Source of the DNA: Acholoe squamosa | Lineage: Eukaryota > Annelida > Polychaeta > Phyllodocida > Polynoidae | Assembly (NCBI GenBank): GCA_949317995.1 | Contig: OX439038.1 | Span: 72,984,659-73,048,658 of the forward strand | Length of the DNA stretch: 64,000 nucleotides | Reading direction: 5' to 3' | Shown: piece after piece, positions 1 through 64,000 of the stretch | Layout of the letters: each line of letters begins with the position of its first letter | How positions within the stretch are numbered: the stretch's first letter is position 1 | Notes under the pieces: generated by a model | What the model saw: the letters and a program-made list of their open reading frames with translations, nothing else | Told to the model about the DNA's origin: nothing | Database searches by the model: none | Translations under genes and position numbers: made by a program

Positions 1-366
1 TGTTACGACTACAAGACCAGTGCTGCCCTTTTCCCAGACCTAATAAAATATATACACATAAAACATTGCCTGTAACCCCCCCCCCCCATCTAGCAATGAG
101 AGGAAACAGTTGGAAAAGGGAACACACAGCACTGGAGTCTTGTAATCATTGTGAAAGCGGAGTGAACTGCCCCTCCAATCTGAACTCCATCAAATAGACC
201 TATGCCATCTCCTGCCCTGCTACACTATGCCATGCTCCCTTTGGGAGGCCCCTGTGTACTGCCTTACCTCCCTATCCTATCAGGGCCATACACAGAGGGC
301 CTGTAAAGGGGCCATCAATAACTAATACAGAAAAGGATTGTTGTGAGGGGGGCCCTATGGACTTAC

Positions 367-640
367 CTCTGGCGCTGTACATTGCTTTTCCCATTGAGCA
401 GAGAGTACTTGCACAAAATGAGATTTTGACACAAGGTCAGGCTTGACTTTGCCCTTGGGGGACGTCGGTGGTTGATATTGTCATTTTGCTTGTCATGCTT
501 GCCAAGACGTGTCACGTGCGCACCCGGATTAGGGCCCTTTGATAGCTGCGGCGGAGGCCGGTAGAGGTCGCGCCGATCCCGCTGACCTCTAACCCAAGCG
601 TCCCCGCCTACATCTGGGCACTAATATGGCGGTGTGACGG
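367..640 (-). promoter_or_regulatory. CpG-rich promoter-like patch with possible 5' exon (minus strand)
   Basis: Bases 480-640 are much richer in G, C and CpG than the surrounding DNA and contain a YY1-like CCGCCATATT on the minus strand. Reading leftward on the minus strand, the sequence stays free of an obvious second CpG cluster and meets a good donor (AGAG then GTAAGT) at 361-366. That would fit a transcription start plus 5' exon of a gene running off the left edge. ATGs at the end of the putative exon leave a short open frame into the donor. No protein is recognised. The assignment rests on composition and one splice site only. Confidence 0.3.
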
Positions 641-2040
641 ACGCTTTGAAAACAGCCAAAGCTAGATATAAGCCTTGGCCCCTGCTCCAGAAGAGGATGT
701 TTGAATAAATCACCTGAGGATGGGCAGATGAAAGTTGGCAAGACAAACAGAAAAGCTAGATGGTGCCTTTATATCAAAATGGTTTCTTTTAACGAGGACG
801 GTTTTGTCACTGTGGTCATGCTCAATGTCATGTCGATGGCCAAATAGAAAGTGAGTTTTCTAAAACTAACGGTCAGTTCCAAGAATCATATACAATAGTT
901 TCACTGAAGTGGGCATTTTAGAGCTATACAGTGTAGGCCCTATAAAACAAGACCCTTTGTGAAACTGGAAACTATCGGCTAGCTACATTTAGAGGGACAG
1001 AGTAAAAAGCCTATGCCCTGTGGTAAGTAAAGGTAAAATGGATCCAGTGTTTGTTCCAAGAAATATACTAGATATATACTTCGCCGTAAGGTCAGACATA
1101 GGTCACTTTGATGCTTTAATAGCATGATCTGCGAAAAGGGATCTTATTTGGAGGGGGATAGGGTATCTTTTCCCGGTACTGGCCACTTATTTATTCCTGA
1201 ACTATTGTCATGTATTGTTTTAGGGCCTGGTTCCAATGATTCTGTTATCTTTTATCATGTCAGAGGGCATCATCTTAAACATTTTAGTCACATAGGTTTT
1301 ATTAAAAGGGCCATAATAGTTATTCATTTTCTATATTGACTTTAAAGATGAGATGAGATGACAACCCCTGAGTGAGTGATAAATTCATATCACTGTGCAT
1401 CCATTATAGTATACATGTAGTTGAAACCAGACTGCTACAGATTTATGTGTAAAGCTCCAAATTATATCAATCATTGCATCTTTAGCTTAACCTTGAACAA
1501 AAATCCTCCACACCTCTTTGGAGTCTCACACTCCAGAGTATCACATTAATCTGATAAAAAAACCTGCCTATCAATCAGGTTTACCCTCAATGCTGTAGAC
1601 GTCCAATAAATTTTCAGCTGATTCGCTAGACCAATTCCAAAGGCCCATATACAACACAAAACAAAGAGCTGTATGATACCTCCAGGTCCATGCTCCTTGA
1701 TCGTCATGATGCACCAATGCCGTGCTGGCAAGTATACTTATCAGCACTGTTTTCGAGCATCATGCTAACCATTTGGGGGTGTATCGGCCCTGGAGGACCA
1801 CAATGATGCATGGATGCATCCCATTTTGGTATTGATGCAAAATTACAAATGGAACAGTTTATTGGAATTCTTTCCTTTAGGAAAGAATTCCTCAATACAC
1901 CTGCCCCTACATCCTTAATTGTTTTTGACCAAAAGTACCTAGAGTATTCCCTCGCCTATACTAAACATCCTAAAGCCTCAACACTGCCCACAGTGTCTTA
2001 CTCTAAGTAGGGCCTACATAAGCAACATGACAAGGCCAAG
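641..2040. other. No gene seen; AT-rich DNA
   Basis: Short ORFs here lack codon or motif support. The part at 1740-1830 contains copies of the ATGATGCAT-type words that recur across the window, suggesting an old repeat, but boundaries cannot be set. Confidence 0.5.
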
Positions 2041-2054
2041 TCACCAGACCACTC
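2041..2054. repeat. Left target-site duplication of truncated LINE
   Basis: The 14 bases TCACCAGACCACTC at this site recur exactly at 2575-2588, bracketing the LINE fragment. Confidence 0.85.
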
Positions 2055-2574
2055 CCCCCTCCAAATGGGGCTTGGAGGGTCAACAAATTCCGCCCCAGCT
2101 TATGTACTGATCAGCCTGGTCCAAAGAGTACCAAAAGCAGGACAAACCTTCAACAGGACTTAGAGTGCAAGTCTAGAAATGAAGAGAAAACTATGAGCCG
2201 CCTCAGAATAGGTCACACAAGACTGACCCATGGTTACAGAATAAGGAGAGAAAACCCTCCCAAGTGTGCCCGCTGTCAGAACCCCCTGACAGTGGAGCAC
2301 ATCCTCATCGATTGCCAACAGTGTCCCTACAGGGCACAATACCACGCTTGTACAAGCTTGAAACAACTATTCGAGAAACACAAACCAGAGGAAATATTGG
2401 GATATATGAAAGCCCTTGGGCTGTACATTAACATCTAGTTGAAACCAGATGATTACTTCCCCCACATAGACAAATCATACCACCATTTCCGCTGATAGTG
2501 CCTATCAACCTGTGAAGCACAGGATAGCCACTTAGTGCCGCTAAAGTGCTGTAAAACACAAATCAATCAATCAA
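2055..2574 (+). mobile_element. 5'-truncated I/Jockey-group LINE insertion
   Basis: This is a dead 3' fragment of a non-LTR retrotransposon in plus orientation. It holds the end of ORF2, a 3' UTR, and a tail of short AATC repeats, and is flanked by a perfect 14-bp duplication of the target. The start at 2055 is where homology to the flank ends, the usual result of incomplete reverse transcription. The 3' UTR segment from about 2505 (CCTGTGAAGCAC) to the tail is shared with the insertion at 21291-21459, confirming the family and its 3' end. It cannot be autonomous, since reverse transcriptase and endonuclease are missing. Confidence 0.85.
2160..2438 (+). pseudogene. C-terminal remnant of LINE ORF2 (CCHC knuckle)
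   Basis: The open frame encodes the hallmark RLRIGHTRLTHGY segment followed by C-x2-C-x8-H-x4-C (CARC...PLTVEHILIDC), the zinc-knuckle end typical of I, Nimb and Jockey-group LINE ORF2 proteins. The frame is interrupted just upstream. Residues resembling the preceding linker (WSKEYQK at about 2119-2139) lie in a different frame, so a frameshift has broken it. It ends about 135 bases before the tail, a normal spacing for a LINE 3' UTR. No function is expected. Confidence 0.8.
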
Positions 2575-2588
2575 TCACCAGACCACTC
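2575..2588. repeat. Right target-site duplication of truncated LINE
   Basis: Exact repeat of 2041-2054, directly after the AATC-type tail. Confidence 0.85.
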
Positions 2589-2616
2589 AATTGAATCTTA
2601 CCTCATCTACCTGCAG

Positions 2617-2756
2617 CTGTAGTGAATTGCTTTTGTCACAGGTTGGCCTGGATTGGGCTGATAGCTTCTACACTAGTCCTAGTCGCCTCCAAATACCTGT
2701 AGTGAATTGTTTTTGTCACAGGTCGCCTTGGTGTGAACTCATAGCTCCTTCACATT
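2617..2756. repeat. 80-bp tandem duplication
   Basis: CTGTAGTGAATTG at 2617 recurs at 2697. The second unit aligns with the first for about 60 bases with several substitutions. No coding content is seen. Confidence 0.7.
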
Positions 2757-3190
2757 CAATTGACCTTCTCACAGTTATCACTAGGCCCTATGATGACCCA
2801 GGGGCATGTCATTTTTAGTGTGAATAGCAAGGGGCTTAGTGTCAAAACCCTGATCTGGTCGTCTGGCTTGCATAACCCTTTAACCCTCTAAAGGCTGCAA
2901 TTGATTTATTGTACTTTGCCCCTTCGTCATCTTGATGCATTAATGTAGCCCTGATGAGTAATCAGCCATTGTAGGATTGTATCGAGCATATTATAAGGTT
3001 TATGGTATCATTATGTATGAATGCACCAAGAGGAGTTACTTTCAATGTGGAATCAATACAACATGACAAAATTCACACAGTATATACAAATGTATCATGA
3101 TGAAAGGGCTAGTCACCTTCACATATCAGGATGCTCAGACCAGTCTTATGCCGTCACATGCTTTGATATTGGTGGTAGAGGGCTAAGAGG

Positions 3191-3390
3191 CTACCCTCCA
3201 CACACCAACATAGTGATCTGTAGTAATGCAGAAGGCCTAGTGTCGTCAGCTCATTGCTCCTAACTATATTTTTACATCACTGATACAGCCCTTACCCTCC
3301 ACACACCGTCATACTGATTGTAGCACTGCATAAGTCCTAGTCTCCTCAACTCATTGCCCCTAATTATCTATACAGACTCATATAGCCATT
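3191..3390. repeat. About 100-bp tandem duplication
   Basis: A block beginning TACCCTCCACACACC is repeated twice (3191-3291 and 3292-3390). Shared internal words include CTCATTGC and the closing ATA.AGCC. The copies are moderately diverged, so this is an old event. Confidence 0.7.
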
Positions 3391-6300
3391 ACCCCCATGT
3401 ATCTTATTAATTGTCATCAATATTCAGTAAATATAATAGTAAAGAATTCACTACGGCTCTGCCGTATATTTCTCAAGTATCTTAAAGTAATCAAATATGC
3501 ACTAGAGATACCTGAAGTATTCCTTAATCGTCAATAAATAATGATAAAACTTACTCAAAACTTACAAACCTGACCATGTGCATCCTCATCAAAGGATTGT
3601 GCGGTCCTTACAGGTTTACTGTCCCTAAGACTGCAGTCGCTATTTTGTAGCTCTATTACGGAGAAGCTGTCAGAAGGTGATGGAATGTGCTTAGTGTTGC
3701 AGCCACCAGATGGCGTGCTAACTAGCAGAGAATCGCTCTAATATCGCCCACTGTCAGACCCGTTGTTTCTGCCCTGTCACCCCTTGACAGCAAACTCTAC
3801 CACAACCATCATATTAGGGTGAATTAAATTGGGCTGGGCTTATTTCTTTGTTTCCTTTTCTTTGGGGGAGTTTTAAGTCGCTTTGAAGTATGTAAGCATT
3901 TAAGTCGTTTTAGCACTTTGTATATACATCAAGTTTTTATTTTCATTCGTGTATATAACATTACGTCTTAGCTGTCATATTACTTTCCGACAGTATGCCT
4001 GTCGTGGCCAGGCTGGTGGCATGTTTATTGAAATAGTTTTCCTTTTCAACTCAATATATAGGCACGTGCCCCCTTCCCACGTCATCCATTGATTACCATG
4101 CCAAATGCACATATAGCATTCACTGATGCATTATGCAGCCCAGAGAAGGTCAAAAACAAGTTAACTGTTTTTAGATACCATTAAAGGTATGTTGGAGATC
4201 GCTGGATCTTTGGAGATATTCTTTAGGTAGGTAATTGAAATCGGAAATTCAGGTTGAAGGGCTGGATTGATTACAGCTCTCAGGACACTTCCAACTCACG
4301 CTATAACCAATTAGCCTGAGCGGCCAGCGTCTACCACCAGACATGGACTAATTAGGCCTGCGTCTCCTACAAATGTCGTCTGCTACAACCATTATCATTA
4401 ATACCGAGATTCACCGCTAGGAGAGGGTGCTGAAGGCGGGCAGTAAAGGTCTCACAATATAATATTCAGCCAGTAATCAAGAGAAATTAAGAGGTGTGTT
4501 TCAGTCTTTAATAAGAGAGGGTCGACTTGTAATTTCCTCCAATGGCCCCTGAAATCATTCGCATTGTTTGTGTAACTGTTATGTGACTAATGTATAAGAT
4601 TACACAAGCAGATTTCCTAAACAAGTTTTAAAATTCGCAAAAGAAAAGTGCAATGGAGGAAAGACTCTTTGACTCAAAGTTATAAGTAACCCAAAACATA
4701 GGGGGCCTACAGTCTACTTTGTTGGCCTAGGTTGAGGTTATTTTGATCTAGAATCCTTGGATCTGGTGATTGGTCCAGTGGCATAGGCAGCTATCACGAT
4801 ATCCTTGAGTTTGTCAGTGAGATTAGAATCAGCCTGTCAAGCACGTTGACAGCTCTAGTTATTCACATCGTTATTTCAAAGAGGCCTCTGTTTCAGGGAT
4901 AACTGTAGAGATCCCTGCCGGTATTTTCTAGTGAAAGTAAGACATTTCTCTATCCCCATGTTGATTCTACGATGCTTCATTTACTTTTGAGTTAACCTGA
5001 AAAAGACACGTCCTTAAATATTAACAAACAATGAACAGGCAAACAACAACAACAAAAAAAACCCAAACAATTCTAATCTTAAGGTGTCTGGTTTTGTGAC
5101 ACCTGCAGTTTAAAACATCAAAACAGGTCCAATGTGACTTTCAAAGTAAAGCTAGTTTTTGCTGATTTCAGTGTTTTTGATTAAAACCTCGTACTACTGA
5201 GGCCCTGGCTCTAAGGATGATTAGCAATATGTACCAAAATGAACTATAAATGACTCATATCCAAGTAGAAAGTTTAGGTTGCACTAATAAACGGCCCCTG
5301 GTACTTCATAAACTACTATGATATACACTGTAAAATGTTGTCAAAATAACGGCCAAATCCTTGTCCTAATTTCCCTGAGATCCGTCATTATTTTCATTGA
5401 GATTCCTTGTACCACAGTACTGCCATCTGGGGTTTCACTACGTCACTACACTGCTTCACTGCAATATGATTACGATAGTGCACTGTTCGTTTTTTTACGA
5501 GGACCCCTGGGAGATTCAACAGTATTTTTTAGAGTGTAGTTGCAGAGAAAGTAATGACACCTATTTTAGAGCCAGGAGTCTGATTACTTTTATCTATCCC
5601 CCTTTCAATTACTGAATCTGTCTCATATTTTTATGGTCAGTTTCTGTGAATTCATAAAACTGCAACTTCAGTGTACGTGTTTGTGCAGGTTGACAAGAAG
5701 TCGCTTGGAGAAGAAATAAGATAGGTCCACATAAACATAGTCAGGCTAGATTTTAGATAAATTGTTATGGTGACCGGGTAGTGATTTGCATGGTGAGGTG
5801 TGACCAGCGCATGAATACACATCAGGACCGCTTAACCCCCCCCTAAACTTCCACTGATTTTATGTTTTGAACAAAAAAAAAATATTCCGAGACTATGGAA
5901 AAACTCGTACTCATCATTTTTATACAAAATAACCATGGATTTTCTCCCCCATCTTGACCGAATTTCTCAACATAACTTAGTTCAGAAAGGACTTAACCCG
6001 GAAGTGGTATGTTACAACTACTAACTAGTGACGCTTTAGTTAAGGAATAATTAGGAGCTTCACCTGTGAAAATGTGGACAGCTATCCCGAGAGTTACAAA
6101 TGCTGTGTCTGAATTAATTCCTCAGTGTTTTAGATGGTAGGATGAAGGGACTAAAAGGAAACTAGTCCCCAAAAAAGTAGTGAAAAAATAAGGTAAAACG
6201 AGCTTCAGGGTAGGGCCTAAAATTGATAAAACAGACGATGTGTATGGCTTCGGTGCTATTCTAGTATTGTATATGGGAGCTTACCATTATTGATAGATAG

Positions 6301-8246
6301 ATGTCATCTAAAGTTTTATCATATCTGTATAATGGACCAAATAGCGGTGTGAGGGGTGTCCCACAGACTGTGTCTGGTCAATCTAATCTACTTGCCGCCT
6401 GTGTGTTTGCCCGACTAATGACCACCTTTGCCTATACTACTAACACGACTACGGTGAGTAGTACATCGACAGCGGCCCCGGACTCAGGCACAGGGACAGT
6501 TCGGGAGTATACCCATTCATTGACTGGCTCTTATGTGGAGGGTATAGGTAGTATCTGAGCCATTTCACAGACGCAGATCAAGGATTTTGAAAAAGAGGAC
6601 TCAATTAATTGGCATGATTTATCATTATTAACATAAAGCTTTATGCAGACCTTAAAGGTTTAGGCTAAACATTGGTGAAGACCATTTCTTATCATTATCA
6701 GTGATCAGGAGTATGGAATAACATCACTTGTAGATTGGACATTGCCCTTGTTATGTCCATACTAATGTCCACATCACTATGGACCTTTCCCTTTTAAATG
6801 GAAGGACCCAGGGCTGGACCATCGCCCCATGCTAGCTCAGCACACTAGGGCCTGATAGGTCAAGTACCCCCCTCCCATTCACTTCACCCACCCCTCCAAC
6901 CACTCCCCACCCCAGCAGTAGGCTGTAGTCCCGGGCGGCCTGCAGGTGACCGATAGCTTCATTAACACTAAGTGGTAGTCGCTGCCAAACAGTCATGTGC
7001 AGTTAGACACCTACACAACCGTGTATAGGGATAGGGCCAATGGGTTGTAGTATTAGGGTAGGGGAGAGGTAGGGTAGGTGGTAACAGCAAAGGTTACCAC
7101 TAGACTTGGCATCAATGCAACCAGCTTCTTTCTCCTTGCTTTTTTAATAGTGAGGCCCATGTAATCAGGTTTCTTTTCATGCAATGGCAGTGAAATATTT
7201 TTTTTTTTTCCAATATGAGATATTATACCAGAGATATCACAAAGAAAATCTAACAAAATCGACCAGAACGCATAGAAGATTGACTTAGAATGATAGCGAA
7301 ATACAACCCTGATCATTGTTGGACATCTTAAATGCTATATTGTCAGGAAACCAAAAGAATCGGGAAGAAATTCATGAAACTACAACGACAATGAACCAAA
7401 GTGTGATCATCTCTGACTGGTCCTTACCCATACAGATGGATTCGGGGTGGATACAATGAGTTTACTACATAAGCAAAGACTATGCCCATGGCACGTCCAT
7501 GCTGTTACTCTCTGAGTGATTGAAAACCCCCTGATACCGGCATCGTGCATTATGTCCATTTAGATAGCATAGGACATAAAGAAAATGTGTTTTATGTTGC
7601 TCAACCTATCCTAACAAATGGGCCAATCCGAAAAGTCCCCCACATACTGACATAGACCATTTTAATATGTCCAAAATGTTATGATTCAAGATCCAGTGTA
7701 CTTCTAACGACCTAGGTGGTATATCCACAAGAAAGTTTTAAGACTCGTACATACCGTCCTCCTAACTGAAATTAACCTGCTTGGCACCCACGACTGGGAT
7801 CAAGGCCAATACAAGGACGTTTCCACTCTCCAACACGAATTAAACAACTTTGACTCTTTCGTGGTTCAAGGCTCAAAGATGGAAAGTTTTGCGGGGGTGA
7901 ATTTTCTCTCTGCTGAGGTCATTACAAAACCTTATGAAAAGTCTGGCAGTCGTTGTGATCTTAGAGGCTATGCGTTAACAATGACCATGAACCACACAAC
8001 AATAATGATTGCACATCATTTCAAAATTAAGATTTTGATAATTATTGTAAATCCTGGGGTGCAAGTATCAACACATTTCTCTTGTAAGTTACAATCTTCA
8101 ATGACAGCATTAACATCAGTACCGCAGCATTCTATGATGTAAAAATTTAATTACCGAAGTAGACCACATTATACAGCATAAAGACATATTCTCATAATAT
8201 GAAAGGTTGAGGTAGATATATCAGTTACAGGGAGAGCCTCAGGAGT
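3391..8246. other. No gene seen
   Basis: Unannotated AT-rich DNA with homopolymer runs and short shadow ORFs. The only repeat content I can support is the copy of a dispersed repeat at 5380-5540, listed separately. Confidence 0.5.
5380..5540 (+). repeat. Dispersed repeat, copy 1
   Basis: Words such as CACTACACTGCTTCACTGCAAT match the reverse complement of 48885-49060 and of the repeat split by the solo LTR at 46480-47070. The three copies define an old dispersed family of at least 150 bp. No coding potential is conserved among copies. Confidence 0.6.
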
Positions 8247-8274
8247 GTGCTGATCTTGGAGAGTTGCCCCAGTT

Positions 8275-8470
8275 ACCTCCGTGTCAACCCCCGCGGCACC
8301 TTGCAGCGTCTGCGGCCTACAAGTAGCCGTCATTACGCCCTCCTTCATCCTCCACATCCCCTCTTATCGCCCAACTTCCGGTACCCTCTCCTAGGACGAG
8401 CCACCCGGAAGTGGACGTCCGTCCTCCACCGGTGGGCTCCACTTCCGGCGGCGTCCGCCCTGGTGTTAGG
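8275..8470 (+). promoter_or_regulatory. CpG-rich patch with three ETS-type motifs and a donor site
   Basis: About 200 bp of unusually GC- and CpG-rich sequence. It holds three ETS cores: ACTTCCGG twice in plus orientation (near 8371 and 8431) and CCGGAAGT once inverted (near 8405). It is followed by a donor-like GTGAGT at 8471. Clusters of ETS sites in CpG-rich DNA are typical of housekeeping promoters, and the donor would end a plus-strand first exon. No downstream acceptor or protein could be linked to it. A coding exon is an alternative, but the open frame matches nothing I know. Confidence 0.35.
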
Positions 8471-8760
8471 GTGAGTTGTGTGTGGGTGGGTGGGATGAAT
8501 GGGGGTGGGGTGTGTGTGGGTGAGGGGGTGGGGGTGTCTCCGATTGGGGGTTGGTCAGCTTGCGATGAGGTTGGGTGAGGGCTAGGAGTGTCTCCATGAG
8601 ATGAATCTAAAATGTGATGAAAGAGGTGATCATGAGATTTTAGTTAAAGGGGATGTAATCTCAGTATGTCTTGTAGGTTAGGGTAGTTAGTTGGGAGGTG
8701 GGGAACCCACCCCCCCCCAAAAAAAAAAAAAAAAGAAAGAAAAGGAAGAGAAAAAAGAAG
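8471..8760. repeat. GTGGG-rich stretch and poly-C/poly-A tract
   Basis: 8475-8550 is a degenerate GTGTGGGTGGGG-type low-complexity tract. 8708-8760 is a C run followed by a long A run and GAAA/GAGA purines. Both are simple-sequence DNA. Confidence 0.8.
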
Positions 8761-9034
8761 TCAATATGAATACAGCGTCAGTGGAGCACTAGCTAAGGGG
8801 CCATTGTTTTACAAAGATATGGCCAGAGATAAACATGTTGAAGTGACTGATAGCATGCTACAGATGAAAGTAGAGATAGGTAGGTAAAACTACATTAGAT
8901 ATCGCCACATCTAAGAGGGGAAGCCTTTTATGTGATTCCACAAAGAGATTTCGTTCAATATTTAGTTTTTCTAAGCAGTCCTAAATTTGTATTACAGAGC
9001 ATCTTTTGTAGACGTGAGACGCCAGGTCACCACT

Positions 9035-9235
9035 TTAATCCTGACCTTCCGATGCAACTCTGCTCATTAGGCATGTTGGTACCTTAAATTGACCAATCGA
9101 ACGTCAGTAAATAGAATAGAAAGACCTCCACATGCCTAAAATATTTCTTATGTGAAAATAACCCGCGATAAATTATAATATGGGGTGGTCCACTTTAAAG
9201 GTACCGACATGCCTAATGGTCGAGTCAGGGTGGAT
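9035..9235. repeat. Inverted-repeat (MITE-like) element
   Basis: CATTAGGCATGTTGGTACCTT (around 9069-9088) returns as its reverse complement at about 9199-9219, with further matches outward (CCTGAC versus GTCAGG). The arms are about 45 bp and imperfect, with a spacer of roughly 90 bp. No TSD was identified, so whether it is a transposon or a simple foldback is open. Confidence 0.55.
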
Positions 9236-9939
9236 TTACCCTACATGGGAAATAATCGCCTATGAATTTCGATAAATTACTTCACGTTTCACTACAGACC
9301 TAACATTACTGCTGTATGTAGGTATGAGACATCAGATACATAAACGGCATTTCTTCATTAAGCCAGATTCGGTGAAGTAGATGGGATGTGTACAGTAACT
9401 TTCTCTTCTATCATTTTCTGCTGGCAGAAATTGCTGTACAGTGCCTGGACTTAGCACGCAGCCAGTTTAGCTCTCTTTGGTAATCGCTTCATTTCTATTA
9501 GGTCCTGTGTGTGGCTTATGGAGATGGATAGTGAGAAAATGACCAGAGATGCCTACAGGCTTTTTACACCTTCCATCATGACATGATACAGGCACTAGGA
9601 TAAAGATCAATGTAGCCTCACCACAGCTCTGATAACAGGTTGTAAAATGAGTCTGTGATAGTGCACTTATGAGACGCCATTATGACAATCTCATTATACA
9701 TCTGGTACACAAGCCAGGGGCCAGATTGGGGAGAAACATTACAAGATGCACCCAGGTACACTAAAACAGACACCCAGTGAATCCCTAACACACCCCCTGG
9801 TGGATTTGTAGGAACACTAAGATCAATGCCTCCAGCAGGTATGAATAACACCACTCGGGCATTGTGGTAAACGTGGCCACCCTCCTCCTGTCCCTTAGGT
9901 CGTTAGCTCGGATCCGCTTCGTTTACCAAGCCCTGAATT

Positions 9940-10011
9940 ATGCATGAGGCATTGCCTATTGTATTGCCTTGTTAGCGGTGTGCCGCAGGGCTCTGTCTTT
10001 GGACCCCCACT
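9940..10011 (+). pseudogene. LINE reverse-transcriptase remnant
   Basis: The plus-strand frame reads SGVPQGSVFGP at about 9976-10008, the conserved reverse-transcriptase motif (usually SGVPQGSVLGP) of CR1/Jockey-type LINEs. The frame closes at the next codons and no YADD box follows, so this is a short decayed piece. It lies upstream of, and in the same orientation as, a LINE/SINE-type 3' tail at 10306-10440 and may be part of the same relic. Confidence 0.6.
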
Positions 10012-10305
10012 ATGACTGACCCTCCCCATAGTATGTGGTGCCCATCTACTGCCCACATTCCTTGACCGTTGCTCTTGCAGCCCAGGAGGCAACCTGCTCC
10101 AGTGTGTAACCTGGAATCAACAGTAGACTCTGTGCCTGGCCCTCAAGGGTAATGCTAAAACAACTGCTGGAGGGCCTCCATTAGCGATGGCTACCCAGCC
10201 GATTCGATTAGGCGGACCCTCCAGTAAAGGCCTTTACAGATTACAAATATAGCCTCACTCTTGTAATATGAGCCTAAAGTGTATACCCAATATCCAGGCG
10301 GATTT

Positions 10306-10440
10306 CCCTAGCCCACTTAAAAGGGTCTATATCTCCTCTTTCCTATCCCCTCGGATGTGTGTGGTGCACATATGCGTGGGCACTGACACATTCCTCTGTG
10401 AAATTGTGTAATGTCGTTCTCGCCATGAATATGACCTTAG
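10306..10440 (+). mobile_element. Decayed LINE/SINE 3' UTR and tail
   Basis: The first 100 bases (CTAGCCCACTTAAAAGGG onward) match the LINE insertion at 21291 closely. The remainder, through TTCTCGCCATGAATATGACC and GGCGTTAAAC to a CTCACTCACC tail, differs from that element and has the form of a second LINE/SINE 3' end. It is a mosaic 3' fragment of a non-LTR element. No TSD could be found. Confidence 0.6.
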
Positions 10441-10444
10441 TTGT

Positions 10445-11798
10445 CGAAATGGCGTTAAACATCTATTACTCACTCACCCCAATGTCCAGGGGTAATTGGC
10501 TGATGCCATAGAAACCACGCCCTTTCATACATTCTTACCTAGAGTTATACTAGAATTTAGAAGTGAAGAATATCAGATAAAGTAGATGACTACTCATGTG
10601 AATACGTACATTAGTTCTCTACGTAGTCCCCCACATATCCCATCTAATGTAGATCATTAATTTTAGGTATCATAATGGCTAGGGAGGGCCAGGGGTAAGC
10701 CGGCTGTGGCCACATTGCCCCGTATGCCCATAACATGTCTATTAGCTTCAGGATCCAGACAAGGTAACATAGTCTAAGAGCTTGGGGATTGAGCATACCC
10801 CTTGAATAACATGGTACCAAAAATGACCCAAAAGTGGTCTGAACCCGCACATGGATAATGAGCCAAAACCGGTAGTGCATCCCAAGATAATCAATGTTAA
10901 CATCTTGAATCTTGTTCAGGGGACCCTAAGGATCCCGTTGGGATGTGGGGGGGGGGGGGTACATGGTGGGCCCTATCAGCCCTCGGCCTATATGGCTCAC
11001 TCTCACGAGTTTGTCATAGTTTTATGCTTCATTTTGCAACATCCTTTTATCCGTCCACGACATCACTCCGTGGGGTGTAAATGTAGATAAAATATTCACT
11101 ATCTTTAAGTTTGTTCATGACGTGCTTAAGATGCACATGCATGTTACCAAACCACGAGATACTTTGAGCCTTTCCTCTCTCAAATGTGGCCCAGATCTGT
11201 GAGAATATTGGCCAGCTGTATGTCCCACAGTGTGGCCATTGTAAGTTCTATCTCCTACCCCTGTTGTTGCCAGCTCACCAATTTATCACCAGGTTGGGCA
11301 GGTTATGGGCAGACAAACTTACCTGCCCATGTTTTGCGCAAGTCATCTGGTACCAGGCTACACTCTTTCCTACTTGACACCCTTTCCCCCACCCCTACAC
11401 ACCATCATCACTTTACCATTCAGTCATGATTTAGATATTATTCACCATGCAATATCGACATCAATGATAGTACACATAGGGCAAAGAGCTGTGCTGAGCG
11501 AGGGCGGCACTACACTGGTTGGATCAACAGTCATCGGTTTTACTAAAGTGAATTGTATGTCATTGCTTGGATTGTTGAAAAACAGTTCTATGAAAAACTC
11601 AAAAAGTAGAACGGTTACTAGAAAATGGGATAGATCGATTCAGACTGTCCTCAGTCGAAAAGAAGAACATATATATTGCTTAAGAGCGGAAAGCTGACAT
11701 GGAGGGAGGATACAGAGACAGATTATCAAAAATAGTCAAGATCATTACATGTACTGTGTTTTGGGACTACATGGGGGATTCCCATGTTATCTGTCGGT
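10445..11798. other. No confirmed gene; one weak exon-like segment
   Basis: A G run lies at about 10946-10959. At 11195-11240 a 46-base segment sits between CCCAG and GTAAGT, with an open frame ICENIGQLYVPQCGH. The acceptor tract is only moderately pyrimidine-rich and the base before the donor is T, so I do not call it an exon. The 130-codon frame at 11305-11697 has no recognisable features. Confidence 0.4.
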
Positions 11799-11961
11799 GG
11801 CCATGTCACATATCACTGACTTCTATTTTCCCATGTCCTTATCACTAAGATCCATGTCACATATCGATTCTAAGAAAAGGCCATGTTACATGTCACTACG
11901 TTTATACTTCCCCATGTCATATTTTCACCAAGCTTCATGTCACATGTCGATTTTAAGAAAA
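11799..11961. repeat. About 80-bp tandem duplication
   Basis: Units start GGCCATGTCACAT (11799) and GGCCATGTTACAT (11879), and each ends TCGATT.TAAGAAAA. CATGTCACAT words also recur inside each unit, so a shorter ancestral period is likely. Confidence 0.7.
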
Positions 11962-14386
11962 GGCTCTTGTCTTCCTGTTGACTTTAAGGGTCTATGTATA
12001 ACCACTGTGTTGGTCCGTTTAAGCGTCACGATCTCAAAAATGTACACATACCAGTCTTGAATAACCTCCCAGGGTACTGACATCGGACTGAGACACTTGA
12101 AGAAGTTTTCAACTAAGCGCCACGTAAACTATTGTAAAACAACTTGTGAGAGGGGCCTCTAGTAGTATATCGAATTTGGGGATATAACCTGGCATAAATA
12201 CCTGATAGTTTTAAAAGACAGAGTCCCCTGAGGGCACACGAGTACAATCAGTGGTGATGCTGACCTCCATCTGAAGGAGTCAAAATCTTTTTATAGGGCC
12301 TACTGAAAACAGTCTCTTATATTCTAAAAAAACACCCTGATATTTTCCTTGTCTATGTAGACACAGATTGCCACACTTAAGAGTACATCTTTAAAGTCAT
12401 GTGACTTCCCTGTGGTGCGGGACCTGAGCATCAAAAATTGTCCAGTTAATGCCTTAGTAAACTGCACGTCTACATCAAGACTTTTCTTGTGAGCGTGGCC
12501 AAAATCTGACACTGAAATAATTTTGAGCATTCAAACCGTGATTCTGTGGATTATATAAAGTGTATTTGATATGATATAAAATATACTACAGTACTTGTTG
12601 TTAATTGTTTTTTTTCTTGTTTCTATATAAAAGAGTTATGTCCTGTCTTATATATTGTTATACAGTGGTGCCTAAACCATGAGAGTTAATTATAACAGCA
12701 CCATATTATCCACCCCAGTCAGGGTCCAGCACGTCCAGTGTCACATCCCTCCAGTATAGATTGACGGGCGTCCATTTGTATTTAATCTAAAAGCAGTACC
12801 CCGTTTGTTCTCAATTAAATCTCGTCACTGACACGAATTTCAATCGACGGTGGGAATAGTGAACAAGGCAAGATGGGCAGAGGGGCAAACACAATTGACA
12901 GACCTTGCATGGTTACATTTTCATTTTTATTGGGAGCTTTGGTAGGGACGTGACTTTTAGTTTGATGGCCAAATAAATCTCTGGGCTGGTTTATTTAAAA
13001 GGCCTTGAATTGAATCTAATGTTAAGATATCCAAAGAAAATCAGCATTCGATGCTTCTATATATAGCTAAAATTTCACAAGGGTCGTATTGTTTTATCCA
13101 CTGCTGTCAGGGAAATGTTGCCTCAAATCTTTAAGCGCCTCAGCATGCATTCATGCATCTTTTCCCTTTTATATGTAAAAGAAAAACAGTAATGGCAAGT
13201 CGGCCAATGCTGAATGCAGGCATCATGGCGACTTTAATATTAATAAGGGATCGGCATATGAATGATGGAAGAATGACCCCAGGGTCATGAACTCTTCAGA
13301 CCCTCATTGAATACATCATTATTGTAAATGATCATAATGCATTAAATCAGCGCATTATGTTGTCTTTAAGTAGTTTTAATAACTGACGTGACAGTTTGAA
13401 TTGTTGCTGGATGATGAGGATTTACTGGGATGCTGACATGTTGATAGATGGGATTGGGACAGGATGAGATTTCAATAAAATCAATAAAAGGAAACTGGAA
13501 TATGATATGTTATCATTTATCATTATTACCATGATGTCATTGTTCTGTCATCTTTCCTAGGCTACGGTTTCAAAAAGACAATTTTCCTTTCATTTTCCAA
13601 TTTTGCTATGGTCAGATGGGGCACATCATAATATCAATGAAGATGTCATGAAGGTGACATCAAGCCACTTTCAAGGGGCCTAAGGCGAGCTGATACGTTT
13701 ATTTCTCCTTAATAAATAGATCTCATATTGCCCATTCTCTATATCAATCTGAAATTACATCCTAGTCAGTTTTCAGAAACTTTTGAATGAGTTGGCTGTC
13801 ATTTCTCGCCCACTATTCCAACCACATTTCCATCTATTTACTGTTCCCACTAACTCCATCATCCTGTGGAACATTGTAGGAAATTCCAATCTTTTTGCTA
13901 TTCCAATTCCATTTCCCCCTGGAGGCCATCACTGTCAATGGCTACCAGCTCCCACTCTCTCATTCTCCAAAGTCAAAAGACGTAGGACTTGACATGCATT
14001 AAGGAGTCCACATTGTAAGCAGAGACAAGTAGTACAATGTCCCTCTTACAATACCCCACCCCTACCTCTAGCACTGCCAGCACCAGCAGTGCGGCCCAGC
14101 CACATACGATAAGTCTCACGATTTGGGCCAAAATCTGATAGAAAAAATCTCACGCTTTATGCTGTGTGATGTGTTGGCCTGCGTCTATAGACAAAGTAGG
14201 GAACACTAAATGGCACTTTCTATTTTACCCACTCATTCCAAAGTATCCTGCCAGTTCCTTGTGTTTTTGTTATGTCCAGCAAATAGGCCCCTAATATTCA
14301 GTTTTGATCAAAGTTGTCCACCAATACCTGATTTTTTTAAAACATATTTTTAAAAAACAAGTAGCAAAGCTATTGTGCTAAATGTT
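11962..14386. other. No gene seen
   Basis: AT-rich unannotated DNA. Nothing here rises above short chance ORFs and homopolymer runs. Confidence 0.5.
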
Positions 14387-14553
14387 GCTGGGCATATTAA
14401 TTTTGAGGTACTGGACAAAATGTCCAGAATCCAAAAGAAATATTGTACAGAGGTGCTTAGAGCTTAGCCGTGCTGGGCATACTGGAATTATTCGACAAAC
14501 TGTCCAGAACTCAAAAATATTGTGCAGAGGTGCACCGATTTTGGCCATGTTGG
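14387..14553. repeat. 85-bp tandem duplication
   Basis: GCTGGGCATA at 14387 and 14472 begin two units, each containing a TGTCCAGAA.. word and ending ATTGT.CAGAGGTGC. The units differ by scattered substitutions and small indels. Confidence 0.75.
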
Positions 14554-17500
14554 TGAGAATTGACGAGTAGCAAGTTGGGAGTAGGTAATTGACATCAATC
14601 AGTGCAGGCGTTATATTGAGATGTGATTCAGGTAGCTTCCTCTCTCCCACTCTGAGCTGTTCTCATCTGCTCTGTGAGCTACTCGCCTACAACAAATGAC
14701 TTTTTGATGACAGAGCACGCGGCTGGCTACCATTGATTGCTTCCCGCAGGGCTATAGCCCAATGCAGCCCCTACCACCCCATCACTCCCTCCCCACACAG
14801 ACTGCTTTCCTTCCAAACGGCCCCGCCGTGGCACAGGTTAGCCAATCAGAGGCCAGCTAATGGCGCTATCAAGGAAACAAGACTGCGGAATCAAGCTGTC
14901 TGATTGGTCAAACGGACTACAATGGTTTTGGGCCCCAGGCAGGGCTGTTCTGCCGGCTGTGCTTGTCTGTTAAAGCAGTGACAAAGAATAGTGAATGGCC
15001 GATTATAGGAGGTACCACTGGGTAGGATTGTGGAGAGATGTGGACACAGGGAATCATCTCTGAAGTAGCTAGTCTGCAGCCTACTGCACCTCTTTTATAA
15101 AGGAGTGGTCACTTTTAACTGGATGGATGGATAGGGATGGGACATTCTTGGTTTGATTTGCATAAAAGAATACATCACAAGATAGGCTAAGTAAATGCTA
15201 TGAATATTTTAAAGGGCCCTTTGCTACTATCCGCACCACACTCATTTGCTCAGCCCCCCCCCCCGGTTAAAAGTAGATGGTAGGCCAGTGTAAGGTTAAT
15301 AGTCATTTTATTGAGTTCTTACAAGGACAACCTGAAGACATGTTTTGCTATTATGGCAAGCAAGCTCGTTACTTGAAATAACCATTGGTTTCACACGTAT
15401 GCAGGAATTAAATGGTCTGAAATGACTTCAATCATTACACTAGAATAAAAAAGGGCAGACCCAATGGTGGTAATAAATTCAAATACATAGCCCCTTTTTG
15501 ATATAAAGGCAGTTCGTGCTTTAATGTCAAGAGGTAGTGCACCAATACCAAGAAGTTCTTAGAAATTTAATCTGCTAGGATATAGATGTACCAGGAAGTG
15601 CAGTATGTCATATGAAGCTAATATCTATACCCCTTTGGCTTATCAGTTAGCTATCTCCTTATAAAACACCATATATGTCTTCTAGGGTAATTGCCATGTT
15701 GTGTTCCACCCCTGTTATCAGTACCCCTATCTCAGAAACTATAATCAGCTTCATGATAGACACCCTACTAAAACTCCCTCCATCTTCCCCAGCCCCACAG
15801 TGGCACTAGGAAGCTGTAAAACTATACCTCAATGCAGAAAGTAGGGGTAACTTCAAAGGGAAGTTGTTGATGAAGTTTTTAGACTTCTCTAAGGTTAGCC
15901 TGATAACAATGCAAATATTCATTTGCAGTCTTGTCTTTTGATACATAACAATTGAAATGTAACTGTCGTGTGAATCCCCTGATACAGTTGTGTAAGTTGT
16001 TTGAATATGTGGGCACTACAGGCCAAATTATAAGCATCCCACTAGGATTAAGGTGACGCGTCTTTATCAATAAAAAAAGCCACTCTTTCTTGCGGCATGG
16101 GTCTATAGGTGTGGGTAGCGATCATACCACTTGTAAAGTTGTTAAACTTGGAGACTTTTCTATTAGCAGGCTGACTGATAAGGAGTAGCTAGGGCTGGTA
16201 GGTGTTAATCAATCAGCCAACAAATCGGTCACTGCCTAGTGGTAGTGAGCAGCTCACACTGACCTAAATCTGATCTAAGTACTAGGAAATATATACAGAA
16301 GCCTTATTAGGGGCCGCAGAAGGAAGTCTAAGGTGCCCTATTACACTTTAGATGCGGAGCAATGCCTTAAGCCTGATAGCCTTTGGACACACCAATACAG
16401 TGCTGGTGAGAAACTCGCCAGTACTGCAGTTGTAAATCGTACTTACCTTTTGGCCCCTATGTTAAGGCACAACTCATGAATTCAACCCCTAGTTACTCGC
16501 TAGGAGTACATTCATGTATAATAAAGACCAAGGATGCATTCAAACACTAAAAGGCCCTTGAATGGCTGTAAGGGCCCACAGTAGGTGCTCAGAGGTGGTC
16601 CGTTGCCCTTCACATATTCCATCACACAGAGAGTAGTGGGTGTCATAGGTGCCTGCCCCTTCGTGCCCACACCCAGTGGTGGGTGGAGTAAGGGTCCGGA
16701 GTGGCCGGACACAGAGAGCTAATAACTACAATAAGCCTCATATCCTCCAGGGTGTGATGAATGGCATGGTGGTCAGTGTAGTGGTCAGCCCTTTCTGACA
16801 TCCCCCCAACCTATCTCCAACCCCTAGTCCATCCGTCCTTCAAGGCAACAGTAGCACTTATACGCAGAGAAGTAGCATTTGACCATCAAAAGGTCACCAT
16901 GCAGTCACTCTGTCTTCCTGCATTGCTTTCTAGTGTGCGATTCTCAGTCTTGGTGACACCATTCCCTCGTGTCTGAGAAGATACCATTATTGGAACCATT
17001 TAATACATATGGTATAAAGTCGAGGAACTTCAAACAAACAGTCAGACCATGTGTGCTGTTATATGCTACGAGTGCTGTATATTACTTTATAACTTTATAC
17101 TTTATAACTGTTCCCAGAATGTCTCTTGAATAAATAGATCCCCTGAAATGAAGCCGCATAAACCACGCTGTTATTTCCTGCAGCATTCTCTGCTTTGTTA
17201 ACGTTTCGATATTCTTTAGCTTTTCTCATGACCAAGCTCTTCCTATTATGGGTAAACGAAATGCAATCTATATTGAGCTTACCTGTTTTATTGCATCTTT
17301 AAAAGAAAGAACACGTTTTATAACTTGTTCAGAATTAGAAGCACCTATTTTATATCCCTAACATTCCCGACTTCACAGACGCAGACCTCAATCTGTACAG
17401 ATTTTCTCTATAGATACAGGAATCGATGTAATAAAACGTTTTATTTCCTGTAGCCAAACATCCCCCCCCCAGGACAGATTCGCGAAAATGGTATCAACTC

Positions 17501-18089
17501 TTGAAATTCTGGGTTTGCACTATAAATATCTGGCTATGCCAATACCAAAATGTACGTATAGCTTTAATTCATTATTGGATATAAATTCCTGGGATTTTGC
17601 TATATAGGGCCCAGGCACCTGAAACCCAATTTTTAAATCATAATGCCTGGTCTGGGTTGATCTGCATACTGTTATACCCTGGAGTCGGCCTTGGAGTGAC
17701 AAGAGATGGTGCAGATAGTGGAGATAGGGGCCTCCACATGGGGGTGGGGGATGTAGATAACAGGTTCCATGTACCCACAGGAGGAAGGGTTCACTCAGAC
17801 TGCACCCAAACTAACAACATATTCCACCTATCTCACTCCCCCATGTCCACAAGAAAACCAACAGTTGATATGAACAGGGAAATCTCTCTTCGATTTACTC
17901 TCAATTCCAATTTCCTTTGTACAAGGTTGAAGTGGGCACGAGTCTATCCACTAAATTCACGTTAGAAAAAACGTTGTGTATTATGTGTCTCTTAACTAGT
18001 TAGTAGAGAATCTAAAGTTGTAGACCTGAGGCTGAGGTTCATAGGTGTAGCTTCTCTAAAACAGACAGAACACCCATTACTAGTGTACA
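14554..18089. other. No gene seen
   Basis: Unannotated DNA. C runs occur at about 15256 and 17461. A possible minus-strand donor (AAAAG then GTAAGT) near 16442-16447 has no convincing acceptor. Confidence 0.45.
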
Positions 18090-18689
18090 TAGATCAGCTC
18101 GTTTCCCACAGAGTGAGCTATAGTATCCCTGCATACCACCTGCCGCTATCTGCTCCTATCAACAGATATCACCCCACCATCAGTGCTAATGGCAAAAAAG
18201 GAGATAATGGCATATAAACACATATTAAGATAGCTTTCCCCATTCCCATTTCACTTAGTTTTTATACCCTTGGTCGGGGACACTTTTTCTGCACTTGACT
18301 CTCACGAGCTGCTCAGAGGCTTTTAGGTATGTGGAGTCGTGTTTTCCGGTCTTACTCTGAGCTGCTCGCCCTCTCCTTCAGCTGCCTTCGTCCCCAGCCT
18401 CTTGTGCCATCGACTGGAGCGCAGTGCACTGCTGCAGGCCGATAACGACTTCTCTGGCACGTGCAGAGAGCAATCTTTCAAGCCAACACACTGCTTTAAT
18501 GCATTCATATATCATGCTGTTTCTACAGGACTGAGTGACTCCCTCAGAGGCAGCACAATGCATAGAAGCACAGCAACGGCTGCATAATTGATACATAAAG
18601 AAAATAGTACATTTAAGTGACATGGGTCCTCAAAGAGGTAATTTAAAAAAGCCTAATGAGCACATCTGCAGATGACCTTATTTGTCGGA

Positions 18690-18990
18690 CCTGCTCTGGA
18701 GCTATTCCTTGCCCCCCACCCTTTCACCTTCTATCCTCACAAATACACATACTGCTCTATATTCCCACAACCACACACCCTTGTCAATCACTTTTTTCTG
18801 ACTGCCTTACACACCAATGAACTCACCTATCAGCCACAGCTCAACTTTGCCTATGCTACACAACCATGCTACCATTGCACTCCCTCCTCTACCTACCTGT
18901 CTGTCTGTCTGCCTATTTGCTCCCCTCCTCCCCACCCACCCATCTACCCACCTACCTACCCACACCCACCATATCTTCCTTGGAGTTACC
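18690..18990 (+). repeat. Pyrimidine-rich low-complexity tract (X1)
   Basis: CT-rich sequence with degenerate CTGTCTGTCTGC and CCCACCTACC words. It gives long Pro/Ser/Thr/Leu-rich shadow ORFs that are not genes. The same tract is at 25990-26340 in X2 and, weakly, at about 24080-24310 in Y1. Confidence 0.8.
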
Positions 18991-19335
18991 CACAATAGTT
19001 CTGTACGTGAGATGCTTCACCAAGTTTCCCATCAGACATTGCACCATCACATCTACTCTCAATGCGCCTGCGCGCACTGTACAGAAAGTGGGAAGACGCC
19101 CAGTTAGTGCTCAGACATCTACAGTAGGGCACTGTTAGTGCCAAGCTTTATGTTAGGTGTGTGGTGGGTAGGTAGGGACCAAGGCGCTTCTGGCCATTAG
19201 TGAGTGGTTCACCACCACACAATCCTAACTCCCAGCCATTTTGTTTGGTATTAGGAGGTGAGTGACAATAGTGACATGCCATCTTCTAGATGCTGGTTGT
19301 ACAGGTGACATTAGTGGGTGGCTCCCAGGACTTAA

Positions 19336-19610
19336 TCCTGTAAGGGCCGAAAGTGCATTAGTGTATCATGCCCATAGGTTGTCATAAAGCATTAATGCAC
19401 TCATTCGCATTGCTCACCATGATTGCATGAACTCACCAGGGCTACATTCATGCATCATACTGATTCTACGGGGTCGATGTATACACTCCTACAGGGTCAG
19501 CGTGATGCGCCAATGAAGTGCTAGGGAGACTGCTCGTCAGCAGTTGATTGGTGCATCATGACGACAAATGGGCATGATTTACTCTGCATCAGCAGCCCTA
19601 AAGGGTTGAC
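19336..19610. mobile_element. TTAA-target MITE, X1 copy
   Basis: The element is bounded on both sides by ACTTAA (TTAA at 19332-19335 and 19611-19614). It has imperfect terminal inverted repeats (TCCTGTAAGGG at left, CCCTAAAGGG at right) and a palindromic interior rich in GCATTAATGCA and CATCATG words. The TTAA target suggests a piggyBac- or Kolobok-type non-autonomous element. The aligned positions in Y1 and Y2 read CCTTAAT with no element, which is a natural empty site. Confidence 0.7.
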
Positions 19611-19889
19611 TTAATGTGCCACCAGAAAGGCTTTCATGGGAGTGGGTGAGTGCCTCCAGCATGGAGCAGGTTAGATCTAAGATGAGGTGTGGCTGGAAAG
19701 ATATCACACTGGTAAGAGCTATATGATCTATAGACTCTGTGTAAATTACAAACCCTAATGCACAGCCACTAATGTATTAGATTGTTATTAGATTCACATG
19801 ACAAAGGTACTTCAGCCTGGATCTACAAAATGGTACTCTTGTTGTATTATACAATATATTACTTAAACAGCAGTACATAGAGAAACTGA

Positions 19890-20005
19890 CATTTCAGTAA
19901 CACTTTTTCTTTTTCATAAAGTCTGTCTTGTTGAATAGGGTAATAGTGCTATAGGTCCTCCTATTGCTAGGATTCCTTTCCTGCTCTGTATCCTTGATTT
20001 TCATC
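19890..20005 (-). other. Candidate exon on minus strand (X1)
   Basis: On the minus strand a strong acceptor (CTTTCCTTTTTTCAG) precedes a frame that begins with a split codon and reads MKIKDTEQERN...RRTYSTITLFNK. The acceptor, its upstream intronic context and most of the frame are preserved in X2 (27348 downward). I see no consensus donor. A one-base length difference near the end makes the X1 frame stop early while X2 stays open. The peptide matches nothing I recognise. It could be a real exon of a duplicated gene, now broken in X1, or conserved non-coding DNA. Confidence 0.3.
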
Positions 20006-20512
20006 CTGAAAAAAGGAAAGACATAAGCGTTATTGAATATTAACCAGTTTTTAGTTATGAGTTGAATATGTAAATGAGGTAGGGCACTAACTTGTACTCT
20101 ACGTACCAAAAATGAGTCCATAGTTTGAGTATAATATATATGGTAAGTCAACATATCAAGGTACTACGAAGCCCTGAAAACCACACCATTACCCCCAATT
20201 TATCAATTACTGATAATGTGATTAGGGCAATAGTAGATTAGCAATTTAAATCCTGTCATTCACTATTGGTATGATTAAATTGTGGTATTGTATGAATAAA
20301 CTCTTGCTCCACCTAGAGTATCAGTGAGTCTTCATAAACTACCATAGAATACCATAGTTACAAACCAAAAGGACATGGGGATTCTGATATATACATATAG
20401 CAATCTAAGCTTTAAATTCAGGTACAAATTATTTTCATCTTTTGTGAAATGTTTTCCACTCTGTTATTCATTATAGACGATGGAAAAGCATCTGTGAAGC
20501 ATTTAGGAGTAA

Positions 20513-20740
20513 TACCGTAAACCTTGCCTATGTGCAGCACATGTGCATAAGCCACACCCTGAGTTTCTGTATAAACTATAAGTCACATCTGAAAAGGTTG
20601 TGATTCCTTCAAAAGGTCTAAAGATATAAACCCCCATGAGTTCAGGGTGATCCTGTAAAGCGCAACCAAGTTCTCAAAATGGTCAGTAAGCTGTGGCTTA
20701 TACGCAGAGTTTCAAGGTATTTACCATTTTGATCAATTTG
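20513..20740. repeat. Foldback repeat of the ATAAGCCACACC type (X1)
   Basis: The left arm (GTAAACCTTGCC...ATAAGCCACACC) and right arm (TGTGGCTTATACGC...GGTATTTAC) are imperfect inverted repeats. They are separated by about 150 bp with the same words inside. The duplicate in X2 is at about 28285-28510. The type is common in animal genomes as short non-autonomous DNA elements. Confidence 0.55.
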
Positions 20741-20975
20741 GGGTTTCATGGTAATCCCAATTTTGATCAATTAAGTTATCACATGGCAGGCTCTAAGAAG
20801 TCCTAACGTGGGTAGAGGAAGAGGGTGATGTGATGGGATACTTGTTGATCATTTGCAATCTGATCAGCAGAAAATAATGGACGAGAACTGTCAGATGTCG
20901 GTCCTCTAGTCTAACAGTATCTATTAGCCAGAATAGAGACCTGCATCCCAAGTCAACAACACCCAGTAGAGTTCC

Positions 20976-21004
20976 TTGTGTGTGTGTGTGTGGGGGGGGG
21001 GGGG
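20976..21004 (+). repeat. (TG)n-(G)n microsatellite (X1)
   Basis: A TG run continues into a run of about 14 G. The same hybrid microsatellite is present in X2 at about 28745-28770. Confidence 0.9.
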
Positions 21005-21275
21005 TATAAAACAGGGAGACAGGCTAATCTGGGGATCTCTTACCATCCTCATCCTGACTCTGGGCATCTTTAAAATTTGTTTTTTTTAAGGAAGTGTATT
21101 TGGATTTACAAAGTTGAAGGCTATGAAGTAGGATACATGTCCTTCTAAGAAAGGTAGGTCCTAGGTCCTTTGGCAATATTACCAGTGCAAAAGAAAATGG
21201 CAAAATGTATGGTATTTATTTTTAGAAAATATCAATATATCAAGGCCAGATTCAGTTAGACCTATATGTGTAGAT

Positions 21276-21290
21276 TACATGATTTCTTCC
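21276..21290. repeat. Left TSD of LINE 3' fragment
   Basis: TACATGATTTCTTCC here recurs exactly at 21460-21474. Confidence 0.9.
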
Positions 21291-21459
21291 CTAGCCCACT
21301 TAAAAGGGTCTATATCTCCTCTTTCCTTTCCCCTCAGAATGTGTGTGGTGCACATATGCGCGGGCACTGACACATTCCTTTGTTAAATTATCAACCTGTG
21401 AAGCACGGGATAGCCACTTAGTGCCGCTAAAGTGCTGTAAAACACAAATCAATCAATCA
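21291..21459 (+). mobile_element. Severely 5'-truncated LINE insertion
   Basis: A 169-bp LINE 3' UTR with an AATC-type tail, flanked by a perfect 15-bp TSD. The distal half (from ATCAACCTGTGAAGCAC) matches the element at 2055-2574, and the proximal half matches 10306-10407. X2 lacks this insertion, so it post-dates the X1/X2 duplication or was lost from X2. Confidence 0.9.
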
Positions 21460-21474
21460 TACATGATTTCTTCC
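21460..21474. repeat. Right TSD of LINE 3' fragment
   Basis: Exact 15-base repeat of 21276-21290. Confidence 0.9.
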
Positions 21475-21892
21475 TTTCTTTAAGAATATCTTTTTTCCCC
21501 CTACATTTTCAACACTATTGTTTTCATCCATTTCAGATATGTTTGCTACATTATTGCATTTTGATTGGTCGCAGTCACATTACATTGTTTTCTTTGATTT
21601 AATAATTAGAGTTTCACAAGAATTGCAAAGAAAATCTCTTTGGTAAAATTTGTTACTAATATCAGTAAGATTCGCAGAAGTTAAAAACTGATGTTTATAT
21701 ATCTGCTTCTAAATAAGAATGCTTCTCATGTTGCCCTGGGCCTTTGCTCTGGTGAAATAGGTGATGGTAGTGAGACTGGGAATGGATGATAATGCAGAAT
21801 GGTAAAAGAAGCTTAAATGGAGAGGTGTCATCTAATTTTGAGGGTGACGAGTGCAGCGGCAGTGCCATTCTTTTGCCCGCCTTCGCAGCAAC

Positions 21893-22025
21893 GGTTACAT
21901 TCTATAAACAAAATTAACTTCATTAGTGTCTCAGGTATCAGACATCTAAGAAGGCAGATGGTCAGACAGGCCTGGGTGATTTAGAATCAGTGGCTTTTGA
22001 TTGAAAAGCAAAACACTGTGTGGGC
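21893..22025. repeat. Box present in X1, X2 and Y2
   Basis: A block running from ACA.TCTATAAACAAA to TTGAAAAGCAAAACACTG. It is preserved at 29447-29578 (X2) and 32497-32630 (Y2), the three-way best-conserved part shared by X and Y units. No frame is open in all three copies. A regulatory or structural RNA role is possible but unproven. Confidence 0.6.
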
Positions 22026-22474
22026 ACTATTTTCATGACACATTGACCACCATTAGTCTAATTTTATGCTCTGCTCTGTAAGCCCATGTGGCTTGGCTTG
22101 TCTTATCACATTTAACTCAACTCAATTCTGAAATTCTGTTCTGTTTGGAAAATAAATGGAATAATGTGTATGAGGTTTGAAGTTAAGGGAAAGTATATAG
22201 GGTACATTAAACAGTTACGTCACTGCTTAGGGGGGGACTTTGGGTTCCAGCGACAAGGTTATAATGTTCCATACAAAATCAGTGACAAGGCGTGGGCGGG
22301 TCCTGACAAATGGCATGAAAAAAAAGCAGTGACATAATTGTTGATTACCATTTACATAAAAGTCATTTAAGCCGGTGATTTAAAGGTTACCTTTACTCTT
22401 AAAAATGTTTATCTGAATTTAGCAGGTACTCAGTTTGCTGATTGGCGAATGCCTCGACCTACCAAGTATTTTGT

Positions 22475-22759
22475 AATACTAGAACCATCTCACAACTGTT
22501 GAAACTGCCTTCCCCATCTGAATTTTCTACTGTAGTGATTTATGAGACTTTAAGCAGACAGTACGTAAAACATACTCCATAGGAGACTGACTGCTATTAT
22601 CTCTTACTATGTGAATACATCTAGGCCATAGATATCAATTCCTAAAGTCTCAATGATACAGCTCAGGATTAATCTGTATAAAAGTTGGATGACACCTCTA
22701 ATCCTCATCCAAATCTGAGATAGTTTAGATGACTTAGCTGCACGTGGTCTGGGTACATA
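22475..22759. other. Hyperconserved 285-bp block (X1)
   Basis: It aligns to 29881-30165 with equal length, no gaps and five differences, all transitions, whereas the flanks show indels and many more changes. A minus-strand frame spanning part of it in X1 acquires a stop in X2 (TGG to TAG), so coding constraint is unlikely. Candidate explanations are a conserved regulatory element or a recent local gene-conversion tract. Confidence 0.6.
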
Positions 22760-23259
22760 GGGGAGCGACCCAGGTGAAATTACAGATTCAAAGCACACAA
22801 TGTCTGATTATAGCCAGCCATATAAAACCTTGTGATTAGAAATTGGAACATGATAACCTGTTGCCTGAAGTCAACAGCAGGGGCCACTTATCTGAGTGTT
22901 TGTATGCTAGGATTATGAATCCATGCATACAGATATACTGGCCATCATTGATCTGTATTCCCAAATATAAGAATGGAGTGATTCAGACTTCAACTCAAAT
23001 AAAATGCAGATAAATTTGAGTGAATCAAGATTCCCACTCAAATTTGCTCCTGGCAAGCCAGACCTCAGACACCTTTTAAGGTGAAACTATTTAGGCCGTA
23101 TGAACAGAATTTGTATCAGACACAATCAATTTGAACAAAGTTCTGCAATATGTGGTTGGGACAGACTCAAAGGGTTGGTCTGATGCATGGACCGTCGGTG
23201 CATCTGTGGCAAGAACAGTTGCAGGGGACCCCAGTCATGCATCATGACCAGAGATGAAA

Positions 23260-25825
23260 AACAGCCATAGAAGCTCTTCTCCATGGTTTGAGCTATAGCA
23301 ACCTTGCATACCGATTACGGCTATGTGAACCTATCAAATAATAGTGCCTATTTTTGGTTAAGAGAGAAAGGGGAGATAATGGCATATATATTTTATCTCC
23401 TGGCTTCCATTTTATGAAGTTCCTAAATGATAAACTATAAACCCTCACATCCATGCACTTTCCTGGCAGAAGCTGCGTACAGGCTTTTAGAAGTGCAGAG
23501 CCCTGTTTCCTGGTCTTACACTGACCAACTCCCCTTAAACCTGTCCTTTGGCAGCTTAACAACTGAAGCCTCTTGTGCCATTAGCTGTGGTGTATCCTAC
23601 CATCTAAGGTGCCATGTAGTGTTCCAAAACAACTTTGTGGCACATCTGAGAAAAAGAAGTTAACATTACATTTGGTCATTCTGCCCATATGGTATCATAA
23701 TGCATAAACTGCCCCCCCCACCCCCGGTGAGTAAGCTTGCCAGTGGTTGCATTAGAAAATATGAAGGCACATTAAGCTGAAATATGCAGTGTGCAGATTA
23801 CCTTGTTTGTTCTGAGGATTGCTTGAGCTCCTCCCTGTCTTAATATTTCAAAAGTAGCTCCTTCTTTTCCATCTTCTGCACAAATGCATAGGATAGGTTA
23901 AACTAAAGATGTCTACATACCTTGTGAGGTCCATCCCTCATATTTGCCATGAAAATGGATTTACCCCATAATCAATATTGCCAAATCATTGAAGAGTATT
24001 GAATGAACTAGTTGGTATGTTAATTCAGTAGCTATTATCTGTTATTGCTATTTCCTAGGGGTGTACGTCTTAGGTCTTTAGGTTAATCTACCCTATGCTG
24101 TATTGTTTCTCTTCCAGACACATCCTTGATATCATTCTTTTACCACTACCCTACACAAGTGTGAACTCACCTATTGATCCCTTACTCTAAGGTTCTTCTA
24201 TGCTACACCACTCTGGACTCATTATTCCAGGCCACCTTCTCCACCTGATTGCCTGTCTCCGCCCACCTGCATGTCCACTGAATCTCCCTCCACCACATCC
24301 TATACAGACTCACAGATAGTATGTTTTTATCTGAGATGCTTCACCAAGTCAGCCTTTAGACATTGCAATCTAGCTACATACTCATTACAGGAAGTGGAAA
24401 ACTATCACTGTCCAGACACCTGTAGATGTCGCATAGTGCCAAGCTGTATGCTTGGAGTATGGTAGGTATGTGCTCATCTGCCACTGGCTCTTAGAGAGGG
24501 TATAACCAGCCCTGTGTTTCTTTTTGTGATTAGGACCCAAGTGGCAATGGTGACATGCCATCTTTTAGAGTATATTATATGGATGACATTGGTGGGTTGT
24601 TTCCACCAGGGAGAGTACACACCGTAGGTGCCGTATGGTTCCTTAATTGCTGTGCAACCTTTAAATGCCACATATCAATGAAGCAATTAAGTAATTGGGT
24701 GAGTATTAAACTGAAACACAGGGATAGGTACTTCAACCAAAAAGTACCTAATTCAATTAGGCCAATAGCAGAGTAGCAGTTTAAGAGTAACATATTAAAG
24801 CATTATATCACAACCATTGGCTTCTTAAAATGTCTGGGACATTGAAATTCATCCTTTAGCCTTAGGTGGAATTCCTGCCTGCATGGCACGAAAAGACACA
24901 ATGGGTAATCATACTAATACTATACAGATAGTTAGCGTGTTGGGCTGGATGGCAGAGAAAGGCAAAGTAAGCCACTAATTGTGAATCTAATTTAATTATC
25001 AGAAAGAAATTAAAATGGGATGTCATATGATAGTTGTGCTGTCTAATAGTAGCCATTACCTAAATTAGAGACATGTCTCCAAGTAAGCTTTGCCATGTCA
25101 TCTATCCTTGGGAACACAGAAATGGTTTAATCCCGTGGTTTGAGAACGTGGACATGGTTTGATACCATCTTTTCTAAACCGTTGACATTTCCATGTTGAT
25201 TTCAGTCCTTGCCAAAAAAGATCTTTCCCTTTCAGATGATGTCAAGTTAGTTGAAAAGGGTGGAGGATATCTAAGTATGATTTTACCATGCAATACTAAA
25301 TCCTAGGATCTTTTGACAAGATTGTCAGTGCAAGTGACATGTGGTGGGTTGTTCAGGGAAAAAGCGTGCCAAAAGTCGAAATGAATGACTCCTGTGCTCT
25401 AATCAAGGAAACCCGATAATGCCCTTCTAAAACAGGAGATGTTTGAATAAGTATTTCACACAATGAAATATTGGATGCGCTTAAACTAATCTGTTAATGA
25501 TATGTGTACCACCTAGTATATTTCATACTGTATTACTTTTTATCAATACCCACCACTTTCTATATTGTTCTTTTCACCAGAGGTGATATTGGCGATGGCA
25601 TTCTTTTTGATAATACATGTAATCAATATGGTTACCTCACATACTGTCTGTAAAGGAAAACTTGCAACAATTTCTGCAAATCGATTTTCAAATATAAACT
25701 AACTGCAGGTCACAAAGAACACTGTTCACATTACTGTAGCCCTACTGTACTGTAGGCCATCTGTGTGCTGGAAATCTGCGTTAATACAATATGATAAAAG
25801 AAGATGATAGGGAGGGGTGATGATT
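23260..25825. repeat. Segmental duplication unit Y1
   Basis: An older relative of X. 23275-23680 matches 18095-18560 (for example GAGATAATGGCATATA and GCCTCTTGTGCCAT). 24330-24600 matches 19000-19310. 24225-25815 matches Y2 (31016-32405). It lacks the TTAA MITE. The junction with X2 lies at about 25825, where Y homology switches to GACTCCCTCAGAG. Confidence 0.75.
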
Positions 25826-26141
25826 GACTCCCTCAGAGTCAGCATAATGCATAGAAGCACAGCAAGGGCTACATAATTGATACAAAAAGGAAATAGTACA
25901 TTTAAGTAGCGTTGGTCCTCAAAGAGATAATCTAAAATAGCCGTATCAGCACATCTGCAGATGACCTTATTTGTCTGACCTACTTTTGAGCTACTCTTTG
26001 CTCCACCCTTTCACCTTCTACCCTCACACATACTCCTCTATTTTATCACAACCAGACACAACCTTGTCAGTCACTATTTTCCCACTGCCTTACACACCAA
26101 CGAACTCACCTATCAGCCACATCCCAACTTTGTCTATGCTA

Positions 26142-26309
26142 CACAACTATGCTTCTATTGCACTCTGTCTTCTACCTACCTGCGTCTCTGTCTGCCTATT
26201 TGCTCCCCTCCCCTCCTCTTCACTACACAACTATTCTTCTATTGCACTCTGTCTTCCACCTACCTGCCTCTCTGCCTGCCTATTTGCTCCCCTCCCCTCC
26301 TCTCCATCC
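26142..26309 (+). repeat. 84-bp tandem duplication within X2 pyrimidine tract
   Basis: CACAACTAT...TCTATTGCACTC units start at 26142 and 26226 and are about 90% identical. X1 has a single copy. Confidence 0.85.
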
Positions 26310-26691
26310 ATCCACCCACCCACCCCCCCACCAACCCACCCACCATATCTTCCTTGGAGTCACTGACAATAGTCCTGTACGTGAGGTGCTTCAGCAAGTT
26401 TCCCATCAGACATCGCGCCATCACATCTACTCTCAACGTGGCTGCGCACTATCTACAGGATGTGCTCAGATACCTACTGTAGGTGCTGTTAGTGCCAAGC
26501 TTTATGTTAGGTGTGTGGTAGGGTAGGTAGGGACCAAGGCGCTTCTGGCCATTAATGAGTGGCTCACCCACCACACAATCCTAACTCCCAGCCATTCTGT
26601 TTGGTATTAGGAGGTGAGTGACAGTACTGACATGCCATCTTATAGAGGCTGGTTGTACAGGTGACATTGGTGGGTAGCTCCCAGGACTTAA

Positions 26692-26939
26692 CCCTTTAAG
26701 GGACACTAATGCATTAATCCATCATGCCCATTGGTTGTCATGATGTATGAATGCAGCCTCGATGGGAAACTTGCCAGGGCTACATTCTGACTCTATGGTG
26801 TTGATGTATACACTCCTGTAGGGTCGGCATGATGCACCACTGAAGTGTTGGCGAGCATTCGTGCCAGCACTTCATTGGTGCATCATTGCAAACATTGGGT
26901 ATGATGTACTCCTGCATTAGTGGCCTTTGAAGGCCTGAC
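26692..26939. mobile_element. TTAA-target MITE, X2 copy
   Basis: Same element as 19336-19610, flanked by ACTTAA (TTAA at 26688-26691 and 26940-26943). Ends are CCCTTTAAGGGACACTAAT and, inverted, CAGGCCTTCAAAGGCCAC. It is shared by both X units and absent from Y, so it inserted after the X/Y split and before the X1/X2 duplication. Confidence 0.7.
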
Positions 26940-27179
26940 TTAATGTGCCACCAGAAAGGCTTCCCTGGTAGATAGACTGAGAACGGGAGTGGGCAGGTGC
27001 CTCCAGCATGAAGAGGTATAGGAGATGAGGTGTGGCTGGAAGGATATCACAATGGTAAGAGCTGTATGATCTATAGACTCTGTGTAAATCACAAACCCTA
27101 ATGCACAGACACTAATATATAGGATTGTTATTAGATTCACATGACAAAGGTTCTTCAGCCTGGATCTACAAAATGGTAC

Positions 27180-27348
27180 TCTTGTGGTGTCATATAATAT
27201 ATTACTCAAAAAACCAGTACATAGAGAAACTGACATATCAGTAACACTTTTCTTTTTCATGAAGTCTTTCTTGTTGAATAGGGTAATAGTACTATAGGTC
27301 CTCCTATTGCTAAGATTCCTTTCCCACTCTGCAGTATCAATTTTCATC
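27180..27348 (-). other. Candidate exon on minus strand (X2)
   Basis: The acceptor TTATTTTTCAG is followed by a frame MKIDTAEWERNLSNRRTY... that stays open for more than 100 codons, unlike the X1 copy. Differences from X1 are both synonymous and non-synonymous, and no donor is obvious. The product is unknown. The long open frame may be chance in duplicated DNA. Confidence 0.3.
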
Positions 27349-27608
27349 CTGAAAAATAAGGAGAAAGACATAAGCATTATTAAATATTTAAGTTTGCTAG
27401 ACTATCTGTTATAATTAAAGTACGCTTTTGATGACACACCTAATTGATAATACTATATGTGAGTTAGCTGGGTGATTAAACATCACTTCAGATATCATGA
27501 TGAATCCTTGTATTATCAGTCGAGATGTTTGACTTAAAATAATAAATATCTCTAAAGCAATTAGGCAATAATGAGATAATTGAGACCAGGGGAACTATGT
27601 GAGCAGTA

Positions 27609-28033
27609 CTGTAAACGTAGATATTTTCGCATGTATAAATTTTCGCGAATTTCACAAAAAATAGAATTCCGCGTGTATTTAAGTTTGCACATTTTTGAAT
27701 TCAAGTTCTGTGAGAAAATGTAGAGCTAAATAAGATTAGTGAGAGCCATTTCCTTTGACCAACATCCCAAATAAATTCTAACTTGCTACATGTATAGCTG
27801 GAAGCATTTAGCACCTTGTTATGTTGCTTCTAGTATAGCAGTAGGTGTGAAAACTTAAGCTGAACACATTGCCCTGTGTAAGGGTATTACAAATATTCAT
27901 TATGATTGTTGTAGTCCTTTGCATTATCAGTGCTCCCTCTATCCCCCTCCCTCACACATACAACAGTCACTGTGAAATCATTCCCATGGGACGAATTTTC
28001 ACGCTGGACATAAATTTAAATCTATGTTTACAG
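27609..28033. mobile_element. TA-flanked TIR element, X2 only
   Basis: A 425-bp element with termini CTGTAAACGTAGAT and inverted CTGTAAACATAGAT, flanked by TA on both sides. Interior blocks rich in TTTTCGCG and AATTTC occur near both ends. A TA target and short TIRs fit a Tc1/mariner-type MITE. X1 lacks it, although the left flank has diverged too far for a clean empty site. Confidence 0.65.
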
Positions 28034-28284
28034 TAATATGATTAGGGCAATAGTAGATTAGCCATCCACTATTGGTATGATTAAAGTGTGGTATTGTATG
28101 AATTAACTTTCTCCACCTACAGTATCAGTGAGCCTTCATAAACAACCATGGAAACCCATAGTTACAAACCAAAAGGTATATAGAAATCTTTCAATTCAGG
28201 CACAAATTATTTTTATCTTTTGTGAAATGTTTACCACATTATAGATGATGGCAAAGCATCCATGAGGCATTTAGGAGTAATACC

Positions 28285-28510
28285 ATAAAGCTTGCCTATA
28301 TGCACACCTGCGCATAAGCCACACCCTGAATTTCTGGATTAGCTACAAGCCACAGCTGAGAAGGTTGCAATTCCTTTAACAAAGTATATAGATATAAAAC
28401 CCCTCATATAAGCCACACCATGATTTCAGGGTGATTCTCTAAGGCACACCAAAGTTCTGAAATGGTCAGTTAGCTGTAGCTTATATGTAGAGTTTCATGG
28501 TAATTACCAT
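28285..28510. repeat. Foldback repeat of the ATAAGCCACACC type (X2)
   Basis: Counterpart of 20513-20740, with ATAAGCCACACC on the left and GTAGCTTATATGTAG on the right. Confidence 0.5.
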
Positions 28511-28744
28511 TTTGAACAATTTGAGGTTTTATGGTTATCCCCATTTTGATCAATTAAGTTATCATATGGCAGACTCCAGGAAGTCCTGACGTGGGTAGAG
28601 GAAGAGGGTGATGTGATTGGATACTAGTTGATCTTTCGTAATGTGATCAGCATGAAATAACAAATGAGAAGTGTCAGATGAGAAGTATCTATTAGCCAGA
28701 ATAGACACCTGAATCCCAAGTCAACACTACCCAGTAGAGCTCCT

Positions 28745-28770
28745 TGTGTGTGTGTGTGTGGGGGGGGGGG
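28745..28770 (+). repeat. (TG)n-(G)n microsatellite (X2)
   Basis: A TG run passes directly into about 11 G. It is the orthologous copy of 20976-21004 with a different length. Confidence 0.9.
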
Positions 28771-29446
28771 CATAAAACAAGGAAACAGGCTAATCTGGGG
28801 ATCTAAAGCAAGAATAGGAAGGAAAACATGGACATGGTATGATCATGTGGTTTAGACTTGGAAACACTCTTACTATCCTCGTTCTAACATTTGTGTCAGC
28901 ATCTTTCCTTTAAAGGAGGTGTACTTTATTTATAATGTTGAAGGCCATGAAGTATGATATATGTCCTACTAAGAAAGGTATGTCTTAGGTCCTTTGGCAA
29001 TATTGCCAGTGCAAAAGAAAACAATTTTCAACACTATTGTTTTCATCCATTTAGATATGTTTGCATTCTAATTGGTGACAGTTACGTTACATTGGTTAAT
29101 TTGTTTTAATAACTATGGTATCACAAGATTTGCTGAGACTCTTTGGTAAAATCTGTTACTATTATCAGGTAGATTCGCAGCAGTTAAAAATCAATCTTTA
29201 TATATCTGCTTCTAAATAAGAATACCTCTCATGTTGCACTAGGCCTTTGCTCAACACTGGTGAAAGAGGTGTTGGTAGTAAAGTGAGACTGGGAATGGAT
29301 GATAATACAATAGGTTAAAAGAAGCTTAAAGGGAGAGGTAGCCAGAGCTTTGTTTCAATTATTGTCATGTAATTACTGTTTTGAGGGTGAAGATTGCAGC
29401 GACAGTGCCATTCTTTTGCCCACCTTTGCAACTAGGGTTACACTCT

Positions 29447-29578
29447 ATAAACAAAATTAACTCCATTAGCGACTCGGGTATCAGACATCTAAGAAGGCAG
29501 ATGGTCAGGGAGGCCTGGGTAATTTAGAATCAGTGGCTTTTGATTGAAAAGCAAAACACTGTGTGGGTGCACTTTTCG
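29447..29578. repeat. Box present in X1, X2 and Y2 (X2 copy)
   Basis: Matches 21893-22025 and 32497-32630. All three keep TATCAGA and CAGTGGCTTTT words. Confidence 0.6.
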
Positions 29579-29880
29579 TGCCATATTGCCTATCATTAGT
29601 CTAATTTTACGCTCTGCTCTGTAAGCCCATGTGGGTTATCTTATCATCTATATAAGTATAGTTTACAATATTGTAATGGTATCAAACCCATTTTAATACA
29701 CAAAAGTATATAGGGAACGTTCGACAGTTATGTCAATGCTTAGGGGGGGATGGTCTTTGGGTTCCGGTTCATTTAAGCCGGTGATTTAAAGGTTACCTTT
29801 ACTCGTAAAAATGCTTATCTGAATTTAGCAGGTACTCAGTTTGCTGATAGGCACATGCCTAGCCCTACCAATTATTTTTT

Positions 29881-30165
29881 AATACTAGAACCATCTCACA
29901 ACTGTTGAAACTGCCTTCCCCATCTGAATTTTCTACTGTAGTGATTTATGAGACTTTAAGCAGACAGTACGTAAAACATACTCCATAGGAGACTGACTGC
30001 TATCATCTCTTACTATGTGAATACGTCTAGGCCATAGATATCAATTCCTAAAGTCTCAATGATACAGCTCAGGATTAATCTGTATAAAGGTTGGATGACA
30101 CCTCTAATCCTCATCTAAATCTGAGATAGTTTAGATGACTTAGCTGCACATGGTCTGGGTACATA
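29881..30165. other. Hyperconserved 285-bp block (X2)
   Basis: Partner of 22475-22759, with five transitions and no indels over 285 bases. It starts AATACTAGAACC and ends GGGTACATA. Confidence 0.6.
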
Positions 30166-30366
30166 ACGATGAGACCCGTGTGAAATTACAGATTCGAAGC
30201 ACACAATGTCTGATTATTACCAGCCAAATAAAACCTTGTGATTAGAAATTGGAACGTGATACACCTGTTGCCTGAAGTCAACAGCGGGGGCCACTTCTCT
30301 GAGCGTTTGTATGCCAGGATTATGAATTTATGCATACAGATGTACAGACTATTTTTGATATGTATA

Positions 30367-30701
30367 GGGCGCATAAGTCCCATCATTCCGCGCAAGAAAT
30401 ATAGCCTCGAAATTGGACAGGAAGTTTGGTGCGCAATGCTTTGCGGCCATAGGCACTGATAAAAAATATTAATCCTTCATAACTACTAATTTCATTTGAG
30501 CTACCCTTCATATGCTTGTGTGTTAAACATATCTGCAGCTGGTTATGATGGTCATTTATTCTAGAGATTTCTGTTTGTAGAGAAATTCTCCATCATTCAG
30601 AACCCCCTATACTTAAAGCATACCGCGTTGTGAATTCCTGTCCAATTTCGTGGCTATTTTGGCGGCCATTTCTTGCAGGGAATCATGGGACTTACATGCC
30701 C
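30367..30701. mobile_element. 335-bp TIR element, X2 only
   Basis: The left terminus GGGCGCATAAGTCCCAT...GAAATTGGACAGG reappears inverted at the right end (CCTGTCCAATTTCG...ATGGGACTTACATGCCC). The arms are about 60-75 bp. TA lies on both sides. The aligned X1 site (about 22945-22975, CTGTATTCCC) has no element. It is a non-autonomous DNA transposon with no coding capacity. Confidence 0.8.
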
Positions 30702-31447
30702 TATTCTCCAGTTTAAGAATGGAGTGAATCAGACTTCAACTCAAATAAAATGCAAATAAAATTGAGTGAACCAAGATTCCTACTGACATTGGTCCCTGGC
30801 AAGACATGCTGAAGACACCTTTAAGGTGAAACCTTTTAGGCCGTATTAACACAGTGTGTATCAGACACAATCAATTTGAACAAAGTACTGTGAAAATAGC
30901 CCTAGCCAGTATCTAAGAACTTTATTTATGCACCTTGTTTGCAATATGAGGTTGGGACAGTCTCAAAGGGCCGGCCTGAATTACAGTGCAACTATGGCAG
31001 TGGCAGGGACCCCAGACCACCTTCTCCATCTGTCTGCCTGCCTTTCTGGCCACTGACAGTTGGTCTTCATCTAGGATGCTTCACAAAGTCAGCCTTTAGA
31101 CATTACAATGTGGCTACATACTCATTACTGGAGGTGGGAAGATAGCACAACAACTGTTCAGACACATGTAGGTATGGTGTAGTGTCAACCTTCATGCTGG
31201 GGGCATGGTGGGTACGTGCTCAGCTGCCCCTGGCTCTTCGAGAGTATCTAACCCTCCACATTCTTTTTTCTTTGTGATTGGGACCCAAGTCACAATGGTG
31301 ACATGCCATCTTGTAGAGTAAATTATATGGAGGTCATTCACAGGGACCGAATGTGTCCACCAATGGGACTACAAATCATTGAGGCTGTATACTTCCTTAA
31401 TGTTGTACCACCTTTAAATGCCACATATCACTGAAGCAATTAGGTAA

Positions 31448-31796
31448 GGCCACTCAAAAAGAAAACTGGTTTCTCATCACCAACCCCTGAAAAATATGAC
31501 GAGGGCAATTTTTTTCCCCTCACCCTAGGCGTATCGGGGTGAAAACTGCGTGGGCAAGACCTAAAATCTTGATTTTAGTAGTTATGAGTTCAGTTATTAT
31601 AAAGAATTGTGAAAATGCACTCAGTCTCTAGTCTACTGCATTGCCAACATTGTTAGCTTTAATTTGATACCAAATATGCCCATGTTTGTCTATTTTTGCC
31701 ATGATTTTTGACTAAAAATATGTAAAAAAAAAAAAAAATCAAAACACAATTTTATGATGAGCACGGTGATGAGAAACCAGTTTTTTTTGAGTGGCC
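31448..31796. mobile_element. PIF/Harbinger-like MITE (349 bp), Y2 only
   Basis: Termini are GGCCACTCAAAAAGAAAACT and the inverse TTTTTTTTGAGTGGCC. The TIR is about 33 bp with a 2-base gap. A TAA lies on each side (31445-31447 and 31797-31799). The Y1 site reads AAGTAATTGGG without the element, an almost perfect empty site that proves the ends. A 3-bp TAA/TTA target and GG-ending TIRs are typical of PIF/Harbinger. No ORF is present, and an A run lies at about 31723. Confidence 0.85.
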
Positions 31797-32496
31797 TAAT
31801 TAGGAGAGAATTAATCTCAAACACAGGGATAGGTACTCCAACCAAAAAGTACCTAATACAATTAGACCAATAGCAGAGTAGCACTGTTCTGCTATTGGTC
31901 TGATTGAATTGTGGATTTTTTTTTTAAATTATGGACTTTTTAAAACAGTGAAGCATTAAGTCTTAACCATACACTTCCAGAAATATTAAACATATATGGA
32001 GCATTGAAATTCATCCTTTAACCTTTAGCTGAATCCTTTCCTTAATGGCACCAAAAGGCATAATGCATAATAATACTCTACAGATAGTTAGCGTTTGTCT
32101 GGATGGTTGAGAAGGGCATGATAGGACATCACGTTCTGTGTTCTTTTGTTCGCCACCTTTTTTGTCTACATTCAATATAGTTACCTCATACACTGTCTGA
32201 AAAGGAAGACTACTTCTAACATTCTTTGCTAAGGGATTTTTAAATATAAACTCAAAATGAACTGCAGCTCACAAACTATTCCCTTTAATGTAGGCCTTTA
32301 GTCAGCACTGGAACTGTGAAAGCGGTGATTGTAGTGAGAACATCTGTGTGCTGAAAATCCGCATTATTACAATATGATAAAAGAAGATAATAGGGAGAGG
32401 TGGTGGGGGCTTTGTTTCAATTATTGTGATTTAATTACTCTTTTGAGGGTGAGGAGTGCAGATGCTGCACCATTCTCTTGGCAGCCACGACAACTA

Positions 32497-32630
32497 GGGT
32501 TACACTCTATAAACAAAGCTAACTCCATTAGCGGCTCGGGTATCAGATGTAGAAGGCAAATTGTCAGGCAGGCCTGGATGATTTGGACTCAGTGGCTTTT
32601 AATTGAAAGAGAGAACACCAAACTGGTGTT
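32497..32630. repeat. Box present in X1, X2 and Y2 (Y2 copy)
   Basis: Third copy of the conserved box (TATAAACAAAGCTAACTCC and CAGTGGCTTTTAATTG). Confidence 0.6.
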
Positions 32631-32659
32631 ATTTTCAGGCCATGCCACACACAGTTAAT

Positions 32660-33950
32660 TGATTCTCACAAATTTGGATCAAATATGGATTAAAATAGTT
32701 TGGGTCTATGTTTAAATTACGTTAAGTATATACCATTAAGAGCTTCTGGACACACTGTAAGAAGTACTTGATATAATTATTATATACTGTGTGACATTCT
32801 AGAGTAATTAAATAAAGTAGAAGACCTAAGCAGGAATTCTTGCAAAATTTATGAGAATCAGCATATTTGAGGCCATATCATTTATTACGACCTTGTGGTG
32901 TTTGCCTGGTGGATTTCTGCTGCAGGCCGGCAAATTGTTTTCTAACCCCACTACCAATGTGGTAAAGTTATCGCGAATCCCTCTCTAAGAACTGATTTTG
33001 CAAAACAACCCCGAAAACATCCGATATAACATGTATATGCGGAATGATGTCGCGATGATGAATAACAGGTATTTAATTTTGACTAAATTCACCAAGGACT
33101 CCACCTAGCAATAAATGACTCGACCCTAAGTTGAATACCTCTGCTGCCATATTTGGTTAAACCTGTTGTTTTCTTCCTTTAAACTTAAATGCTGTGAATC
33201 ATTTTTGTGAAATCTGAGGGTATCAAACTTCTTAAGGAGAATGAATGGGTCACTGGATCTTAGGTATTTAGTGAACAATCATTTTGTCATCTCCCAAGCG
33301 GCCTTTCCGTGTTCACTACTTCAATACATTATTGGAATCGCACATTTCTACATTGAAGATGTTTTTAAGTGGATCATTAACTCCACAAAACTCAGTTGGA
33401 TAGCTATATGAGTACTCATATGGCGTAAATCCTAGTTAACATTTTGAAGTGAAAAAGCCCTTTCTGATGTTCCTTTTATACCTCAAACCTTAATCCCTTG
33501 TCATGAAAACCCCATTATTCTCTTAAAAGTCGTTATCTTTTTCCACTGCATTAATACATGCGATTTACTTATAGACCATTGTAAAGTGAGTATTCAAACC
33601 ATACATGAGGGGAATATTCCTATCTTTGCCCCCCATGAAAGGAAATGGTATTTAGTTATATTCGTTTACCACATGATAGATTACGTGACATGGGAAGTCA
33701 TTTTGTTGGGCAAATTCTTAGATTGAAGCCGCAATACACTTTCAACCGTTCTTCCTACTTTTAGATATATTTAACTCGAAAAGAGTTAAGACGTTTCTGT
33801 GGGTCCCCAAAAAGAGACAGAAATGGCCAAACTTTGTCAAAGTAAACCATGGAAGAAGTTGAATTGTATACAACTATTTACATATATTGATAGAGTAATA
33901 TGTTTAGATCATGAATATCATAATAAGTTATTGAATAAATGTGTGATGTT
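32660..33950. other. No gene seen
   Basis: AT-rich, no recognised repeats or exons. Confidence 0.5.
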
Positions 33951-33959
33951 TGCACAATT

Positions 33960-34755
33960 CAAAATGCTACCTACTATGTACAGAGAGGCGACCCTTTGGG
34001 TGTCAAATGGTGAAGAATACACATTCCATTTTGAAACCTTTTTTCCTGCCCTTTCTGTGTCTGTGTCAACCAAGGCACCATAATGTTAGACTTTTGCAAT
34101 GTATACCCAAGCTGGCACAGCCTCTTCCATTTTACAAACTTCTATGGAGATTGGAAGGTGAACATGCCCTCAGTTTTTAAACATAAAATGTCTGTGTGTG
34201 TATGTGATGGGGGGGGGGTAAGTTCTTACATGGAAACAGAGGCAAGCCTTTCCGAGTTATCAGCCTTTTTAACGCTGACCTCTAGTATCAAGATATGATG
34301 ACTGCTATGAAGGGATAGGGTGTTTAATAGGTTTGTCAAACTACCTTTTTATGGAAAGCCATACAAAATGTATACTTAATTAACAATTACAATTACAAGC
34401 ACTATTCAGTGAAAACAAAATTATATCCAGAACCTGTTCAAAGGCGACGCTTTCAGCATCAAATATTGAAGTATATATGCATTCCATTTGGAAACCTTTC
34501 CCCCCCTTTCCTGTCCTGTGTTAACCATTGTCACAGCCTGTATACCATTGTCAATGGGGAAGGTATAGAAGGATGAAAACAAGTTCATGACAACGTTCTG
34601 TGTATGTCATCTGCATATGCCTTGCATACTATCACATTTGGTGAGACTATAAAAGCTGACATACCCCCCCCCAAAAAAGAGAAATAAAATGAAACAAAAC
34701 GAAAAGAAAAGACCTCTTTCCGAGTTATCAGCGATTCCATCGCTTTCCTCTAGTT
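33960..34755. repeat. Local duplication, period about 470 bp
   Basis: 33960-34120 (GGTGAAGAATACACATTCC, GAAACCTTTTTTCC) matches 34440-34560. 34200-34275 (TTTCCGAGTTATCAGC, then CCTCTAG) matches 34715-34755. Divergence is considerable, with indels. The 94-codon frame at 33799-34083 overlaps the first copy but is not kept in the second, so it is not called a gene. Confidence 0.6.
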
Positions 34756-36670
34756 CTGTAAAGGCGGCATGATGCACAAATGCAGGGTATGATGGCGAGT
34801 TAAGGAATTGTTTTGTATATTACACAGAGTAAACGGCTTGATATACTATTAATTTACTATGCTGCTTTAACATGATTTCAAGCATGTAAAGGTCACACAT
34901 AGTGAAGTGTTAGAAATCAGAGAAGGGTGTTGTATTAGCACACCGAGGTCTGAGTAGTCCATCTATTCACCACCCCCCCTCCCAACTCTAACTGCCAACA
35001 ACGTGAGCAAGTCTAGTAGTCCATCAAATAAATGGTGTCCGGGCGGGCCACAAGGGCCGTCATTTGCGGCCATGGACGGTACTAGACAAGGCCAGGCCCC
35101 AGGCCATTTACATATAGATTAAGACCCCCCTCTGCATTGTCTGGTCAGACTAGGGCCTAACACCAATCCCGACGACAGCGAAAAATCAAGTTTGGACATC
35201 AAATCTACCACAGCCCCACTTCCGCCTGGCGATAATCCGGTTTGGACGCCATCTAACGGACAATGCCTTGCCACCAATCGGACATCCGGCCGACCCCTGA
35301 CCTGGCCCTGATCGAGTGGGGCCTCTCTCCTGGGTGCACTTTACCCTGCCTCCAGGGATGGGGCTTGGGGAGGGGGTGGAGGAAAGGAGAGAAGAGAGGG
35401 GGAGGGGGTTGTAGTAGAACTTCCACAGCCGCCCCACGTCAACATCAGTCCCCATCTCCCATATATACCCATATAGACTGTAGGACGATCAACTCCAGGT
35501 CTGTTGTCACGAGTTTTGCCAAAATATCTACATACATATAACTGTATTAGAGATAGCTTCAGATAATTTTTGACCTCACTCTATGCGATTTCAAATGGTG
35601 AACGTCCCCAACATTGCCCCTTTGCTGATGAAATCTAAACTACTATGAAACTAGAAACCGTTCTTGAGAGACCACAATTTCTTTCAAGCCCAGATTTCAC
35701 AAGGTTAGAGTTAACATAACTGTGTGAAAGCGGGGCTTGAAACGTCCGATATTGATTGATTGCTGTAATCTAAATGTTGAAGGATGCATGGGTGCAGCAC
35801 TGGCACTACTCACTAGACCTGCATTAATGCATTATGGTGACTAATCAGCTATCCAAATTGTTGTATCAAGCCACATAATCCTATCCGTGCCATCAACTCT
35901 TCTACAGTGAGCTATATGTATGTAGAACATCAGCATTTTAGTTCCATCTCACATGAGGCTGGGCTGGGGAGCAATCCCCACTGATCATCTCCAGCTGCCT
36001 CCATTACATGAGCCTAGGGAGCAAACTTGATGAACAATAATTATGTGTGACACTCTTTGTATTTCTTGATGGGACATTGGTGATCATTTGAACTACAAAA
36101 AGAAGAAGACAACAATGACTATTTTTTAAATGGACACATTTTTACTGATGCAAAATTATATATTGGCAGAAGTCAGGAGAGGTTGCAAGGTATTTAGAAT
36201 TAGAATGCATTTAGTTACTATTTAGTTAGTCGTTAGATATGTGTGTGGTGTAGTCCAGTTCTGATTAATTAATGCCTTACGTTATATACAGGCCAATGAA
36301 ATATTCTTTAAAGGATATACATCAGAAGGTAACATTTGTACGTATTCGGGGAAAGTAAACGACAGAAAAGAAAGAACCCGAGACACTTGAGCTTTAAGTC
36401 CCTTGGTCTGGTCATATAGATGTCTCTATATTCATGGTGCCAGCCTGGCCAATAAAAGATAGTAGTAGATGGTGGGAGGCTGACGGGAGCAGCCTCTGAC
36501 AAATGAGCAGGGAGTAAGTCTTCATATGAAGGAGGAGAGGGTATGCATAATAGACGGGACAGCAAGGAGGGCCAAGTAAAATTAAAACTAAGTGGAAACA
36601 GAAGATATATGTGGCTGTAAAACATGCCAGGTCCCTAAGTAGACAGGGGTGGCTCTGTGACTTTAGCCTT
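34756..36670. other. No gene; GC-rich patch at 35030-35460
   Basis: Within this stretch 35030-35460 is GC-rich with CpGs, a CCAATCGG box (about 35274) and a purine-rich GGGGAGGGGG tract. It could be promoter-like, but no exon structure can be attached. The remainder is AT-rich. Confidence 0.35.
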
Positions 36671-36679
36671 AAAGTACCG

Positions 36680-36895
36680 CTATAAGGGCTTTGATGCACT
36701 CGGCCCCTTGTTCGTCATGATGCATGGACGAAGCTTTGGTGATTAACCCGCCAGGGCCGCATTCATGTCCATTTACCTTTACTTCCCTGAAGTGTTGACA
36801 TAATGCATCAATCCAACCACACCAGGTAATTAAACATCATATGATGCATAGGTCTATACTTTGGGCAATTATGTGGCCCCTAAAGGGTTCAGTAC
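36680..36895. repeat. Dispersed GCATTAATGCA/CATGATGCAT repeat
   Basis: A block bounded by AAGGGC and CCCTAAAGGG words, with ATGATGCAT palindromes inside. It resembles the TTAA MITE at 19336-19610 but TSDs are not clear. Related pieces are near 2930, 35780, 43620-43805, 44510-44790 and 56640-56760. Confidence 0.45.
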
Positions 36896-37868
36896 AATCA
36901 TCCTCCAGGAAATGGGCGACCACTCACTAAGCGTTACAAGCAATTGTTCTCATACTAAATATAGCACTACATGACCACTGGTAAATTTAAAGTAGCCACA
37001 GTGAAGAAAATATGTTTCCCTCATTCCATAGAACAAATTACCTTTGAACCCTGTGATCCATCTTGCAATGCCTTAAAAGGGATACATAAAGCATTAATGC
37101 TATATGTTGGTCGACATGATGCACATTTATGCTGAAATTTATAATTGTGAATGTGACAATCATAAGACATGCAAAACTGGTGTAGATAATCTTGCCTGCT
37201 ACTGAATCAAAAGGTCAAGGAAATAAGAGGAGGATGGAAGTTAATGGCAATGTGTAGGGTAAGGCATACTTAAAATTTATCTAGATCTATACAGACATGA
37301 TATAGAGTAACTCCACTTATATTTGCTAATATCATCTTACATACATTTAATGAGATATTAGTAATGTAAATTAGTAACCATTAGCAGGACAGGAAAAGAA
37401 ACAATCAAAATAACATCATAGAAACAAGTCAACAACCAATTTAGTTGACTTGTCATTTTATAGGCGGCTATTCCATACACTGGCTCAATGAGAAAGAAAC
37501 GCAATGTTATTTGTTAAGATTAATCACATCATTTGCCTTATAAAACATTTCAATTTGTTGCGATAATTGTAGTGTTGTATTGGTGTCATTTGAGATTAGC
37601 CTGCATATAACTTTATACAGCTCACAAAAAAGGATCAATATACAAATGGCCATTGCTGGGCTATTATGGTTGTACTTGTCTTTTTTTAAACCATGCAGGG
37701 GAATTAACGACCGGTTTCATATGGCCATTGCCGCACCATAATGATTATAACTTCAATATGCAGACCCCAATGACCCAGTAGAGATTCACCTCACAGACAT
37801 CTACACATCCATGGTCAGCAGTCGTGTGCATGTCCATGAATAATTCATACAAATTATAGATCCTGTAA

Positions 37869-38165
37869 GGCCACCCTTAAAAATATGTTCGTTTCCTGTC
37901 CAGAGGGTGGGATTTTTCAAGCCCATGAGGGAAAATTTTTTTTTAGGAAAATATTTTTATTTGTCATGAAATCATAAGCAGGGACGTCATGAATTTGTCA
38001 TTACGTTGTAAGATTTTGTGATTGGAAATCTAGATTCTTGTGCTGATGGACAAAAAAAATAAATTTCTTTTCAGAACTCAGGAACTCAGGAAAAAGTTTT
38101 CCCATTCTCACAAAAAAATCCACCAGGCCTCTGGACAGGAAACGAACACATTTTTAAGGGTGGCC
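37869..38165. mobile_element. PIF/Harbinger-like MITE (297 bp)
   Basis: The TIR starts GGCCACCCTTAAAAATATG. The two arms match over 37 bp with one difference and continue imperfectly into the interior, so the whole element can fold back. TAA flanks both ends (37866-37868 and 38166-38168). The ends and target resemble those of the 31448-31796 element, so both may have been mobilised by one PIF/Harbinger transposase supplied elsewhere. Confidence 0.85.
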
Positions 38166-39005
38166 TAAGAGAGGATGCGTTTGCAGATGATTTTACTTCA
38201 GAGAGTGATTTGAAACTTTAGACCAAAATGTATAGTAGTCCTATGGGAATGCTGGCAGGGAGCTTGTAGGGACTGGAATGGGTTACATATAGGCAGGTCC
38301 AAGCAGATAGGTCCATTTTGTCCCTCTGTGACACTTCCATTTTAGACTCTGGAATCCACGTCTAAAAGAATAAAATTATTAGAGTGTGGTTTTGCTGTTA
38401 GAATTTGTAAGCTCTTATGTAACCACACTCTTATGGATGTGGGGGTCCGTTTCTGGATTTTGTAGAGGTATGGTATTTCCTAGGTCTAGTTTCATGCAAA
38501 AGAGGAATAGAAGAGCTAAAACATGTGTTCTATTGTTCTCTATGATTGATAAGCTTTCCCTAAACTTGTAATTGACCCAGGGTATCCCCTGGGCTATTGG
38601 AGCCGGGTTTTCAGTCAGATCCACAAATTTGTAATCACCAACTTTAGGGTGTAATCATTCAATGATATACTGTTGGTTTACACATTTTTCAAAAGCCAAA
38701 GGAAAGTTTCAAATCTCATCTATCAGACAACATTTTGTCCTTTATGGTGAGTGATGTCTTTCTCTACGAAAAAAACTGCTGTACTTATGTCATGTTTTTG
38801 GGAGCTATACTGACTACAAGTTCTTTAACCATTGGGTCTATGGGTCAGATAGATTTTGGCGATGAAATTAGCACATGGAGAACTATGGGTAATCACCAAG
38901 TGAGACACTTTTTTTCAGCAGGTAATGTTTACAGTGTCCAAGCTATACACATAACACATTGGGGACTGAGCGATAAACTAAGCATGCTAAGGATAAAGTT
39001 TTCTG

Positions 39006-39165
39006 TGGGGGCTAGGTGTCCAGGGGGCCAGGTTTCCAGGGGGCCAGGTGTCCAGGGGCTAGGTTTCCAGGGGGCCAGGTGTCCGGGGGCCAAGTGTCTG
39101 GGGGCCAAGTGTCCAGGGGGCCAGGTGTCCGGGGGCCAGCACACCAGGGGGCCAGCGGTCCAAGG
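39006..39165 (+). repeat. Minisatellite, GGGGGCCAGGTGTCCAG units
   Basis: About nine units of 17-19 bp of the GGGGGCCAGGTGTCCAG type. The repeat-encoded Gly/Pro/Cys-rich reading frames on both strands are by-products. Confidence 0.9.
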
Positions 39166-40071
39166 GGTTTAGTAAGAGAAGATTATGCCAGACTGGTGTC
39201 AGTACATGTATAGATAATGGTCTCTATTTGTAAGTATCTAGTCAATATTTCGCAAGTGCTGATTCCTGTGACCCTACAGGGTTGATAGAGGGTTTTATGT
39301 TACCTACCCTGAGCCTTCTGTGCTTCAATGCACAACGCCCAATTTTTATATTGGGTGGGGGGGGGGGGTAGTAGACCCTGGGCCATATGTGATATATATC
39401 ACACGTTAAATCTTTTTCTTTGTTTTCTATCATCTCTTTGGTATAGATTCTGCTTAGGAAAAGAAAAATGCCATAAAGATCTTCCTTCTCATAGACCTCA
39501 GTGTTAAATCCTGAATATGTAACAGCAGACAAATGCCCTTTTCACTAGGCTTTGTTTGAAGGCTCATCTATTCTTATCATGTGCTAGTTAACAAAAAAAA
39601 ACAAACAAATCCTATGCTCTTTTATTTTCCTCAAAACATCAATGTTAAAGTATAAAACAGGCAGGTTGATTAGGAGTAAATTTTCTCTCAGTTTAGTGAA
39701 AAATAGATTGTGGTATGTGTTTCTAGTATGGATAATTATTGTCCCAGCCGCTGTGTCTACAATGTAACAGTGGGAGCAGACAGACAGTCACCTGTCAGAA
39801 GTAGCTGCCAATCATGGCAACTCCAAATATAGCTGTACATGCTGACATGACCTCTTAAAGGGACACACATCCTTTAGAGCATGAGCACGTCCATAGAGAT
39901 GTGGTCTGCCGGTCCTGGTCCTGGGCTGGGGACATATTGAACGTTCACAAAATTTCACCATTGTTACTATGACAAACCAGTATTCACAAATAATACACTA
40001 TTGGCACTAGGACATTAGGATTGATATTACCATTGACACTATGACTTGGGAACTTTCAAATGATACACCAC

Positions 40072-40476
40072 GGGGAAGTGACCATGGGCAATTGGGGAAG
40101 TGACCATGAGGAGGTGACCATGAAATTCGGGGAAGTGACCATGAGTAGTAACCATGGGAAATCAGGGAAGTGACCATGGGAAAGTGACCCTGAGGAATTT
40201 AGGAGTGACCATGGGGAAGTGAACATCGGGAAGCGACTTTAGTAAAGTGACCATGGGAAATTGGGGAAGTGACCATGGCGAAGTGGGGAAGTGAACATGG
40301 GGTATTGGGGAAGTGACCATGAAGAATTGAGGAAGTGAACATGGGGAAGTGACAATTGGTAGGTGAGCATGGGGAATTGAGGAAGTGACCATGGGAAATT
40401 GAGGAAGTGAACATGAGAAGTGACCATGGGGAATTGAGGAAGTGACCATGGGGAATTGGGAAAGTGACCTCGGGAG
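40072..40476 (+). repeat. Minisatellite, GGGGAAGTGACCATGG units
   Basis: Degenerate array of GAAGTGACCATG with GGGAATTGAG spacers, unit length varying around 16-26 bp. It creates several overlapping minus-strand frames rich in Pro, Ser and His that are not genes. Confidence 0.9.
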
Positions 40477-40664
40477 GAACCTGCAGTCTGCCACAAGTGT
40501 TAGTTCTCTTATAATACATAGTGCACCTATGTTCTAAAACATGTTTTTATTTGAGGGAATTTGAGGGGAATCATACATTATATAATATTAAAGTACAAAA
40601 CCACACTATTAGTATACAAGATGTTGCTATGGGCCTGCTGTAAATTTAAAGTGTTGGATTTTTT

Positions 40665-40735
40665 CTTTTGGTGGGAATTCATCTTTATGTTTGGCACCAA
40701 ATTCCCAACAAAAGAAATGATTTTATTCTTTTAGA
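40665..40735. repeat. Nested hairpin in right TIR arm
   Basis: TTCTTTTGGTGGGAATT and, inverted, AAATTCCCAACAAAAGAA flank a short loop. The left arm of the host element lacks this segment, so it is probably a later insertion. Confidence 0.6.
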
Positions 40736-42194
40736 TGTGGGTTCCAGGGTCTAAAATAGGAAATGTCACGGAGGGACATCTGCTTGGACCTGCCCATATA
40801 CAAGGTAACACCTAACTGTATCTAAAATAAAAGGAACTAACTTGTTAATGCAGTAGGCTCTAGTTTAAATTAGTGTTGCTGAAATGACACCGGCTTTTGC
40901 CGGCATAGAATGAAGTTATTGGTCAACCTAGGGCCTTCGAATGCAGGCCATAATGGCCTACTATGATCTCAGCCTTCTAATGGTGAAATAACTTATCAAC
41001 TCGGCATATCAGAAGCAATGCTCATTTTGCAAAGATGCATGATTCTGGAATTTTAGGAGTCTAGTGTCTCTATACTCTAAGAAAAGTATAATATAATCTC
41101 GTGTCTTGAGTCTTTATTGTTGGACAGGGTGGGAGGCATGTTTGTAACATACGCATTGTGAATGGAAATGGGCAGACATTGCTGCAAAACCCGCTTTCCT
41201 TGCCCATTCTTGTAGATGACAGCCATGTATGCTGGCTAACTGTCACACTGTATAACACTAATAATATTACAGTATAGTCCCACCCATCAGTTCCTATTGT
41301 ACAGACTTATCATGTAGTAGAGAGACTGTAGTTGCGTGCTAGAATATAGACAAAGGAGAGATGGCAATATGACTACCATGTCTGTACTGACTCTCTGTCA
41401 TAATTACAGCCTCCACCTCCAATGATTGACACTAGCGTGCAGTATGAACAATAAGGCAATCCTACTATACAAACCAAAGTAACTAATGTACCACTATAAG
41501 AGCTTAGCTTCTCTACTACTGAGAAAAATAGCTGAGAAAAATAGAGAAAAGAGTTGGCAATGTGTCTTTGGTCTATTGTTGAACAAAAAGAATACTTTAT
41601 GTCTAGCGATACATGTAGACAGACCACACACATGTCGTCATGATAGTTTGTGTGACAGAGTAGGAGACAGCTTAGGTCACAAGATTATTGTTTGTTCACA
41701 TATATTGACACTTCTTTGGTGAGATGTACACTGAGGCAGATTTTTCCCTTTTGAGCTGACATTCCCTCTAAATACAAACTTGGCAGGAACTTGAGTCAGG
41801 CCTAAAAAGATCCCTTTAGTAACATGGGAAGTCTGGCTCGGGGTCCTCGATATTATAAAACTAATTGATGCAGAGGTATAGACCAGCTCTGTATTCATGC
41901 ATTGCACCATTCCAATAAGGTTGATATAGCATGTAGGAGTGTATCACCAGTGATGTATTCATGCATAGTCACTGACTCATCAATTGATTGTTAGTTCTGT
42001 GCCTCCACATGGGCTTTGTGACTGTGTCCATCTGACAGAAACACAGTCCAATAGGAGAGGTACTTCTGATCATTAGACAAACTATATGTGACATGATCTG
42101 CAAAAATGGGGCTTAGTGCAGGGGGTCATAAGACCCCTTCTCCCAGTACATGTCACATATAGTCTATGAATTACCCCCTAACATTACCCTGTAG

Positions 42195-43600
42195 CTGGTC
42201 TTGCATTGCCCTAAAAGGGTTGTGTAAAGCATTAATGATTTATGCCTATTGGCTGACATGATGCACATATATACAGATTCATGTGGTTATAAATGTGCTA
42301 CATGAGAACTGCAAAACTGGTTTACAGAATCTAGAAAGCTACTGAAACAAAAGGTCAAAGGAAGGTAAAAGGGGATAAAATCACAATGTGTATGCTAATG
42401 CCAACCTAAAATTCATCTAGAAATAGATGTGATATAGAGTGACTCCAGCCCTATTTGCTAATATCATCCTACCTTTAATGAGATATTATCAGTGTAAATG
42501 AGTAACATTATCAGTGTAAATTAGTAACCATTAGGGGACAGGAAATTAGAAATTACATTGATTTCATGGAAAAGAATCACCAACCAATTATGCTGACTTG
42601 TCATTTTATAGGCAGGTATTATACAAATATGCTTTGTGAGAGAGGTAAAACAATTGTAGGTAATGTGCTTTTGTTGAACAAATAGAACATTTATGCCAAG
42701 ACAATAGATATGGAAAAATTATGCAAAATTACCAGTAAATGTTGGAGCCTGAGAGTTGGAAACAGCTTGGCTGACAAGATTATTGTTTGTTCATGTAGCA
42801 GCACATACTTCGTTGGTGAAATGCTCTACTCTCAGACAGAATTTTCCCTGTTAAGCTGACGTTACTCATAAATACAAACCAGAACTTAAGTCAGGCCAAA
42901 AAGATGCCTTTGGTAACATGCAATGTCTGGCTCTGGGATCCTTGTTATTAGAAAATCAACTGAGGTATGGTCCAAGGCTGTATCACACCATCCCAGTGGG
43001 ATTGATACAGTTCTATAGAAGTGTATCAGAAGTGCTCAATTCTTTTAAGTACTATTAGCGGAGGTTAAATATTATAAATCAAATTGATATAGGTGACCCA
43101 TTAAGTCTCCACCATGCATGGTTTCCCATCAGGACCAGTGGCAGTTATGAGATGAATGACCACTCCTCATAGATGTGGTCATTCATCTCATAGATTCGGT
43201 CATTCATAGATCCGGTCACTGCTGTGTCAGACAAGCAGCATATAAATACCTGTCTAGCTGTCTGGACAACCAGCTTTTATATATCCGTCCAAAATGAGAA
43301 AGATAGGACTTGATTTCCAATCAAACCACAGAAATGTCTGCTAACTTTTAAGTACTATTAGTGGACGTAAAATCAACCAAACCAAACTAGAGGGCAGCAC
43401 AGTTGCCGACCCCATCAGGTAATTGTCAGTGCTGTGCCTCCAAATGGGATTTGTGACTGTGTCCGGCTGGCGGAAACACAGTCCAACAGGCAAGGTACTT
43501 GTGATAATTAGACGAACTGTGTAGCCTATAATACCCCCTCCCCTCTCTCACAATCTACTCAGAGGCATCAACAGCATACTGCAACCAGCTTCTTGCCTCC
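42195..43600. repeat. Second tandem duplication, copy 2
   Basis: Compact copy of 37050-42190 without the 4-kb interior. It contains about 370 bp at 43045-43410 that copy 1 lacks. That segment starts and ends near a repeated word (TTTTAAGTACTATTAG at about 43044 and 43347). Confidence 0.75.
43146..43192. repeat. Perfect 18-bp hairpin
   Basis: TATGAGATGAATGACCAC (43146-43163) and its exact reverse complement (43175-43192) are separated by 11 bases. Two degenerate GGTCATTCATAGA/CGGTCACTG words follow. It may be a foldback inside the extra segment of copy 2. Confidence 0.8.
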
Positions 43601-43619
43601 CTACTTACCTGGCTGTTGT

Positions 43620-43805
43620 CATTAATGCATCATGCCCATAAGGTGTGATGAAGTGTGATGCTGCTAGGTGAGGAACTTGCCAGCACTACATCTAGGCATC
43701 ATGGGATTGATATGTTCTGAAAGGATGGGCATGATGCCCCTATGGGCATGATGTACCTATGGGCATGATATACATATATGGGCATGATGCACCATTGCAC
43801 TAGTG
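43620..43805. repeat. GCATTAATGCA-type repeat with GGGCATGATG array
   Basis: A member of the dispersed ATGATGCAT family with a short tandem array of TATGGGCATGATG units (about 43737-43790). It ends at GTGCCCTTCAAAGGG like the TTAA MITE. Confidence 0.5.
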
Positions 43806-43877
43806 CCCTTCAAAGGGATATACATAGGCATTATTTCTTTTCTTTAGTACTTTTGAATTCCGAATTTCAGTGCCAGG

Positions 43878-44006
43878 CAGTGGCAGATCCAATATTTGGT
43901 AAATAAGGAGGCGCAGTCCAAGTATTGCACCCTCTATTTGTCAGTAAATTTAGAAAGAATAAGCAAGACAAAAAGGAGAGGGCATGCCCTGTGTCTAAAT
44001 CCACTT
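43878..44006. mobile_element. Possible decayed hAT-type MITE
   Basis: The left end CAGTGGCAGATCCA resembles the CAGTGGCGGATCCAG-type terminus found in many animal hAT elements. A weak inverted match (AAATCCACTT) lies about 120 bp away. No clear 8-bp TSD, so this is tentative. Confidence 0.3.
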
Positions 44007-44694
44007 CAAAATGTAATTATTATGGGTCTTTTTCTCCATTTGATGTTTAATCTTCGAACATATTTCATGAGCTAGCCTACTTTAAATCCTGGTTTTCAAC
44101 ATGAAAAGAGACAATTCTAGTATAAAACATGTTTTAGACCTGGTGACAGTATAGCATTCTGCCAAGACATGACTAGACTAATTTAGGAGCTGTCAGATTA
44201 TAATTACGTTGGCTACAGGGTAATTAGCATTGGAAGCCAACATAATAGGATGATCTGTAATAGATCTACATGAAGTTGATTTCACATGCGCAATCCATCA
44301 TCTTTAGGGAAGTCCAGGGTAGGATAACTTATGGAAAATAGCTCCTATTTTTGTGTCATGCAAGATGCTATTCAAGCACTGTTAGGCTTAAGGCTGTTCT
44401 ATGCTATTATCTCTGGTGCTCATTTCTAATTATTCATAGGTTTTTGAAATGCATTATTATGCAGCCTTACAAAGGTTCATGACCCATCTTATGTTGGCCG
44501 AATGCGAACAATTATCGGGGGTAAATATAATCCGTTAACTGTAATCTTGATGCATGAATTCACTGTTCGAAACTCTACCTGCCTGCCATGCATTGCATTT
44601 TAGGCATCATGGCGGCCCTGTATCAACCATGAGGTTGGAGTGATGCATGAATGTAGCCCTGTTGAGGTACCTGGGACATTCCTAGGTAACTAAC

Positions 44695-44760
44695 AAAAGT
44701 TGGCTCTGAGTTCCTTGATGGCCCCCGGACGTAAAACTAAACAAACAAACAAATAAATTC
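44695..44760 (+). mobile_element. Short SINE/LINE tail, (AAAC)n type, copy a
   Basis: CTGAGTTCCTTGATGGCCCC then CGGACGTAAAACTAAACAAACAAACAAAT. It is the same 3' end as 50405-50452 and represents a truncated non-LTR insertion. Confidence 0.65.
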
Positions 44761-45292
44761 ATGCATTATGAATGCAATGGGCCACAATGCATTAATGCAC
44801 TGGGTGGTCATTTTATGGCTTAACATAAATTGAGATTTCAAACAGTGAAATAGCTGTTCAGCAACAGTAAGCGTACAGTGGTTTATGCAAACTCAGTATG
44901 TAGTCACAATAGAGACCTTCTCAATGGCCATTTACGCAAGCGCACACTGCATACGCTTCCTTTGAATTTACACATCCTTGCCTACAAACAGCATCATACC
45001 CTTGTGTGTTATAAAGCCAAGGTACACTGCACCAAATTAAAAGCTCCCCTATCCAATGAATCTCTGTAATTGGCTTCCAGTTCCACTGCCATAGAGCCTT
45101 ACCGGAAGTAAGACTCAACTCAAGGCGTGATGGGAGCAATTGGTGAGCTGGTGTAGAACACCTGTTTACAAACTGGCTTTTGGGTGGGGCACTAAACTCT
45201 GTTTTATCTTATATTTGTTACCTATTCTTTTTGGTAAAGTCGCCATATGTTTACACATACAAGCATTGCCCAAGCTTCCCCATCTTCTCACT

Positions 45293-45377
45293 CCAGAGGA
45301 AAGTAGATAAATTTATGGTTCTTTGCCTTCTGTTGAAAGATAAAAACTTCTTGGAGGGATACTTATCCATCTGTGAA
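45293..45377 (+). other. Weak candidate terminal exon
   Basis: A good pyrimidine tract and acceptor (CATCTTCTCACTCCAG) is followed by a frame RKVDKFMVLCLLLKDKNF...SICE ending in TGA. The peptide has ordinary composition but no match I recognise and no partner exons nearby. Confidence 0.2.
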
Positions 45378-45379
45378 TG

Positions 45380-46470
45380 ACAGTTTTCTAAACGTGAGAA
45401 GCTCCTGTATTTTTATTGATTTACCCTATCTAACATGTGGTAGCCATCCTTTAAAGGCATGTCCTGATGTCATGGGGGTGTATATATACTTGGTCATGGG
45501 TTTTGAGAGATTTGACAGAAAATAAAGTCCTGGATATGTTTTAATGATTTCAGTTGTGTCAGGCGTAGTTTTGTAATGCACAACATACTCCAAACTTTTT
45601 CTTTGCAAGATTGATAGAAATCAGATATCTCTCTTGCACGAGCAGCTGACTGCTCAGCTATTATGACTCTATTATATCAAGCTGCTTGCTTAACTGCCAC
45701 AACTGTAGCAGGAGTCTCCTGGGTGCAGCAGGCAGACCTCCGTAGACCCCCGAAGGCAAATGCTTGCTAGAGTTTAATCTTTGAAGGACCAAATTAAATT
45801 TTTTGTTTCCTGTTGATGATACACAGATGCTGCCCTGAAAAGTAACTCATCTATGTTAAATTGCTGCATGAGACTGACAACCTTTGGTAGTCGATCAACC
45901 CTGGAGAGACAGCATTATAGATGAAAGCAGCCCCGTTAAGTTTCCTATCGGGGATGGATGAATCCACGGATCATGAGGCGAAAGGATACAGTCCATTTCA
46001 ATAGTCTGCTGGTAGGGTAGTTGTTGTGACCATTGCGTGAAAGACTGTGTAATCCCTGGATCAACTCGATCTGATGAGACACACATGTGCGAATAGGTCA
46101 GAATGTGGTATCCTGAGTTTATCCCTCTAATCATTTCATGATATAAGTAAAACACTTACAACAAATCACCAATTCTGATACCAATTTATGTATTCTCAAT
46201 CAGCACATGGAATATACAGGATTTGACAATCTCCTCCAGGTATAGTCAATGTGAGACAGGGAAATATTAATACTTCAACCAGACTATGTTGAACATAGGA
46301 TACTTGTTGCAATAGATCCTTGCTAATGACTTGCCGCCGGATCATAGGGGAAGGATAATCTCAATTAAATACATGCCCTTTAGGGACAGCCTAGTGTTTT
46401 CACAATCATGTTCCTACATTCAGAGAAATAACTATTGAATCTCCTAGGCATCCTCATAATACTGAACAGT
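45380..46470. other. No gene seen
   Basis: Unannotated AT-rich DNA without repeats that I could align elsewhere in the window. Confidence 0.5.
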
Positions 46471-46534
46471 AAACCACTGTAATGGTATTGTGGTAAAGCA
46501 GTGTAGTTTCTACAATATGAAGCCCTAGATAACA

Positions 46535-46540
46535 GTGTAG
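46535..46540. repeat. TSD of solo LTR (left)
   Basis: GTGTAG, repeated at 47018-47023. Confidence 0.75.
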
Positions 46541-47017
46541 TGTTCTACTCCTCGATGCTAATCGAATCTTTCGATAGACAACGAAGAACAATTATTCAGG
46601 TTCCAGTTAAAACTTTATTGTCAACAACGCATAGGCATCAGCCTTTCTCGATGACAGTTTACAGGTAGTAGTGTTTGAACTACTAAGCACTTTCGACACT
46701 AGACGACTAGCACAGCCTTCTAGTGTCTATGTTTATCAAACCACATATACCTTCTCTGTGCAAAAGCACAGAGAAGTATTACAACATGGTAGTCGGGCAG
46801 CCGCTGACCATCGCTCACGATGGTCCGTCACGACTGGACTGACCCTGAAGAAGGCCGTACAACGGCCTTATATACACCAGAGTTGAGGGCCACGTGACCA
46901 TGTGGTGACGTGGCGCTGGACTCCAGCGCCCCCAGGCGTCGGGTAAGAGAGGTGGTCTCGATGTCGCCCACGAGGATCACGAAGGTACCTCGAGGATGAC
47001 TCGGGACCACCACAACA
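46541..47017 (-). mobile_element. Solo LTR (477 bp)
   Basis: The sequence starts TGTTCTAC and ends CAACA, giving the canonical TG...CA ends on either strand, and is flanked by a 6-bp GTGTAG duplication. Read on the minus strand it has U3-R-U5 organisation: a GC-rich U3, a TATATAAGG box (46866-46874), and an AATAAA signal (46614-46619) about 250 bp downstream, then a short U5. No internal region or second LTR is nearby, so it is a solo LTR left by recombination. The superfamily cannot be told from the LTR alone. Confidence 0.8.
46866..46874 (-). promoter_or_regulatory. TATA box of the LTR promoter
   Basis: TATATAAGG on the minus strand, in the expected place between U3 and the polyadenylation signal. 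Confidence 0.65.
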
Positions 47018-47023
47018 GTGTAG
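47018..47023. repeat. TSD of solo LTR (right)
   Basis: GTGTAG, matching 46535-46540. Confidence 0.75.
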
Positions 47024-47070
47024 TCAAGCACAGAGGCACAAAGAATTTCTGTGAAAATAAAGACTAATTT

Positions 47071-48880
47071 CTGGCAATTTTGGCAAGGCAAGGAGTTAAC
47101 CGTTATTTTGAAACATTTTGTTTTACAGTTTTCTTATATTAGGCCCCATTCATGTGCATGACCAAACGCTAAAACCTATAGACAGACTGCTATAGATATG
47201 TGCATTAGAATTTAGATACCAATTCTCCTGGTTTACTAGGAATTCAGAACTGATTATTTTGTTGTTATAGAGATTTCTGTATTGAAATTTGTTTCCTTGG
47301 ATAAGGAGTCAAAAATCATCAAGTTTTACTTCGCCAACCATTGCTGATTATGTAGCCCTGAAATGACTAGAAGAGGAGCTGTAAGCTTTAATCTGCCATG
47401 TTGCCAGGCAACAGAGATTAACAGGGATTAGCTGCAGCTGAAGCTGTGATACCAACTTTGTATTGAATTATTGATTAAAGCTGTAGGCTTGAGCAGCAGC
47501 CCTCCTTATCAGGATCATCCCTAAATGTCAAGCTCCTACTTGTAGATATAACTACTCTTCAGGTCCCTTTCTCATCCCTCCGATCCTTCACAGCAGGTTT
47601 GCGATGGCTTTCCATGGGATATACTACTTCCATCAGTGCCATTTCTCCTGTCTGTGGATTACATGGATTTAATCCTTAAATGGCGTTAGGTCCCTAAAAT
47701 GAACTTTAATCGAGCGCAATGTCAGGCAGAATGGCTAAGTGCCCTTGGTGCGCCTACTCTAAATCTTAAACCAAGACTGAGGGAGGCATTGACTAATGGT
47801 GTCTGACTGGTAGCTGCTGGTAGGGATAGGGTCACATGGACAGGTATTCTATGTTATTGGGAAACTATGATTTATAAATTATCCTTTTATGAAATTTTAA
47901 GAGAAAACAAAAAAAAAACACAATAATAATAACAAGCAAACAAAGAAAAACAACAGAATGCAATGAAATAAAAGAGAACAAAAGACAAATGATTTAAAAA
48001 AAGAAGATAGATACCATACTGCATTTTCCTTTTGTACCCTCATTTTTTTTATTCTCATTTTCAGTTACTCACTTTCCACCAACCACCCCTTCACCTGATT
48101 TGATCAAACCTACAGATTTTATGCTTTTTCATGCTTCCTATCTTCTCAATAATTACATTAAAATTACAATCTATGTTTCATCACTCTGATACTTCGAACA
48201 CTTTTAAAGTCTCTTAACGTTGCTCTTTCTCCTGTCAACTGCACCCTCCCTTTAAGTAAGTCCATCCCCCTTCTCCCAAGCCTCCCTACTCATAACTTCT
48301 TGGCTGACTTGAAGGCACTAATGCCAGTGGCGATATGCTCATACGTTTAAATTACCGACTCGATACTTCAATTACCAAATCGTGTGCTCGCCCATGCGAA
48401 AGAGACCAAGTTGCCTGGAAAATTCAAGTACCCCCTTATTAATGTTGCACGGGGAAAAGAATTATTTGGTTGGACGTGACATTGTTTGTTCTAAAGCTGA
48501 AGGCTTTATCATTTTCTGTTTTTCAAACCAATAATTAAGTGAAATGATTAAAAAACACTAGACCTTTTAGATACTAAATTAGTGTTTTGGACTGAGGCCT
48601 GACCTTCTTCAAAGGCTGTATTGTTGGTTGGAAGTCCCATCAGATGTTTTATTCTCATAGAATATAAGGTATCATATTCAACATTTGTGGCTTCCCGGAA
48701 AAAGACAGTAGACCTTAGACAGTAGATACTTCTACTTCATTACACTACAGAAAGTTTGGTTATGATATAAAGTGGCTCTCTGTCTGGGAGGATGATTCAT
48801 GAGAGTCAACTTGCTTGCATACACACTGCTAGATGCAGGTATTATGTTTATGATGATTAATTTAAATAGTCTGCACTCTA
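47071..48880. other. No gene seen; A-rich tract at 47900-48000
   Basis: Holds an A-rich low-complexity tract (AAACAAAGAAAAACAACAG and similar). No supported exons. Confidence 0.5.
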
Positions 48881-48884
48881 AAAT

Positions 48885-49060
48885 TCTGTTTAATCTACAG
48901 GGGACCGTTTTAAAGCTGAACAATACACCACTGTTATTGTATTGCAACAAAGCAGTGTAGTTTCCAGAATGAAGTAGTATGGCACACACTGTCGTACAAG
49001 GAATCTCTGTGAAAATACCAATGGATCTCTGGCAACTTTAAGACAAATTTCATGGTGATT
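48885..49060 (-). repeat. Dispersed repeat, copy 3
   Basis: Uninterrupted copy that shows the pre-insertion state of the LTR target and matches 5380-5540 in inverse orientation. The minus frames over it are not preserved in the other copies. Confidence 0.6.
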
Positions 49061-50390
49061 GCAACAACATTTTTTTCGTTGTGATAACAGGGGGCATTGC
49101 CCTCTTTGAATGTCAGACCAAACCATACAGCATGTCTACTCTCTGAAGGGCCGCATGATTATTAGATTTTCGTTGCTCTCTTAATTACGAGAAACAACAA
49201 ACAAATAATCACAAACATCATTGCCACTGTTACACCGTCTCCCAAATATTTATCCCAATAACCCTGTAACTAACTATCATAGGTCTCAAGTTTGGACTTT
49301 TAGATAAAGGATGCAAATATTATTTGACTAGATCTGAATGTACCCTTAACATCACCTGCAGCTACTATCAATCCTCTTAAATAAGAACAATTAGATAACC
49401 ATTTCTACCAGCAACATCTTGAGCTTATAATGGCTTGGGAAGAGAAAACCCAAGGACACCTCGATTACAATTGAAAAGGTTATTTATCATGTAGTCTTGT
49501 TGTGCAGCTAGATAACTTTCCCATTTCAGAAAAAAATACTATGATATCATTTGTAATATTGTCAATTTGTGTAATTGTATAGTAGAAATACAAAAAATGA
49601 ATACATATGAAAAGAAGTAGGAATGGATGAGAAGGAACTCAAATGAACACATCTAATCCTTAAGAAACACCTGTGTTGCCCCACTCATCTGTCCCCCATC
49701 TATTCCTGCTCACCAACAAACAAGCCCTCAGGGTCAGTTGGCCGGTGTTCAACATGTCCCTGCAATGTAAAGGTCTGGCCATCAAACCACTTCTAAAGCT
49801 TTCGCCTGCTTCCTTTGGCTCGGCTGTATGTGATTGGACTGCAATGGGTGTGTAGTGGGTAATATCCTGATGGCGGAGATGGCCAGGTGGCTGGTGGGAG
49901 CTAAATCCAAGCTAATACTTGCTATTTCTAGCCTCATTTCCTTACTTCTCATCTCTTCAGTTCAGGTCACCATCTGCTCTGTATATACGCAACCAGCCAT
50001 TGGCTTTTGAATGAATAATCAATGTATGGTGCTTATGGTATTATACAATGATAATAAATAGCATATATTAGAAAAAAAAGGTTGAGGAGCTGACAGGGAT
50101 GTAAAATTTAATGTGATTATATCATTTATCAACACTATTACCATAGAAACATAGCAGGAAGCAGAGACATGATGAGGCTTGTTCCTACAAGCTCTCTGAG
50201 TAATGCATTCACCTAGATTGCACTTGGTGACACACATGCTACTGTTGAATCTCTACACAAACTATTGTGCAATGAGTATGAATCTTTCCATATGCAAGGC
50301 AAGTGTCTCACAGAGTTAGGCGTATTGGACAAAAAATGGGTCTAAATGGGATTTTTAAGCATTTTATAGCACCAGATGCTATATAATGGT
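49061..50390. other. No gene seen
   Basis: AT-rich unannotated DNA with shadow ORFs only. Confidence 0.5.
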
Positions 50391-50404
50391 GTTGCCATGA
50401 ATGT

Positions 50405-50452
50405 CTGAGTTCCTCGATAGCCCCCGGACGTAAAGCTAAACAAACAAACAAG
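50405..50452 (+). mobile_element. Short SINE/LINE tail, (AAAC)n type, copy b
   Basis: CTGAGTTCCTCGATAGCCCC then CGGACGTAAAGCTAAACAAACAAACAAG. It differs from 44695-44760 by a few bases. Both are 5'-truncated just upstream of the tail. Confidence 0.65.
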
Positions 50453-50793
50453 CCCATGGCATACAAATGTGATCCTAGTTCCTTTCATATCTCATTCTAC
50501 ATGTTTTTGCCCTGCTATTCTATTTACAATATGGGTGTATAGGATGGAAGCTGTTCTGTTATAAACTTGTTTGTAAAGGACAATCTTTAAACAATGTGTA
50601 TAATAGTAATCAGATGATGGCGGTGATAGTGTATACAGCAAGGAGCTGAATATATACGATAAGCTACCGGATTGGAACTTTCCTATAAGAACTGCTGTTA
50701 CTGATGGCACCTCTGTGTCACTGTAATGTAATGCTCTTTTTATGATGACTTTGTCATAGACACTGTTCAACGGAATACGTAATTCTGTTTGAA

Positions 50794-50900
50794 TGTCTGG
50801 CAGCGGTCCTAAAGGTATAGACAGTGTCTAAAGATATATTAATTAATGCATATCCCCATCATTCCCTTATATTTAGACACTGTCATAATTGTACCAGACA
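50794..50900. mobile_element. 107-bp hairpin mini-element
   Basis: TGTCTGG at the left and CCAGACA at the right are exact inverted termini. Inside, GACAGTGTCTAAA is inverted as TTTAGACACTGTC. Nearly the whole element is a stem. No TSD was established. It is a probable MITE, or less likely a structured RNA. Confidence 0.6.
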
Positions 50901-51345
50901 ATAGCCTTGATAATAATTCTATCGAAGGCCTATGTCCATCAGGTTCGGATAATTGGACAGTCTATCTGTAAGCAATAATCTATGTGTAGTAAAGATATTC
51001 TTATCACGATGAAGTGATATGCAATAGTTCAAAGTTGGTTCTTTTTTTTTGTTTAGATACTTTCGGTAAAATAACTTTGTAATGGGTCTTAGTCTGTGAC
51101 AGATGTGCGTGTAGTAGCTTATACTTATGAATATAATTATGGTATGAGGCTTGGATTTAATAAAGGGTCTTTTTGTTTTCTTTTTTTGTAGAATTTGTAA
51201 TAGAGGGAAGTAATGTGCAGCCCTATTGAAAGTCACGTTTTTCCGTTTAAACATATGACGTTAACCAGCACTAACTTTACCAGATCTATACCCCTTAAGT
51301 GAACTGTATTCTGTGTGAATCTATAGATTCTGCTTTCTCTTGTAG

Positions 51346-51375
51346 ATAGCCGATGATGGGGAGCCAGCATATAAG
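51346..51375 (+). CDS. Candidate 30-nt microexon (partial host gene)
   Basis: A 30-base segment lies between a strong acceptor (CTGCTTTCTCTTGTAG) and a strong donor (AAG then GTAAGA). Only one frame is open, reading IADDGEPAYK; the other two frames stop. Thirty bases is a multiple of three, so inclusion or skipping would keep the frame, as in regulated microexons. No flanking exons of the same gene are recognised in the neighbouring kilobases, so introns would be long. Gene identity is unknown, and chance pairing of splice sites remains possible. Confidence 0.4.
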
Positions 51376-54300
51376 GTAAGACATGAGTCTTTTTGTCAGT
51401 GATCTGAATGAAAATAGTCTCTGATCTACACTGGGACGCCCATGTATGATTGTTTTTTTTGTGTGTTAGGACTTATCCTTTCTTTTTGTCCATAACGGAA
51501 CATAATGCCTAGTTACTCATCCTCTGCTTTCTTTTCAATATCAATAACATCATATCTGCCATTTATCTACTTGTTTTATGTTGTTTATATTCTTGAGATC
51601 ATATTATCAGTGCCACTATAAGCATGGTAACAATTTATTCCAAAGTTCGCAAAATAAATCATGATATTTGTGATTGTAGCAAACAAAAGGATTGTACTAG
51701 GAAGCCTAGGGTTCTCAGTCATACAGACCACATCTCCACCGAGTGATTTGACTAATGGCCTATTGCCCCCCAACCCAACCCCATCTCAACATATCTAGAG
51801 GACCACCTCCCGGCTGGTATTGGAAATTGCTTGGCTGCAGTCAAAGCTATTGTAACAAATATTTCTTTCATCTTCAGGTCAGTTCATGCACCTCCCAAGG
51901 GCCTGGAGGTAGTTGCTTTCATCCATATATTTGGTGATTTGGGAGTGTTTGTTCAGCCTTTGAGATGACCATGTAAATGGAAAGATGGTACACAATCCCA
52001 TCTCCCTGACCCAGCACTCTGAAATTTTACCATTGCCCCTAAATCTATACTGCAGTATTAAACTCTCATGTGGGGATTCTCACTCAGATTTTATTGTGGC
52101 TTTTATCTCTGGAGTAGGAAAGTTTCAGTATGGTGTATTGTTTTTCAATTCCATTAAGACATTCTAACATGCAGTGAGGCTGGAGCAGGCAATTACAGGC
52201 AATAGGATGGCCAAACCTTTCCTTGTAAATAAAGCAAATGGAGGAATATGCGGGAGCAAAATGTGTTATATTATGTTTGCAATTCAAGTAGATATGGACC
52301 TTTGTATAAGGTAGGGGAAGGAGGGATGTAAGCCACAGACCGAGAGCAACCTTTAACACTACCAATTTCATCTGGTTGGATGCTGAATGAGAGCACTGAT
52401 GAGAGCCCACATCTGGAATTATCTGCTAGTCTCAACATTTGGCGACCATACTTATGTGCTGGTCTAGTTGTTTTCATCAACTGTTAAGTTTCTATATGAG
52501 TGAATACTTCCCTTGCCTTTGTCCCCATGGGACCTTAACCCTACATATCACACCCACCAACTACAGCCAAAAATGCTTCCTCTAGCAGGAAGTTGTCAGT
52601 CACACCACCCTTGCCTTACTCCCACACACTTCTCACCATGACTAAAACACTAAGTTATAAAAGGTCTCTCCAGGTTATTAGAGGGGGCTATTTATGTTGT
52701 CCACCACCTACATATCATAATCTCAAATTCTCCTTTTCTTAGGACTTATGATTTAATACAGTTAGAAATAGGTCAGGTGATTGCCATAGCAGGGATACTC
52801 AAGTGGTTGTAAAAGTGTTGCTTTTGGTCCTACCTCAGAGGTTTTATTTCTACAATATAGAAATATATACAATATATTTAAAGTTGAAGAGTCAGAAGAG
52901 CCAATGCCAACCTTTCCCTCTCGTGTCACAGTTTGTGCTCATCACAGCCAAACAGACTTAGACAAAACCTAGCAAAGTTCATAATCTTGTTATTAGGGAA
53001 ACTGTCCTGTCATGATGGCCCTCCTAGGAGGAAGTGCTACTCAGTCATGTTTCTGTAGGGGTAGTTTCATATTCTATTATGGTTGTCCATAGTGGTTGGG
53101 GTGGAGATGGTGGTGCCAATTAGTTTTGCGATGGTTTTGAAGTAATGTCATTAGTGTGAATTTGAATATTTATCCTGAAACGCCCAAATCAATATACAAC
53201 TTACTTTACCTGTATACATGTCCAGTGTCTTCCACACTTTAAGAGATGAACTTCTGATATCCAATGATCAGTGGATAACTGAGCACTATTGAACAATGCT
53301 CACTGTCACAAGCCTTCAGCACATGAGAGATTCATCTTAAACTTGCTGTTAAACCCACAACGAGTATGATGGATGCTGTATTCTCCAGTCACCACCAAGC
53401 AAAGCTAATTCTCAGAGCAAACAGCATGAAAAGCTGACCCTTCTGTATAAATTCCACAGGAAATCCATCAGTTAAGACTTGGCTATCTATGATCTTGCAA
53501 TTGTAGACTAATTTGTCAAGTCCATCATGGAGAGTTATGGATGCCCTGTCATGGTTGGAATAAAGCAGGTTCTTTATTGACAGAATCTGCATAATGCTGT
53601 CTGCTCTGTGAGGTTGTTGTAGAAAGTGGCACCAAATGGCAGAGGGGTAGCCTTACTCTGGGTTGAGAGCTGGTTTATCAAAATACTTGCAAGAAATATG
53701 CAATAGGTGATACCCAAAGATAAAAGCCATAATATTTGTTACAGTGATAACGGTAGAACATTTTATCAGGGACAATTAGAAAGTTAAGGTCTACCATAAA
53801 AGGCTAGAGGCCAAATCATAATTGTGAAGTTAGAAATGAAGGCAGAGAAGACTCGGCTAAAGCTTGTCTTGGTACCGACCGTGAGTGCCACCTATCTTAG
53901 ATAAGCAGAAGACAATATGGAATCAAAACACATGTCAATGACAAGGAGGTGATGGCAAGGGAAGTCTAAAATAATACTCACAAAAAAGGATTAAAGCACC
54001 ATTTGGGCGCGCAGCAGAAATTGCCTTAAAATACTTGCAAAAGGGATTCAAGTACCTCCTAGGTGCGAAACAGGGGTGGAGTTAAAATGCCACTTCCGTT
54101 AAAAGAACATATCTCATGCCAAGTCAATTTTCCTCTTGCTTTGCTAATGGGTTCTGGAGGCTCTTTCTGACGTGAGAGATTCGCTCCAGGGTCTGTTCAG
54201 TTCCCCAGGGTGTGACTAAAGCCACTTCCTGGCATCTCCCTCTACTTTTACACTTTAATGACGACATAATGCAGCACATCACTTAAAAGATGTGGCCTTA

Positions 54301-55560
54301 TATGCAAGGATAAGCCCCCAACTGTGCCTTAGAGAATCCACCTGAAGTCATGATGCAAAGTGGGCAAAACATTTTAGACAATAAATATCAAAAGTTGTTC
54401 TGTTCTTAAACATAATAGCTTTATCTGTCTGTAAAATCTAACCTGTGACTTCTGACAGTACGCCCCCGAAAGCATGCATATTCTGGAAATGAATGTATCA
54501 GTTTTAAGCTTTTAAAGTGCGATCTAGTGTTTGGTTTACAGCTAGAATTCAGAAGTCAATCATATAAATATATTGTAAATATCATATTATGACATTTCAA
54601 ATTATGAGTCATATACTAGCCTTGCATTCTTGTAACAAAGATGGCAATTTCCAATGGTACCTCTTCTACTTATGTCATCATTGTATTTTATTGTGATGTA
54701 GTGGGTATTTATTAGCGCGGCGACTAGTGAGTACTACTCGTGAGATCAGTAGACTAGTGTATGGTTCACAGTCGCCACGGTGTAAGGGATAGGGAGGCCT
54801 TGCAATCTATTTTTGTTTGTGGCTCCTCTGCTATGGACTATTCCTGCTCACTATTCTAATGTAATAACAACAGTGTGTGTACTTTACTTATCAGTGAAGG
54901 AATTTTCAGAATATATCTCATACTTTTGATTTTATTCGCAGATAAGACATTTCATCATTTGGAGCCCTATGGCAGATTAGCATTAGAGCATTTTAAGATT
55001 CAGAAATGCATCCTTGTAGCCTTTGTTTTAGTATTGTTCGTTTTGAAACTACTATATATATGTTGTACAGGTTTTATCTCAGTGGGTTATGGTACAATTG
55101 GATCATATTTTCTGTATTTGAACAAAGTATTCACTGTCAAAGATCTCTATGGAGAAATCAGTGCTAAAGTGTGTGTTGCCATATGTGCATTTTTGTAAAT
55201 CAGAGGAGGTTGAAGTGTAAGGCCACCTTGTGGAACTGCTACATTCTTTTCTGTGTAAAATTTTTAGTGAAATAATGCTATCTCAGAATATGTATTTACT
55301 ATTGGTGATGAAAGATTAATTTGATTACTACTTTCATTATATAAACGATTTTGTGGAACACTGAAAACATGTATGTACACCGAGGTACTTACACTGTGCT
55401 CCCCCTCTACAGAAAGGTGGAGTGATCTGGCCGGTTTGCTGACCACTGGCCCGTGACAGGTACAGACTATTACAAGTGATTGGCAGTTGGGTGTATGTGG
55501 GGGGTGGAGGCAGAGCAGGCTCCTGGCAATCTGAGACAGTGTACACTCATAATGACATAC
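51376..55560. other. No confirmed gene (probably intronic)
   Basis: If 51346-51375 and 63656-63702 belong to one plus-strand gene, this is intron. A possible acceptor TTTCATCTTCAG at about 51878 and the AT-rich 107-codon frame at 54875-55198 were considered and not supported. Confidence 0.4.
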
Positions 55561-55608
55561 CTGTTGACTATGGCATTGAACATTGAATAAGACAGGTCCC
55601 TGTGGCAG
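55561..55608 (-). other. Weak candidate 48-nt exon (minus strand)
   Basis: On the minus strand, GCACCTCACTCAG precedes 48 bases with an open frame LPQGPVLFNVQCHSQQ, followed by the donor GTATGT. The acceptor is mediocre and a second frame is also open, so this may be chance. Confidence 0.2.
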
Positions 55609-57110
55609 CTGAGTGAGGTGCATGCAGAATAGACAGTCTACAGACTATTAGTACTTAGCTGCAGGGGGTAGTTCAGGTTGAATTTGTGCTATATACTACC
55701 AAAAGCCCAGATGATAGTATGCCCTATCTGTCTCACCAACTGAAACTAGACACAAGATTACAAGTCGCCGTGCCATGTCTCACAGGACCATTCTCTACTA
55801 TTGTATTAAAATCTACAACACTATGGTTTTATTGTAATCACCTGTCATCCTAATGATAATCAAACACATGTTTAGAATGCTTTTCGGTCATCTATATGGC
55901 CTTGATCTGTCCGAGAACCACTTAATTCTTTTATGCGTATTGAGAGTTAGAGTTCATGTTGTGTCTTTGGTTTGGCACTACTTTTGAATTTTGACAGGAA
56001 ATTTATTATATATAAGGTGACATCCTTTTGTCATGCATATTGATGTCCATTGTTTGTCTTTGTTTCACACATCGAGTTATTTCTCTGGATATCTATACGG
56101 AATGCCTATATCTTTTGATATCCGGCTCAATTTGAATGTAAAAAACCTTAGATTCCAACCATAAAACTGTCCATAGTTTCTTGTTTGTAAATTTACTTTG
56201 TAAACACTGTTACATGCAGCTCTCAAAGCAGAAACCGTAACAGAAGATTGGGTAATTTGTTTTTGACTACTGAGGTACAAGATCTGAAATGCTGAATATT
56301 ACTTTTAAGATTCCATTGTTATATTCAGACACTTAAGAAATGAAATATGAAAAAGGAATTGTGAGATACATAGAAGAGTTTTACATCGTCATCACGCAGA
56401 GCAAATGTAACTGAGGCATATAGGAAAAAAAACAAATTTCCACTTTAACCACCTGCCACTCTGCTCTCCTTGATTACCTACCTTCTTCACCTTATTATTC
56501 TCATCAGAACCTGTAAGTAGAACTATATATCATCACCTATTTTTCACACCTCCTTCACATTCTACTTTCCTTGGAAATGTGTGTTCCTGTGGGATCCAGG
56601 AGTCTTTTTTTTTGTGGTTCAATTCATTTTAGGTTCGTATATGCACATGAAGGCTTCATGATGATTCTATGTCGAATAATGCACTAATACACTATAACTG
56701 TATTGGTACATCACGCCATTCATTCATGTCTGCATTTATACATCAAGATGAGAAATAGGCATATTACACTAATACATAGAAAGCTGTACATTACGTAGGT
56801 AACCATTTAACTGCACTAATGAAAAGTGTTTCCTACATGTTAAGTTGGATAAAATTATTCAGGGGAGTTCAAAATTGAAGTTGAGTTCCTGTTGCACAAA
56901 AAATATATAGTATTGGATACCTATATGTAAACCTTTCATATTAGTAGACTTATTCAAGATGTTTTATCCGTCATATGTTGCCTTTTCAGGTAGTAATAAG
57001 AGTGCTTTGTTGGTGTAGCATATTAGGGACTGACCACTTGTGTCTAATTTCTAGTACATTTCCTCCCCAAATGATGTATAAAAGATACTATTTGCAAGGG
57101 TAGGAGAATG
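55609..57110. other. No gene seen
   Basis: AT-rich. Fragments of the ATGATGCAT-type dispersed repeat lie at about 56640-56760. Confidence 0.5.
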
Positions 57111-57477
57111 TCCCCTTTATTTTTTTTGAACAGATTTATCTTTATTGATTCTATAAGTACGTATTACAAAGTATAGGGTTTTTTTTTCATCAGTTTTCCA
57201 CAAGATAATATGTGAAAGTATCAAGGTATCAGTGAGTCAATAAAGATTATGGGTGAGGTCTTATCTAAAGATATTTTTCTGACCCCCCATATATAATTAA
57301 CATGAGTTTCAGTTTTGACATTTGATATAAAATATGTACATGGTGAATGGTAATAGCGGCTGAGAAATTTGAGACCGTTTACAGATAGTTTGACCTTTCT
57401 TATAAATATTTGTGTTGAGATTGAGATGTGTGTCACCAAACGCCTAGAAATGCTTAATACATGTACTAAATAGTGTG

Positions 57478-60306
57478 CTATATTACAGTGGACATCATGT
57501 CCTGCTTCACCTTGTCTTTAAATTCTGAAATGGTTTTTTTATTTCGATATTCAGCAGGTAGTCCATTCCATGCCTTAGCACAAACAACTTCTGGACTCTT
57601 TTCATAGGATACAGCATTTATAAGGGAATATTCAAGGACAGGAGCTATACATAATCTTGTTATCCTAGTTTGATTTTTTACATTTTGTCCATTTTTTACC
57701 ATATGAAATGCATGTAATTTATGATGATAATCTCTTCTGGTATTAAGTTTAGGAACATTTGCCAATCGATGTATAAGATCAGTTGGGGTTAAAACATTTC
57801 TGTTAAAACATGTTTTCAGACATCTATTTTGTAATCTTTGCAGTTCCTCAAGGAGGGTATGGTTTGCTGATCCATAAAAAATATCGGCATAGTCAATGAT
57901 CGGAAGAACATAAGTTTTGTACACTTTTAACATAACCTTATTTGACAGCATTTTACGCAATTTATACAATAAAAATGATTTAAAGCGAATGTTTTTTAGC
58001 AATGACTTCACATGGCTATTGAAGGACATTTCTTGATCCAGAATTACTCCAAGATATTTATACGAAATAACTTGTTTGATTTCTGTACCATTCAATACAA
58101 TATTAGTTTGTGGTAATTTCTTCAGAGTAGGAGAGGCAGCAAATACCATAACCTTGGTTTTTGTCTCATTTAATGTGAGTCTATTTATACTAGCCCAGTT
58201 GTAAAAATATAGTAGGGCTGTCTTTAACCTGTTTTGAACAGTATCGAAATCAGTACCAGATACATATAGAACACTATCATCTGCATATAACATTGTTTTA
58301 TGATCATTGTCGGTGCCAATACAGTCATTGATATACAAGAGAAAAAATAGAGGGCCCAGTATGGATCCCTGAGGTACGCCACAGGTAAGAGGTAGAAGGG
58401 ATGATTTTATATTATTAGCCACAGTGCATTGCTTTCGATTGAATAGATAGTTTTTTATCAAATCTAGATTTTTACTACGAATTCCATAAAGTTCTAATTT
58501 TTTTAGCAGTATTTCAAAATTAACAGAATCAAAGGCTTTTTTAATGTCTATAAAGGCTGCCATGGTGAATTTACCAATATTTCTATCTTTTAAAACATTA
58601 TTAACAAATTTGCTGATACTATCTGATGTCGATTTACCTTTTTGATAGCCACCCTGTTGTTTAGTGAGAATATTATAGTTTTCTATATGTGAGGTGATAG
58701 ATGTGTGTATCAACCGTTCAAGCACCTTGCCAGGGACTGGTAATACACTTATGGGTCTGAAGTTTGACACACTCGAGGAGTCACCTCCTTTTGGTAAGGG
58801 AGTAACAATAGCAATCTTCCAGGTATCAGGTATACTACTAGAAACAAGACACATGTTTATAATTCTAATAAATCTATGAGACATATGAAGAACTGCATGT
58901 TTAAATATATAAGTGGGTATATAATTTAACGATGATGATTTTGACACATCAATATTTCTTAAAACTTTCAATATCTCTTCATCAGTAAATTCCATATCCG
59001 GCATATCATTAATACACCTATCGCCATAAAATTCCCACTCACGTACATGATGAGAGGCTAATTTTGGCCCAATATTTACAAAAAATTCATTGATATAATG
59101 TGCAGTGGCTTCAGTTTTTATAGGCAGACCTAGTTCATCGATCAAATTTATAGTGTTTTTTTCATTGTTTTTTGAGGGTATAATTTTTTTGATAGTCCTC
59201 CAAAAGGCCTTGGCATCTTTAATATTATCATCGCATTCTTGTTTATAAAAATTTTGCCTTGCTATTTCCCTTTCTAAATTTACAGAATTTCTAAGTATCC
59301 TGGCATTATGCCAATCCAGTTCTGATTTGGAATTTCTTGCTTTTTTTAAAGCCTCATTTTTATCATTAGTGCGTTCTAGTAAATAGTTTGACATCCAAGG
59401 GGCAGTTTTATCAACTATCTTAAATTCCCGAATTGGACACATGTCGTCTAAAATTTTTGTTATATGATTCTCAAATATTGTCCAACAAATTGACACATTA
59501 TTGCTATTATCAAATACAGTCCAGTCACATTGTTCAAATTTATACAGAAATTTGTCTTTGTTGTAATTTGAATACGAACGTCCCGTAAAAAATCTGTAGC
59601 CTTTTTTCACATTATCATGTTTTCTGAGGATATATACTGGTAAATGATCACTTAGATGAATATCCAAAGGTCCGTAGGACAAAATATTGATACAGTTTGT
59701 GAATATTAAATCTATACATGTATTGAAACCAGCAGTAGTTGTAACACAATTTATCAACTGCCTAAGATGAAAATTATCCATAGTCTCATATAATAAGCTA
59801 CGCTCATTATCATCAATTAGTGCATTGACATTAAAATCACCTATGCATACAATATCAAAGTCCTCAATCGAATCAATCTGTAGAAACAATGCGATAATAG
59901 TGTTACAAAAATTAAGCAGATTACCTTGAGGGGGTCTATACACATTACAAACAATAGTTTTTTTCGCTTTACCTTTTTGGATTATTAACCATTGAACCTC
60001 TATGTCTGGATTTCCTCTGTTAAGATGTTGTAAAGTTTCAGCTGAACACATTACAGTATCTAAAATATGGGCAATTAATCCTCCACCTCTAAATTCACTT
60101 ATTCTATCATGTCTATACATAGAGCAGCGGTTTAGTTTATAGTGAAAGTCAGCATCTGTATTATTCAAAAATGTTTCTGAGAACAGGAGTACATCAATAT
60201 TTTTATTTTCAAGTTCTTCTTTAATTCCAGCAGCCTTGTTTCTTATGCTTCGGGCATTTAGATGGACTATCGAAAAACCGGTATCAAAAATGTGATTTAC
60301 TACCAT
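57478..60306 (-). CDS. LINE ORF2 protein: endonuclease and reverse transcriptase
   Basis: The 942-residue protein nicks the target and copies element RNA onto it (target-primed reverse transcription). Residues 11-225 are an apurinic-type endonuclease: LNARS (16-20), the catalytic-type SETF (E44), YRPP (123-126), GDFNV (156-160) and SDH (219-221). Residues about 495-760 are the reverse transcriptase: FRPISVLP (516-523), FIDIKKAFD with D587, GVPQGSILGP (643-652) and YADD (674-677). A long C-terminal region with no RNase H or zinc knuckle follows, as in CR1/L2-like elements. All key residues are present and no frame break is seen. It starts at ATGGTAG, overlapping the stop of a short upstream frame. 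Confidence 0.95.
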   Translation of the reverse strand: MVVNHIFDTGFSIVHLNARSIRNKAAGIKEELENKNIDVLLFSETFLNNTDADFHYKLNRCSMYRHDRISEFRGGGLIAHILDTVMCSAETLQHLNRGNPDIEVQWLIIQKGKAKKTIVCNVYRPPQGNLLNFCNTIIALFLQIDSIEDFDIVCIGDFNVNALIDDNERSLLYETMDNFHLRQLINCVTTTAGFNTCIDLIFTNCINILSYGPLDIHLSDHLPVYILRKHDNVKKGYRFFTGRSYSNYNKDKFLYKFEQCDWTVFDNSNNVSICWTIFENHITKILDDMCPIREFKIVDKTAPWMSNYLLERTNDKNEALKKARNSKSELDWHNARILRNSVNLEREIARQNFYKQECDDNIKDAKAFWRTIKKIIPSKNNEKNTINLIDELGLPIKTEATAHYINEFFVNIGPKLASHHVREWEFYGDRCINDMPDMEFTDEEILKVLRNIDVSKSSSLNYIPTYIFKHAVLHMSHRFIRIINMCLVSSSIPDTWKIAIVTPLPKGGDSSSVSNFRPISVLPVPGKVLERLIHTSITSHIENYNILTKQQGGYQKGKSTSDSISKFVNNVLKDRNIGKFTMAAFIDIKKAFDSVNFEILLKKLELYGIRSKNLDLIKNYLFNRKQCTVANNIKSSLLPLTCGVPQGSILGPLFFLLYINDCIGTDNDHKTMLYADDSVLYVSGTDFDTVQNRLKTALLYFYNWASINRLTLNETKTKVMVFAASPTLKKLPQTNIVLNGTEIKQVISYKYLGVILDQEMSFNSHVKSLLKNIRFKSFLLYKLRKMLSNKVMLKVYKTYVLPIIDYADIFYGSANHTLLEELQRLQNRCLKTCFNRNVLTPTDLIHRLANVPKLNTRRDYHHKLHAFHMVKNGQNVKNQTRITRLCIAPVLEYSLINAVSYEKSPEVVCAKAWNGLPAEYRNKKTISEFKDKVKQDMMSTVI

Positions 60307-60624
60307 ATTTCATGATTATCAAAGAATAATAGTTTGACAAGATTTTTCTTTTCTAGAATTGCACAGGCATGACACACAATCTCAACACATGACAAAGAGA
60401 AAACAAAGATAAGATAATACAAAAAATAACAATAAAAATGTCCCACGGAGGGCGTACGGCTCTGGTGGCCACCCATCCTATCCAAAGGTATTTTCCAGGT
60501 GTAGAACGGCTCCATAGAAAAAATAGTTCATAATAAATTTAATTATGTTTACCTGGGTTGATAATATTTTACATACAAGATAAATTATACTGGTATGTGT
60601 GGATCTGTCTATATATGTATCTAT
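60307..60624 (-). other. Spacer between LINE ORF1 and ORF2
   Basis: 318 bp. It contains a 71-codon frame (60300-60515) whose stop overlaps the ORF2 start in ATGGTAG. The frame shows no domain and its reality is uncertain; the arrangement could support reinitiation at ORF2. Confidence 0.5.
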
Positions 60625-62118
60625 CTATTTGACATCGACTTCAGCTGCTTCTGGCTGCTCTGGTAGTTTTCTATCCGCAGTAGGATTTTTTGGACGATTT
60701 ACAGGAGTCATAGGTCGGTTTGTTGGTTGATTTCTATCGTCATTCCCTTCTCCTTCATCACTGTTATCATCAGGATCACGTGATAAGACTCTTCTCAGCC
60801 TCATCATTAACTTGCCCTGTACATTGGCACCATTGAGGTTCCCTTCTCTACAGTGTCTATATTGACCCAGGTGGTAGCCAACCCCATATACAGGATGGAA
60901 ACTTCCCTCATACAAGTTTTTTGCCTTGACTGATAATAGATATTCTCTGAGGTTTGGGTCTGAAAACTTGATAGCGTTCAGTTTGTACATGACTAATTCT
61001 GCCTGTTTCGCCCAAGAAGGATTTTCCTTGAGGACTTTTGTTGTACTCATCATTTGATATGGACACGATAATTCTAAGATTCTTTGGGCAATATCTTCTC
61101 TGTCAAAGGTCTTTGCCTTGTAGAATTGGAACCCCTGTTCTACACAATTAAATGTTAGGTCTCCATCTTTAATTTCACATGGATATAGGTTAGATAACCT
61201 ATGATGCACTGATCTGTACATAAGACCATCAGGAGTCGAGGCCTCAGACGCTTTTTCCATTGTCAGACCATGAGGTAGATTACCTAACTGCCTGTGACTG
61301 TAGGTTCTATCATCGATTATAATATGTCTTTGACGTAGTTTGACTTTGATGGAATTTGCTTTACATAAGAAGTACATTGCTCTCAGATCAATGAATTGTC
61401 GATGTTCATTTTCATTGAGTTCATCTCCAATGGAGACATTATCCCATTTGCTTTTACCTCTCAAATTCTTCAAGTTTTTGAACAGCTCGCTTTTACATTG
61501 CAGGTTAAGAAAGGTCAAACGTATGGGCCTATGCTTACCCTCCATGTTAGCTGTATTTTGGTTTAATTTTCTTCGTTGAGGTCCTTCTCTTCGGACCGCT
61601 GCCACCATGTCAACTCCCCAGTCAACATTGGTATCGATGAATAGTTGCTTCATATCGGTATACAGGTCTTCATTAGCTTTTTCTTCGTAGCCTTCTATTA
61701 TTACTACCTTTTGTGCATCAATTTTCTCCAATTTATCAAACTTATTTTGATGTGATTGTAATAATTTGGTGGTCGCATCCGCTGTCTTGTTTACGACTTC
61801 TAGACTGACCTTGACCTCTTGTGTGGCATTTGTGTTCTTCTCTAGTTTCGTATCAACAGACGCCAAAGTATCGTTTAGTCTCGCATTTGTGTCATTTATA
61901 CATTTAATAGAAGTTTGGAGTGATAATAATGTTTGCAAGGTATTTGAGGTTACCAGTTCTTGAGCAGACATCCTTTTTTCTAAGGAATTTACAGCGTCGA
62001 TGACCTCCGCTAGACTCGCCGTAGATTTCAACAATGGCTGGGCCGCCATGTTAGAAATTTCAGATACCTCACTTTGTTCCGGAGTTTTTGACCTTGTATT
62101 TCCAGCAGGGGTTGACAT
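60625..62118 (-). CDS. LINE ORF1 protein: coiled coil, RRM-like region and NADAR domain
   Basis: The 497-residue protein should bind element RNA and form the RNP. Residues about 35-135 form a coiled coil with heptad-like Leu/Val spacing. Residues 138-215 resemble the ORF1 RRM (VVIIEGYEE; RPIRLTFLN as the second RNP strand). 226-290 resembles the L1-type C-terminal domain (VSIGDEL...IKVKLRQRHIIIDD). Residues about 300-446 are a NADAR/YbiA-like domain: LSNLYPCEI (308-316), CVEQGFQFYKAKTF (325-338, conserved Glu at E327), the YEGSFHPVYGVG region (403-414) and the GANVQGKLMMRLR signature (430-442). The tail is acidic and Pro-rich. YbiA-family proteins cleave N-glycosidic bonds; enzymatic activity here is inferred, not shown. 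Tyr replaces the usual Trp before the GxG. Confidence 0.9.
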   Translation of the reverse strand: MSTPAGNTRSKTPEQSEVSEISNMAAQPLLKSTASLAEVIDAVNSLEKRMSAQELVTSNTLQTLLSLQTSIKCINDTNARLNDTLASVDTKLEKNTNATQEVKVSLEVVNKTADATTKLLQSHQNKFDKLEKIDAQKVVIIEGYEEKANEDLYTDMKQLFIDTNVDWGVDMVAAVRREGPQRRKLNQNTANMEGKHRPIRLTFLNLQCKSELFKNLKNLRGKSKWDNVSIGDELNENEHRQFIDLRAMYFLCKANSIKVKLRQRHIIIDDRTYSHRQLGNLPHGLTMEKASEASTPDGLMYRSVHHRLSNLYPCEIKDGDLTFNCVEQGFQFYKAKTFDREDIAQRILELSCPYQMMSTTKVLKENPSWAKQAELVMYKLNAIKFSDPNLREYLLSVKAKNLYEGSFHPVYGVGYHLGQYRHCREGNLNGANVQGKLMMRLRRVLSRDPDDNSDEGEGNDDRNQPTNRPMTPVNRPKNPTADRKLPEQPEAAEVDVK

Positions 62119-62290
62119 TCCTATGTAAGTCTACGCTAGAATACTTTATAATTACTAATAACTCGCAAAGAGTTTCCACACTCGTAGGTTGACAAGGGTT
62201 TTTTGAAGAATTCAACGGAGCGCCAGACCGTGGATGTTTACCTGAGTGCCGCCATTGCCAAAAATTGAGTAAGCTGCAGGGATTGTGTCT
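62119..62290 (-). promoter_or_regulatory. LINE 5' UTR with YY1-like site
   Basis: About 170 bp upstream of ORF1. On the minus strand GGCAATGGCGGC (62248-62259) resembles the YY1 core (ATGGCGGC), placed near the presumed 5' end as in mammalian L1, where YY1 sets the start site. An internal promoter is required for LINE propagation. The exact start is unknown. Confidence 0.4.
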
Positions 62291-62299
62291 CACTCCATC

Positions 62300-63655
62300 T
62301 GGGTGTCATAGAGGGTTAACTAGTGCATCAGTTTACTCAACTGAAAGATGAATTCTTTCTGGTGGAACAGTCTTAAAGAGCCAAAAAGTAACAGTTTGAT
62401 CAATAGTACCTGCCTGGAGCTTACAAAGTTAGAGTCCAAATTTATATTTTTCACTTTGATGAAGCTATGAGAAGAGATATCCGTGTAAATCTTGAATGAT
62501 TTTCATGAATATGGCTGTAACCCTTTACCATCGCTCATATACAACAGATGTATCAAAATAGTCTATCCAAGGATCATTCTGTGATACATATGTGAACATG
62601 CATGAACGATCTTTTTTAAGATGTCTGCCATGTCATGCAAACAACCTTTGTTCCATCAATTGGCAGTAGATTCTGGCACTTCTGTTTTGTCCATCTCATG
62701 CCCATTCTTTTACAGCAACAATGCCCTATCAGCTTATGTCTATGTGTTTACAAAGACTCTTTTCACTTCAGGAGCATCTTAGATCTTTGAATGTTGTATC
62801 AAAATAATGGTACTTAAGAGATCAAAATCTTTTGGGTTAATCTTTTTAAAGTTTATATGAATAGCTAAAAAGACAACACTATGCTATTTTCATGAAATCA
62901 GTATTACAATATGACCCCATAGACGGTTCCTATGTAATTTCATGATGGAGTACACTTCTCATTAAAACTACAGTGCAATGTAGAAAGTGTCATCACAAGG
63001 CAGTTTGGTCCATGTTAGTCATGTTATATAAAGGTCCCTTTATTTTAAGTTAATAGCAATTGCCAGAAATCACATAAATTGCTCCAACATGTGAAGTATA
63101 AATGAGAGTTACACAAGTACAAAAGTTTAAGCAGTTAAAGGGCTCTGAATCGCCTGGCAGGAAGCTTCCTATCTACTTGGGCTGCTTTTAACTGTTATAA
63201 TTAACACTGAGCAGCTTACAGTGATGGAAAGCAAATGATATATATTTTTCTCCACTAAACTTAAATCATCAATGCATGCATATATACCTGATTCCTCAAA
63301 AAGAAATAGAAAACTTATGTTATATTTGTATCTTCTTCTTTGTTGCCATATAATGGGGATAGATAAGTCATATGGCTGTAATGAGACACAGGATGTAAGA
63401 TGAGTACCTCATCCTTGCATGTCGCCTTTACAGGCAGTAATTGGTCCGCTTGGTCGGTGCTACTAATTAGGGTTCTCCTATACAAGAGCCTTAGGTACAC
63501 CATTCCACTGTCACGGTGCAGGACCCTAGCATTATTTCACTTGAGAAACACAGTAAGTAGATTTACTTTTACTGATTAGTACAGATATACCAGTGTTATC
63601 TCTAAAATTAATGAGTAACAACTCTTTCCTGGAAATATCTTTTTTTCTTCTTCAG
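62300..63655. other. No gene seen (possibly intronic)
   Basis: AT-rich, with no alignable repeats inside the window. Confidence 0.45.
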
Positions 63656-63702
63656 TATCTCTCCACTGTATTTCCACTACTCCATCATGTTGAGCCCTTG
63701 AG
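63656..63702 (+). CDS. Candidate 47-nt coding exon (partial host gene)
   Basis: A very strong acceptor (ATCTTTTTTTCTTCTTCAG) and a strong donor (GAG then GTGAGT) bracket 47 bases. Two frames stop; the remaining frame reads YLSTVFPLLHHVEPL and ends in a split codon. This is the best splice-site pair in the window. The gene is not recognised and would continue right of the window. The relation to the microexon at 51346 is only that both are on the plus strand. Confidence 0.45.
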
Positions 63703-64000
63703 GTGAGTAATCTAAGTCTGTATGAAAATTCAAGCCCCGGCTTGCACACTTGACATTAAGAGGTCATTGGCCTTTGGTTCAGCAAAGTAAGAAGATGTCT
63801 TTCAGAATTTGCAGCAAGAGAATACTTCATCCCTTTACCAAATTACTCTCTAGTAGTATTCAGCACTCAGTGTTGCACATTTCCCCTAGAATGAATGTAT
63901 CACTGACAATTTACTTCAGTCCCTTAGGGCATTAAACAAATCAATCATGACAAGTTACTCGCTATCGGTGACTAACCCTTGGGGAGTGTATCACTATGAA

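Follow-up and report, generated by a model that had tools for sequence, protein, structure and literature searches.

A NADAR domain under purifying selection in ORF1 of non-LTR retrotransposons of the annelid Acholoe squamosa

Introduction

Among the matches listed in the literature searched, the closest counterparts of the locus analyzed here are found in the Pacific oyster where, according to the available passages of PMC12477816, ORF1 of several Tx1 LINE families contains a NADAR domain, the role of which is left open. For the pocket of NADAR domains, the P. nicotianae enzyme provides a detailed reference (PMC11543638). In this enzyme, the ribose that takes part in the cleaved bond is bound by E43 and E125, E43 being located at the distal ribose; the pyrophosphate is contacted by K50, R79, W89, R93, W133, and D130, and the adenosine is held by Y84 and D86. 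Mutagenesis of the E. coli C7 NADAR addressed the equivalents E88, K95, and D171: mutants of K95 and D171 lose efficient activity, E88Q is inactive, and E88A is mildly affected in vitro, while neither E88 mutant rescues in vivo. The K95R variant hydrolyzes guanine-ADP-ribose in vitro and does not rescue from the toxin (PMC11543638). In the nematode protein SNA-3, mutating the matching residues of two NADAR domains impairs SNA-3, and the authors allow for misfolding in the passages available to us (PMC9303266). That ORF1 modules can pass from one LINE lineage to another is supported by evidence in the accessible part of PMC4120745.

The DNA analyzed here, referred to below as the window, is a stretch of 64,000 nucleotides of the polychaete Acholoe squamosa (assembly GCA_949317995.1, contig OX439038.1, positions 72,984,659 to 73,048,658); all coordinates are those of the window. 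An initial annotation, prepared from the sequence alone, proposed that a NADAR/YbiA-like domain is built into a LINE ORF1 protein in this window. We report how the proposal fares when the element, its relatives in the same genome, and the residues of the NADAR pocket are compared.

Results

The ORF in question belongs to a LINE element of about 5.14 kb on the minus strand (57121..62259), the ends of which were taken from alignment to two copies, L049 and L050, and are fixed only to within a few bases. Copy L050 is 99.67% identical to the window element over 5135 bp and has different flanks, and copy L049, which lacks the 3′ part, is 97.5% identical over 4487 bp. A search for target site duplications at the window copy and at L050 found none, there being no common word of at least 7 bases in the 40–50 bases of flank compared. 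ORF1 is intact and encodes 497 amino acids (60625..62118, stop codon included). These coordinates agree with the initial annotation; the strand is minus, the plus-strand frame being full of stops. ORF2 starts 318 bases downstream of the end of ORF1 and encodes 942 amino acids with an APE-type endonuclease and a reverse transcriptase (RT) (57478..60306, minus strand, stop codon included). The RT domain (RVT_1, 117.1 bits) spans ORF2 residues 505–756 (58039..58794, minus strand) and contains the motifs GVPQGSILGPLFF and YADD, while the endonuclease is matched by two Exo_endo_phos models of Pfam at 25.2 and 19.6 bits, below the respective cut-offs of 27.4 and 24.5. The endonuclease and RT of ORF2, the near-identical copies, and the presence of RT places on many contigs identify the window element as an APE-type non-LTR retrotransposon, i.e., a LINE. 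No transferase family is present among the Pfam matches of the two long ORFs of the element; thus, the adjacent DarT of DarTG1-type systems was not found there.

The Pfam NADAR model (PF08719) matches ORF1 residues 305–445 (60784..61206, minus strand) with 68.3 bits and an E-value of 1.3e-18, against a cut-off of 35.1, and the match covers model positions 10–162 of 163. NADAR is the sole Pfam family above cut-off in ORF1. A solved NADAR structure, 8bau, also matches the domain (E 4.8e-8), and in a profile-profile comparison the NADARs of the window family match 46 free-standing NADARs with a probability of 99.8 and an E-value of 3.8e-29, compared with 2.1 and 0.023 for the reversed-sequence control. 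The Pfam score and the reversed control rule out a chance motif match as the source of the signal. The initial placement of the domain at residues of about 300–446 is thereby borne out, and the motifs on which it was based, LSNLYP, CVEQGFQFYKAKTF, and GANVQGKLMMRLR, are present as written. By these profile comparisons, the ORF1 domain is a bona fide member of the NADAR superfamily. Within the superfamily, it has the glutamate of the YbiA class (E404) at the position of E125, and not the aspartate of the BC4488 class or the histidine of the phage class.

NADAR-coding sequences are abundant in this genome, of which 1.48 Gb in 63 contigs were searched. The Pfam NADAR model gave 3224 first-look candidates, and all 150 that were scored exceeded the cut-off. 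The two best scorers, L001 and L002, are free-standing ORFs with a full canonical site and 65% mutual identity; they are close to bacterial and viral NADARs in the NADAR tree and are probably host genes. With the 192-residue NADAR region of the window as the query, 3048 first-look candidates were obtained. Among the 150 of them that were scored, the identical 192-residue segment is encoded at a minimum of eight places including the window, at least 24 places are identical at 94% or more over 191 or 192 residues, and further matches have identities near 75%, of 56–63%, and of 44–51%, with some partial matches in between; 122 of the 150 have no internal stop. With the RT of the window as the query, 23,823 candidates were obtained, 104 of which were scored, yielding 105 matches. 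When 103 RT matches were compared with 124 NADAR places, a NADAR was located on the same strand no more than 6 kb upstream of 62 of the 103, where 0.03 would be expected by chance. The other 41 RT places may be 5′-truncated, or their NADAR may be absent from the 124 places used.

The variety of NADAR-bearing elements was assessed with 20 NADAR loci other than L001 and L002, picked by eye for variety and fetched with 10 kb each. An RT domain is present in 18 of these loci, and a broken endonuclease-RT was detected by tblastn in L009, so that 19 of the 20 are LINEs; in L023, no endonuclease-RT was seen within its 10-kb fetch. The search for further LINE ORF1 proteins with the fusion, which the initial annotation had put forward as a check, has thus come out in its favor, the endonuclease-RT being located downstream of the NADAR in the 19 loci. 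In the RT tree, the window groups with L025 (support 95/98; lineage A), apart from lineages B (seven loci, 90/97), C (three loci, 99/100), D (two loci, 82/100), E (three loci, 100/100), and F (two loci, 100/100). The mutual position of E and F is uncertain, since their long branches meet in this tree, as the program warned. Lineage E is L1-type: ORF2 of its member L022 matches human L1 ORF2p with 302 bits. The window ORF2 reaches 56 bits at best in the same comparison, and this difference, together with the RT tree, rules out a Tx1/L1 assignment for the window element. Its RT is 31–37% identical to those of lineages B–D and has the motif GVPQGSILGP; the motif and the kinship to B–D are no more than suggestive of a placement in the Jockey superfamily (CR1/L2-like). 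Judged by their RT sequences, NADAR-bearing LINEs span at least six lineages in this one genome, one of which is L1-type.

Several features of individual loci were seen in passing. The seven loci of lineage B (L010, L011, L013, L016, L017, L021, and L026) contain extra ORFs, one or two per locus and about 180–390 residues long, between the NADAR-bearing ORF1 and the endonuclease-RT ORF. In L010, L011, L013, L017, and L026, these extra ORFs contain a ‘GF.D.C’ motif and have an SGNH/esterase-like look, and those of L010 and L011, the two that were examined, have no Pfam match. ORF1 of L018 (lineage F) combines the NADAR with a C-terminal SGNH/esterase-like stretch, to which the Pfam SASA model gives 14.4 bits, below its cut-off of 24.8. 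The NADAR sequences of L217 and L220 fit none of lineages A–F well by eye and are possibly those of further LINE lineages. In L015, a second L1-type ORF1 (at about 8881–9801 of that locus) is located shortly past ORF2 of the first element, the two copies being in tandem or nested, and in L025, endonuclease-RT pieces of another LINE are found on the reverse strand (about 3–2381) directly upstream of the sister element of the window.

Outside of the NADAR domain, ORF1 was initially described as standard, with a coiled coil, an RRM-like domain, and a C-terminal domain (CTD); this description stands only in part. The N-terminus, with a coiled-coil-like segment at residues 34–131 (61726..62019, minus strand), has only weak and unspecific profile matches to coiled-coil chains, and the core segment at residues 132–297 (61228..61725, minus strand) has no RRM or CTD match in Pfam or PDB profile searches. 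The putative RRM/CTD label of the core is therefore based on pattern and on kinship to other LINE ORF1 proteins. In profile comparisons, the core of lineage A scores 99.0 with B, 97.7 with D, 85.4 with C, and 41.5 with E; among the other lineages, the values are 96.0 for B–C, 99.1 for B–D, 96.2 for B–E, 90.4 for D–E, 12.0 for C–D, and 1.2 for C–E, and the reversed controls give 0.2–0.3. It should be noted that C and E are represented here by one sequence each and D by two, and that the comparison covers lineages A–E. The core of the window ORF1 thus appears tied to that of L1-type lineage E via lineage B, the direct A–E match being weak.

Alignment to the P. nicotianae enzyme places the residues of the window pocket as follows (all on the minus strand). 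E327 (61138..61140) is the equivalent of E43 at the distal ribose, K334 (61117..61119) that of the phosphate-contacting K50, W369 (61012..61014) that of W89, and E404 (60907..60909) that of E125, the catalytic glutamate of the YbiA class (roles according to PMC11543638). In other positions the window departs from the reference: K361 (61036..61038) replaces the pyrophosphate arginine R79, H408 (60895..60897) replaces D130, Y411 (60886..60888) replaces W133, M357 stands for K75, A373 stands for R93, and the adenine loop is two residues shorter. The pyrophosphate and adenosine contact set of the guanine-ADP-ribose hydrolases (R79, R93, D130, W133, and Y84/D86) is accordingly not reproduced. By spacing, and in our own mapping, D130 and W133 match two residues of SNA-3 NADAR2 that were mutated as homologs of residues for YbiA activity, as far as the available part of PMC9303266 describes them. 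The tyrosine in place of tryptophan that the initial annotation had flagged is real. Since the position is Y in 16 and W in 6 of the 22 window-family ORF1 proteins, and W, Y, H, F, or M in other lineages, it is not decisive.

E327, K334, K361, W369, and E404 are invariant in all 22 window-family ORF1 proteins, and this invariance is not merely due to recency, because the E and K codons vary synonymously. The pattern extends to the other lineages. Across 27 NADARs of lineages A–F (among which are 7 of the 20 additional window-lineage ORF1 proteins and L023, filed under C by its NADAR alone, with L009 left out as its domain is broken), E43, W89, and E125 are kept throughout, K50 is K in 23 and R in 4, R79 is never Arg (K in 11, D in 13, H in 3), D130 is kept in 16, and W133 in 15. 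A second sample of 20, which favors conserved motifs because it was drawn from the 150 best Pfam scorers and includes near-copies, likewise keeps E43, W89, and E125 in 20/20, with K50 as K in 15 and R in 5, and R79 as D in 14, H in 4, and K in 2. Its member L204 coincides with L018, which leaves 19 new places to be added to the 27. The YbiA-class glutamate is thus present in 27/27 and 20/20 rows, and E43, W89, E125, and K50 (as K or R) are present, and R79 absent, in 46/46 distinct LINE NADARs. Among 36 positions conserved at 90% or more in the 46 free NADARs, only 8 are retained throughout the 27 LINE rows, including E43, W89, and E125; the conservation of E, Q, and K in the free set is partly by construction, as the set was fetched with a pattern containing these residues.

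Selection on the domain was estimated from 22 window-lineage ORF1 sequences (the window, L025, and 20 more), using seven pooled pairs in which no sequence was used twice. Pooled pN/pS is 0.090 for the NADAR region (residues 298–449), 0.074 for the core, 0.139 for the coiled-coil-like segment, 0.244 for the N-terminal tail, and 0.516 for the fast-evolving C-tail (residues 450–497; 60628..60771, minus strand); the seven pairs are not strictly independent, since in the 63% group two pairs may have branches in common. Where synonymous sites are unsaturated, single-pair NADAR values lie between 0 and 0.12; several distant pairs are saturated and yield no ratio. Between L029 and the window, the NADAR domain has 9 synonymous and 0 non-synonymous changes. 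Across subgroups, NADAR is about as conserved as the core (49% vs 43% for L043, and 95% vs 98% for L031). The NADAR of the window family is under strong purifying selection, which answers another check of the initial annotation in its favor.

These results bear on the idea that NADAR is a functionless passenger retained by recent copying. Part of the family is indeed young, as is evident from the eight copies that encode an identical 192-residue segment. However, dN/dS of the domain is far below 1 over synonymous distances from 0.1 to more than 1, the invariant pocket codons display synonymous variation, and NADAR is present in six RT lineages; pN/pS and the synonymous variation contradict neutrality, and we regard the passenger idea as hardly credible. 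Since key enzyme residues are kept in related elements of the same genome, NADAR probably does something that the LINE needs. Clear loss of catalysis is ruled out, in our assessment, by retention of E43, W89, E125, and K50 (K or R) in the 46 LINE NADARs. The alternative offered by the initial annotation, in which catalysis is lost, is argued against by purifying selection and by the retention of the catalytic residues that have been mutagenized in other NADARs, although the site is altered. Loss of all pocket residues with neutral evolution, which was named there as the contrary outcome, is not what the family displays, given the retained E43/K50/W89/E125 set and the pN/pS of 0.09.

In a tree of 73 NADARs, a single clade (99/95) comprises the domains of lineages A, B, C, D, and F; the full set of 27 LINE domains is found on the same side of a branch whose support, 96/76, is unstarred. 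A tree constrained to unite A–D without F is not rejected (p 0.286). The idea of at least two separate captures, one by L1-type elements and another by the rest, finds no support here, as the 27 LINE rows lie beyond that one branch. A single capture of NADAR followed by spread across lineages is possible and fits the common ORF1 core; several captures would also be compatible with the data.

Discussion

With moderate confidence, we lean towards the view that the NADAR fused to the C-terminal end of the LINE ORF1 protein is a functional enzyme, presumably a hydrolase of the ribosyl-N-glycosidase type, acting in cis on the ribonucleoprotein (RNP). LINE ORF1 proteins coat the element's RNA, as is known for L1, and NADAR would therefore encounter adducts on LINE RNA or cDNA, or molecules in the vicinity that derive from nucleotides. 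Brought to the RNP in cis by ORF1p, the domain would cleave the bond between ribose and its base or adduct, and such cleavage would shield the RNP against modification or restriction by the host. We infer catalysis, action on the RNP, and benefit to the LINE from sequence, the fusion to ORF1 being what points to adducts of the element's own RNA or cDNA as the target. The cutting residues are kept by selection and several residues on the adenosine and pyrophosphate side have been let go, which suggests a substrate other than plain ADP-ribose-guanine, or one that is held differently. ADP-ribose on nucleic acid as the substrate is conjectural, as is the host adversary envisaged in the initial annotation, for which the pierisin-like ADP-ribosyltransferases of marine shellfish were named as an example.

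A broader proposition, which we put forward only tentatively and consider doubtful, is that a large clan of animal LINEs, both L1 and non-L1, carries an ORF1p-tethered nucleic-acid N-glycosidase, recognizable by a signature in which E-K/R-W-E and G-x-N-x-x-G are kept and the pyrophosphate arginine is lost. This enzyme would remove host-defense base adducts from the element's own RNA or cDNA and would thus serve counter-defense.

Some of the findings speak against an enzyme. R79 is replaced in 46/46 LINE NADARs. Further changes in the window lineage affect K75, R93, the adenine loop, D130, and, in a subgroup, W133. The conserved E, K, and W could serve ligand binding without turnover. NADAR might then be a reader with a pocket for ADP-ribose, an RNA end, or a host partner, aiding assembly or localization of the RNP with little or no catalysis. 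The changed contacts R79, R93, D130, and W133 of the window would agree with such a role, as would NADAR1 of SNA-3, which, in the available passages of PMC9303266, lacks the YbiA residues yet is retained in the protein. On the other hand, the distal-ribose residues and K50, which are important for catalysis in the E. coli C7 NADAR (PMC11543638), are kept, and the losses mostly concern residues that hold the ligand; for a domain that only binds, one would expect the reverse pattern of retention. A reader is, in our opinion, unlikely.

An enzyme with a different type of substrate must also be considered. NADAR could hydrolyze free small molecules arising from host defense or damage, such as ADP-ribose derivatives or riboflavin-type intermediates, and not adducts on nucleic acids. 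Precedents exist: the N-glycosidase YbiA of E. coli has riboflavin intermediates as its substrates, according to the available part of PMC11543638, and for phage NADARs the accessible passages of PMC9503650 argue that the main targets are soluble ADP-ribose derivatives. Nevertheless, the fusion to ORF1 suggests a bound target, D130 and W133, which by our own mapping are likely required in YbiA, are changed in the window, and for the NADARs of animal RNA viruses the same passages of PMC9503650 lean to macromolecular targets. Free small molecules appear quite improbable as the substrate.

If the ORF1-borne enzyme works, it would indicate a nucleic-acid modification step in the control of LINEs, and the substrate of NADAR would name the modification. 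We know of no description of such a step in the control of animal LINEs. Moreover, the retention of an enzyme domain by distant RT lineages in one animal genome bears on the movement of ORF1 modules between clades.

In the literature searched (full text, without bioRxiv), the only report among the matches listed that joins a NADAR to a transposon, with nothing closer, is PMC12477816, to the extent that its available passages allow comparison. The oyster Tx1 LINEs described there resemble the window element in that ORF1 carries a YbiA-family NADAR and several such families are present in one animal genome; the passages contain no selection, pocket, or copy-number analysis of the oyster domains. 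Unlike the window element, whose RT is far from L1, Tx1 belongs to the L1 group. The brown-algal Gypsy Pol of the same passages is likewise a retrotransposon-borne NADAR, whereas the carrier is an LTR element and the protein is a different one; its authors consider horizontal acquisition possible, as almost only bacterial blastp matches were obtained. The antitoxins associated with DarT1 and the P. nicotianae NADAR belong to the same family by sequence, and the window keeps E43, K50, W89, and E125 of the latter; it differs in having no ADP-ribosyltransferase partner in the element and in the changed R79, R93, adenine loop, D130, and W133 (PMC11543638). SNA-3, which acts in nematode trans-splicing and has three NADARs, is another case of animal NADARs inside an RNA-handling protein, but it is, according to the available passages of PMC9303266, the product of a nematode-specific host gene and not a LINE ORF1. 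Finally, the esterase- and PHD-bearing ORF1 proteins of CR1/L2 elements provide a parallel for the addition of enzyme-like or reader domains to ORF1 in the Jockey superfamily; none of the ORF1 types described in the accessible passages of PMC4120745 has a NADAR. Some of the NADAR-LINE lineages may already be present in Repbase. What the present analysis adds to prior art is that the fusion occurs in a non-L1 lineage and that a single genome contains six or more RT lineages with it, together with the scale of the phenomenon, selection on the domain, and the pocket signature.
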